Part shown: one piece after another, positions 1 to 36,966 of the stretch
How the letters are laid out: each line of letters starts with the position of its first letter
How positions within the stretch are numbered: the first letter of the stretch is position 1
Source of the DNA: Spirochaetota bacterium
GTDB taxonomy: Bacteria > Spirochaetota > Brachyspiria > Brachyspirales > JACRPF01
Reading direction: 5' to 3'
DNA length: 36,966 nt
NCBI GenBank assembly: GCA_038043445.1
Contig: JBBTBY010000127.1
Coordinates: forward strand, 1-36,966
Program-made: the position numbers and the translations under genes
Notes under the pieces: generated by a model
Database searches by the model: none
What the model was told of the DNA's origin: nothing
What the model saw: only the letters and a program-made list of their open reading frames with translations

Positions 1-817
1 CGCGCTTCATCCCTAGGAAAAAGCTCCCTGCGTGGACGATCATGTTCTCCGCGCGGACATCATAACAATCGTGAAATGTCATCACTGATGAAAACGTCTT
101 CGTCATGAACCAGAACCGCGCGCCCGTGGTCAGGAGCGGGCTTCTCAGCGGATTGGCGTCCGTATTCCTGTTTTTGTCGTACCAGGGACCGCCGAGCGTC
201 GCGCGCCAGATATTTCCGCTCACGTGCTGCCACTCTTTGTTGACGAAGAAATGGGGTATCCTTGATTGTATATACGTACCGTTCGTATCGAAAATGACCT
301 GCCCTCGTTTCACTGTCGCATTGGTGAATTGCGGGAAATTCGGGAGCGGGAAGCCGGCATCGACCGTCAGATCGAATGTCGCATCATCCGCATTCCATCC
401 GACTATCGTCCCCTGTGTGAACGGCAAAGGATCGTAATCGACAGTAAGCCCGGCGAGCGCGATGTTTGAACACTCTTCGAAATAGAACACGCCCATACCT
501 GGCTCGGTCTCGATCACTTTCGCATGCTCGCCGAGTATGGTGAAATTCGTCACGCCCCGGACATAGAAGGAAGCGGGACGCGTCGAAGGGCTCTCGTCAT
601 AACCGCGGGAGATCGCGGTTTTACCCGTGCGATACACACCCGTACCGAAACGGATGACAGCCCCCTTGCCGTATGCCTGTGCTGCTTGCATGGCTTTGGC
701 TATCGCCGGACCATCATCGGCAATACCGTCCCCTCTCGCGCCAAAATCCGCAACGCTGAACGTCTTTACCTGAGCGTACATGGTGAATGCTGTCAATAGA
801 ACAAGAAACACACGCAT
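1..817 (-). CDS. Secreted right-handed beta-helix (pectate-lyase-like) protein, 3' end outside window
   Basis: The reading frame opens at the ATG at 815-817, behind AGGAG five bases upstream, and stays open to the left edge, so only about 272 N-terminal residues are visible. It begins with a short signal peptide (MRVFLVLLTAFTMYAQ), followed by FSVADFGARGDGIADDGPAI, the typical opening of the pectate-lyase-3 superfamily. About residues 110-145 carry a VDYDPLPFTQGTIVG segment that is nearly shared with the next gene upstream (880-2694) and with 10707-12518, so the three are paralogues. It lies 62 bp downstream of the 880-2694 gene and is probably co-transcribed with it. Such folds usually bind or cleave polysaccharide outside the cytoplasm; the substrate cannot be read here. 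The fold is well supported, the activity is not. Confidence 0.8.
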   Translation of the reverse strand, partial: MRVFLVLLTAFTMYAQVKTFSVADFGARGDGIADDGPAIAKAMQAAQAYGKGAVIRFGTGVYRTGKTAISRGYDESPSTRPASFYVRGVTNFTILGEHAKVIETEPGMGVFYFEECSNIALAGLTVDYDPLPFTQGTIVGWNADDATFDLTVDAGFPLPNFPQFTNATVKRGQVIFDTNGTYIQSRIPHFFVNKEWQHVSGNIWRATLGGPWYDKNRNTDANPLRSPLLTTGARFWFMTKTFSSVMTFHDCYDVRAENMIVHAGSFFLGMKR

Positions 818-879
818 AGGTTCTCCTTCCGCTTCATTCTAAGACCCGAACCAACCGGCGCACGACCACACCTTCACGA

Positions 880-2694
880 TCATCTGTTCTCTATCACCGG
901 AACCGATGCATCATCGAGCCGTATCCCGTTGATGACAATATCGGTATCACCCATATTCGTCAGCCGTATCACCGACGCAAGCGACGCATTGCTCCCTTTG
1001 ACGGTGACATTGGACACGACAACGACGCTACCCCCATTGAACGTCAGGAATGAGTACGGACCGCCCGCCGCTCCGCCGCTCGGCACCACGATGCGATTAT
1101 CAGCGAACAGCAGATATTTCCCGCGGGAACATCGGAACACCGTTTGCGCCGAACCGCTGAACACATTGTTCGTGACAATGATGTCATGGACATCGTAGCC
1201 TTCCGTCCACGATGCGAGCGCGATCATGCTGCCTATGAACGTGTTATTGCGGATGACGATGTTCCTTGACTGCGGCCCTTCAAGCACAGGATACGCCTGC
1301 GGCTTATCGGTATGCATCGTCACCGCGTACGACGATTGATTGCTCACATACGTATTCCATTCGATGACCGCGCCCTCGGTATGCGGCAGCGTTCTGAATG
1401 AATGGGCGATGTAATTCGAGCGCACGATGAGCGGGCTTCCGCAGGCGGACAGGTTATAGATGAAATCCGCTTTCGACACGTTCGTCTCTTTCGACTGGGC
1501 AATGATGCCGCTCACACCGCGTTCGAGATGCAGTGTATAGATGAGCGGCGGCCAGCGATTGGTCTGCTCGAACCGTAGATCACCGACCGTCGCCGTTCCC
1601 TTTTTTCCGACGCCTGCGTTCACGATCTCAATCGTATCCCCGCGCTGGAACAGATTCGAATACTGCGAGCGCACGATCAATGTCCTTTCATCGACGGCGT
1701 CCGCTATGAACTGCCCGTCGCTGTGGCAATTGATCGGATCGTCCTGTATCCAGTCGAAGCGGCTGTTCTCGACAGTGATCGGCCCCCGAGTCTGGCTTGC
1801 GACATGCATGCCGTCGAACGTCGATATCAGTCGTGTCGAACCCGGCAGCCGATCGACGGTACAATCCCGCACCGTGAGCCGCGCGCCCCTTGTCATGCCG
1901 AGGAAAAAATGCCCGGCATACGCGGTCACCGACTGCACCGTCACATCAGAGCACTGACGGAATTCGAATATGCTTCCCCACGATGCCGCCATATACCAGA
2001 ATCGTCCGCCTTTGGCGAGCAATGGATTGTTGAGCGGATTATCGACCTGATTCGCATTCCACCATGTGCCCGCCCCGAGATACCCGCGCCACACACGACC
2101 GGAAATGTTCGACCATGCCCGGCATCGGAAACGGCCGATCTGACCGCCGACGAAGCGCCCATCGGGATGAATGATGACCGACCCCGTACCTTTGCTGAGC
2201 GAGTTCGTCAATTCGTCGGGTGTTCGATATCCATCGTCAACTTCGAGATCGAATGTCGCCTGCTCTTTGCTGATATCGACGATAGTGCCCTGCGTGTACG
2301 GCAGCGGATCGTAATCGATGACAAGGTCCTTCACCGTGACATTCGAGCAATCCTCGAAACGGAACACACCCATCTGCGGATCGGTCACCACAAGCTTCGC
2401 GCCGTTCCCCCGCACCGTACAATTGGTCATGCCGGAAAGAAAGAACGAAAAGCGCTGCAGCGGCGATCTGCCTCGCGGCGGCGGCGACAATGTCTCGGCA
2501 ATGCGATATACACCCTTTTCGAACGCGATCACGGAGGTATTGCCCCGGGCGGCATCGAACGCTTTCGCTATCGAAGGGCCGTCGTCGGTCTTTCCGTTAC
2601 CCTTCGCACCGTAGTCCCTGACACTGAACGTCATCTGCCCGCACGCAAAGGATGCGGCAAGTACCAGCACCAGTATACGCAACGATATCATCAT
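880..2694 (-). CDS. Secreted right-handed beta-helix protein (pectate-lyase-like)
   Basis: A protein of 604 residues. I start it at 2694 (tandem ATG ATG) because AGGAG lies five bases upstream and a clean signal peptide follows (MMISLRILVLVLAASFACGQ). The longer open frame to 2871 would bury that signal. FSVRDYGAKGNGKTDDGPSI marks the pectate-lyase-3/glycosyl-hydrolase-28-like opening, and VIDYDPLPYTQGTIVDI is shared with two paralogues in the window. The C-terminal half has many Asn-rich, Val/Ile-alternating rungs such as IVIRNNTFIGS and IIVTNNVFSGS, as expected of parallel beta-helix coils. No catalytic set could be assigned, so it may be a lyase, a hydrolase or a binding protein. It sits between two other beta-helix genes and has its own likely promoter at 2753-2780. 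Confidence 0.85.
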   Translation of the reverse strand: MMISLRILVLVLAASFACGQMTFSVRDYGAKGNGKTDDGPSIAKAFDAARGNTSVIAFEKGVYRIAETLSPPPRGRSPLQRFSFFLSGMTNCTVRGNGAKLVVTDPQMGVFRFEDCSNVTVKDLVIDYDPLPYTQGTIVDISKEQATFDLEVDDGYRTPDELTNSLSKGTGSVIIHPDGRFVGGQIGRFRCRAWSNISGRVWRGYLGAGTWWNANQVDNPLNNPLLAKGGRFWYMAASWGSIFEFRQCSDVTVQSVTAYAGHFFLGMTRGARLTVRDCTVDRLPGSTRLISTFDGMHVASQTRGPITVENSRFDWIQDDPINCHSDGQFIADAVDERTLIVRSQYSNLFQRGDTIEIVNAGVGKKGTATVGDLRFEQTNRWPPLIYTLHLERGVSGIIAQSKETNVSKADFIYNLSACGSPLIVRSNYIAHSFRTLPHTEGAVIEWNTYVSNQSSYAVTMHTDKPQAYPVLEGPQSRNIVIRNNTFIGSMIALASWTEGYDVHDIIVTNNVFSGSAQTVFRCSRGKYLLFADNRIVVPSGGAAGGPYSFLTFNGGSVVVVSNVTVKGSNASLASVIRLTNMGDTDIVINGIRLDDASVPVIENR

Positions 2695-2752
2695 ATATGC
2701 TCCTGCAGCGGTCCTGATCATCGATACGCTCCGATCACCGGTCCATGACCTC

Positions 2753-2780
2753 AGTATAAACTGAATGCCGAGATCAGCAA
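2753..2780 (-). promoter_or_regulatory. Likely sigma70-type promoter for the 880-2694 beta-helix gene
   Basis: On the minus strand, TTGCTG (2775-2780) and TATACT (2753-2758) are separated by 16 bp, about 60 bp before the start codon at 2694. TATACT recurs as the -10 of several other likely promoters in this window. Confidence 0.5.
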
Positions 2781-2797
2781 TTGATCGCCGTTCGTTC

Positions 2798-5377
2798 TCA
2801 CTCCGCAGGCACACCGAACACATCGAACGCCGCAATGGATGCCGTGTTGTATATCGATTCCCAATCGACACCTTTGATCACCTTAAGCTGCACGTAACGC
2901 ACCGGCGTATCGCATTGCACGGGAATATCCACCCAATCCTTCGTATTGTTCGTGAACTCGGCGATCTTGAAATATTCTTTCCCGTCCGCACTGCCGTAGA
3001 GCTCCGCCTGCGTTGTATTGCGAAACCGCGTCATATGCGTACCGGCATTATGTGTTCGCCAGCGCGTTACAAGCGCGGGCGCTGCCAATTCCACGGTGAG
3101 GAGATGCGGCCCCGCCCCCTCCTTGCTCTGCCACATGGTCCGCGTATCCCCGTCAAGCGCGTTCTCGGGGCCGAAACCGGTCGTCGAATATATGCCGCTG
3201 CTGTAATCGCTGTTCAACTGCGCCGATCCTTCCTTGAAGGTGCTCGCCGTCACCGGCCTGCCCGTGGTGAGAGAGTGTTCAAGATGCAGCCGCAATCTCT
3301 CCGGGCCGACGCTTACCGCATGGTTGTTGAACGTCAGCTGCTGATTGAGGCCGTATACATCGACACTGCCGGTGAACGTATCATCGAATTCCGCCCAAAG
3401 CGAGTAGCCGTTGCCGCCGCCGGTGGCGAATATCCCGTAGAACGTATTCGCACCCGCGGTACGGAAGCGGACGGATTCCACAGCGGGCACATCGAATTCA
3501 GTGCTCCAGAATTTCCCGTCCTGACATCCGCCTTTGCCCTGATCGATGAATTCCATGAAGCGATGCGGCGCGAAACCCGACAGATGGAATGTCGTCAGGT
3601 CCCGGCAGTCACCGAATACATAACTGATCGCATGCTCTGACAGATATGCCTGCTGTACTCTGCGCTTATCCGCCCCTGCGGGATACGCAGGTTTCGGGAA
3701 TTGTGTCATCAGTCTGTATTCCTGCGTAAGCGGTCCGATATCGATGCTGATGTTCTCAAGCACCACATTCTCCGATCCGCCGCCGACGCGTATGCCGCAG
3801 CGGTACATCGTACCCCAGAGCCCGACGATATGCGCATCATCGCATCGGGATGCACCGAGGTCTATGCCGTTGTACGCATTGGGCACTATCACATCATAGA
3901 TATATATCCCTTTGCCCGCCCCGCGCACCGCGTACGGATACGGATGAATGACGAGACCGCCGGTGCTGTTCGTTTCCCAGAGATTTCTCTCATGACAGAT
4001 ATTGACGCCGCGCAGTCCCGAACGCTCTTTCATCGTTATCGCCGCCCGTGCGTTCTCGCTGTCCTTCGTATCCGCGTCGAAGTCGATGATGAGCGAGCTT
4101 ACTTTCATGTACCACGAGCGTACGGGGGCGCCGAGATATCCCCCGCGCAGTTCAACCCCGGCGGGAATATCGATCGGCGCGTTCAGCCGTACAGTGCCCC
4201 GCGGCAGAAGAAGTGTCCCTCCGCCCGCAGAAGCCACCGCGTTCAAGGCTTTCTGCAGCGCAGCGCTTTCACCGGTCTTTCCATCGGCGGCAACGCCGTA
4301 GTCGGACGCCTGATACACGGATGCCGCTCCGCTCTTCGCCGGTGTACGCTGCACCGCGAACGCATAGCGTTTATCAGAAAGCTCTGGATAATTATCGAGA
4401 TCGAAGTAATGCGTACCGAAATACCATCCGCCCTCGATATCCGTTCGTCTGCCGCGCACCTTGCCGATGCCGCCGCCGAACCCATACCGGCTTCGGGCCG
4501 TCACCATCGCCTTCTGCTCGGAATCCTCCATCTTCACGATGACAGGATACTTCGCCTCCTCAAGATCACCGTTGTAGAACGAAAGGCCGTCGACCTTGCC
4601 CACCTGCACCCCGATGAGTTCCTTTCCCATGAATGAGCGCACCTGGGCCGCATCGGCATCGCTCATTTTTGCTTCCGGGAGTTTCGTCCAATAGTCGCTC
4701 TTTATCCTGACATTATAGCAGGTGCAGAGCTCAGTGGAACTTCGAAGGATAATACCCCGGTAGAGCGCGGTGCCGCAAATGTTCGCTACGCTCGAACCGC
4801 TGAAGCCGCTCATCATTATCCCCTGATAGCTGTTGACCAGCGTAATGTTGTGGATGTATGCCACATTACCGTCGATAGAGAATGGATATGCGACCGGTGA
4901 TGCCGGGTTCTGCTCCGGATAGTATATCGTCATATTGAAGACATTCGCATGCCCGAGCTTCGGCGGTGACAGGAGCGCCGGGCCCGACGCATTGCCTTTA
5001 TCGGCATAGGCAAGCAAAACCGTACCGGAAAGCGGATCACCCGGCTCCGGTCTTTTCCATTCACCGCAGAGCGTAACGGCAGCGGGCATTGCGATGGACT
5101 TTTCGATACGATACCGCCCCGCGGGAAGGAATACCGTTCCCCCGCCGCTGTTCGCCGCAGCCTCAAGCGCCTTTTGTATCGCGGAAGATGCATCGGTCTT
5201 GCCGGTAGCGTCCGCATTGTACGGAGCTTCGGTAGCGACGGCCGCAGCGACGACCAGTGTACTCCCGCTGAATACAGGTTTGAAATTCGCCGCCGGCAGT
5301 GACGCACATGCGATAATGCACATAAAGAAGAGCCGTGCTCCCGTGCGTCCGTTTTCCCATTTGCATGATCGTTCCAT
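2798..5377 (-). CDS. Secreted tandem beta-helix protein with C-terminal F5/8 type C (discoidin-like) domain
   Basis: About 859 residues. The start at 5377 is chosen because GGAGG (5383-5387) lies five bases upstream and the signal peptide follows at once (core LFFMCIIACASLPA). Two pectate-lyase-3-type openings are visible: YNADATGKTDASSAIQKALE near residue 55, and YGVAADGKTGESAALQKALN near residue 365. Each is followed by GGGT plus a hydrophobic rung, so the beta-helix unit is duplicated within one chain. The last roughly 140 residues (from YSTTGFGPENALDGDTRTMW) match the F5/8 type C carbohydrate-binding fold. The architecture suggests an extracellular enzyme that attaches to a complex glycan. 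It lies 164 bp downstream of the LysM/solute-binding gene. The catalytic activity is not predictable. Confidence 0.87.
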   Translation of the reverse strand: MERSCKWENGRTGARLFFMCIIACASLPAANFKPVFSGSTLVVAAAVATEAPYNADATGKTDASSAIQKALEAAANSGGGTVFLPAGRYRIEKSIAMPAAVTLCGEWKRPEPGDPLSGTVLLAYADKGNASGPALLSPPKLGHANVFNMTIYYPEQNPASPVAYPFSIDGNVAYIHNITLVNSYQGIMMSGFSGSSVANICGTALYRGIILRSSTELCTCYNVRIKSDYWTKLPEAKMSDADAAQVRSFMGKELIGVQVGKVDGLSFYNGDLEEAKYPVIVKMEDSEQKAMVTARSRYGFGGGIGKVRGRRTDIEGGWYFGTHYFDLDNYPELSDKRYAFAVQRTPAKSGAASVYQASDYGVAADGKTGESAALQKALNAVASAGGGTLLLPRGTVRLNAPIDIPAGVELRGGYLGAPVRSWYMKVSSLIIDFDADTKDSENARAAITMKERSGLRGVNICHERNLWETNSTGGLVIHPYPYAVRGAGKGIYIYDVIVPNAYNGIDLGASRCDDAHIVGLWGTMYRCGIRVGGGSENVVLENISIDIGPLTQEYRLMTQFPKPAYPAGADKRRVQQAYLSEHAISYVFGDCRDLTTFHLSGFAPHRFMEFIDQGKGGCQDGKFWSTEFDVPAVESVRFRTAGANTFYGIFATGGGNGYSLWAEFDDTFTGSVDVYGLNQQLTFNNHAVSVGPERLRLHLEHSLTTGRPVTASTFKEGSAQLNSDYSSGIYSTTGFGPENALDGDTRTMWQSKEGAGPHLLTVELAAPALVTRWRTHNAGTHMTRFRNTTQAELYGSADGKEYFKIAEFTNNTKDWVDIPVQCDTPVRYVQLKVIKGVDWESIYNTASIAAFDVFGVPAE

Positions 5378-5469
5378 TTCAACCTCCGTTTGTATGTTCA
5401 TGGTCACCCGTATGCTCAGTCAGGAAACCCGCATCCACGAGGCGTCGTATCATCGCTTCATTAGGCATT

Positions 5470-5481
5470 TTTGACGTCAAA
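5470..5481. promoter_or_regulatory. Perfect 12-bp palindrome, possible operator
   Basis: TTTGACGTCAAA lies about 93 bp upstream of the start codon at 5377, in the gap before the tandem beta-helix gene. Its core TGACGTCA occurs again at 10637-10644 in another intergenic region. Two copies in 37 kb are not far from chance, so this is a weak call. Confidence 0.3.
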
Positions 5482-5541
5482 GGGAAAATCGTGTGCCGGA
5501 ACTTTCATCGTTTGACCTCGTTGTGCACTCTCGCTCCCGAA

Positions 5542-7524
5542 TTACAGCCCGAGCCGTTTTTTCGCAGACGCGCCGTATTCATACGCACTCGCAGGCGGTT
5601 CGCCGCCGGCGACCCGCTGCATAAGGGAGCGCTCCTGCCCGAGCTCAATGCTCCTGGTGACAGGGCGCGACACGACAGCGCGGTATTTCTGCCAATAATC
5701 GTTCGTGTGCCCGGCCCCTCCCAGAAGTATAGCTTTCGCCTTGAGCTGAGAAATGCTTTTCTCGTCCGTGAGAAGATTTCTCCGCCAGTTCTTGCTGATG
5801 ACCTTCTGATAATCCTTATATCCGTTCTCGATATAGAACGGCTGGAAATCATCCCGCATTTTCTCAAAGGAACTTGCCAGCCCGCAATAGAGGGAGTAGC
5901 ACTGCTGCCATTTGATGAACGATTCCCCGCCGATATTCAGATTGAAGCCCGATGTCACGCCGTTCACATGCGGCTTGAAATTACTGAGAACCCCGCTGCC
6001 CTCGGCGCCGTTGATATACGGCAGCCAATGTATGAACGCGTTGAACTTGATGTTATTATCCTTCGCCGCAAGGAACAGGAGGAAATCGATCGCTGCCTTC
6101 CTCCGATCGGGAGCGCTGTCCGGCGTCGGACAGGCGAATGCGAATGCCGAGAACGCATCGTCAAAAATCGGCCCCTCGACATACTGCCCGAATGCAGGAT
6201 CGTCCGGCCGCGCATAGGGCATATCCATGACACCGATCTCAAATCCATTATCCTTGGACTGCTCTTCAAGCATGCCGGCATCGAACGTGCCCGTCGGGAT
6301 GAATACCGCGCGCTGCTGCACGAAGAGGAATACGCCATCGTCCCTATTGAGCCCGGTAAAACCGGATATGCTGTTGCTCGCGTACGCAGCGGCCATCGCG
6401 AATTTCGCGCGATACGGTCCGTAGTCAAGACCTATCTTCCCGCTGCGAAATCCGATATACGATTCGACGCTGCTTATGGAGCAATCGTGATTATAATCGA
6501 TGACATCACGCGCCTTGCTTGTGATGGCGTTGAACAAAAGCCATTCCGCCTGCCCCATATGGAATTGTGAATTCGCTATCGGCACATACTGCGGCGACGT
6601 GCTGAGCAGCAGCGCACGTTCATTCGAGAGAGCGGTCAATACGCCGGCAGACCGTGCGGACAGCGGTTTTGCCGTTTCATCGGCGATGCCCGTATCGATG
6701 CGAAGCATTTTTTTCTTCGCGGCCGCATCGAGGAACCTATAGCGCTTGATCATCTCGCACACGGCAAGGAATTCGCGCCAGTCGCGCGGCGGCGTATCGC
6801 GCCCGGTCAATTCCCGGTAGAGCGTCCGGTTGTAGAACATGCGCACGAGCACCTGCGTGAGCGCAATGCTCATGAACTCCTGAAGCTCCGGTACATAACA
6901 GGCGCGCAGCCCATCCTTTACCGTTTCGCGGAGCGGCGTACGTTCGAATTCATTCCCCTTGTTATAGGGATTCGGCATGTTCGCGTATTCTGTCATTGGG
7001 ACGAAGTATCGCTGATAATAGGAGACCATGAGCGGCGCCACCACCGAATTCCCTATCTCCATGAGGTCCGCAGGCGATCCGCCGACCATCTGCGTAACGA
7101 ACCACTGACCGTACGTCTGCCCCGGTACGGCGATCTGCTTGACGCGTACGTTCGGATGAAGCTTGCGGTATTCATTCGCCATATAATCGATGCCCTCGCG
7201 CACGCCGGGCTCAAGCTGCCAATGCGCGATTGAAATGGTTATCGTCTTCTTATCTTCCGCCCCTTTCGGTATCTTTATCCTTGTCCCGGGAGCGAGTGCA
7301 AAGCGCTCCGAGATATCGGGGTAATTCTCATCGCAGATAGCACCTGCGGTCGTTCCATATGCCTCGGCAATTGCGGCGATAGTATCCCCGGGCTTTGATA
7401 CGTACACGTTGCTTTCATCAACATGGTTGTTCAAATATACAAGGAACGCCGCAGCGGCGAATGCAAGCCCGATGATGATGATCCCAAGATAATTACGGAC
7501 ACCCTGTATCAGTTTATTGAACAT
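5542..7524 (-). CDS. Membrane-anchored LysM plus family 1-type extracellular solute-binding protein
   Basis: A protein of 660 residues. The N-terminal hydrophobic stretch at residues 12-31 (GIIIIGLAFAAAAFLVY core) has no obvious cleavage site or lipobox, so it probably stays as an anchor. Residues 41-87 form a LysM domain (YVSKPGDTIAAIAEAYGTT, ending GTRIKIP), which binds peptidoglycan or chitin-type glycans. From about residue 93 the chain resembles sugar ABC solute-binding proteins (ITISIAHWQLEPGVREGIDY, then ADLMEIGNSVVAPLM). It starts at 7524 behind GGGGAGG and overlaps the TPR gene by 11 bp, which indicates translational coupling. No permease or ATPase gene lies nearby, so it may present ligand to a distant transporter or act as a receptor. 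Domain calls are firm; the role is inferred. Confidence 0.85.
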   Translation of the reverse strand: MFNKLIQGVRNYLGIIIIGLAFAAAAFLVYLNNHVDESNVYVSKPGDTIAAIAEAYGTTAGAICDENYPDISERFALAPGTRIKIPKGAEDKKTITISIAHWQLEPGVREGIDYMANEYRKLHPNVRVKQIAVPGQTYGQWFVTQMVGGSPADLMEIGNSVVAPLMVSYYQRYFVPMTEYANMPNPYNKGNEFERTPLRETVKDGLRACYVPELQEFMSIALTQVLVRMFYNRTLYRELTGRDTPPRDWREFLAVCEMIKRYRFLDAAAKKKMLRIDTGIADETAKPLSARSAGVLTALSNERALLLSTSPQYVPIANSQFHMGQAEWLLFNAITSKARDVIDYNHDCSISSVESYIGFRSGKIGLDYGPYRAKFAMAAAYASNSISGFTGLNRDDGVFLFVQQRAVFIPTGTFDAGMLEEQSKDNGFEIGVMDMPYARPDDPAFGQYVEGPIFDDAFSAFAFACPTPDSAPDRRKAAIDFLLFLAAKDNNIKFNAFIHWLPYINGAEGSGVLSNFKPHVNGVTSGFNLNIGGESFIKWQQCYSLYCGLASSFEKMRDDFQPFYIENGYKDYQKVISKNWRRNLLTDEKSISQLKAKAILLGGAGHTNDYWQKYRAVVSRPVTRSIELGQERSLMQRVAGGEPPASAYEYGASAKKRLGL

Positions 7525-8185
7525 GGCTGCATAGCCTCCCCGGCAATTCCGTTACCCGTATACTTTTGCTTCCATAATCTCTCATCCTTACTCTCGGCCG
7601 CCGCATTTCATTGTCCGGGTGCGGAATATCCTTCATTAAACCAAGATACTCAAGCTGCATGCTCCTCGCATCCAATCGCTCCTGCGCGGTAAACGCATCG
7701 GAGTCGACGACCTCCAGTTCGGATATCGCATCGGCCTGTCTGTTATAGAACGCATAGAACGAACATATCGTTTTGATGGCCATGAATCTGTCAACGCTCT
7801 TTTTCGACCGCTCAAAGGACTTCTTCATGAGTAGAAGCGCCGTTTCGAGATCGTTCTGCTTAAAGCGGCAGTAACCGAGATAGTAAAGTGTCTGCGGATC
7901 GTCAGGCCGCAACGTCAATGACTTCTGCAAGACCTCTTCGGCAAGCGCTGTCTTTTCTGCGCGAAAGAGCGCTACGCCCTCGGCGAACAGAATCCCCGCC
8001 AGCTTGAATGCATCACCATTCGCCAGTGCATATCCGCGACGGAACGCCGCAGCGGCTTTTTCATACTGCTTCGCCGAAAGGAACTGATATCCTTCTTTGA
8101 CAGCGTCATCGAATTCAGCGGCCATCGCAGTGCCGACGAACAGGATCACCGCTGAAAACATGATCCGCGTTACCAGGTAATTCAT
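7514..8185 (-). CDS. Secreted tetratricopeptide-repeat protein
   Basis: A protein of 223 residues. I place the start at 8185: GGGAG lies upstream and a signal peptide follows directly (MNYLVTRIMFSAVILFVGTAMAA). The longer frame to 8293 overlaps the regulator gene and hides the signal. Residues 25-150 are helical TPR-type repeats, for example KQYEKAAAAFRRGYALANG and DPQTLYYLGYCRFKQNDLET. It begins 14 bp after the regulator's stop codon and overlaps the LysM/solute-binding gene by 11 bp, so the three form one operon. TPRs mediate protein contacts; a plausible inferred role is assembly or partner binding for the anchored solute-binding protein in the periplasm. Confidence 0.8.
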   Translation of the reverse strand: MNYLVTRIMFSAVILFVGTAMAAEFDDAVKEGYQFLSAKQYEKAAAAFRRGYALANGDAFKLAGILFAEGVALFRAEKTALAEEVLQKSLTLRPDDPQTLYYLGYCRFKQNDLETALLLMKKSFERSKKSVDRFMAIKTICSFYAFYNRQADAISELEVVDSDAFTAQERLDARSMQLEYLGLMKDIPHPDNEMRRPRVRMRDYGSKSIRVTELPGRLCSHVQ

Positions 8186-8199
8186 TTCGATCTCCCATA

Positions 8200-9243
8200 T
8201 TATTTTACCGAACTCATCTCGTCCGCCCACTTCGCCGCTATCGTTCGATGCGTGCAGGTGCCAGGGATGGCCGATACGACCGAATGTATGCATTCCGACA
8301 TGATATCGATAACATCGAAACCGATATACCGTATCGATGCGCTATCATTATGCGTACTCTTCTTCGGCAGCGAACTTTGCGACACTGCGGTAACGTTCGT
8401 ACCGGTGATCGCGTCGGCGACGAACGGCGTGATATTTTCATCGGTTACGAGCACGGCATCCGGCTTTTCTGCATTCCTGAACATGAGCGCAAGCAGATTC
8501 GCTATCCACTGCCGGCCATATCGGTCTGTCGATACTCCGTGTACCCATTGCGGGCCGGTTTTTAATGAATGATGCGAACATCTCGCATAGAAATGATCGA
8601 TATACTTCATCGGCAACCGGGTGCTGTTGAGCATCCCCACCCGTCCGCATCCCTTCGATCGAAGAAATGCAAGCGACTTTTCGATAAGGTCATCATAGTC
8701 GCCCCAGACGGTATAGAGACCCGGCCATTGACCGGGCTCGGTAAATGCGACCGTCGGTATATTATTGCGCATGAGCGGTTCCAGCATCCAATCGCCCTCC
8801 GGATACGATGCGAATATCGCCCCCTGTATGCGGAAAGAATTCGCGAGCATCTGAAGTTTGCCGAAATCGTCCTTTTTTCCTTTCACATTCTGAATACGGA
8901 AGAGCGGTGTTTTTTTTCCGGACACGCGTTCTATGTCACGGATATTATCGGTGATCGATGCGAAGTATCTGTTCGATGCTGCCGTACCATCATATTCCTG
9001 AAGAATGACGGGGATGTTGGATATATTGGGGGGGGTTGCCGTAACGAACGTGCCGTTGCGCCCGCGGGAACGGATGAATCCCTCCGCTTTGAGGAGCGAC
9101 ATCCCCTTCTGCAGCGTGCTCTTGCTCCCGCCGACCATGCGCAGAAGTTCGTTTCGGCTCGGCAATCTGCCGTTCGCCGACAACGCCCCGCGGGCTATCT
9201 TCCTTTTTATGGTCAAGGCTATCTTGTCATAGCGAGGGTTCAT
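8200..9243 (-). CDS. GntR-LacI hybrid transcriptional regulator
   Basis: A protein of 347 residues. Residues 1-68 are a GntR-type winged helix (RLPSRNELLRMVGGSKSTLQ, then wing RGRNGTFV). Residues 76-345 resemble the LacI/periplasmic-binding sensor domain, including PTVAFTEPGQWPGLYTVWGD and PDAVLVTDENITPFVADAI. I start it at 9243, where the winged helix begins, rather than at 9306, which lies inside the promoter. A run of eight C (9028-9035 as G on the plus strand) encodes the interdomain linker at residues 70-72, and a run of eight A encodes Lys110-Lys111. It heads the operon with the TPR and LysM/solute-binding genes and most likely represses itself and them in response to a sugar; the ligand is unknown. 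Confidence 0.88.
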   Translation of the reverse strand: MNPRYDKIALTIKRKIARGALSANGRLPSRNELLRMVGGSKSTLQKGMSLLKAEGFIRSRGRNGTFVTATPPNISNIPVILQEYDGTAASNRYFASITDNIRDIERVSGKKTPLFRIQNVKGKKDDFGKLQMLANSFRIQGAIFASYPEGDWMLEPLMRNNIPTVAFTEPGQWPGLYTVWGDYDDLIEKSLAFLRSKGCGRVGMLNSTRLPMKYIDHFYARCSHHSLKTGPQWVHGVSTDRYGRQWIANLLALMFRNAEKPDAVLVTDENITPFVADAITGTNVTAVSQSSLPKKSTHNDSASIRYIGFDVIDIMSECIHSVVSAIPGTCTHRTIAAKWADEMSSVK

Positions 9244-9266
9244 CTCTTTCTCATCACACCATATTT

Positions 9267-9306
9267 GGTACATATATATAATAATACATGTACCTATTAT
9301 TGTCAA
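9267..9306 (-). promoter_or_regulatory. Strong sigma70-type promoter overlapped by a palindromic operator
   Basis: On the minus strand, TTGACA (9301-9306), a 17-bp spacer and TATTAT (9278-9283) form a near-consensus promoter about 35 bp before the regulator's start codon. The inverted repeat GGTACAT (9267-9273) / ATGTACC (9288-9294) covers the spacer and -10. A repressor bound there would block RNA polymerase, which suits autoregulation by the adjacent GntR-LacI protein; that link is inferred. Confidence 0.7.
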
Positions 9307-9342
9307 GGCGGACAGAACAGATAGAACGCCGGGGGCCGGACG

Positions 9343-10332
9343 TCAGCCGATCTTTCCGCTGATAGTTCGAAAAAGGAATGCCTCCCGCTCATTGAACGGT
9401 GTTCCGTCATTTCTCAGAAGATCATGGAACCATACTGCCGGTTCTTCCGCGCCCTGCGGTGATCCCCAGGGAAATATCGTCTGTGTTTTCCCGGCGACAA
9501 GTCCCCACATATAGCAGCCGACGTTCATATCCATGAACACCGGCAGACAGGTCTCAATGTCGCTCACGCCGCGCCGCATCCATTCAGTGCAAATCACCGG
9601 CCGTCCGTGTTCTTTACGCTCGGTGATTTGGCGTGCGAGAACTGCCGCATCGTGATAATTATGGAACGTGATGATGTCCGATGCCTCGTACTGGAATGCA
9701 TTGAAAACTTCATTATCAGACCATGTTCCGGCGGTGAGCGGCTGTTCCGGTGCGGCTGCCCGCGCCCATTCGAATGTGCTTTTCAGCAGCGGAAGTGAGC
9801 GTTCTCCCTGCCAATGCCCCGGCTCATTGTATAGGTCCCAGAATATAATACGTTCATCCGTACTGAACGTCCGTATCATATCACTGACATACGATCTTAA
9901 AGGATCCCAGACGCTTTCGTCTGCGATCATACGCAGCGGCGGGCTGGACACCCACCCGCTGTTATGCACACCCGGCACCGGCACCGGCTGCAGACCCGCC
10001 TTCGCTTCACGCCCCGCAAAATTACAGTCGTCGAACAATGTCGGAACAACGGACAGACCATGTCCCTGCGATATCTCAAGGAACTCTTTCAATGCATGCT
10101 TACACCAGGCCGCATCCTGTTCCCATACAACGTAGTTCAGGAATATCCTGATCGAATTCATCCCGAGATCGGCCGCCCATCCGAGTTCTCGGTCTATCGC
10201 CGCCCGGTCGAATGTGTCCGCTTGCCACATGGCAATATCATTGACCGCGGTACTTGGGATGAAATTACACCCAATCGGCATGCGTTTTCTGCGATACCAT
10301 GCATTCGCTTTCTCGCACGACCATCTTTTCAT
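9343..10332 (-). CDS. Cytoplasmic GH5-like (clan A) glycoside hydrolase
   Basis: A protein of 329 residues without a signal peptide, so it should act on imported oligosaccharides. It is a TIM-barrel clan A hydrolase. IIFWDLYNEPGHW gives the acid/base Glu170 on strand 4, and RPVICTEWMRRG gives the likely nucleophile Glu250 on strand 7; LGMNSIRIFLNYVVW is the strand 2 region. The closest broad description is cellulase-family/GH5-like, but subfamily and substrate (mannan, xylan, glucan) cannot be told. GGGGAG precedes the ATG by eight bases. It lies between the regulator promoter and a 374-bp palindrome-rich gap, and its transcription may be controlled from that gap. Confidence 0.85.
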   Translation of the reverse strand: MKRWSCEKANAWYRRKRMPIGCNFIPSTAVNDIAMWQADTFDRAAIDRELGWAADLGMNSIRIFLNYVVWEQDAAWCKHALKEFLEISQGHGLSVVPTLFDDCNFAGREAKAGLQPVPVPGVHNSGWVSSPPLRMIADESVWDPLRSYVSDMIRTFSTDERIIFWDLYNEPGHWQGERSLPLLKSTFEWARAAAPEQPLTAGTWSDNEVFNAFQYEASDIITFHNYHDAAVLARQITERKEHGRPVICTEWMRRGVSDIETCLPVFMDMNVGCYMWGLVAGKTQTIFPWGSPQGAEEPAVWFHDLLRNDGTPFNEREAFLFRTISGKIG

Positions 10333-10425
10333 ATGTTCGCTCCCCTGGCGAAGATTACTTTCACATTGAACTACTCCCGGAAAAACGGTTGAGAATATGA
10401 TATCTCATCACCGATTCCGAGACAC

Positions 10426-10462
10426 TCGTATCGAACATACTGAAACAGCATGTTCGATACGA
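10426..10462. repeat. Perfect 13-bp inverted repeat, 11-bp loop
   Basis: TCGTATCGAACAT (10426-10438) is followed by an 11-base spacer and its exact reverse complement (10450-10462). It lies about 95 bp upstream of the GH5-like start codon. There is no adjoining T tract, so an operator is more likely than an intrinsic terminator. Confidence 0.7.
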
Positions 10463-10656
10463 TGCATGTTCCTTGTATACCGTGCCGCATCGATGAACGC
10501 TTTCTCCCTGCGGAGAGCCGGCGATCATCCACTGTCTCCGAACATACCGCCGAAGCGGCGACATCGGTCACCATGTTCGACATGATAGTCCGAACCATAA
10601 GCGCGATAGTACCCATAGCCGTCTCCATTGTGTGAATGACGTCAGCACTGACCGGC

Positions 10657-10692
10657 CGACGGTGAACATGCACGGCCGCATGTTCACCGTCG
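10657..10692. repeat. Perfect 15-bp inverted repeat, 6-bp loop
   Basis: CGACGGTGAACATGC (10657-10671) and its exact reverse complement (10678-10692) flank a 6-base loop, 14 bp after the stop of the beta-helix gene on the minus strand. The stem is GC-rich and could end or stabilise that transcript, but no U-tract follows. It shares the GAACATG core with the repeat at 10426-10462. Confidence 0.7.
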
Positions 10693-10706
10693 TACAAACG
10701 CGGTGT

Positions 10707-12518
10707 TCACTTCACCGCCCGCCCGTCGTCCACCGGCGCGACCCCTTCTGGAAGCCGTACATTGAGTCCTCGGATGATGACTCCGGCATCACCGGCATCG
10801 ACCGTCGAATGGATCCGAACCGCAGCAGCGGCATTCGAGCTCATATCGTACACGAAAAGAGACTCGATGCGGACAAGGCTGCTCTGCATGAGCAGTACCG
10901 TCGGCAGCGGAAACGGATGTCCCCCCGCGTTCATGCTGAACATATTCGACACTATCGATACGCCCGAAGCATTCCGGATATCAATTCCGCCGACACGGGG
11001 ATCGGCATACGTATTCCCTGCGATGACGATATTCCTGATATCCCGATGGAGCGACATGCCCTTCACCGAACTGATCATGGATCGTATTGACGGCTGAGCA
11101 TTCGCGCCGAGGCCGTGCACGCCGCGGAACACATTGCGCTCGATGCGTATATCATGCGGCACCGGCCCCTCAGAATATTCCGATTCTTTTATGACCGCGA
11201 TCGCAAGTCCATCGATGTTCTCAAACACATTATCCGTGATGATCGCATCGCTTTTCACCAGTATACTGCGCCCGCGGTGACGCCCGAAGAAATTGCTCCG
11301 AATTATAACCTGCCCGCCGCTTGCATCGAGATTGTACACATTGTCCGCCTCACGCGTCGACCGCCCGGCGACAAGGCCTTCGACCGGTGACGCAACCGTG
11401 ATCGTGTGCAGGTACGGATGCTGCGCATCAACGGCAACAACGGTCGTTTCAGCTCGTATGCGTCCCACAGCCGGATCGAATATCTGTATGCGGTCGCCCG
11501 GATAGCAGCGGAATGTGCCCGCATTGTTCACGGTGAACCGTGTCGGCGATATGTTGCTCCACACGGTAGCTGCCCGGCAGTGAATATTGATCGAATCATC
11601 GAGCATCCCCTCAAAGTGACAGCGCTCGATGAGGAATGTCCCGCGCACACCGAAGGAATGAATTCCGTCCGCACAGGATGACATGATACGCCCGCTCCCG
11701 GGCCTGCGCATTACCGTCATGCCGCGTATCGCCACATCCTTCGTATTCGCCCATGTAGTCGTCGTTGCGGGACATGCATATATCGCAACATCACGCACGG
11801 ATATGTTCGTACAGTCCCACGCCCCGATGGCGCTCTGAACATACCACCGATAACTGTGCGCATATCGGTCGCCGGCGGCAAGCCCCGCCTTCGTCAGCGC
11901 AGCATGGTCCTTTACGGTAAACCGGAAAACCGGTGCACCCATCGCCATCACCGACTTCATACGGTGTACGATAAGATCATAGAACACCCCGTCGATCACC
12001 TTCACGCCGAATGAACTTTTGGCGTCGGCAAAGAACGGGGCATCAGGTGCAGGATACCCCTCATCCACGGCAAGATCGAACGTACCGGCTGCAGCATCGG
12101 CCGCGGAGATCGTCCCCTGCGTGAACGGCACGATGTCGTGATCGACGGCAATATCTTCTACCGCGATATTCATGCATCTGCTGAACCGAAAACCGCCGTA
12201 CGGCGGACGCGCGACGCGTATCACCGTATTCGTGCCTTTGCCGCGGAACGTGATGTTGGCGATACCGCTGAAATCGAGTGCGGCGATCTGATTCGTGTCC
12301 GGCGGCATCACCTGATAGATACCGGCGCAAAACTCGATCACCGCGCCATTGTTCGCGGCCGCAGCGGCCACTGCTTTATACACAGCAGGCGCACAGTCGG
12401 TATTCCCGTCCGGCTTCGCACCGAAAGCATCGACATGAAAAGACGCAGGGAATACGACCGCCGCTGCGAAGAGAACCGCCGCCGCTTTTCTCGCTATCCC
12501 AAGAACGTTCATCGACAT
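10707..12518 (-). CDS. Secreted right-handed beta-helix protein (pectate-lyase-like)
   Basis: About 603 residues. The frame is open back to 12617, but I start it at 12518 (or 12512) because the signal peptide MNVLGIARKAAAVLFAAAVV begins there. The 33 codons before it are a diverged copy of the start of the WbsX-like gene at 16770. FHVDAFGAKPDGNTDCAPAV opens the pectate-lyase-3 fold, and VDHDIVPFTQGTISAADAAA parallels the conserved segment in the genes at 1-817 and 880-2694. Asn-rich rungs (IIRSNFFGRHRG, IRIERNVFRGVHG) continue to the end. GGGAA just before the ATG could serve as ribosome site, while GGAG before 12617 survives from the copied leader, so both starts may be used. The substrate is unknown. 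Confidence 0.82.
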   Translation of the reverse strand: MSMNVLGIARKAAAVLFAAAVVFPASFHVDAFGAKPDGNTDCAPAVYKAVAAAAANNGAVIEFCAGIYQVMPPDTNQIAALDFSGIANITFRGKGTNTVIRVARPPYGGFRFSRCMNIAVEDIAVDHDIVPFTQGTISAADAAAGTFDLAVDEGYPAPDAPFFADAKSSFGVKVIDGVFYDLIVHRMKSVMAMGAPVFRFTVKDHAALTKAGLAAGDRYAHSYRWYVQSAIGAWDCTNISVRDVAIYACPATTTTWANTKDVAIRGMTVMRRPGSGRIMSSCADGIHSFGVRGTFLIERCHFEGMLDDSINIHCRAATVWSNISPTRFTVNNAGTFRCYPGDRIQIFDPAVGRIRAETTVVAVDAQHPYLHTITVASPVEGLVAGRSTREADNVYNLDASGGQVIIRSNFFGRHRGRSILVKSDAIITDNVFENIDGLAIAVIKESEYSEGPVPHDIRIERNVFRGVHGLGANAQPSIRSMISSVKGMSLHRDIRNIVIAGNTYADPRVGGIDIRNASGVSIVSNMFSMNAGGHPFPLPTVLLMQSSLVRIESLFVYDMSSNAAAAVRIHSTVDAGDAGVIIRGLNVRLPEGVAPVDDGRAVK

Positions 12519-12675
12519 TTCCCATTCGCCGAGACCCATGGACCGGAAAGTCCTCATCCGCGGATCGGGATGACAGGACGGACACACGAACGCTGCTGCA
12601 TCATACTTTGTGCTCATACATGCTCCAAGAGCGCTTTGGACGTATCGCAGAGCGGATCATACGATAGTATACAAT
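12519..12675 (-). pseudogene. Diverged copy of the WbsX-like gene's promoter, ribosome site and first 33 codons
   Basis: Read on the minus strand this segment aligns with 16676-16830: a TATACT -10 (12666-12671), TGCGATACGTC, TTGGAGCATGTATGAGCAC, then codons for MSTKYDAAAFVCPSCHPDP and MGLGEWE. The intact gene has MSTYDVAAFVWPSYHPDP and MGIGEWE. Similarity stops exactly at GEWE, where the beta-helix signal peptide begins. The frame has one extra codon and no stop, and conserved Trp and Tyr residues have been replaced by Cys and Arg. This looks like a truncated duplicate that now supplies the upstream region of the beta-helix gene. Confidence 0.75.
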
Positions 12676-12773
12676 TTAATCGGGAAATAATGACCGGCAT
12701 GCCGCCGATCGATATATCGTCTTTCATGGAACGTCGGGCTGTGATCTGCCCTGCAGAACGTATTCTCCGCAAC

Positions 12774-13826
12774 TTATTCCGGGATATAGTCGACATAGCC
12801 GCCAGCTTTCCCTCCGGGTCTCACTATCTGCAGATGCGATTCTTTGACGTGTCCCCGGTCATAGAGGTTATGCGCGTCGATGGAACAGGTTTGGTTCTCG
12901 ATGCAGAAATATCTTCGCGTGGTCCACACCACCACATGCGTGAGATCGGCGCTCGCACGAAGGTGCAGCACACGTCCGATGGTGCGGTAGTCGATCGCGA
13001 CACGACTCATCGGTGTCGCCCCGAAAAAAACATCATCCAATCGCAGGGTCGAGAGCGGCCGAAATTCCGTCAGGTCCCATGCCGCATTCGAGCCAACCAT
13101 GGTAAGCCTTCCCGTAGGCAGATAATTCGATGATTCCATATGGTACGGCAGCGGCACGCGGATGAAAACCTTATCAGTGTCGCCGATGATCTTCCAGAAT
13201 GGATGTACACCGAACCCGAATCCCATATCCCTTCCGTCGCGATTCTCGACCTCATAGCTTATCCGTACTCTATCTGCCAGTAATGTATATTGAACGACGA
13301 GGGTGTTTGCATAGGGGAAAGCCGGAAATCGGGGATCATTTCGATCAAGAGCATACCAGATCCTGCATGATATCGAGTTCGTGCCAAGCCGAGGCTCTTC
13401 GAATCTCCAGGCATCGTCCCAGACCAGGCCATGCAGCGCGTGTGATCGCGTTTCCCCGGAAAATGACATGGTATGCTTTTCACCCTGAAAAACATAATTG
13501 CTGTCCCTTACCCTGTTCGGTGTCGGGTAGAGAATGAGAGTGCCGACCTGTTTTTTCTTAAGATCCGATAATGCTTCCGGTCCGAGAATGAGTTCTGTGC
13601 CCCCGACGGAAAAAAAGAACATATTCCCGCCGCCCTCAGGACAGATCTTCACCTTCATACTGTTCGAGGGTCGACGCCTGTCATCCGTGCTCAGTTCAAC
13701 AATGTGCCATGCCGTAGTACCATCTTTTGTGACCGCGGAACTGAATACAACATCCGATGCGGACCCGAGAATAATGCGAGCGCCAAGGAGCAATGAAGAT
13801 GCGGTGATCAGAAAACAGTTCCTCAT
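12774..13826 (-). CDS. Secreted aldose 1-epimerase-like protein (mutarotase fold)
   Basis: A protein of 350 residues with an N-terminal signal peptide (core FLITASSLLLGARIILGSAS) and AGGAAAG before the ATG. It has the galactose-mutarotase-like fold: HALHGLVWDD gives the His133 region, GFGFGVHPFW gives His208, and YFCIENQTC gives the likely catalytic base Glu310. These are the expected His/His/Glu positions of aldose epimerases. Most aldose epimerases are cytoplasmic, so the signal peptide is notable. The gene begins 30 bp after the GH13 stop on the same strand, so the pair should be co-transcribed. Inferred role: interconverting anomers of sugars released outside the cytoplasmic membrane, or acting as a sugar-binding relative. 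Confidence 0.82.
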   Translation of the reverse strand: MRNCFLITASSLLLGARIILGSASDVVFSSAVTKDGTTAWHIVELSTDDRRRPSNSMKVKICPEGGGNMFFFSVGGTELILGPEALSDLKKKQVGTLILYPTPNRVRDSNYVFQGEKHTMSFSGETRSHALHGLVWDDAWRFEEPRLGTNSISCRIWYALDRNDPRFPAFPYANTLVVQYTLLADRVRISYEVENRDGRDMGFGFGVHPFWKIIGDTDKVFIRVPLPYHMESSNYLPTGRLTMVGSNAAWDLTEFRPLSTLRLDDVFFGATPMSRVAIDYRTIGRVLHLRASADLTHVVVWTTRRYFCIENQTCSIDAHNLYDRGHVKESHLQIVRPGGKAGGYVDYIPE

Positions 13827-13856
13827 CGGCTCACTTTCCTATTCGTCATCGGCGGA

Positions 13857-15440
13857 TTATTTCCTTTCGAGCAGGAACACCCCAAGATGTTCCGCCGGGA
13901 TTTGGGCGGAGAACGATCCGCGCGTATCCCGATCCTTTTCTTCGATACGTGTACCCGACAGCAGATCCGTCAGAACGCATTTTTCCATATCGGAAATCCC
14001 GAGCAACTCATACGGAGGGTCTATCCGGATGACATCTTCGCTCGAAGTACATTGATAATTCGGCACGACCATCACGGCTTTTTCACGATTGAACCGGGCA
14101 TACGCCTGCAGCGGATTGGGCGCACCGCTCCTTGTCGACGCAACCGCCGCGATATTGGCGTCGCGCGTGCTTTCCGGGTAATACTCGAATAGTTCGGGAT
14201 AGGTACGGCGGATGCGTATGTATCGTTTCACATCCTCGAAGAAGGCGCGGTTCGAAGGCGCGTCTCGCTGACCCCAGTCGATGGTATTAAAAAACATGCA
14301 CCCGGTCGATCGCTCGCCGGGCATAGTGATCCACAATCGCGGATTGTTCCACTCCTCCCCGATCCACCACAGGGGTATGAACGGGGCGAATATCGCCTGA
14401 TAACCGATGCGTACCCGGTTGCCCTGAACAAAGGGCTTGGGGTTATCGTGGCAAAGAAGGTTGTAGGTGTAAAAGCGGAAATGGCCGCCCAAGTGCTGCT
14501 TCACCAGTGACCCCTTGCCGATCCCGAAACCGCTTTTGATCACTTCGGTGATATTGCTCCTGATCAGGAAACTGTATCTCTCACCCCAGCGCTCCATCTG
14601 CTCCTTCAAGTGCTTTTTATCGGCCCAGTCGGGGTCCTCATCACGCCCCAGCACCCCGACCTGCTCAAAATCGAATGTTTCCCTCCGCTCATTGCCGGTT
14701 TCGGATACCAAGATGATCTTCCTTCCTTGGGCATAGAGGGCGTCGCGCACTTCCTTAAAGTAGTAGCCCGATGTATCGGGCGCAAGATCTACACGGTAGC
14801 CGTCCGCCCCGGTGGCAAGTATGAATTTCACGGCATGGCCGAGGAACCATTTTCTCAGTTCTTCGCTTTTCCAGTTCAACCGGTAGCCGCCATAGACCAT
14901 GCTCAGGCTTCCATCCGTATTTCGCGTATAGAACTCAGGATGCTCCGCCACCAGGTCTGAGTTGGTCCTGGTACCCCAGACGATGATGTCGAATATCACG
15001 CGGATATTTCTCCGATGTGCCTCGTCCACGAACTGCTTGACGACCTGATACGAACCATCGAGGGTATCGGCGCCCGTAAGCGCGCTTTCAATGGTGTGGC
15101 AGCCGAAATTCCCGTAGCCGTTGATCTTGGAACCGCGACCCCAAATAGGGTTGATCCATAGGCCGTTCACTCCCATCTCCGCATAATGGTCAAGGACCCT
15201 GGTTGCCGCAGCAAAGGTGCCTTCCGGGGTTGCGGTCTCGATGCGGAACTGGGCCATGATCAGGGTTTTAACCCAATCCGGAGAAAAGCCTTCTATTTGC
15301 ACCTGATCGTCGGACAGCAACTTGGGAATGAGCATTGCATTATCGATCTTACCGACCGGTCTTTGTGCGCTCAGTATAGTACTCAAGATCAATACCCCTG
15401 GAAAAAATAGAAGTAGAAAAGTGAAATTGTTTCTGCCCAT
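13857..15440 (-). CDS. Secreted GH13 alpha-amylase-family protein
   Basis: A protein of 527 residues with a signal peptide (core FTFLLLFFPGVLILSTILSA). GH13 conserved regions are visible. GADGYRVDLAPD contains the nucleophile Asp218, KIILVSETGN the acid/base Glu247, and NLLCHDNPKPF the stabilising Asp332 with its preceding His331. Region I is unusual: RVIFDIIVWGTRTN keeps Asp151 but lacks the His that usually follows in the DVVxNH motif, which may alter substrate fit at subsite -1. The C-terminal part is the usual small beta domain (VMVVPNYQ to GVFLLERK). GAGGGG lies four bases before the ATG. Its upstream gap carries the shared 65-bp element at 15555-15619, so it is probably activated together with the WbsX-like gene. 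Confidence 0.87.
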   Translation of the reverse strand: MGRNNFTFLLLFFPGVLILSTILSAQRPVGKIDNAMLIPKLLSDDQVQIEGFSPDWVKTLIMAQFRIETATPEGTFAAATRVLDHYAEMGVNGLWINPIWGRGSKINGYGNFGCHTIESALTGADTLDGSYQVVKQFVDEAHRRNIRVIFDIIVWGTRTNSDLVAEHPEFYTRNTDGSLSMVYGGYRLNWKSEELRKWFLGHAVKFILATGADGYRVDLAPDTSGYYFKEVRDALYAQGRKIILVSETGNERRETFDFEQVGVLGRDEDPDWADKKHLKEQMERWGERYSFLIRSNITEVIKSGFGIGKGSLVKQHLGGHFRFYTYNLLCHDNPKPFVQGNRVRIGYQAIFAPFIPLWWIGEEWNNPRLWITMPGERSTGCMFFNTIDWGQRDAPSNRAFFEDVKRYIRIRRTYPELFEYYPESTRDANIAAVASTRSGAPNPLQAYARFNREKAVMVVPNYQCTSSEDVIRIDPPYELLGISDMEKCVLTDLLSGTRIEEKDRDTRGSFSAQIPAEHLGVFLLERK

Positions 15441-15554
15441 ACGACCCCTCGGCTCATGCGAGGATGGAACATCTTTGCCGACACATCAGTGCTTCATCCC
15501 CGGAGCATCACTTTCACTGCGGATCAAGTGATACCATTTTCAGCGGCAGCAAGT

Positions 15555-15619
15555 AGTATATGAAAGGGATCAAGATCCGGTGTTGCGGATAATCGGAAAT
15601 GATTTGCGTTTTTTCGGGT
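15555..15619 (-). promoter_or_regulatory. Activator-type promoter element upstream of the GH13 gene (copy 1)
   Basis: On the minus strand this 65-bp block aligns without gaps to 16823-16887. Both copies have ACCCGAAA, CGCAAATC, TCCGA, CGCAAC and a TATACT -10 (15555-15560). The two CGCAA units start exactly 21 bp apart (15604-15608 and 15583-15587 on the plus strand). There is no good -35. Direct half-sites two helical turns apart before an isolated -10 are typical of AraC-family activation. Confidence 0.65.
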
Positions 15620-15633
15620 ACACAGCGACAGTT

Positions 15634-16770
15634 TCATACCCCACCCTCGCGCGAATCTGTAAACACATGCTTCACCGCCTCAAGATATCCATATCCATAC
15701 ATCGTACACGGCTCAAGATAGCTCGTCTCCGTCCACTCATTCCAGCTGTTCACCGTGATAAGCGGCGCCTGTTTCGGGTGCGCATCGATGTACTCCTTCG
15801 CCTTGCGGAGAGCCGCCTCAAAATTCGCCGGCGTATTGTTCTTGATGATAGAGCCCTTCACATTGAAGGTACGCGGGCTTGAGTCCCAGCCTACGCTTAC
15901 ATGCGGATAATACGGTGCTGAATATTTCTTATCGATCGCATTCCAGTCATTCACGGCATCCTTCACCGCTTCGTTATAATCCCGGTTCACATCTGTGAAA
16001 TGACAGAACTGATAATGGGTAAGAGAATCAAAGGCGAGTTTCTCAACGACGTCCTTCTGCGTACCGACATTGTCGCCCGGAACACCGGAAAGCGATCTGT
16101 CGCTGTCCTTGCGCATTGAGAGCTGCAGGTCGAGCCCCGGGAATCCCGCCTTCTTCACTTCGTCGCGGAACCAGAGAAGCGCCGACATCGCCTCATCAAT
16201 ACCGCCGAGCCCTTTCATGAACGTATTGAGATCGTAGAGCATGTATACCGGCTTTCCATCGATCTTATAGTAGGAAGGATGTGAAAAGTATTTTTCTATC
16301 GTCCTCTTGACGATGATCTCGAATTCCTGTCTGTCGACGCCGCCCTTCCATATCAGGGACTTATTTTTATGCATGAAAGCATCGTCCGCATTGCGCTTAT
16401 CCCAGCCGAGGCCAACATCATGATTGGCCCACATGAGATAGAATTTCATCTTGCTGTTGTTCTTCGCCTTGAGAAAACCGTCATTGAGACAGCCCTCAAG
16501 GAATGGCATGCCGTCATACCAATACCAATCGTAGATGAACACATTGACACCGTGATCGACCGCCGCCTCTATCTGCATTTCCATCACATACGGATCGGCC
16601 TCGTTCACATAGCCCCAGAGCGGGAAGCGCGGCTGTTCATGCCCCTCGTACTTGGGCGCGTTCTTCATCACGGTCTCCCATTCGCCGATACCCATGGGCC
16701 AGAAGATCTTCGCCCGGGGATCGGGGTGATAGGACGGCCACACGAACGCTGCTACATCATATGTGCTCAT
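15634..16770 (-). CDS. GH99-like / WbsX-family protein (cytoplasmic)
   Basis: A protein of 378 residues without a signal peptide. VAAFVWPSYHPDPRAKIFWP, GEWETV, QPRFPLWGYVNE, GVNVFIYDWYWYDGMPFLEG and the C-terminal TVNSWNEWTETSYLEP are hallmarks of the family annotated either as glycosyltransferase WbsX or as GH99-like domain. The TIM-barrel appearance and conserved NEWxE favour a hydrolase-like fold such as endo-mannosidase relatives; known members occur both in O-antigen clusters and in degradative loci. The degradative neighbours favour breakdown of an oligosaccharide here. GGAG lies seven bases before the ATG. The promoter is the activator-type element at 16823-16887. Its own first 33 codons are copied at 12519-12617. 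Confidence 0.85.
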   Translation of the reverse strand: MSTYDVAAFVWPSYHPDPRAKIFWPMGIGEWETVMKNAPKYEGHEQPRFPLWGYVNEADPYVMEMQIEAAVDHGVNVFIYDWYWYDGMPFLEGCLNDGFLKAKNNSKMKFYLMWANHDVGLGWDKRNADDAFMHKNKSLIWKGGVDRQEFEIIVKRTIEKYFSHPSYYKIDGKPVYMLYDLNTFMKGLGGIDEAMSALLWFRDEVKKAGFPGLDLQLSMRKDSDRSLSGVPGDNVGTQKDVVEKLAFDSLTHYQFCHFTDVNRDYNEAVKDAVNDWNAIDKKYSAPYYPHVSVGWDSSPRTFNVKGSIIKNNTPANFEAALRKAKEYIDAHPKQAPLITVNSWNEWTETSYLEPCTMYGYGYLEAVKHVFTDSREGGV

Positions 16771-16822
16771 ACATGCTCCACCGTTTCACTTGACGTATCG
16801 CATGATCAATGCGACCGCATAC

Positions 16823-16887
16823 AGTATATGAATGTGATACTTCATCGGCGTTGCGCATCTTCGGAGAAGATTTGCGTTATTTCGGGT
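16823..16887 (-). promoter_or_regulatory. Activator-type promoter element upstream of the WbsX-like gene (copy 2)
   Basis: This is the second copy of the 65-bp block at 15555-15619, with TATACT at 16823-16828 and CGCAA units (TTGCG on the plus strand) at 16851-16855 and 16872-16876, again 21 bp apart. The variable bases lie mainly between the inner half-site and the -10, so the conserved positions look selected. It abuts the stop codon of the monooxygenase gene. Confidence 0.65.
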
Positions 16888-17171
16888 CAGAGCGGCTTAT
16901 AGAAATGGACCACCGACGGCGCCGTACGGAGCGCATTGAGCTTCGGCACTATCGCCTTGAAATGCGCCGACGCCATATGCGCATCGACAGAGGCCTGATC
17001 CTCCCAATGTTCGATGAAGGCGAAATTCTCCGGGACCTTCACGTCCTGATGCAGGATATAATCGATACATCCCGCTTCCCTGCGCGTCGCCTCTATCATC
17101 GGCTTCACCTCATCGATGAGCGCATCGATCTTTCCGGGAAGCACCGTGAATTGCGCGACAATGACTATCAT
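16887..17171 (-). CDS. Antibiotic-biosynthesis-monooxygenase (ABM/YgiN-like) domain protein
   Basis: A protein of 94 residues; I start at 17171 because GGAGG lies five bases upstream and MIVIVAQFTVLPGKIDALID matches the usual ABM start. The longer frame adds residues that overlap the preceding gene. The dimeric alpha/beta-barrel family is shown by CIDYILHQDVKVPENFAFIE, then HWEDQASVDAHMASAHFKAI, with the conserved His residues. Relatives oxidise quinols or aromatic compounds without cofactor, and some members bind haem or sugars; the substrate here is unknown. It begins 22 bp after the stop of the 17194-17829 gene and is probably co-transcribed with it. Confidence 0.85.
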   Translation of the reverse strand: MIVIVAQFTVLPGKIDALIDEVKPMIEATRREAGCIDYILHQDVKVPENFAFIEHWEDQASVDAHMASAHFKAIVPKLNALRTAPSVVHFYKPL

Positions 17172-17193
17172 AAGAACCTCCGATGTGTATTCT

Positions 17194-17829
17194 TTACTCT
17201 GCCACATAGCCGCGAATGAGCGTCTTTACCGCCGATCTCGTATTCGTTCCCGTCGCAAGCCCGCGATACGCCGATACGATATCCCGTATGCCCGCATTCG
17301 TGCTCGTCTCAAGCACGGCCCGGTATCCTTCAGGCATCATCTCCCTCAACTGGACAGCATAGGACAAATGCCACAGCGCATCGCCGAGCCGGTACTGCTC
17401 CCTGTTCGTCGCAAGGGCAGCGAGGAGCTTCACCTCGAAACGCGAGAACAATACCGTGTAGTCGTTCGACATGCCCGGTCTTTTCGACTTCAGCATCGCT
17501 CCGGGTTCTTTCGCCATGGAGGCACACCCGGCGGCGGTGAGGTTCTCGGAAAGTATCGATATGAGCGCATGCGAATCGTTCTTTGACAATGGGAAGAACG
17601 CCGCATAGTTCATGAAATAGCCGAGTCTCAGCACCGCTTTCTCCCGATCGGAAAGGCCGAATGCGCCGGTAACGAACGTATATTGGCTTGCGAATTCATC
17701 GTCACGGAACAGGGTGGCGATATGACGCGTCTGCACATCGACAGTTTTACGCCTCGCCATCGGCACGACGAAGAATAAAATGACGATGACCGCAAAAAGA
17801 GCGAGCGGGAGCCATTTTTTAATATTCAT
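17194..17829 (-). CDS. Hypothetical protein with N-terminal membrane anchor
   Basis: About 211 residues if started at 17829, where MNIKKWLPLALFAVIVILFF gives a positively charged N-terminus and one transmembrane segment. ATGs at 17844-17847 are alternatives, since no start has a strong ribosome site. The rest is soluble and mostly helical (TRHIATLFRDDEFASQYTFV, then LWHLSYAVQLREMMPEGYRA). I do not recognise a family. By topology most of the chain should face the periplasm. It precedes the ABM-domain gene in a two-gene operon and is divergent from the 18116 gene across a dispersed repeat. Confidence 0.6.
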   Translation of the reverse strand: MNIKKWLPLALFAVIVILFFVVPMARRKTVDVQTRHIATLFRDDEFASQYTFVTGAFGLSDREKAVLRLGYFMNYAAFFPLSKNDSHALISILSENLTAAGCASMAKEPGAMLKSKRPGMSNDYTVLFSRFEVKLLAALATNREQYRLGDALWHLSYAVQLREMMPEGYRAVLETSTNAGIRDIVSAYRGLATGTNTRSAVKTLIRGYVAE

Positions 17830-17893
17830 ACGTTCATCATACATCATTCCGGCGATTTCGTACATGGCATCACGCGATTGCGCAGAGTGACGG

Positions 17894-18018
17894 CCACGAA
17901 GACACCAAGGCACTAAGAAAATCGACTATGATATAGGGATTGATCATCTACAGATCATCGACTCGCCGTGTCAGTTGAGCACTTGTCCGTGCTTTCCCTT
18001 TGCGTCTTCGTGGTTTTC
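17894..18018. repeat. Dispersed inverted-repeat element, copy 1
   Basis: The left arm CCACGAAGACACCAAGG (17894-17910) is mirrored by CCTTTGCGTCTTCGTGG near 17997-18013, with 15 of 17 positions pairing and about 86 bp between the arms. It sits between divergent genes. The same arm sequence recurs at 26918-27036 and 20302-20329. There are no flanking genes for a transposase, so it behaves like a small non-autonomous or REP-like repeat. Confidence 0.65.
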
Positions 18019-18115
18019 TCCCCTATTGATATTCAAGATCTTTTCACTCTCCATACTTTACATATTTTCATGGCACGATAGTATTCACTCATTGTTGCCG
18101 CTTTTAGGAGATATC

Positions 18116-19591
18116 ATGACCACTGCCATGCGTTCGCTCATGCTGGTTTTTCTTGCTGTAATGACTTCATCTCCGCTACGCGCGGATGTCGACTATCAGA
18201 GCTACCCCACCGGCGATATCGGCTATACGCAGATAGGGACACGCGCTCAGTCCGTCGAGAAGGGGATAGCCGCGATCGATGACGAGAGCGAAAAGCGCGA
18301 ACTGAAAACGCATTTCGCTGAAGCAAAGAAATCATATGCAGCCAAGGACTTTGCTTCCACGGGGAGAATACTTTCCTACCTGGCAGAACGGCTTTCCGCG
18401 CGGGGCATGAACATGCAGCCTTCCGCACGGCTGAGCGACGAGCAGAAAAAGGGCCTTTCATCGATAGGAAAAGAAATGCATACGGCCATGAAAAACGAGG
18501 ATATGCGCACAATTAATAACCTTGTGAAAAGAACGGTAACGTTGCTTGGTTCCGAAGCGGGGAAACCGGAGGCGGGGCTGCTCATACGAAAGAACGCGCC
18601 GCGCTTTTCCGGCAATGTGGAAGCGGAAGCAAAACGCCTCCTCGATACGCGCCGCAGCGCAATGCTCGATGCGGGAACGCGCGTAGCGGTATCCATACGG
18701 AAAAAAGATAAGTTGCGCATCGCAGCAGGCCTCTTACTCGAACTCTCTGCGCTCATCGCCGCTTCATCGATGGATGAAAGCGCGCCGCTCATACCCGAGC
18801 TCTGCACGGCGGCGGATGCGCTCGTCAGTGTACAGGGAGCGAACGGCATATTCGGCATCCCCTATGACAACGCATCATCGGATCTCCTCATCAAAAGGGC
18901 GTCGCTCGCCGTAGACGAAGCGAAACGCAATAGTGCGCGCATCATTATTGAGCGTGGATGGATACTCGACGACAGCGGGGCGCTGGACGGGGGGTTGCAG
19001 TTCGATAACGGTCTCGCTGCACGCGCTGTCGTCCTCGCGTATCGCACGCAGAGCGACGAACGATATCTCGCGGCGGCAAAACGCTCGCGCGATGCACTTG
19101 AAAGAACGCCCGTATGTCCCAACTGGAACTATAACGCATTTTCCATATCGTTCCTCGCGGAGCTCTACCGTGCTGCACCTGAAGAAAGGACACGCACGAT
19201 ACTCGCAAAAAAGCTTACCTACGGGCTCATCCCGGGGCTAATGGTGAACGGGCGGTACGCGGACCCGCACAATGCGAAGACCGTGTATCATCACATTATC
19301 ACCGAAGCGCTCCTCGATGCCGCTGAAGCGCTCCCGCGCTCGGACGAACTTTCCGCATCGGTCATCGACGCTGCCGCACGCGCATCGCTCTCCGCTGCTG
19401 ATGAGATCATCGCCATCGGCCCCGTGCATGCGGACCGCGCCGTCGGCATGCTGTCGCGCGCGAACCTTCTGCGAGCGGATGACCGCTTCGGGCACTCACT
19501 CTCCATCACGCTCGGCGAGCTTTCGGCCGCGGGCAATGAGCAGATGGCGAATGCGTTCTATCTCAGACACCTTATCGCGCCGGTACGCTAG
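18116..19591 (+). CDS. Hypothetical secreted alpha-helical protein
   Basis: About 491 residues. I start at 18116: AGGAG lies five bases upstream and a signal peptide follows (MRSLMLVFLAVMTSSPLRA). The frame open from 17975 runs through the dispersed repeat and is not needed. The middle is helical with Ala/Lys-rich stretches. The C-terminal 190 residues (from IIIERGWILDDSGALDGGLQ through WNYNAFSISFLAELYRA and VYHHIITEALLDAAEALP) look like a helical-hairpin toroid, as in alpha/alpha-barrel glycosidases or lyases, but I cannot name a family or catalytic pair. Its stop overlaps the convergent M15 peptidase gene by 20 bp. Probably periplasmic; function unknown. Confidence 0.72.
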   Translation: MTTAMRSLMLVFLAVMTSSPLRADVDYQSYPTGDIGYTQIGTRAQSVEKGIAAIDDESEKRELKTHFAEAKKSYAAKDFASTGRILSYLAERLSARGMNMQPSARLSDEQKKGLSSIGKEMHTAMKNEDMRTINNLVKRTVTLLGSEAGKPEAGLLIRKNAPRFSGNVEAEAKRLLDTRRSAMLDAGTRVAVSIRKKDKLRIAAGLLLELSALIAASSMDESAPLIPELCTAADALVSVQGANGIFGIPYDNASSDLLIKRASLAVDEAKRNSARIIIERGWILDDSGALDGGLQFDNGLAARAVVLAYRTQSDERYLAAAKRSRDALERTPVCPNWNYNAFSISFLAELYRAAPEERTRTILAKKLTYGLIPGLMVNGRYADPHNAKTVYHHIITEALLDAAEALPRSDELSASVIDAAARASLSAADEIIAIGPVHADRAVGMLSRANLLRADDRFGHSLSITLGELSAAGNEQMANAFYLRHLIAPVR

Positions 19592-20348
19592 GGCATTGTG
19601 CGACGGCGTTCACATAGAACGGCGCACGATCGATGGACGCTTCTGCACCGGCGAACGATGTTTGCTTGAGCAATAACGACGGCGTTCTGCCGTACGCATC
19701 GTTCCAGCACTTCTGCATCTTCCCGGCGATGGGCATATACGACCAATGCCACCGCTCCTCGGCATATCCCGCAGCGCGTCCTGCCGAATAGGGCTGACAG
19801 AAACCGTACCGAGCGGCATGCTTCACGAGCCAGACATGGAGCCTCTTTCCCTTGCCGGAACGGAAGTAGTCATTGTTGAGGGCGTTGATATCGACATCGG
19901 TACCCCAGTGATGACGCGATGTCCCCGGCATGGATGAAAATTCCAGAATGCGAAACGCACGTTCCCGCTCATCGGGAACGGCTTTCGAAAGATCGAGCCC
20001 GCCGACACGCGTCCTGCCGTTGAATTTATTATCCCAGATGCGTTTTTGGTCGTCGAAGGTGCGCGTTGCGCTCAGTACGATGAACGGCATGAACGGCATA
20101 TCTTTCGCAAGGTCATCGCGCATGCGCTTGAGCGCTTCCGCCGCCTCACGGCGGAGCATCTGTCTGCCCTGCGCGGGAATACCGAGGGTGCGTATATCGA
20201 CGAAATATCCGTTCGTGCTCGGGTCAAAACGGCCGGCTGCGTAGTCGCGTATCGGGATATCCGCTTCGACCACGGACGTTTGGGGAATGCAGGAGAAAAG
20301 AAACCACAAAGGCACTAAGAGAGATAGTAGTTTGTATTTTTTTCTCAT
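19572..20348 (-). CDS. M15-family D-alanyl-D-alanine carboxypeptidase-like lipoprotein
   Basis: About 258 residues, started at 20348 because a lipoprotein signal follows at once (LLSLLVPLWFLFSC, acceptor Cys20). The M15B (VanY/DdcY-type) zinc site is present: SRHHWGTDVD contains His146 and Asp153, and ERWHW contains catalytic Glu198 and ligand His201. It should trim the terminal D-Ala of peptidoglycan stem peptides from the membrane face. A promoter lies at 20396-20423. The signal-peptide codons are oddly derived: bases 20302-20329 match one arm of the dispersed repeat. The gene converges on the 18116 gene, with a 20-bp tail overlap. The family call is firm; the exact substrate (di- or carboxypeptidase) is not. 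Confidence 0.88.
   Translation of the reverse strand: MRKKYKLLSLLVPLWFLFSCIPQTSVVEADIPIRDYAAGRFDPSTNGYFVDIRTLGIPAQGRQMLRREAAEALKRMRDDLAKDMPFMPFIVLSATRTFDDQKRIWDNKFNGRTRVGGLDLSKAVPDERERAFRILEFSSMPGTSRHHWGTDVDINALNNDYFRSGKGKRLHVWLVKHAARYGFCQPYSAGRAAGYAEERWHWSYMPIAGKMQKCWNDAYGRTPSLLLKQTSFAGAEASIDRAPFYVNAVAQCPSVPAR
20302..20329. repeat. Half-copy of the dispersed repeat inside the M15 signal-peptide codons
   Basis: AACCACAAAGGCACTAAG (20302-20319) matches the arm AACCACAAAGG..CACCAAGG at 26918-26938 and, more loosely, the arm at 17894. No opposing arm is present. On the minus strand these bases encode LLVPLWFLF of the lipoprotein signal. Confidence 0.6.
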
Positions 20349-20395
20349 GTCCGCCCGCCCATAGCGGCTGCGCCATAGGCGCACGCATGAAATTA

Positions 20396-20423
20396 AGTAT
20401 ACCCCTCTTCGTTATATCGTCAA
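20396..20423 (-). promoter_or_regulatory. Sigma70-type promoter of the M15 lipoprotein gene
   Basis: TTGACG (20418-20423) and TATACT (20396-20401) on the minus strand are 16 bp apart. Spacer and boxes closely match the promoter at 30554-30581, including GAGGGG just before the -10. The start codon follows about 48 bp downstream of the -10. Confidence 0.6.
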
Positions 20424-20455
20424 TCCCCCATCGGTTCTGTGTCAAGCGATCCGCG

Positions 20456-20962
20456 CTATTTCTTCGACACTGCGGCAAGCGCTTTGGCATAGTCCGGCTC
20501 CTCTGCTATCTCCGGGACCTGCTCGGTATAGGTGATGATACCCGCCGGGTCGATGACCACCACGGCCCGGGATAGTATCCCTTTGAGCTTGCCGCTTATG
20601 ATGCGTACTCCATACATCTCGCCGAAACCGCGGTCATGCATTTCCGAAAGCGTAATGACATTGATCAGACCCTCGGCCGTGCAAAAACGCTTCATGGCGA
20701 ACGGCAGGTCATCGGATATGCAGAGCACCGCCGTGTTCGGACGGGACGCGGCTTCGGCATTGAATCTCCGCACCGATGCAGCGCACACCGACGTATCGAT
20801 GCTCGGAAAAATGTTCAGGACAACGGTTTTGCCGTGAAAATCGGACAATTTCCTGTCGGAGAGGTCCTCGGCGGTGAGCGAAATATCCGGGGCCTTCGAA
20901 CCGACCGCAGGGAGTATACCGACCGTCCGTATCGGCTCGCCCTTATGCGTTATCTCTACCAT
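20456..20962 (-). CDS. tpx: Thiol peroxidase (Tpx, atypical 2-Cys peroxiredoxin)
   Basis: A protein of 168 residues, the usual Tpx length. PSIDTSVCAASVRRFN contains the peroxidatic Cys60 in the conserved Tpx context, and FAMKRFCTAEG contains the resolving Cys94, the spacing found in Escherichia coli Tpx. GSKAPDISLTAEDLSD is the standard N-terminal region. It reduces peroxides, especially lipid hydroperoxides, using thioredoxin, and is cytoplasmic or periplasmic depending on species; no signal peptide is present here. GGGAG lies six bases before the ATG. It is transcribed alone, with the M15 gene following after a promoter. Confidence 0.95.
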   Translation of the reverse strand: MVEITHKGEPIRTVGILPAVGSKAPDISLTAEDLSDRKLSDFHGKTVVLNIFPSIDTSVCAASVRRFNAEAASRPNTAVLCISDDLPFAMKRFCTAEGLINVITLSEMHDRGFGEMYGVRIISGKLKGILSRAVVVIDPAGIITYTEQVPEIAEEPDYAKALAAVSKK

Positions 20963-21110
20963 GATATACTCCCGTGCGCCAAACGATCTTCTTCTATTTT
21001 ATATCAGCCCATGGTAACAAAAATATCATGAAAGGCAATGCCGCAGCATTCTTAAAACGTCTTGATGGACGCCCTCCTTGACACGAGCACGCATATTATT
21101 AGCTTTAAGC

Positions 21111-22253
21111 ATGAGTAAGGAAAGCACATCATCGAGTACATTCGTCCCGGTGCTTGCGCTTGTGCTGCTTATGGCGATGGCCGCGGACGCCCATGACAGG
21201 ATAATCCTTACGGACGGCACCGTCATTGACTGCATCATCACCAGACAGACCGCCGATGACATCACCTACGAGAAGGACGGCACCCCGGTCACGCTGGAAA
21301 AATCCCATATCCACGAGGTCATGATCGACACCGAGATCGATAAATTCTTTAACGCGGCTGAGCGTATCGACACACTTGAAAAGAAGATACACTATCTCGT
21401 CAAGTCTGTGCAGAATTTCCCCGGCAAGGATTACAACCGTCTGAAGCTCGCCGAGGTATACATCTCCGCCGATATCCTACCGCCGGCCGAAGAAATCCTC
21501 AAAGGCGAGGAAGCACCGCCCTATCGCCTCCTGCAGGCGTTCCTCCTCGTTAAGCGTAATGAACCGGCACGCGCCGAGGAAAGATTATCGCGGCTCAATG
21601 CCTCGCAGTTCGAAGCGGCAGCGCTCGTGCAGTACTACATCATCAATTCGCTGTGCCAGGTGGCCCTGGGCAATGCCGATAAAGCGATAGCGTTCATGAC
21701 GAAGGCGAAAGAAGCGAACCTCGTCGTGTTCCGCGGCATGTTCCCGGAAATGAACCGTGCCGAGAGCGAAGCTGCATACGAGCGCAGGCTCATCGCCATG
21801 AAGGAAAGACCGAACACCGAACGATCACCGGACACGAACAATTACTTCCTTGTCGGCGTCGAAGGGCTCAATGGTTATATCGCAAGCGCCTATGCATTGT
21901 TCCGTCCTGTCATTCCCGGCATCGGCCGCTTCGGTTTCGGGGCAGGCATCGGTTTTGATTACAGCGGGGACGTCTCGATACTCGATGCGAAGTACGACGC
22001 ACTGCTCTTTAACGCCAATTTACAGGCGGTGTACGAGGTGATCGACCTGACGGTGTTCCAGCTCTCCGTACGACTCAAAGCCGGATATAACGTTCTTGCC
22101 ATCGACGATTACCTGCATGGCAGTTTCGAGCTGACACCGGAGCTCCTCATCGGAGCTTTTAATCTCTATGTGATAAGTTCATGCTCCTTCGTTTTTCTGG
22201 ATAATATCGCCATCATCCCGCAACTGGGGTTCGGTATACGATTTTCGTTCTAG
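21111..22253 (+). CDS. Hypothetical envelope protein with N-terminal beta motif and C-terminal barrel-like region
   Basis: About 380 residues from the ATG at 21111. The frame also allows a TTG at 21078; neither has a clear ribosome site, but the ATG gives a better signal peptide (VPVLALVLLMAMAADA). After cleavage comes a short beta unit (DRIILTDGTVIDCIITRQTA), a type seen in many bacterial envelope proteins. A TPR-like helical part follows (around YRLLQAFLLVKRNEPARAEE). The last 130 residues have glycine and aromatic alternation ending GFGIRFSF, like a small outer-membrane barrel. Nine bases separate it from the following beta-helix gene, so they are co-transcribed. I know no named family; an outer-membrane location is inferred. 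Confidence 0.7.
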   Translation: MSKESTSSSTFVPVLALVLLMAMAADAHDRIILTDGTVIDCIITRQTADDITYEKDGTPVTLEKSHIHEVMIDTEIDKFFNAAERIDTLEKKIHYLVKSVQNFPGKDYNRLKLAEVYISADILPPAEEILKGEEAPPYRLLQAFLLVKRNEPARAEERLSRLNASQFEAAALVQYYIINSLCQVALGNADKAIAFMTKAKEANLVVFRGMFPEMNRAESEAAYERRLIAMKERPNTERSPDTNNYFLVGVEGLNGYIASAYALFRPVIPGIGRFGFGAGIGFDYSGDVSILDAKYDALLFNANLQAVYEVIDLTVFQLSVRLKAGYNVLAIDDYLHGSFELTPELLIGAFNLYVISSCSFVFLDNIAIIPQLGFGIRFSF

Positions 22254-22262
22254 GGGACAACA

Positions 22263-23411
22263 ATGATACGATCGATCTTCCTCTCACTCATGCTGTTTGC
22301 CAGCATGCCCCTTCCGGCAACGGACTTGTTTCGGGGCAAAACCTCTGGGATCATAGAGCAGGGCGGACTTAAGACGAAAGCCCTTGAGTACTGGGCGAAA
22401 AAAGGCAAAGCCCCGCCCGGGGTAACGCTCCTCCCCGGTGACGGCGTCTATGTTTCATCGCTCGGGAACGACGCGAACAGCGGCATCGCAACATCATCAC
22501 CGGTAAAGAACATAAACGTGGGGGTACGCCGCGCGGCGGAAACAGGCCGATCGAACATATTCATCGCGAAAGGCATATACTCCCGCGTGAACGGCGGTAT
22601 GGACGCCGGAGCGGACGGCATACTCGTGAACACCGGCACCGTCAATCTCATCGGAGGCTGCGAAACGAATTTCGTGCTCCGCATCGCCGGGAGTTACAGC
22701 GAACTTGACGGCGGCGGAAGCGGACGCATCATTTCCATTGCGGACATTCACTCGGTCAGCTGCGATGGTTTCGTGATACGAGCCTCCATGACCGCTGCAG
22801 CAGGCGGAGGGATATATGTCAGGGGAACACATTCGGTGCTCTTGTCCAACATCATCATAAGCAATAATACGGCATCCACCGGAGCGGGGATATATCTCGA
22901 GAACAGCACGAATATATTGATAGCGAAGGTCACGATACAGAGCAATCGCGGACAGAGCGGCACCGGCGGGATCGCCGTCGTCACGAGCGGGAATATCGTT
23001 CTGGACAACATCATCTGTGCAGGCAACCGGGGTACCGGCGGGGGCGGCGGCGGTGCCGTCATACTTATCGACAGCACCCCGGTGAGCATCATCAATTGCT
23101 CTATCTCCAACAATAAATGGGGCGGACCATGGGAATGCGCCATCGAATTGAACTATGCGACGACAACCCCGCAGATAACGATCAGCGGGAACAACCTCAC
23201 CGGCGACGGCTCCGGTGCCGTCATCGCCGAGACCGGTGTCGATGTGAGCGGCCACTCCATCATCAATAACATTTCCATTGGGTCGCTTCTCACGCGACTA
23301 TACAGAGAGATATCCGGCGATATTCCTTTGGGCTCGGTGCTGATGCTCAATACACCTGGGCATGCCTTTCACGACGCGGCGGCGGCATCCGGCAACAGTG
23401 AAACGCCATAG
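22263..23411 (+). CDS. Secreted right-handed beta-helix protein (DUF1565-like)
   Basis: A protein of 382 residues with a signal peptide (MIRSIFLSLMLFASMPLPA). YVSSLGNDANSGIATSSPVK followed by RAAETGRSNIFIAKGIYS is the DUF1565-type opening found on many parallel beta-helix proteins, different from the pectate-lyase-3 opening of the paralogues at the left of the window. Rungs follow, such as SVLLSNIIISNNTASTGAGI and GNIVLDNIICAGNRGTGG. No catalytic residues are evident. It follows the 21111 gene by nine bases and likely works with it at the cell surface. Adhesin or polysaccharide-binding roles are both possible. Confidence 0.82.
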   Translation: MIRSIFLSLMLFASMPLPATDLFRGKTSGIIEQGGLKTKALEYWAKKGKAPPGVTLLPGDGVYVSSLGNDANSGIATSSPVKNINVGVRRAAETGRSNIFIAKGIYSRVNGGMDAGADGILVNTGTVNLIGGCETNFVLRIAGSYSELDGGGSGRIISIADIHSVSCDGFVIRASMTAAAGGGIYVRGTHSVLLSNIIISNNTASTGAGIYLENSTNILIAKVTIQSNRGQSGTGGIAVVTSGNIVLDNIICAGNRGTGGGGGGAVILIDSTPVSIINCSISNNKWGGPWECAIELNYATTTPQITISGNNLTGDGSGAVIAETGVDVSGHSIINNISIGSLLTRLYREISGDIPLGSVLMLNTPGHAFHDAAAASGNSETP

Positions 23412-23477
23412 CATCCTCTTCTGCGATACACCGACCTTTATTGAAAATGTCATGCAGGTCAAGTTTTATCTTCGCCA

Positions 23478-24251
23478 TCATCCCTTCCCCTGCATCGAGA
23501 TGTAGTACCTGCCGTCTATCGGCGTCACGCGCACGCCCCGGCCGAAAAGACACGAGAGCATGTCATCGTCCATCATTTCCTTCGGCGCGCCGGAGAAGGC
23601 GATGCGCCCGTTCTCAATGACAAGCGCGTTCGTGAAGAACGGCGTTATCTCTTCCGTATGATGCGTCACCATGACGACGGAAACGTTCGATTCGCGGGCC
23701 GCTGTTTCGATGGAAAGGAGCAGTTCCTCCCGCGAGCCGATATCGAGGCCCATGGCCGGCTCGTCGAAAAGGATGAGCGATGGATGCGCGATGAGCGCAC
23801 GAGCGATGAGCACTTTCTGCTTTTCGCCATCCGAAAGTATGCCGAACCGCTCTCCCCTGCGGTCGTCAAGGCCGACGAGACGAAGGAGGCGCTCTGCCTC
23901 ATCGATCTGCTCTGCGGTCACTTCGTCATAGAGCGACAGTGAGGCGAAGATGCCGGTGAGCACGACATCGCGCACGCTGTCAGCCAGGTGGAAGCGTGTC
24001 TTTAACATCGACGATATATAGCCGATACGCTTTCGTATCTCACGTACATCGCCGTGTTCCTCGCCGAATCGTGCGATAGTCCCGCGTGTCTGCCACTGAT
24101 ACCCGGCTATCATCTCTATGAGCTTCGTTTTACCGGAACCATTGCGTCCGAAAATGACCCAATGCTCGCCCGGGGCGATATGCCAGGTGATATCGCTCAG
24201 TATCACCCTTCCTTCATATGTCACGAGCGAAACATCGTTCAGTCTGATCAT
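23478..24251 (-). CDS. Orphan ABC transporter ATP-binding protein
   Basis: A protein of 257 residues forming one complete nucleotide-binding domain. It has Walker A GRNGSGKT (35-42), signature LSDGEKQK (139-146), Walker B LILFDEPAMGLD (159-170) and the H-loop in MVTHHTEEI (His197/198). The sequence resembles the ModF/YlmA-like group of ATPases and iron-complex transport ATPases. No permease or binding-protein gene adjoins it; the nearest solute-binding gene is 16 kb away. It may therefore pair with a distant transporter or act in the cytoplasm, as some stand-alone ATPases do. It is followed on the left by a short gap and preceded by rlmN on the same strand, 40 bp upstream. Confidence 0.88.
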   Translation of the reverse strand: MIRLNDVSLVTYEGRVILSDITWHIAPGEHWVIFGRNGSGKTKLIEMIAGYQWQTRGTIARFGEEHGDVREIRKRIGYISSMLKTRFHLADSVRDVVLTGIFASLSLYDEVTAEQIDEAERLLRLVGLDDRRGERFGILSDGEKQKVLIARALIAHPSLILFDEPAMGLDIGSREELLLSIETAARESNVSVVMVTHHTEEITPFFTNALVIENGRIAFSGAPKEMMDDDMLSCLFGRGVRVTPIDGRYYISMQGKG

Positions 24252-24291
24252 TGTGCATCCCGGGTATTATTGCTACGGCGGTCAGTATATA

Positions 24292-25230
24292 CTATTTTTT
24301 CCGATCCACCAATCCGCATACGCCTAATTGCCCGCAGGCAGCCATGGCACGTACGCCCTTTGGCCATCGTGTACGGCATGGCATGCCCGCCTCCCGTACC
24401 GTGCGCCAGAACTCCTCCGCCGCCCCGACCGTCGGTGCTGTCCATGACACATCCGTGATGGGATTGAACGGGATAAGATTCACCTCGGCCGGTATTCCGC
24501 TGAGATATCCGCATAATTCCCGCGCATGTTCCGGCCTGTCATTCACCCCGGCAATGAGGACATATTCAATGATGAATTTCGTGTCCTTCCTGCTCCGAGG
24601 ATATGCGAGTAACGCACGTTTTATTTCAGCCATAGGCCACATTGTATTACGCGGCATGAGCCTTGTGCGCAGCTCATCGTTCGGGGCATTGATGCTCACC
24701 GCGATACGCAGATTGGAAAAACCCTTCGGCGGGATATCCTTCGCGAAGCCGGCAAGACGCATAAGTCCCGGGACATGCCCCATCGTACTGATCATGATAT
24801 TCGTCTGCGGTATGTTCGCGCCGCGTCCGTCATTGAGCATGCGCACCGCGTCAAGCACATTGTCGAGATTCGCGAGCGGTTCACCCATACCCATGAACAC
24901 AACATTGCGGACGTTCTCTTTCAAGTGTATCCGCGCGGATGATACCTGAGAAACGATCTCTTCGGCGGTGAGGTCCCGAACAAATCCCATGCGTGCCGTT
25001 TGGCAGAACCGGCAGCCCATGGCGCAGCCCACCTGCGAAGACACGCAGAGGCTTTTATACCGCTTCATCGGTATGACCACGGATTCGACGACACAGCCAT
25101 CGCGCATGGCGAGAAGGAACTTACAGGTAGCGCCGTCGCGTATCATCCCGTGAGGTGACGGGATAAATATTACATCGTCTTTCAGGCGCATGGGATGACA
25201 TTGTATATCAGCATGCCAGTTTGTGTCCAC
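24292..25230 (-). CDS. rlmN: RlmN-type dual-specificity RNA methyltransferase, short form
   Basis: About 312 residues from a GTG at 25230; an ATG at 25191 is the alternative, and neither has a clear ribosome site. It is a radical SAM enzyme: CAMGCRFC supplies the 4Fe-4S ligands Cys69, Cys73 and Cys76. The two catalytic cysteines expected of RlmN/Cfr are present as Cys62 (LCVSSQVGC) and Cys299 (AACGQLG). RlmN methylates C2 of A2503 in 23S rRNA and A37 in some tRNAs. Compared with Escherichia coli RlmN (384 residues), the N-terminal helical accessory domain is largely missing, so it starts almost at the barrel. It is divergent from prfC. The RlmN/Cfr family is certain; the choice of RlmN is very likely. 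Confidence 0.88.
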   Translation of the reverse strand: MDTNWHADIQCHPMRLKDDVIFIPSPHGMIRDGATCKFLLAMRDGCVVESVVIPMKRYKSLCVSSQVGCAMGCRFCQTARMGFVRDLTAEEIVSQVSSARIHLKENVRNVVFMGMGEPLANLDNVLDAVRMLNDGRGANIPQTNIMISTMGHVPGLMRLAGFAKDIPPKGFSNLRIAVSINAPNDELRTRLMPRNTMWPMAEIKRALLAYPRSRKDTKFIIEYVLIAGVNDRPEHARELCGYLSGIPAEVNLIPFNPITDVSWTAPTVGAAEEFWRTVREAGMPCRTRWPKGVRAMAACGQLGVCGLVDRKK

Positions 25231-25245
25231 AAGAACAAAAAATCA

Positions 25246-25273
25246 TTGACACTGCCGAAGGGCCATGTATAAT
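25246..25273 (+). promoter_or_regulatory. Near-consensus sigma70 promoter of prfC
   Basis: TTGACA (25246-25251), a 16-bp spacer and a perfect TATAAT (25268-25273) lie 30 bp before the prfC start codon. Confidence 0.8.
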
Positions 25274-25302
25274 CCCCGCGCAATGACAACAACGGCGGGA
25301 CC

Positions 25303-26895
25303 ATGTCACTTATTGAAGAGATAGAAAAACGAAGGACATTCGCGATAATAAGCCACCCGGATGCCGGGAAGACAACGCTTACGGAAAAGCTCCTCTTGTT
25401 CGCCGGCGCGATACAGATAGCCGGCGCGGTAAAATCGAAGAAGATAAAGAGCGCGACCGTCTCCGACTTCATGGAGATAGAGCGTCAGCGCGGCATCTCG
25501 GTGGCATCCGCAGTGATGAGCTTTGAATACAAGGGGTTCAAGATAAATCTGCTCGATACACCGGGGCACAAGGATTTCGCAGAGGACACCTACCGCACGC
25601 TTACCGCTGTGGACAGCGTCATACTCGTCGTGGACAGCGTCAAGGGCGTCGAGGAGCAGACGGAAAAGCTCATGAACGTCTGCCGGATGCGCAGGACCCC
25701 GGTGATAATCTTCATCAACAAACTCGACCGCGAGGGATCATCGCCCTTCGCCCTTATCGATGAGCTCGAGAAGAAATTGGATATAAAAGTACAGCCGATG
25801 AGCTGGCCGATAAGCCGCGGGGCCACGTTCAAAGGCGTCTACAGTTTTCATGAGAACAACCTGCATCTCTTCCGCCCGAACATGGGCACCGAAGAGGAAG
25901 ACAAGATCGCTGTTTCCGATCTCACATCGCCCGAACTCGACAGCCGCGTCGGCAAGGAATATGCGGATCAGCTCCGCGAGGACGTCGATCTACTCCGCGG
26001 CGTGTACGGCGCGTTCAACAAGGAGCGATATCGTTCAGGCGAAAGCGCCCCCACGTTCTTCGGGAGTGCGCTCAACAATTTCGGTGTAAAGGAAACGCTC
26101 GATGCGTTCATCGATATCGCCCCGACACCCGCGGCACGGGAAACGGAAACACGCATCATTCAGCCCGATGAAGGGGCATTCACCGGCTTCGTCTTCAAGA
26201 TACATGCGAACCTCGACCTTCGCCATCGCGACAGGATAGCGTTCTTCCGCGTGTGCTCCGGGAGATTCGAGCGCAATGCGTTCTACAAACATGTGCGCCT
26301 TGATACGGAACTGCGCTTCACCAACCCCGCAAGCTTTCTCGGCCAGCAGAAGGACGTCATCGAGGAGGCATATCCCGGCGATGTCATCGGTCTTTTCGAC
26401 AAGGGGAATTTCAAGATAGGTGATACGCTCACCGAAGGGGAAGCGCTCACGTTCAAGGGTATACCGAATTTCTCGCCGGAAGTGTTCATGGAACTCGTGC
26501 ACACCGGAGAGAAAGCGAAACAGCTCGATAAAGGCATTAAACAGCTCACCGACGAAGGGGTCGCGCAGCTGTTCCTCCTCACCGGCAGCAGGCGAAAAGT
26601 GGTCGGCACCGTCGGCCGTCTCCAGTTCGATGTCATCACCTATCGCCTGGAGCATGAATACGGCGCGAAATGCCGTTTCGAACCGCTCAACTTTTTCAAG
26701 GCCTGCTGGATAACATCATCGAATGAAAAGCAGCTCGCTGATTTCATGAGCTACAAGGCCAGCCATATCGGCACGGACAAGGATGAGAATACCGTCTTCT
26801 TCGCGGAATCGGAATGGATGCTCAATCACTACCGGGAGAATTATCCTGATATTGAATTCCATTTCACATCGGAATTTGATCGCGCATTATCCTGA
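25303..26895 (+). CDS. prfC: Peptide chain release factor 3
   Basis: A protein of 530 residues, the normal RF3 length. The GTPase motifs are G1 HPDAGKTT (18-25), G3 DTPGH (85-89) and G4 NKLD (139-142), followed by RF3-typical segments [20 protein letters not shown] and [22 protein letters not shown]3 is a translational GTPase that recycles RF1 and RF2 from the ribosome after peptide release. It starts at an ATG behind GCGGGA and has a strong promoter at 25246-25273. It is monocistronic, converging on the RluE-like gene across a dispersed repeat. The call is secure. Confidence 0.97.
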
Positions 26896-26917
26896 AAGTC
26901 ATGCGCGAAAATATAGT

Positions 26918-27036
26918 AACCACAAAGGGCACCAAGGCACGAAGCATATCGTATCGGAAGATGCCACCTGCCGGGTTCGATCGACACTACTATGATGATT
27001 CCCCTTTGTGCACGTAGCGCCTTCGTGGTTCTTTTT
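26918..27036. repeat. Dispersed inverted-repeat element, copy 2, between convergent genes
   Basis: The left arm AACCACAAAGGGCACC (26918 onward, through CAAGGCACGAAG to 26944) is mirrored by the right arm ending CTTCGTGGTT at 27021-27030, followed by CTTTTTC. Total length is about 119 bp, close to copy 1 (125 bp). Between the prfC and RluE-like stops it could also act as a two-way terminator because of the T-rich tail. Confidence 0.65.
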
Positions 27037-27052
27037 CATTTCCTAATGTGAA

Positions 27053-27622
27053 CTATCCGCCTGAAAGAAGTATCGATTCTTCATCGTCGGAAAGAAAACG
27101 CCATTTCCCGGAGGGCAGATCGAGCTTTATGCATCCGATCTGAACGCGCTTAAGCTCGAGTACCTTGAGCGGTGTGCCGCGCTCTGCATCCGTCATCGCG
27201 CCGAAGAGCCGCCTGATATGACGGTTCTTCCCTTCATCGAGCTCTACCTCAAGGCGCGTCTTCGGCCCCGCACCGCCTTTTCTTTCCACACGCACGGCTT
27301 TCAACAGGCCCTCCGGTGTCTCAACGCCGGCAAGCGCCGCCCGAATGTGTTCATCGTTCACATGACCGCGCACCCAAATCTCGTAGACCTTTTCGCAATT
27401 GCCCGGCGTGGTGAGCCTGTCAGCAAGTGTTCCATCGCGTGTGAACAGCAAGAGCCCCTTGGAATCCATATCGAGACGCCCGATGGGCATCCAGTCGTCG
27501 GTGTTCGCCCATTCGGGAAGAAGTTCGTATACCGTTTTGCGGTTGAGCTCATCTGATCGCGTGACGACATAACCTTTCGGTTTATTGAGCGCAAGGAGCC
27601 GATGTGTCATATGCTCGGTCAT
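27053..27622 (-). CDS. RsuA/RluE-family rRNA pseudouridine synthase without S4 domain
   Basis: A protein of 189 residues. LLALNKPKGYVVTRSD and IGRLDMDSKGLLLFT, with catalytic Asp51, identify the RsuA/RluB/E/F family; EGKNRHIRRLFGAM is the conserved C-terminal motif. There is no N-terminal S4 RNA-binding domain, and the length matches RluE, which modifies U2457 of 23S rRNA in Escherichia coli. RluE is therefore the nearest named member, though the site in this organism is not shown. The start overlaps the stop of the upstream flavodoxin-type gene by four bases, so the two are translationally coupled. Confidence 0.9.
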   Translation of the reverse strand: MTEHMTHRLLALNKPKGYVVTRSDELNRKTVYELLPEWANTDDWMPIGRLDMDSKGLLLFTRDGTLADRLTTPGNCEKVYEIWVRGHVNDEHIRAALAGVETPEGLLKAVRVERKGGAGPKTRLEVELDEGKNRHIRRLFGAMTDAERGTPLKVLELKRVQIGCIKLDLPSGKWRFLSDDEESILLSGG

Positions 27623-28188
27623 GTTCTGAGCTGTGTCGCAAAGTGAAGAATGTTCCGCCCGAGCGTTTCCGCCTGCACCAACCGCTTCGTCTGCGACATG
27701 ATATCGCCCGGTGCTCCCGCACGCGCCGTTACGCCGTTGAGCTCACCGGGGACGCAGAGCATGCCGTTCGACAAAAAATAATTATAGATGATCGCGATGG
27801 TGATGCTCTGGCCGCCGTCCTCGCCGCTCCCCACGGCGATAGCGCCGCCGACCTTTCCCGTCAGCGGACGCGCCTTGTGATGCACATAGGTCCTGTCAAA
27901 GACCATTTTCAATTGACTCGAGACATTCCGGTAGTAGACCGGCGAACCGATGATGACAGCGTCGCAACCTGTATATGCATCGGTTATCGCGTTGATATCA
28001 TCTTTTATCGCGCATACATGCGCAGTATGGCACGATCCGCATGCCGTGCACGGGGAAAGCCGCATCCCGCCGAGATCGAAGCGAACAATATCCCATCCCG
28101 CTTCACGGAACGGTTTTTCCGCATGATCGATAAGAATACCGGTGTTACTTTGATCTCTCGGACTTCCGTTGATGCATAACAAGCGCAT
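27619..28188 (-). CDS. Flavodoxin-fold NAD(P)H-dependent reductase with Cys-rich motif
   Basis: A protein of 189 residues. LLCINGSPRDQSNTGILIDH is the FMN-phosphate loop of the flavodoxin/NADPH-dependent FMN reductase fold. SPCTACGSCHTAHVCAIKDD has the compact cysteine motif of iron-sulfur flavoproteins, and DAVIIGSPVYYRNVSSQLKM is the second flavin-contacting segment. It likely transfers electrons in an anaerobic cytoplasm; the partner is unknown. It is the first gene of a two-gene operon with the RluE-like synthase (4-bp ATGA overlap). It lies downstream of the GH39-like gene by 69 bp on the same strand. Confidence 0.88.
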   Translation of the reverse strand: MRLLCINGSPRDQSNTGILIDHAEKPFREAGWDIVRFDLGGMRLSPCTACGSCHTAHVCAIKDDINAITDAYTGCDAVIIGSPVYYRNVSSQLKMVFDRTYVHHKARPLTGKVGGAIAVGSGEDGGQSITIAIIYNYFLSNGMLCVPGELNGVTARAGAPGDIMSQTKRLVQAETLGRNILHFATQLRT

Positions 28189-28257
28189 AGCTTCATCCTT
28201 TCATTCTCATCGTTCTCGGCAAAGACAGCACTGCAGCAGATGCTGACCGACAATGCA

Positions 28258-30495
28258 TCATTCTATGATATACACCGGCTCATCGGAAATATCTATCGTC
28301 ACACAGCGCTCAGGCGCCTGCATCGTCATCTCCTCGCGGCCGAGCATATCCGTCACCCGCACCTCAGCGGCGGTCGTATATACCGTCACCGGGATACGCG
28401 GCTGCGGTTTCATGCGGAGCCAGGGGTTCAGATCGCAGCGCTCTGCCCGAACGTTCTCCGCATCGGTGCCCGCTCTCTTTACGGCATGTTCGGTCGTCCC
28501 GGCAGTGACCAGTGACGGGTGAGCGAATATCGCGATGAATGAACCGTCGCCGCCGAAGAAGCGGAAGGCATGGACATCGTAGCCGCTCGTGACAGAGATG
28601 ACCTCCGGCGCACCGGCATATCGTCCGCCGTAACGTTTCCAGAGCGAACTGAGATACGCCTGCGCCGGTATCATGAGCTTCGGCATGACATTGCCGCCCT
28701 CCCGAACATCGTGCACCCATGCATGCGGATCGTCCGCCCAGCAGTATGAGAATATCATATCGACGCCGAGAGCGAGCTTCTGAAGCATGGAACGGATCAT
28801 CCACGCCGTCCCCGTGCGTTCCGACGGACGGCGCCATGCGTTCCCGATGCGGTATGGATCCTCCGCATCGAAACGCGGGTGACGGGCCGCAATACCATTG
28901 AGCTCCTCCTGCGTTGTGATAAGTCCATCGGTGCGTATCTCCATCCCCGCACCGGTTTCCGTATCCCACACATCCCTCGTCAGACCGCGATCAAAGAGCG
29001 CTTCATTAAAAAGCTTGCATCGATTCTCGATCGAAGAAACGCCTCGCGGGGTATCGATCTCATACAGATGCAGTGATGCCACATCCAACCATTTTCCGGC
29101 ACCGGAAGCGAGCGCTCCGGCCACATAGTCCATGTTCGGTCCGGCGCCTGCTGCAAGTCCCACCACTTTCACACCGGGGGCATAGGTGCGCGTCGCGGTG
29201 GAGACGACCTCGGCAAGTTTCGCGTAGTCACGTACGGAAAAGCGTGACCTGTCCGCAGCATTCGGTTCATTCCATATCTCTATCGCCCCGACCGTATCCG
29301 TTCTCCCGCCGGGGGCATATCTCCCCCAGAACACCCGCAGAAGATCACTGATATCGCTCCAATTCGCCGGCGGATAGACCGAAAAGTCATCCCCCTTCTT
29401 CGATGAAGCCCATCGCGGAGTGCCCGCAAGAACGAAGAGCAGCTTGTTCCCTTTCCTGCATTGTGATACGCAGGCATCCATGCTATCCCAGGTAAATTGC
29501 CCTTTGCCCTTCGCCTCAATATCGCGCCCCCAATCCAGAAGCACGCGTACCCATTTATATCCGACAGGCGCAAGGGCGACATCGCCGGGGGCGCAGTGAA
29601 TACCGAACGCCCAGTCGTCGGGGAGCGATGCCGCATCGATATGCGGTCCGTAACTGAAATTTCGCCGCACCTTCGTGATGACACCGTCCTTGTTCCCGAG
29701 CGTCGCTGTCAACGAATATACGCCGTTGCGCGCAGTGAACTCGGCCGTCGATGTGAATTCATCACCCGCATTCAGCGCTGCCGGGACAGTAACCCGCTTC
29801 GATGTACCGTCCACCGCATCGCGCCACTCAAGTGAAATGCTCCCGTTCCACGGCGTACCGGCGTTCGTCACACGGATGAAAAATCGCGGCGGAGACCTGT
29901 CCGTAAAACAATGAAGGGCATTGTTCGCCGATATTGTCATATCGATCGGAGGACTTGCCGGATGAAGGAGTACCGGCCCCCCGAACACGATGCCGCCGTA
30001 CCGGAATTCGATGCCAATTTCCATGCCGGGTTTCAACGCAAGCAGCCGATCGGATATCCGGGTAACGATGCGGCTGGAAATATCCGGGAAGACCGGATGC
30101 GGCAATTCATCGACGAGCTTCTCCCGCGAGTTCGGATCGATGAACGTAAATACTGCAGTGGCAATCGCCGCGCCTCCCGATGCCGCCCCTGTAGTAATGC
30201 GATACGGCTCCAGCTCTTCGGACCGATCACTTATGTATGGATAGATACGTCCGCTGCCGATAAATGACAGGCGGTAGAGCCCGGCTTTCAGCGTTTCCGG
30301 TGTCTTGAAACGGACCGTCTCCACCGATGAAGACCCCTTCACCGCAAGAGTTCCGTAGGATGTTCTTTTCAGTTCGAGATCACGCGGCATTGCGGTATTC
30401 TGCAATTGCAGTTCTACCGCTGCAGCACCATCGGCGGCCCAGGAAAGCGCTGAGAACGCGGACAAAATAATGAAGAGATAGATATATCTTGTCAT
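28258..30495 (-). CDS. Secreted GH39-like (clan A) glycoside hydrolase
   Basis: A protein of 745 residues with a signal peptide (YIYLFIILSAFSALSWA). The N-terminal 280 residues are beta-sandwich-like accessory domains. A TIM barrel follows: VGAIEIWNEPNAADRSRF contains the acid/base Glu and DVWDTETGAGMEIRTDG the likely nucleophile Glu, the arrangement of clan A families such as GH39 (beta-xylosidase, iduronidase) and close relatives. KWLDVASLHLYEIDT and MIFSYCWADD are further barrel strands. The C-terminal part is a small beta domain. The substrate cannot be stated. GGAGG lies 12 bases before the ATG, and a promoter sits at 30554-30581. Secretion distinguishes it from the cytoplasmic GH5-like enzyme. 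Confidence 0.85.
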   Translation of the reverse strand: MTRYIYLFIILSAFSALSWAADGAAAVELQLQNTAMPRDLELKRTSYGTLAVKGSSSVETVRFKTPETLKAGLYRLSFIGSGRIYPYISDRSEELEPYRITTGAASGGAAIATAVFTFIDPNSREKLVDELPHPVFPDISSRIVTRISDRLLALKPGMEIGIEFRYGGIVFGGPVLLHPASPPIDMTISANNALHCFTDRSPPRFFIRVTNAGTPWNGSISLEWRDAVDGTSKRVTVPAALNAGDEFTSTAEFTARNGVYSLTATLGNKDGVITKVRRNFSYGPHIDAASLPDDWAFGIHCAPGDVALAPVGYKWVRVLLDWGRDIEAKGKGQFTWDSMDACVSQCRKGNKLLFVLAGTPRWASSKKGDDFSVYPPANWSDISDLLRVFWGRYAPGGRTDTVGAIEIWNEPNAADRSRFSVRDYAKLAEVVSTATRTYAPGVKVVGLAAGAGPNMDYVAGALASGAGKWLDVASLHLYEIDTPRGVSSIENRCKLFNEALFDRGLTRDVWDTETGAGMEIRTDGLITTQEELNGIAARHPRFDAEDPYRIGNAWRRPSERTGTAWMIRSMLQKLALGVDMIFSYCWADDPHAWVHDVREGGNVMPKLMIPAQAYLSSLWKRYGGRYAGAPEVISVTSGYDVHAFRFFGGDGSFIAIFAHPSLVTAGTTEHAVKRAGTDAENVRAERCDLNPWLRMKPQPRIPVTVYTTAAEVRVTDMLGREEMTMQAPERCVTIDISDEPVYIIE

Positions 30496-30553
30496 TCCCT
30501 GTCACGACCTCCAATCATCGATCATTTCGCGCCGTATCAGAAGGGCGCGTGTC

Positions 30554-30581
30554 AGTATACCCCTCTCATCGATATCGTCAA
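30554..30581 (-). promoter_or_regulatory. Sigma70-type promoter of the GH39-like gene
   Basis: TTGACG (30576-30581) and TATACT (30554-30559) are separated by 16 bp on the minus strand. Together with its spacer it matches the M15 promoter at 20396-20423 at 22 or more of 28 positions. Confidence 0.6.
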
Positions 30582-30700
30582 TACCGGAACATGCCGGCGG
30601 CGGGTCCGCGTTTATACGCGAATTCCATCCGTGTTTTTCCTCTGCGGCTCACCCGCCACTTTCACTACTCTGCACGCAGCGGCCTGTAGCAGAAGCGCGA

Positions 30701-32230
30701 TCAATTAAAAAGCGAATCGATATTGAAATAACGTATCTTTGTCTTGTCGGCGACGAGAAGGAACACATCCCATCCGGCCCCGGTATCGTTCGAGGTGACC
30801 GTCACCGTGACCGGTGTATCGAACTGATTGTTCGCCGTGCCGAAGCTCCCGATGGATGATATGAACTGCCCGTTCGTGGAGAAGATCTGTACGCGGTGAT
30901 TGAGCGTATCGGCCACGAAGATGACGCCGTTATAGACATCGATGTCGCTCGGGGCATTGAAATCCCCGAAGGCGCTCCCCGGATCACCGACTATCGTATC
31001 CTGCCCGCCCGCGATGCTGCTGATGCGCATGCGACAGGCGGTACGCTCGATGATATACACGTTCTGCGTGTCCGCCGCGAACGATGTGAGATCGTCATAA
31101 TCGATCGCCGTGTTCGAATAGATGAGCGTGCTCGTGAAGGTCTTGTAATCGGTCGGCGAAGCAAGATAGATACGTCCCCCCGAGTACGACGACGTTGAAA
31201 AATATATCTTATCCTGCGCCGCGGAATATTCCACCTTGAATTTCCTCGGTGTACCGGTATACGTTCCGAGATTCACCCATGCATTGCTGCCGTAGACATG
31301 CGTCGGCTTCCAGAAATTCGTAATGTCAGTCGTCCAGCCGGTATAGCCATTATCAGCATAGTAGTATTTCCTTGTGTTATAGTCCGTCAGTATATTATAT
31401 GCCGTGTTCGTCATGACATAAAGATACCCGAGCGCCGCATCGGAATAGTACACATAGGCGTTCGCACCGCCGAGAACGTTCGCATAGAACACACTGCCGA
31501 TCGCATTATCGAGCGATGAATTGGCCGTATCCCAGTCGATGGAATACGTAAGGTCCCATGGGCCGTACGCTCCGGGATCGACCGGGTTCGCATGATATTG
31601 TATCATGATATTATCGCTTTCATCGATATCGTAATAGACCCAGTACGGAAGATAGAACACGCGGAGCATGTTCTGTATGCGCCCGACACCCTTGCCGCCG
31701 TACTGCGACGGTGTTCCGCGGTATCCGAAGAACATATACCCGTCGATAGCGCTTACACAGTACATCTTTGCGCTCCCCTCGGTGACGGCGGGGTCCTTGA
31801 GCGATATGACACCACCGGCAGCAGGCGGTGTACGCAGTGAAATGACCGACGATACGCTCGCATAACCCGCGCGATTCTCCGTACCGACACGGAAATAGTA
31901 CTGTGTAAAAGGAGATAACCCGGCTATCCGATAGGTCGTGACCGCAGCTTCCGTTATGGTCGCCATGGGGACGGTCGTATCGACCGTCGACGATGTGCCG
32001 CCGTATATCCTGTACGCGTAGAAATTCGGCTGCACATTCCTGTCCCATTTCACCGTCACCGAATAGGCATCGAGCGCGACTATGTTCGACACGGCGGAAA
32101 TGTACACGGCATTCACATCACGGTTGTATGTGCTCCCGAAATCGAACGGATTATTCCTGAGCCGCGGGCTGCAGCCGGCGGCAAGAACGATCATCGCGAT
32201 GAGCATGAACGAGAGGATGTGCTTTCTCAT
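30701..32230 (-). CDS. Lipoprotein with fibronectin type III domain and NHL-type repeats
   Basis: About 509 residues, started at 32230 where AGGAGG precedes the ATG and a lipoprotein signal follows (FMLIAMIVLAAGC). The frame open to 32560 lies within the previous gene in another frame. Residues about 45-140 are a fibronectin type III domain (YSVTVKWDRNVQPNFYAYRI, FTQYYFRVGTENRAGYASV). The C-terminal part has NHL-like beta-propeller units (FNAPSDIDVYNGVIFVADTL, then HRVQIFSTNGQFISSIGSFG), and the middle is Tyr/Asn-rich. It is 13 bp downstream of the CsgG-like gene and co-transcribed. It is likely a surface or outer-membrane protein for protein or glycan contacts. Confidence 0.82.
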   Translation of the reverse strand: MRKHILSFMLIAMIVLAAGCSPRLRNNPFDFGSTYNRDVNAVYISAVSNIVALDAYSVTVKWDRNVQPNFYAYRIYGGTSSTVDTTVPMATITEAAVTTYRIAGLSPFTQYYFRVGTENRAGYASVSSVISLRTPPAAGGVISLKDPAVTEGSAKMYCVSAIDGYMFFGYRGTPSQYGGKGVGRIQNMLRVFYLPYWVYYDIDESDNIMIQYHANPVDPGAYGPWDLTYSIDWDTANSSLDNAIGSVFYANVLGGANAYVYYSDAALGYLYVMTNTAYNILTDYNTRKYYYADNGYTGWTTDITNFWKPTHVYGSNAWVNLGTYTGTPRKFKVEYSAAQDKIYFSTSSYSGGRIYLASPTDYKTFTSTLIYSNTAIDYDDLTSFAADTQNVYIIERTACRMRISSIAGGQDTIVGDPGSAFGDFNAPSDIDVYNGVIFVADTLNHRVQIFSTNGQFISSIGSFGTANNQFDTPVTVTVTSNDTGAGWDVFLLVADKTKIRYFNIDSLFN

Positions 32231-32243
32231 TGGCGGCCTCCTG

Positions 32244-33260
32244 TTAAAAACAGATACTGAACTGCGCATGCACGCTTGTATCGCCCGGTTTGACCCCGGG
32301 GTAGATCGCAAAACGCGGACGATGCAGGTAGTCGTAATACGAAACGTTCTTCGCAGCGTTATCAAGATCGTCGGAGATGATGCTCGCAATGACAATGGCA
32401 TCCACGACCGCGTACAGCCACACGACGCCGTAGCCGATAAGCGAAAAGAGCGCGATATTATCGTAGAGCACGGTGTTGTTATAGAGATCGAGCGCGTGCT
32501 GACGGTTATACGCCATGTTCGTCGGGTCTTCCCACTTCTTATAATCCGTGTATTCCGCATAGCTCAGCTCCGCGAGTATCTTGAACGTAACGGCGCTCGC
32601 CACCGTTGCAACGAATGCGGAGAAACATATCGTCCCCTGAATGGGCGTATCGTTATAGAACTGCCCCCACCCGGGGACCAGTGCCGATTGAAACCCTGCG
32701 GTAATGGGATATTTCCGCGACGAGAGCAGCACCTTCGCCGCATTGTTGAGCTTGTCTTTCGCGAACTCCACCTTTTCGGTAAGGATGATGCGCCCGCTCT
32801 CTATCTCGGTCATCTGAACGCTGATGATGTAATTGTTCTCAACCTCGGATACCGTGCCGTTGAGAAGCAGGTTCGCAGCGACGATCTTCCCCAATTGAGC
32901 GGCTGTTGCCGTATCGACGGCGCCGGAAAGACCGAGCTCCATCTCCTTCATAGCCTTATCGAGGTTCGCACGGTCGATGACGTCGAACTCGCCGGTCTTC
33001 TTTATCTCGGTAATGAGCACCGAAGTGAACGCATTGCCTATGCCGTTCTCCTTCGCCGATTTCCCGTTCACGCTGAACTCGAACACAGCGATATTGTTCT
33101 TGTATTTCTCTTTCGCCTCGCGCCGGAACGACTGGGCGATCTTCTGCGCAAGCACCTCAGCACCCTGTGCAAGCATGGACCTGTCCCTCGGCTTTTCGGC
33201 GGCAGTGCAGAGCAAAGCACCGGTGATGAACACCGAGATACAATGAATGGGAACTCGCAT
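32244..33260 (-). CDS. CsgG-family N-terminal domain fused to DUF5683 membrane domain
   Basis: About 338 residues, started at 33260 with GGAGG upstream and a signal sequence (HCISVFITGALLC); the context around Cys18 is a poor lipobox, so lipidation is uncertain. Residues 50-180 resemble CsgG/LpoB/FlgO-like envelope domains (NNIAVFEFSVNGKS, TEIKKTGEFDVIDRANLDKA, VAANLLLNGTVSEVE). From about residue 190, SALVPGWGQFYNDTPIQGTI is the DUF5683 signature, followed by hydrophobic helices. CsgG proteins form outer-membrane secretion pores or assembly factors; this fused form is likely an envelope assembly protein. It leads a two-gene operon with the FN3/NHL lipoprotein from the promoter at 33328-33356. 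Confidence 0.82.
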   Translation of the reverse strand: MRVPIHCISVFITGALLCTAAEKPRDRSMLAQGAEVLAQKIAQSFRREAKEKYKNNIAVFEFSVNGKSAKENGIGNAFTSVLITEIKKTGEFDVIDRANLDKAMKEMELGLSGAVDTATAAQLGKIVAANLLLNGTVSEVENNYIISVQMTEIESGRIILTEKVEFAKDKLNNAAKVLLSSRKYPITAGFQSALVPGWGQFYNDTPIQGTICFSAFVATVASAVTFKILAELSYAEYTDYKKWEDPTNMAYNRQHALDLYNNTVLYDNIALFSLIGYGVVWLYAVVDAIVIASIISDDLDNAAKNVSYYDYLHRPRFAIYPGVKPGDTSVHAQFSICF

Positions 33261-33327
33261 GGTTTCCTCCGATCGGGGAAATGCAAACGCTTTCGAGACC
33301 GGGCAGAAAACGCCCGCTGATCGGGTC

Positions 33328-33356
33328 ACTATACACTACAACCCCGACATTTGCAA
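33328..33356 (-). promoter_or_regulatory. Likely promoter of the CsgG-like/lipoprotein operon
   Basis: TTGCAA (33351-33356) and TATAGT (33328-33333) on the minus strand are 17 bp apart, about 70 bp before the start at 33260. A small CGGGC/GCCCG hairpin lies in the leader near 33300-33316. Confidence 0.5.
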
Positions 33357-33444
33357 GTGGATTAGTAGGGATTACACCCCTGCCTGAGCCGCAGAAACAA
33401 GAACGAGCGAATATACCGAAACCTCACTGCGCGGAAGGCGCGAT

Positions 33445-34257
33445 TCATCGATTGAAGATCCTGCCGCCCGAACGACGATAATCGGACGGAAGCACGCCCG
33501 CACGGGAACGGAACATACGCGTAAAATGACTGAACGAGTCGAAACCGACCTCAAGCGCGATATCCGATATCGACTGCGTACCCTCGCGGAGGAGCAGTTT
33601 CGCCCGTTCAATCCGGAGCTCCGTCAGCCGCTCATGCATGGTCGTACCGGTCGCGTCGCGGAAGAGCCGCGCGCAGTGCGACGACGACAATCCGAACGCG
33701 CGCGCTATCTCGCTTCGCTCAAGCTTTGCATGCAGCCGCCGCGTCAGGAACAGATCGATGCGTGCGGCGAGATCGTCCTTGCGCGTTTTATTGAGGCTTG
33801 AAAGCTCGATCGCCTCTCCCTTCGCTGCAGCACGTTCCTCGGCGATGAGAAGTCTCAGGAAAAGTGCGTACGCAAGGTCCGACGAATGCAGTCGTGAGGG
33901 GTCCTTCAGTTCATCGACAAGCGCATGGAAAGTACTGATGAGCGGTGCGGAAATGGCCGACCGTACGCAGAGCCGATTTTCGAGCGAGAGGGAATGATCG
34001 ATGAACTCGACGATGATATACCCGGGGGAGCGCCCATCGCATCGCGGCGAACGTATCGTATCGGGCGGTATGAGCATCGCTGTGTTCGCCGTCAGACGAT
34101 GCGTTCTCCCGGCACAGGACATCGCGACCGCACCGTACACAACGGCATACCACTGCATCGATGAACGGACATGCGGCTCGATCCGGTATCCGAGACCCTG
34201 CTCCTTGAACGCCATTGAAGTTATCGTGACAGGCGGATCATCTCTTCGAACGGGCAT
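33445..34257 (-). CDS. AraC-family transcriptional regulator
   Basis: About 270 residues, started at 34257 because GAGGA lies upstream and the GTG at 34290 has none. Residues 1-90 are a cupin-like sensing domain (HVRSSMQWYAVVYGAVAMSC, NTAMLIPPDTIRSP). The C-terminal 100 residues hold the two helix-turn-helix units of AraC/XylS proteins (LERSEIARAFGLSSSHCARL and QSISDIALEVGFDSFSHFTR, then FRSRAGVLPSDYRR). Such proteins usually activate sugar genes through direct repeats about 21 bp apart. The elements at 15555 and 16823 have exactly that pattern, but a link to this regulator, 17 kb away, is only a guess. It lies 52 bp downstream of the PorV-like gene. Confidence 0.92.
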   Translation of the reverse strand: MPVRRDDPPVTITSMAFKEQGLGYRIEPHVRSSMQWYAVVYGAVAMSCAGRTHRLTANTAMLIPPDTIRSPRCDGRSPGYIIVEFIDHSLSLENRLCVRSAISAPLISTFHALVDELKDPSRLHSSDLAYALFLRLLIAEERAAAKGEAIELSSLNKTRKDDLAARIDLFLTRRLHAKLERSEIARAFGLSSSHCARLFRDATGTTMHERLTELRIERAKLLLREGTQSISDIALEVGFDSFSHFTRMFRSRAGVLPSDYRRSGGRIFNR

Positions 34258-34309
34258 GCTCACTGTCCTCGTTCTGTCGTGAATGAACACGTGGGGATGG
34301 TCATGGATC

Positions 34310-35713
34310 TCACTTCAACACGTTCTCGAAAAGCTCAAGCAGCGTATCATTGTCCGGCCAGCGATAGAGCCCGTATTTTATCACTTCGCGGGCATAGGGC
34401 ATATCCCTCCGGGCTATCGCCGCTTTCGCTTCACGTATTATCTCCTCTACCGTCATACGCTTCAATCGCTCCAGGTTCAGGCGCGGCGTGACCGCATTGG
34501 TCACGATACGATCGATCAATGCAGCGTTCGTTACGATGTTGCTTCTCACTTTTTCGGTCGTCGGCACCATAACGTTCGTAAGGACCGGGGCAGGAGTATT
34601 CGTTACCATAACCGCTCTCACATTCGTCATCTCCGGGGCACGGGCGTTCGTTTCTGCCGCCAATACCGACGCCCCGTTCGTTCTGCCGGCGTTCTCATTG
34701 CTCAGCACATTCGTTACGCCGTTGCGATCCGCAGTATCTCCACGGTCGGCGTCCCCGATATTCGAGGCCGCTGCCGGGAACGAGTAGCGCACCGTCGCCA
34801 GCATTTTCGTGTTCCCGTATGCCAGGAACGGCATGGTCGCCGCGATATCCACCGATAACCCGAACGGAAGGCGTATCCCGGCACCGATGCTCAGTATGGT
34901 ATAGAGCTGATACCCAAGACGTACCGCGATGAATTTATCGAACACATACTCGGCGCCGAACTGAAAACCGATGTCATCATCGATGCATTTATCGATATCG
35001 GTGAAAAGGCGTATCTCGTTCCTCGCGTCATCGAGCACAAGAAAGTCCGCCCCGAGCGAGAACGTTATCGGCATAGTGAACGCCGTCGTATCGAATTTCA
35101 TCGGGAACCCGAGATTCAACGCCGAAAAGCCGACACCCAATCTATTGTTGATGAACCGCGCCATGACCGATACATCCCCGGCAAGGCCATGGGCGGATAC
35201 GCCGCTGTACGACTGGAGGATATATTTCAGCGTGACACCGGCAGTGAGAAAGCCGAGATCGCGCGCGTAGGATACCGCGAGGGACATATCCGCACTGAAA
35301 TTATCCGGAAGGATGTCGGCGAACGCGAATTCAGAATTCGTATCCGATATACTGAAAGGGGAAAGCATATATGGAAGAACGATCAAGCCAATACCGAACA
35401 CGCCGATACCGGGCAATGGATAGGCAAAGCTCATCGCCGTATAATCAAGGTCGCCGCTGAAAAGCCTCATATACGATACGCTCATTTCCGGGAGCTTCAG
35501 GTCAGCGAGCGCCGCGGGATTCTTCCACACACCGACCGGACCGGAACGATGGGATGTCGACGCTTCACCGAGCCCGACAGAGACCGCATCCGGCTCTAAC
35601 CTGAGGAAACGCACACCGGAAACGCCGGTAGTACCGATCTGCGAAAGCAGAGGAGCGGCCAACGCGATCGAAAGAACGCCGGCACGGATGGTGCTGCATA
35701 TCCGGGCGCTCAC
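34310..35713 (-). CDS. PorV/UPF0164-family outer-membrane protein with Thr-Asn-rich linker and helical tail
   Basis: A protein of 467 residues from a GTG behind AAGGGG. A signal peptide (AGVLSIALAAPLLSQ) leads into TTGVSGVRFLRLEPDAVSVG and GVWKNPAALADLKLPEMSVS, hallmarks of the PorV/PorQ and UPF0164 barrel family. Alternating beta strands continue to about residue 315. A linker at 320-400 is built on repeated Thr-Asn pairs (TNVLSN, EMTNV, VMVTNTPAPVLTNVM). The last 70 residues are helical and TPR-like (VEEIIREAKAAIARRDMPYA). In type IX secretion PorV shuttles exported substrates to the attachment complex. The adjacent upstream gene, 31 bp away, ends in a sorting-type domain, which supports a related role. 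Confidence 0.8.
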   Translation of the reverse strand: MSARICSTIRAGVLSIALAAPLLSQIGTTGVSGVRFLRLEPDAVSVGLGEASTSHRSGPVGVWKNPAALADLKLPEMSVSYMRLFSGDLDYTAMSFAYPLPGIGVFGIGLIVLPYMLSPFSISDTNSEFAFADILPDNFSADMSLAVSYARDLGFLTAGVTLKYILQSYSGVSAHGLAGDVSVMARFINNRLGVGFSALNLGFPMKFDTTAFTMPITFSLGADFLVLDDARNEIRLFTDIDKCIDDDIGFQFGAEYVFDKFIAVRLGYQLYTILSIGAGIRLPFGLSVDIAATMPFLAYGNTKMLATVRYSFPAAASNIGDADRGDTADRNGVTNVLSNENAGRTNGASVLAAETNARAPEMTNVRAVMVTNTPAPVLTNVMVPTTEKVRSNIVTNAALIDRIVTNAVTPRLNLERLKRMTVEEIIREAKAAIARRDMPYAREVIKYGLYRWPDNDTLLELFENVLK

Positions 35714-35744
35714 TCCGGATCCCCTTCGGCAGTGACCGGCGTGA

Positions 35745-36966
35745 TCATTTTATCACCTGCCATTTTATCGTCCTGTCCGTCCCCGCACCATGGAAGCGTA
35801 CCAGATACAATCCGCTTGCAAGCTGCGGCGGGACCGTCCAGACATGTCCGGCGGCCGCATTCGGCACGGCAGGGAACCGGGTTATGAGTTTACCATCGAC
35901 CGTATATATTTCAATCGACATGCCTGCACTGACCGGCGCGAACATGACCCACTGCTGCCCGGCGCCATATCGCGGGTCCGTTCCGTTCGGTCGATACGGG
36001 TTCGGCGCTACGATCGCCACCGTCGATGACGTTGCCCTGCGATTGGTCACGACTATCGGTATCGATGTCGATACCGACATGATATTCGCATTATTGACCG
36101 CGACAACGAGCACCGAATATGCTCCGTTCAAGAGCGCACTGCTGCTCACCGACGCGGAAAAATCGCCCCCCGCCGCTGTTGCGGTCACATTCGTCACAAC
36201 CCCTGCCGCATTGCTTATCTGCACCACCACGCTCAGTATCCCGGATTCAAGATCGGAATTCGTACCACGGAAGATATGTACACCGCTTATCGACTGCAGT
36301 GCGGTAATATTCGTTATGTCGGCGACCGGCGCTGTAAGGTCGATGAAATTCGTCTGACAATTCGTTACGACAAGCCCGAATTCATTGCTTGCCACTGCGT
36401 AGAATACATTGGTTATCGGGAACCCCGTCACATTGACATTGGTCAACCAATTCGTCGTCGTACCGCCAGCGGGATTATACACAAGTGTCGCATTGGTACT
36501 GAAATACACACCGGTAAGCTCGGCCGTACCGCTGTCAGCTGCCCCGGATACTGGAACGGTCGAATTCGTTATCCATGTATTTGCGGCCGGACTCGATATC
36601 GTAATGGTCGGCGCAGGTGTACCATTTGATACGTAATTCGACCACGTATTCGTATAAGTGAAACCAACACCATTCGAAGATATAAGCACCAACTTCATCA
36701 CACCATTCGTGAAAATCGTACTGTTCAAGGCGAAATCCCACGGCGATGTTGCCGCAGTAGCGCCATAGAAACCATCATTCGTATACAGCACATTCGCCGT
36801 GATAGCCGACCAGTTCTCGTAGTTCGTACCGCGTATGTTTATCGTGCCCGCGATTACGCTGCCGTGCACATAATTCGTCACCACCGATATCGGTGCGCTG
36901 TTATCGATGACATTCGTCTGATACCATGTATTCGTCCTGTAATTCGACGATACCGCAGCGAAAATG
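35745..36966 (-). CDS. C-terminal part of a large Ig-like, Thr-Asn-rich surface protein with sorting-type domain
   Basis: The frame stays open through the right edge, so the N-terminus is outside the window and at least 406 residues are visible. Most of it is Ig-like or Bacteroidetes/spirochaete-type surface repeats (TITISSPAANTWITNSTVPV, VADITNITALQS, SVVVQISNAAGVVTNVT) with frequent Thr-Asn pairs encoded mostly as ACGAAT. The last 85 residues (VAIVAPNPYRPNGTDPRYG, IEIYTVDGKLITRFP, LASGLYLVRFHG) match the FlgD-like or type IX secretion type A C-terminal fold. It probably is an adhesin or a polysaccharide-active surface protein exported with help of the PorV-like protein just downstream. Confidence applies to the architecture; the exact route is inferred. 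Confidence 0.82.
   Translation of the reverse strand, partial: IFAAVSSNYRTNTWYQTNVIDNSAPISVVTNYVHGSVIAGTINIRGTNYENWSAITANVLYTNDGFYGATAATSPWDFALNSTIFTNGVMKLVLISSNGVGFTYTNTWSNYVSNGTPAPTITISSPAANTWITNSTVPVSGAADSGTAELTGVYFSTNATLVYNPAGGTTTNWLTNVNVTGFPITNVFYAVASNEFGLVVTNCQTNFIDLTAPVADITNITALQSISGVHIFRGTNSDLESGILSVVVQISNAAGVVTNVTATAAGGDFSASVSSSALLNGAYSVLVVAVNNANIMSVSTSIPIVVTNRRATSSTVAIVAPNPYRPNGTDPRYGAGQQWVMFAPVSAGMSIEIYTVDGKLITRFPAVPNAAAGHVWTVPPQLASGLYLVRFHGAGTDRTIKWQVIK

Follow-up and report, generated by a model that had tools for sequence, protein, structure and literature searches.

Capture of a neighboring gene's promoter or ribosome site through tandem duplication followed by deletion is well described, and PMC11111574 gives as examples the activation of his genes in Salmonella and experimental capture in E. 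coli. Long or extended signal peptides are known from autotransporters (PMC2805444). The locus compared here with these systems lies in a 36,966-nucleotide stretch of a Spirochaetota genome (contig JBBTBY010000127.1, positions 1 to 36,966; hereafter, the window), where a secreted beta-helix protein is preceded in frame by a copy of the start of a WbsX gene. This leader is most likely the 5' remnant of a tandemly duplicated WbsX gene whose second copy received an amylase-epimerase segment, lost its body by deletion, and thereby passed its ribosome site to the beta-helix gene. The relevant features are as follows.

10707-12617, minus: secreted right-handed beta-helix protein (PF12708/PF13229) with an apparently WbsX-derived N-terminal extension; has an ortholog in G001 (see below)
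12507-12518, minus: fusion junction, ATGTCG then ATGAAC; placed from the junction sequences and the G001 start, GGGATGAAATAC
12519-12617, minus: what probably remains of WbsX copy 2, 33 codons counted from the start codon on (MSTKYDAAAFVCPSCHPDPRMRTFRSMGLGEWE), in frame with the beta-helix gene; from alignment and whole-genome search
12618-12656, minus: 5' untranslated stretch of the probable second WbsX copy with its ribosome site GGAGCATGT, kept relative to 16771-16804
12692-12710, minus: terminator-like stem-loop in the gap from the epimerase gene to the leader, a match to the consensus only
12774-13826, minus: aldose-1-epimerase-family gene, between the two halves of the probable second WbsX unit
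13857-15440, minus: alpha-amylase-family gene, likewise between the two halves
15540-15627, minus: 5' half of the probable second WbsX unit, now ahead of the amylase gene (repeat families D2 and D4)
15634-16770, minus: intact WbsX/GH99-like gene, the first copy, with a full-length match to PF14307 (Glycosyltransferase WbsX; E=2.4e-54)
16771-16894, minus: upstream region of the intact WbsX gene, counterpart of the duplicated pieces

The leader (12617 to 12519, minus strand) is 85% identical at ungapped coding nucleotide positions to the WbsX start (16770 to 16675), and a search of the whole genome at the DNA level recovered the match at 16676-16802 with E=9.7e-29. This bears out the earlier note on this DNA, which had described the segment as a diverged copy of the WbsX start that stays open in frame into the beta-helix signal peptide. 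The frame runs from 12617 through GEWE to MSMNVLGIARKAAAVLFAAAVV with neither a stop codon nor an indel, and the GGAGCATGT-ATG ribosome site consists of the same letters in the leader and in intact WbsX. The same search found just these two copies in all and no third one, so there are no additional leaders of the kind that the note had suggested looking for. Upstream of the coding part, the similarity is solid only as far as about position 12656, i.e., for some 40 nt. The note had extended the duplication to a “-10” region, but the similarity of 12657-12675 is not significant when this stretch is taken alone (p=0.17 against shuffles, with 25% of random window segments scoring as well), and no sigma-70-like consensus promoter was found in the duplicated part. 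The leader holds about 33 of the 378 WbsX codons, and PF14307 is not matched by the fused protein; in the entire genome, intact WbsX alone has a match to this domain. The best-kept upstream word, TGCGATACGTCMA, has two exact copies in the genome, in the leader and at WbsX, and is missing before the amylase gene. A wider family of leaders or operators was considered and rejected, given the two leader copies, the two exact occurrences of this word, and the lack of any Rfam match in the window.

A search of positions 12300-17300 for repeats returned, besides the leader/WbsX pair, two in-register repeats (D2 and D4) with a spacing of 1268. The stretch from 15627 to 15540, right behind the WbsX stop codon, is a copy of 16894-16808 (minus strand), with 76% identity and an alignment score of 79 to 85 against a shuffled maximum of 40. 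The earlier note had not mentioned this half-copy, which is central to reading the history of the duplication. As at the junction of a tandem duplication, the sequence that precedes WbsX thus recurs directly after its stop codon. The copied stretch begins where the gene preceding WbsX ends, and its spacing equals the length of one WbsX unit (intergenic region plus WbsX, ~1.27 kb). The leader supplies the remainder of the unit, from ~16804 on, where the half-copy stops. Past this split point, the similarity is nonsignificant on the leader side, as noted above, and borderline on the amylase side (p=0.025 to 0.07).

The nearest relative compared, a Spirochaetes groundwater MAG of the same family (G001; JACRPF010000020.1), carries WbsX (L044, 9630-10757), followed after a 17-nt gap by the orthologous beta-helix gene, which starts at 10775. 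The WbsX proteins of the two genomes are 82% identical, and the beta-helix proteins are 66% identical from residue 45 onward. The G001 ortholog has a short, normal signal peptide without a leader or extension. From this one comparison, with a single outgroup genome that has the WbsX-beta-helix pair, WbsX was probably the original upstream neighbor of the beta-helix gene. The upstream region of G001 WbsX shows no significant similarity to either window copy, and a beta-helix alignment scan of genome contigs matched the G001 record alone. The plasmid relatives of WbsX all fell below 60% identity and were uninformative. A search of 393 genomes of the phylum found no other leader-beta-helix fusion and thus gave no support to the possibility raised in the earlier note that the leader is a normal domain fused to such genes in many genomes.

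The beta-helix protein has more than 20 matches in this genome, and most of the relatives searched have none. The window itself encodes several paralogs (287-2871 and 10707-12617, minus strand) that are 30 to 40% identical. Two other open reading frames for secreted beta-helix proteins (880-2871 and 2798-5407, minus strand) also have open in-frame stretches before their likely signal-peptide starts; an open frame ahead of a signal peptide is therefore not unusual in the window. Also in the window, 5542-7524 (minus strand) encodes a protein in which a LysM domain is joined to an extracellular solute-binding domain, a pairing that appears to be uncommon.

In the window, the intact WbsX gene lies 3 kb from the beta-helix gene, with the amylase-family and epimerase-family genes intervening. 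In G001, the former has only a distant partial relative at another place (28% identity, residues 49 to 259), and the closest relative of the latter (33%) is on a different contig. The G+C content shows no clear break across the amylase-epimerase segment. An 8-nt repeat, TGATCCGC, occurs near both ends of this segment (15519-15526 and 12652-12659, minus strand); we do not press its interpretation as a target duplication, as the word occurs elsewhere in the window too and its presence could be due to chance.

These observations suggest the following history. In the ancestor, WbsX would have immediately preceded the beta-helix gene, an arrangement that G001 has today. In the lineage of the window, the ~1.27-kb unit would have been duplicated in tandem, after which the amylase-epimerase segment would have come into the upstream region of copy 2 and split it. 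A deletion would then have removed the body of copy 2, between about codon 33 and the start codon of the beta-helix gene, and with it the latter gene's own Shine-Dalgarno sequence, leaving the WbsX Shine-Dalgarno sequence, start codon, and 33 codons to precede the gene in frame. Given that the ancestral neighbor of the beta-helix gene appears to be WbsX, this local route, in which the whole WbsX unit was first duplicated in tandem and a deletion came afterward, is the likely form of the recombination by which, as the earlier note had proposed in general terms, the upstream region was captured.

The junction gives some indication of how the deletion may have occurred. After GEWET, both WbsX genes continue with GTGATGAAG, the G001 beta-helix gene starts with GGGATGAAA, and TCGATGAAC is found at the window junction. 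The second ATG of the junction (12512) is presumed to be the original beta-helix start; the two codons ahead of it, ATG TCG, have no match to WbsX. The hexamer GATGAA at the junction is also found at WbsX codons 34 to 36, and recombination between the latter and the beta-helix start possibly produced the deletion. A GATGAA-GATGAA deletion would yield an in-frame fusion, although a homology as short as 5 to 6 nt may have arisen by chance.

The leader lies close to the intact neighbor gene in sequence and evolves under relaxed constraint, as looked for in the remnant of a tandem duplicate. With G001 as the outgroup, the leader-specific changes at codon positions 1, 2, and 3 number 5, 7, and 3, and the WbsX-specific changes number 0, 0, and 2 (15 versus 2 overall; p=0.002). 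The differences between the window and G001 WbsX genes are distributed as 2, 1, and 13, a pattern that contrasts with that of the leader (5/7/3 versus 2/1/13; Fisher p=0.001). Three residues of the leader frame at positions where all three WbsX proteins compared agree, W12, Y15, and W25, have become C, C, and R. Judged by these patterns, the leader peptide drifts as if neutral and does not appear to be kept for its amino-acid sequence. At third positions, the leader differs from window WbsX at 6 sites and from G001 WbsX at 14, and either copy differs from G001 at 13 to 14; the copy therefore arose after the split from G001, although the apparent age of the leader and WbsX could have been lowered by gene conversion between the copies. 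The whole-codon indel that the note had pointed out is real, and the longer form is common to the leader and the two outgroup WbsX proteins (G001 and G040); accordingly, a single codon was lost by intact WbsX rather than gained by the leader.

The calculated Shine-Dalgarno energy is -8.9 kcal/mol at the G001 beta-helix start, -5.6 kcal/mol before 12617, and -4.2 kcal/mol before the internal ATG at 12512, where the remaining Shine-Dalgarno sequence is merely GGGA, derived from the GEWE codons. Initiation at 12617 is favored by this difference, and the beta-helix protein is probably translated from there, with a drifting, nonfunctional N-terminal extension of 35 residues before the signal peptide, whose hydrophobic core lies at residues 46 to 56 of the fused frame. 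The weaker internal ATG may serve as an alternative start. That the ribosome site is kept and about 33 to 36 extra residues are translated is plausible. The stem at 12692-12710 (one such terminator-like stem-loop was found versus 0.3 expected by chance) hints at a separate transcript, although no consensus promoter was found.

A single tandem duplication is the simplest account of the two pieces, but the upstream region may instead have been copied on two occasions. The WbsX promoter and start would then have been copied separately before the amylase gene and before the beta-helix gene, placing three units under one regulator. In favor of this, both pieces do come from the WbsX upstream region, the pre-amylase sequence has borderline similarity to WbsX past the split point, and a terminator-like stem lies ahead of the leader. 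However, the pieces are essentially complementary, the pre-amylase one begins immediately after the stop codon of WbsX, and an alignment of the two is not significant (p=0.36); together with the absence of an exact TGCGATACGTCMA before the amylase gene, this makes separate copying unlikely. Horizontal transfer or an assembly error as the source of an unrelated WbsX start in front of the beta-helix gene is far less credible still. The genome is a draft assembly of 178 contigs, but a copy that is ~15% diverged is neither a duplicated read nor a misjoin, of all the WbsX sequences found, the local one is nearest to the leader, and the genome has one member of the WbsX family.

The remaining alternative accepts the copy and assigns it a role, namely, that of a translational leader or a translated N-terminal extension with a function under selection, for example, as an extended n-region of the signal peptide. 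The earlier note had also entertained a regulatory or translational leader. The frame without stop or indel, a Shine-Dalgarno sequence and ATG the same as those of WbsX, and the long signal sequences of autotransporters (PMC2805444) would all be in keeping with such a role. The open frame, however, is weak evidence for translation: in simulations, 15 random substitutions left it open in 49% of cases. The amino-acid evolution is neutral-like, with no codon-position bias and the conserved W, Y, and W hit, and the G001 ortholog manages without an extension. At the peptide level, the proposal thus finds no support, and selection on the leader seems quite improbable. It is equally doubtful that the 33 codons are translated and maintained in a working role, as a translational leader or an extended signal peptide by which the beta-helix protein's expression or export is set; if they were, the N terminus of a cytoplasmic enzyme would have been turned into a secretion leader.

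We consider the locus, with the leader most likely being the remnant of a second WbsX copy, to be a probable promoter/ribosome-site capture of the known type, a well-preserved case of ordinary gene remodeling and not a new regulatory leader. It would represent a natural record of a duplication, a gene insertion, and a deletion through which a gene swapped its own ribosome site for that of its neighbor. It also carries a warning for annotation, as the first 35 residues of the beta-helix protein would not be a domain but a remnant of foreign origin. Autotransporters with extended signal peptides (PMC2805444) would resemble it in that a Sec signal peptide is preceded by a long N-terminal stretch, provided that translation begins at 12617, but the origin of this stretch in a WbsX fragment and its neutral drift argue against a functional extension here. 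A truncated tandem duplicate, i.e., a pseudogene remnant, has in common with it a second copy reduced to the 5' end and relaxed codon evolution, whereas here the remnant is fused in frame with the next gene and its initiation signals are probably still used. In the promoter captures covered in PMC11111574, too, a gene comes under the 5' region of its neighbor by duplication and deletion; the present case differs in being a natural and old event, in which 33 codons of the donor were apparently carried in frame along with its ribosome site and a further segment came to lie inside the duplicated copy.
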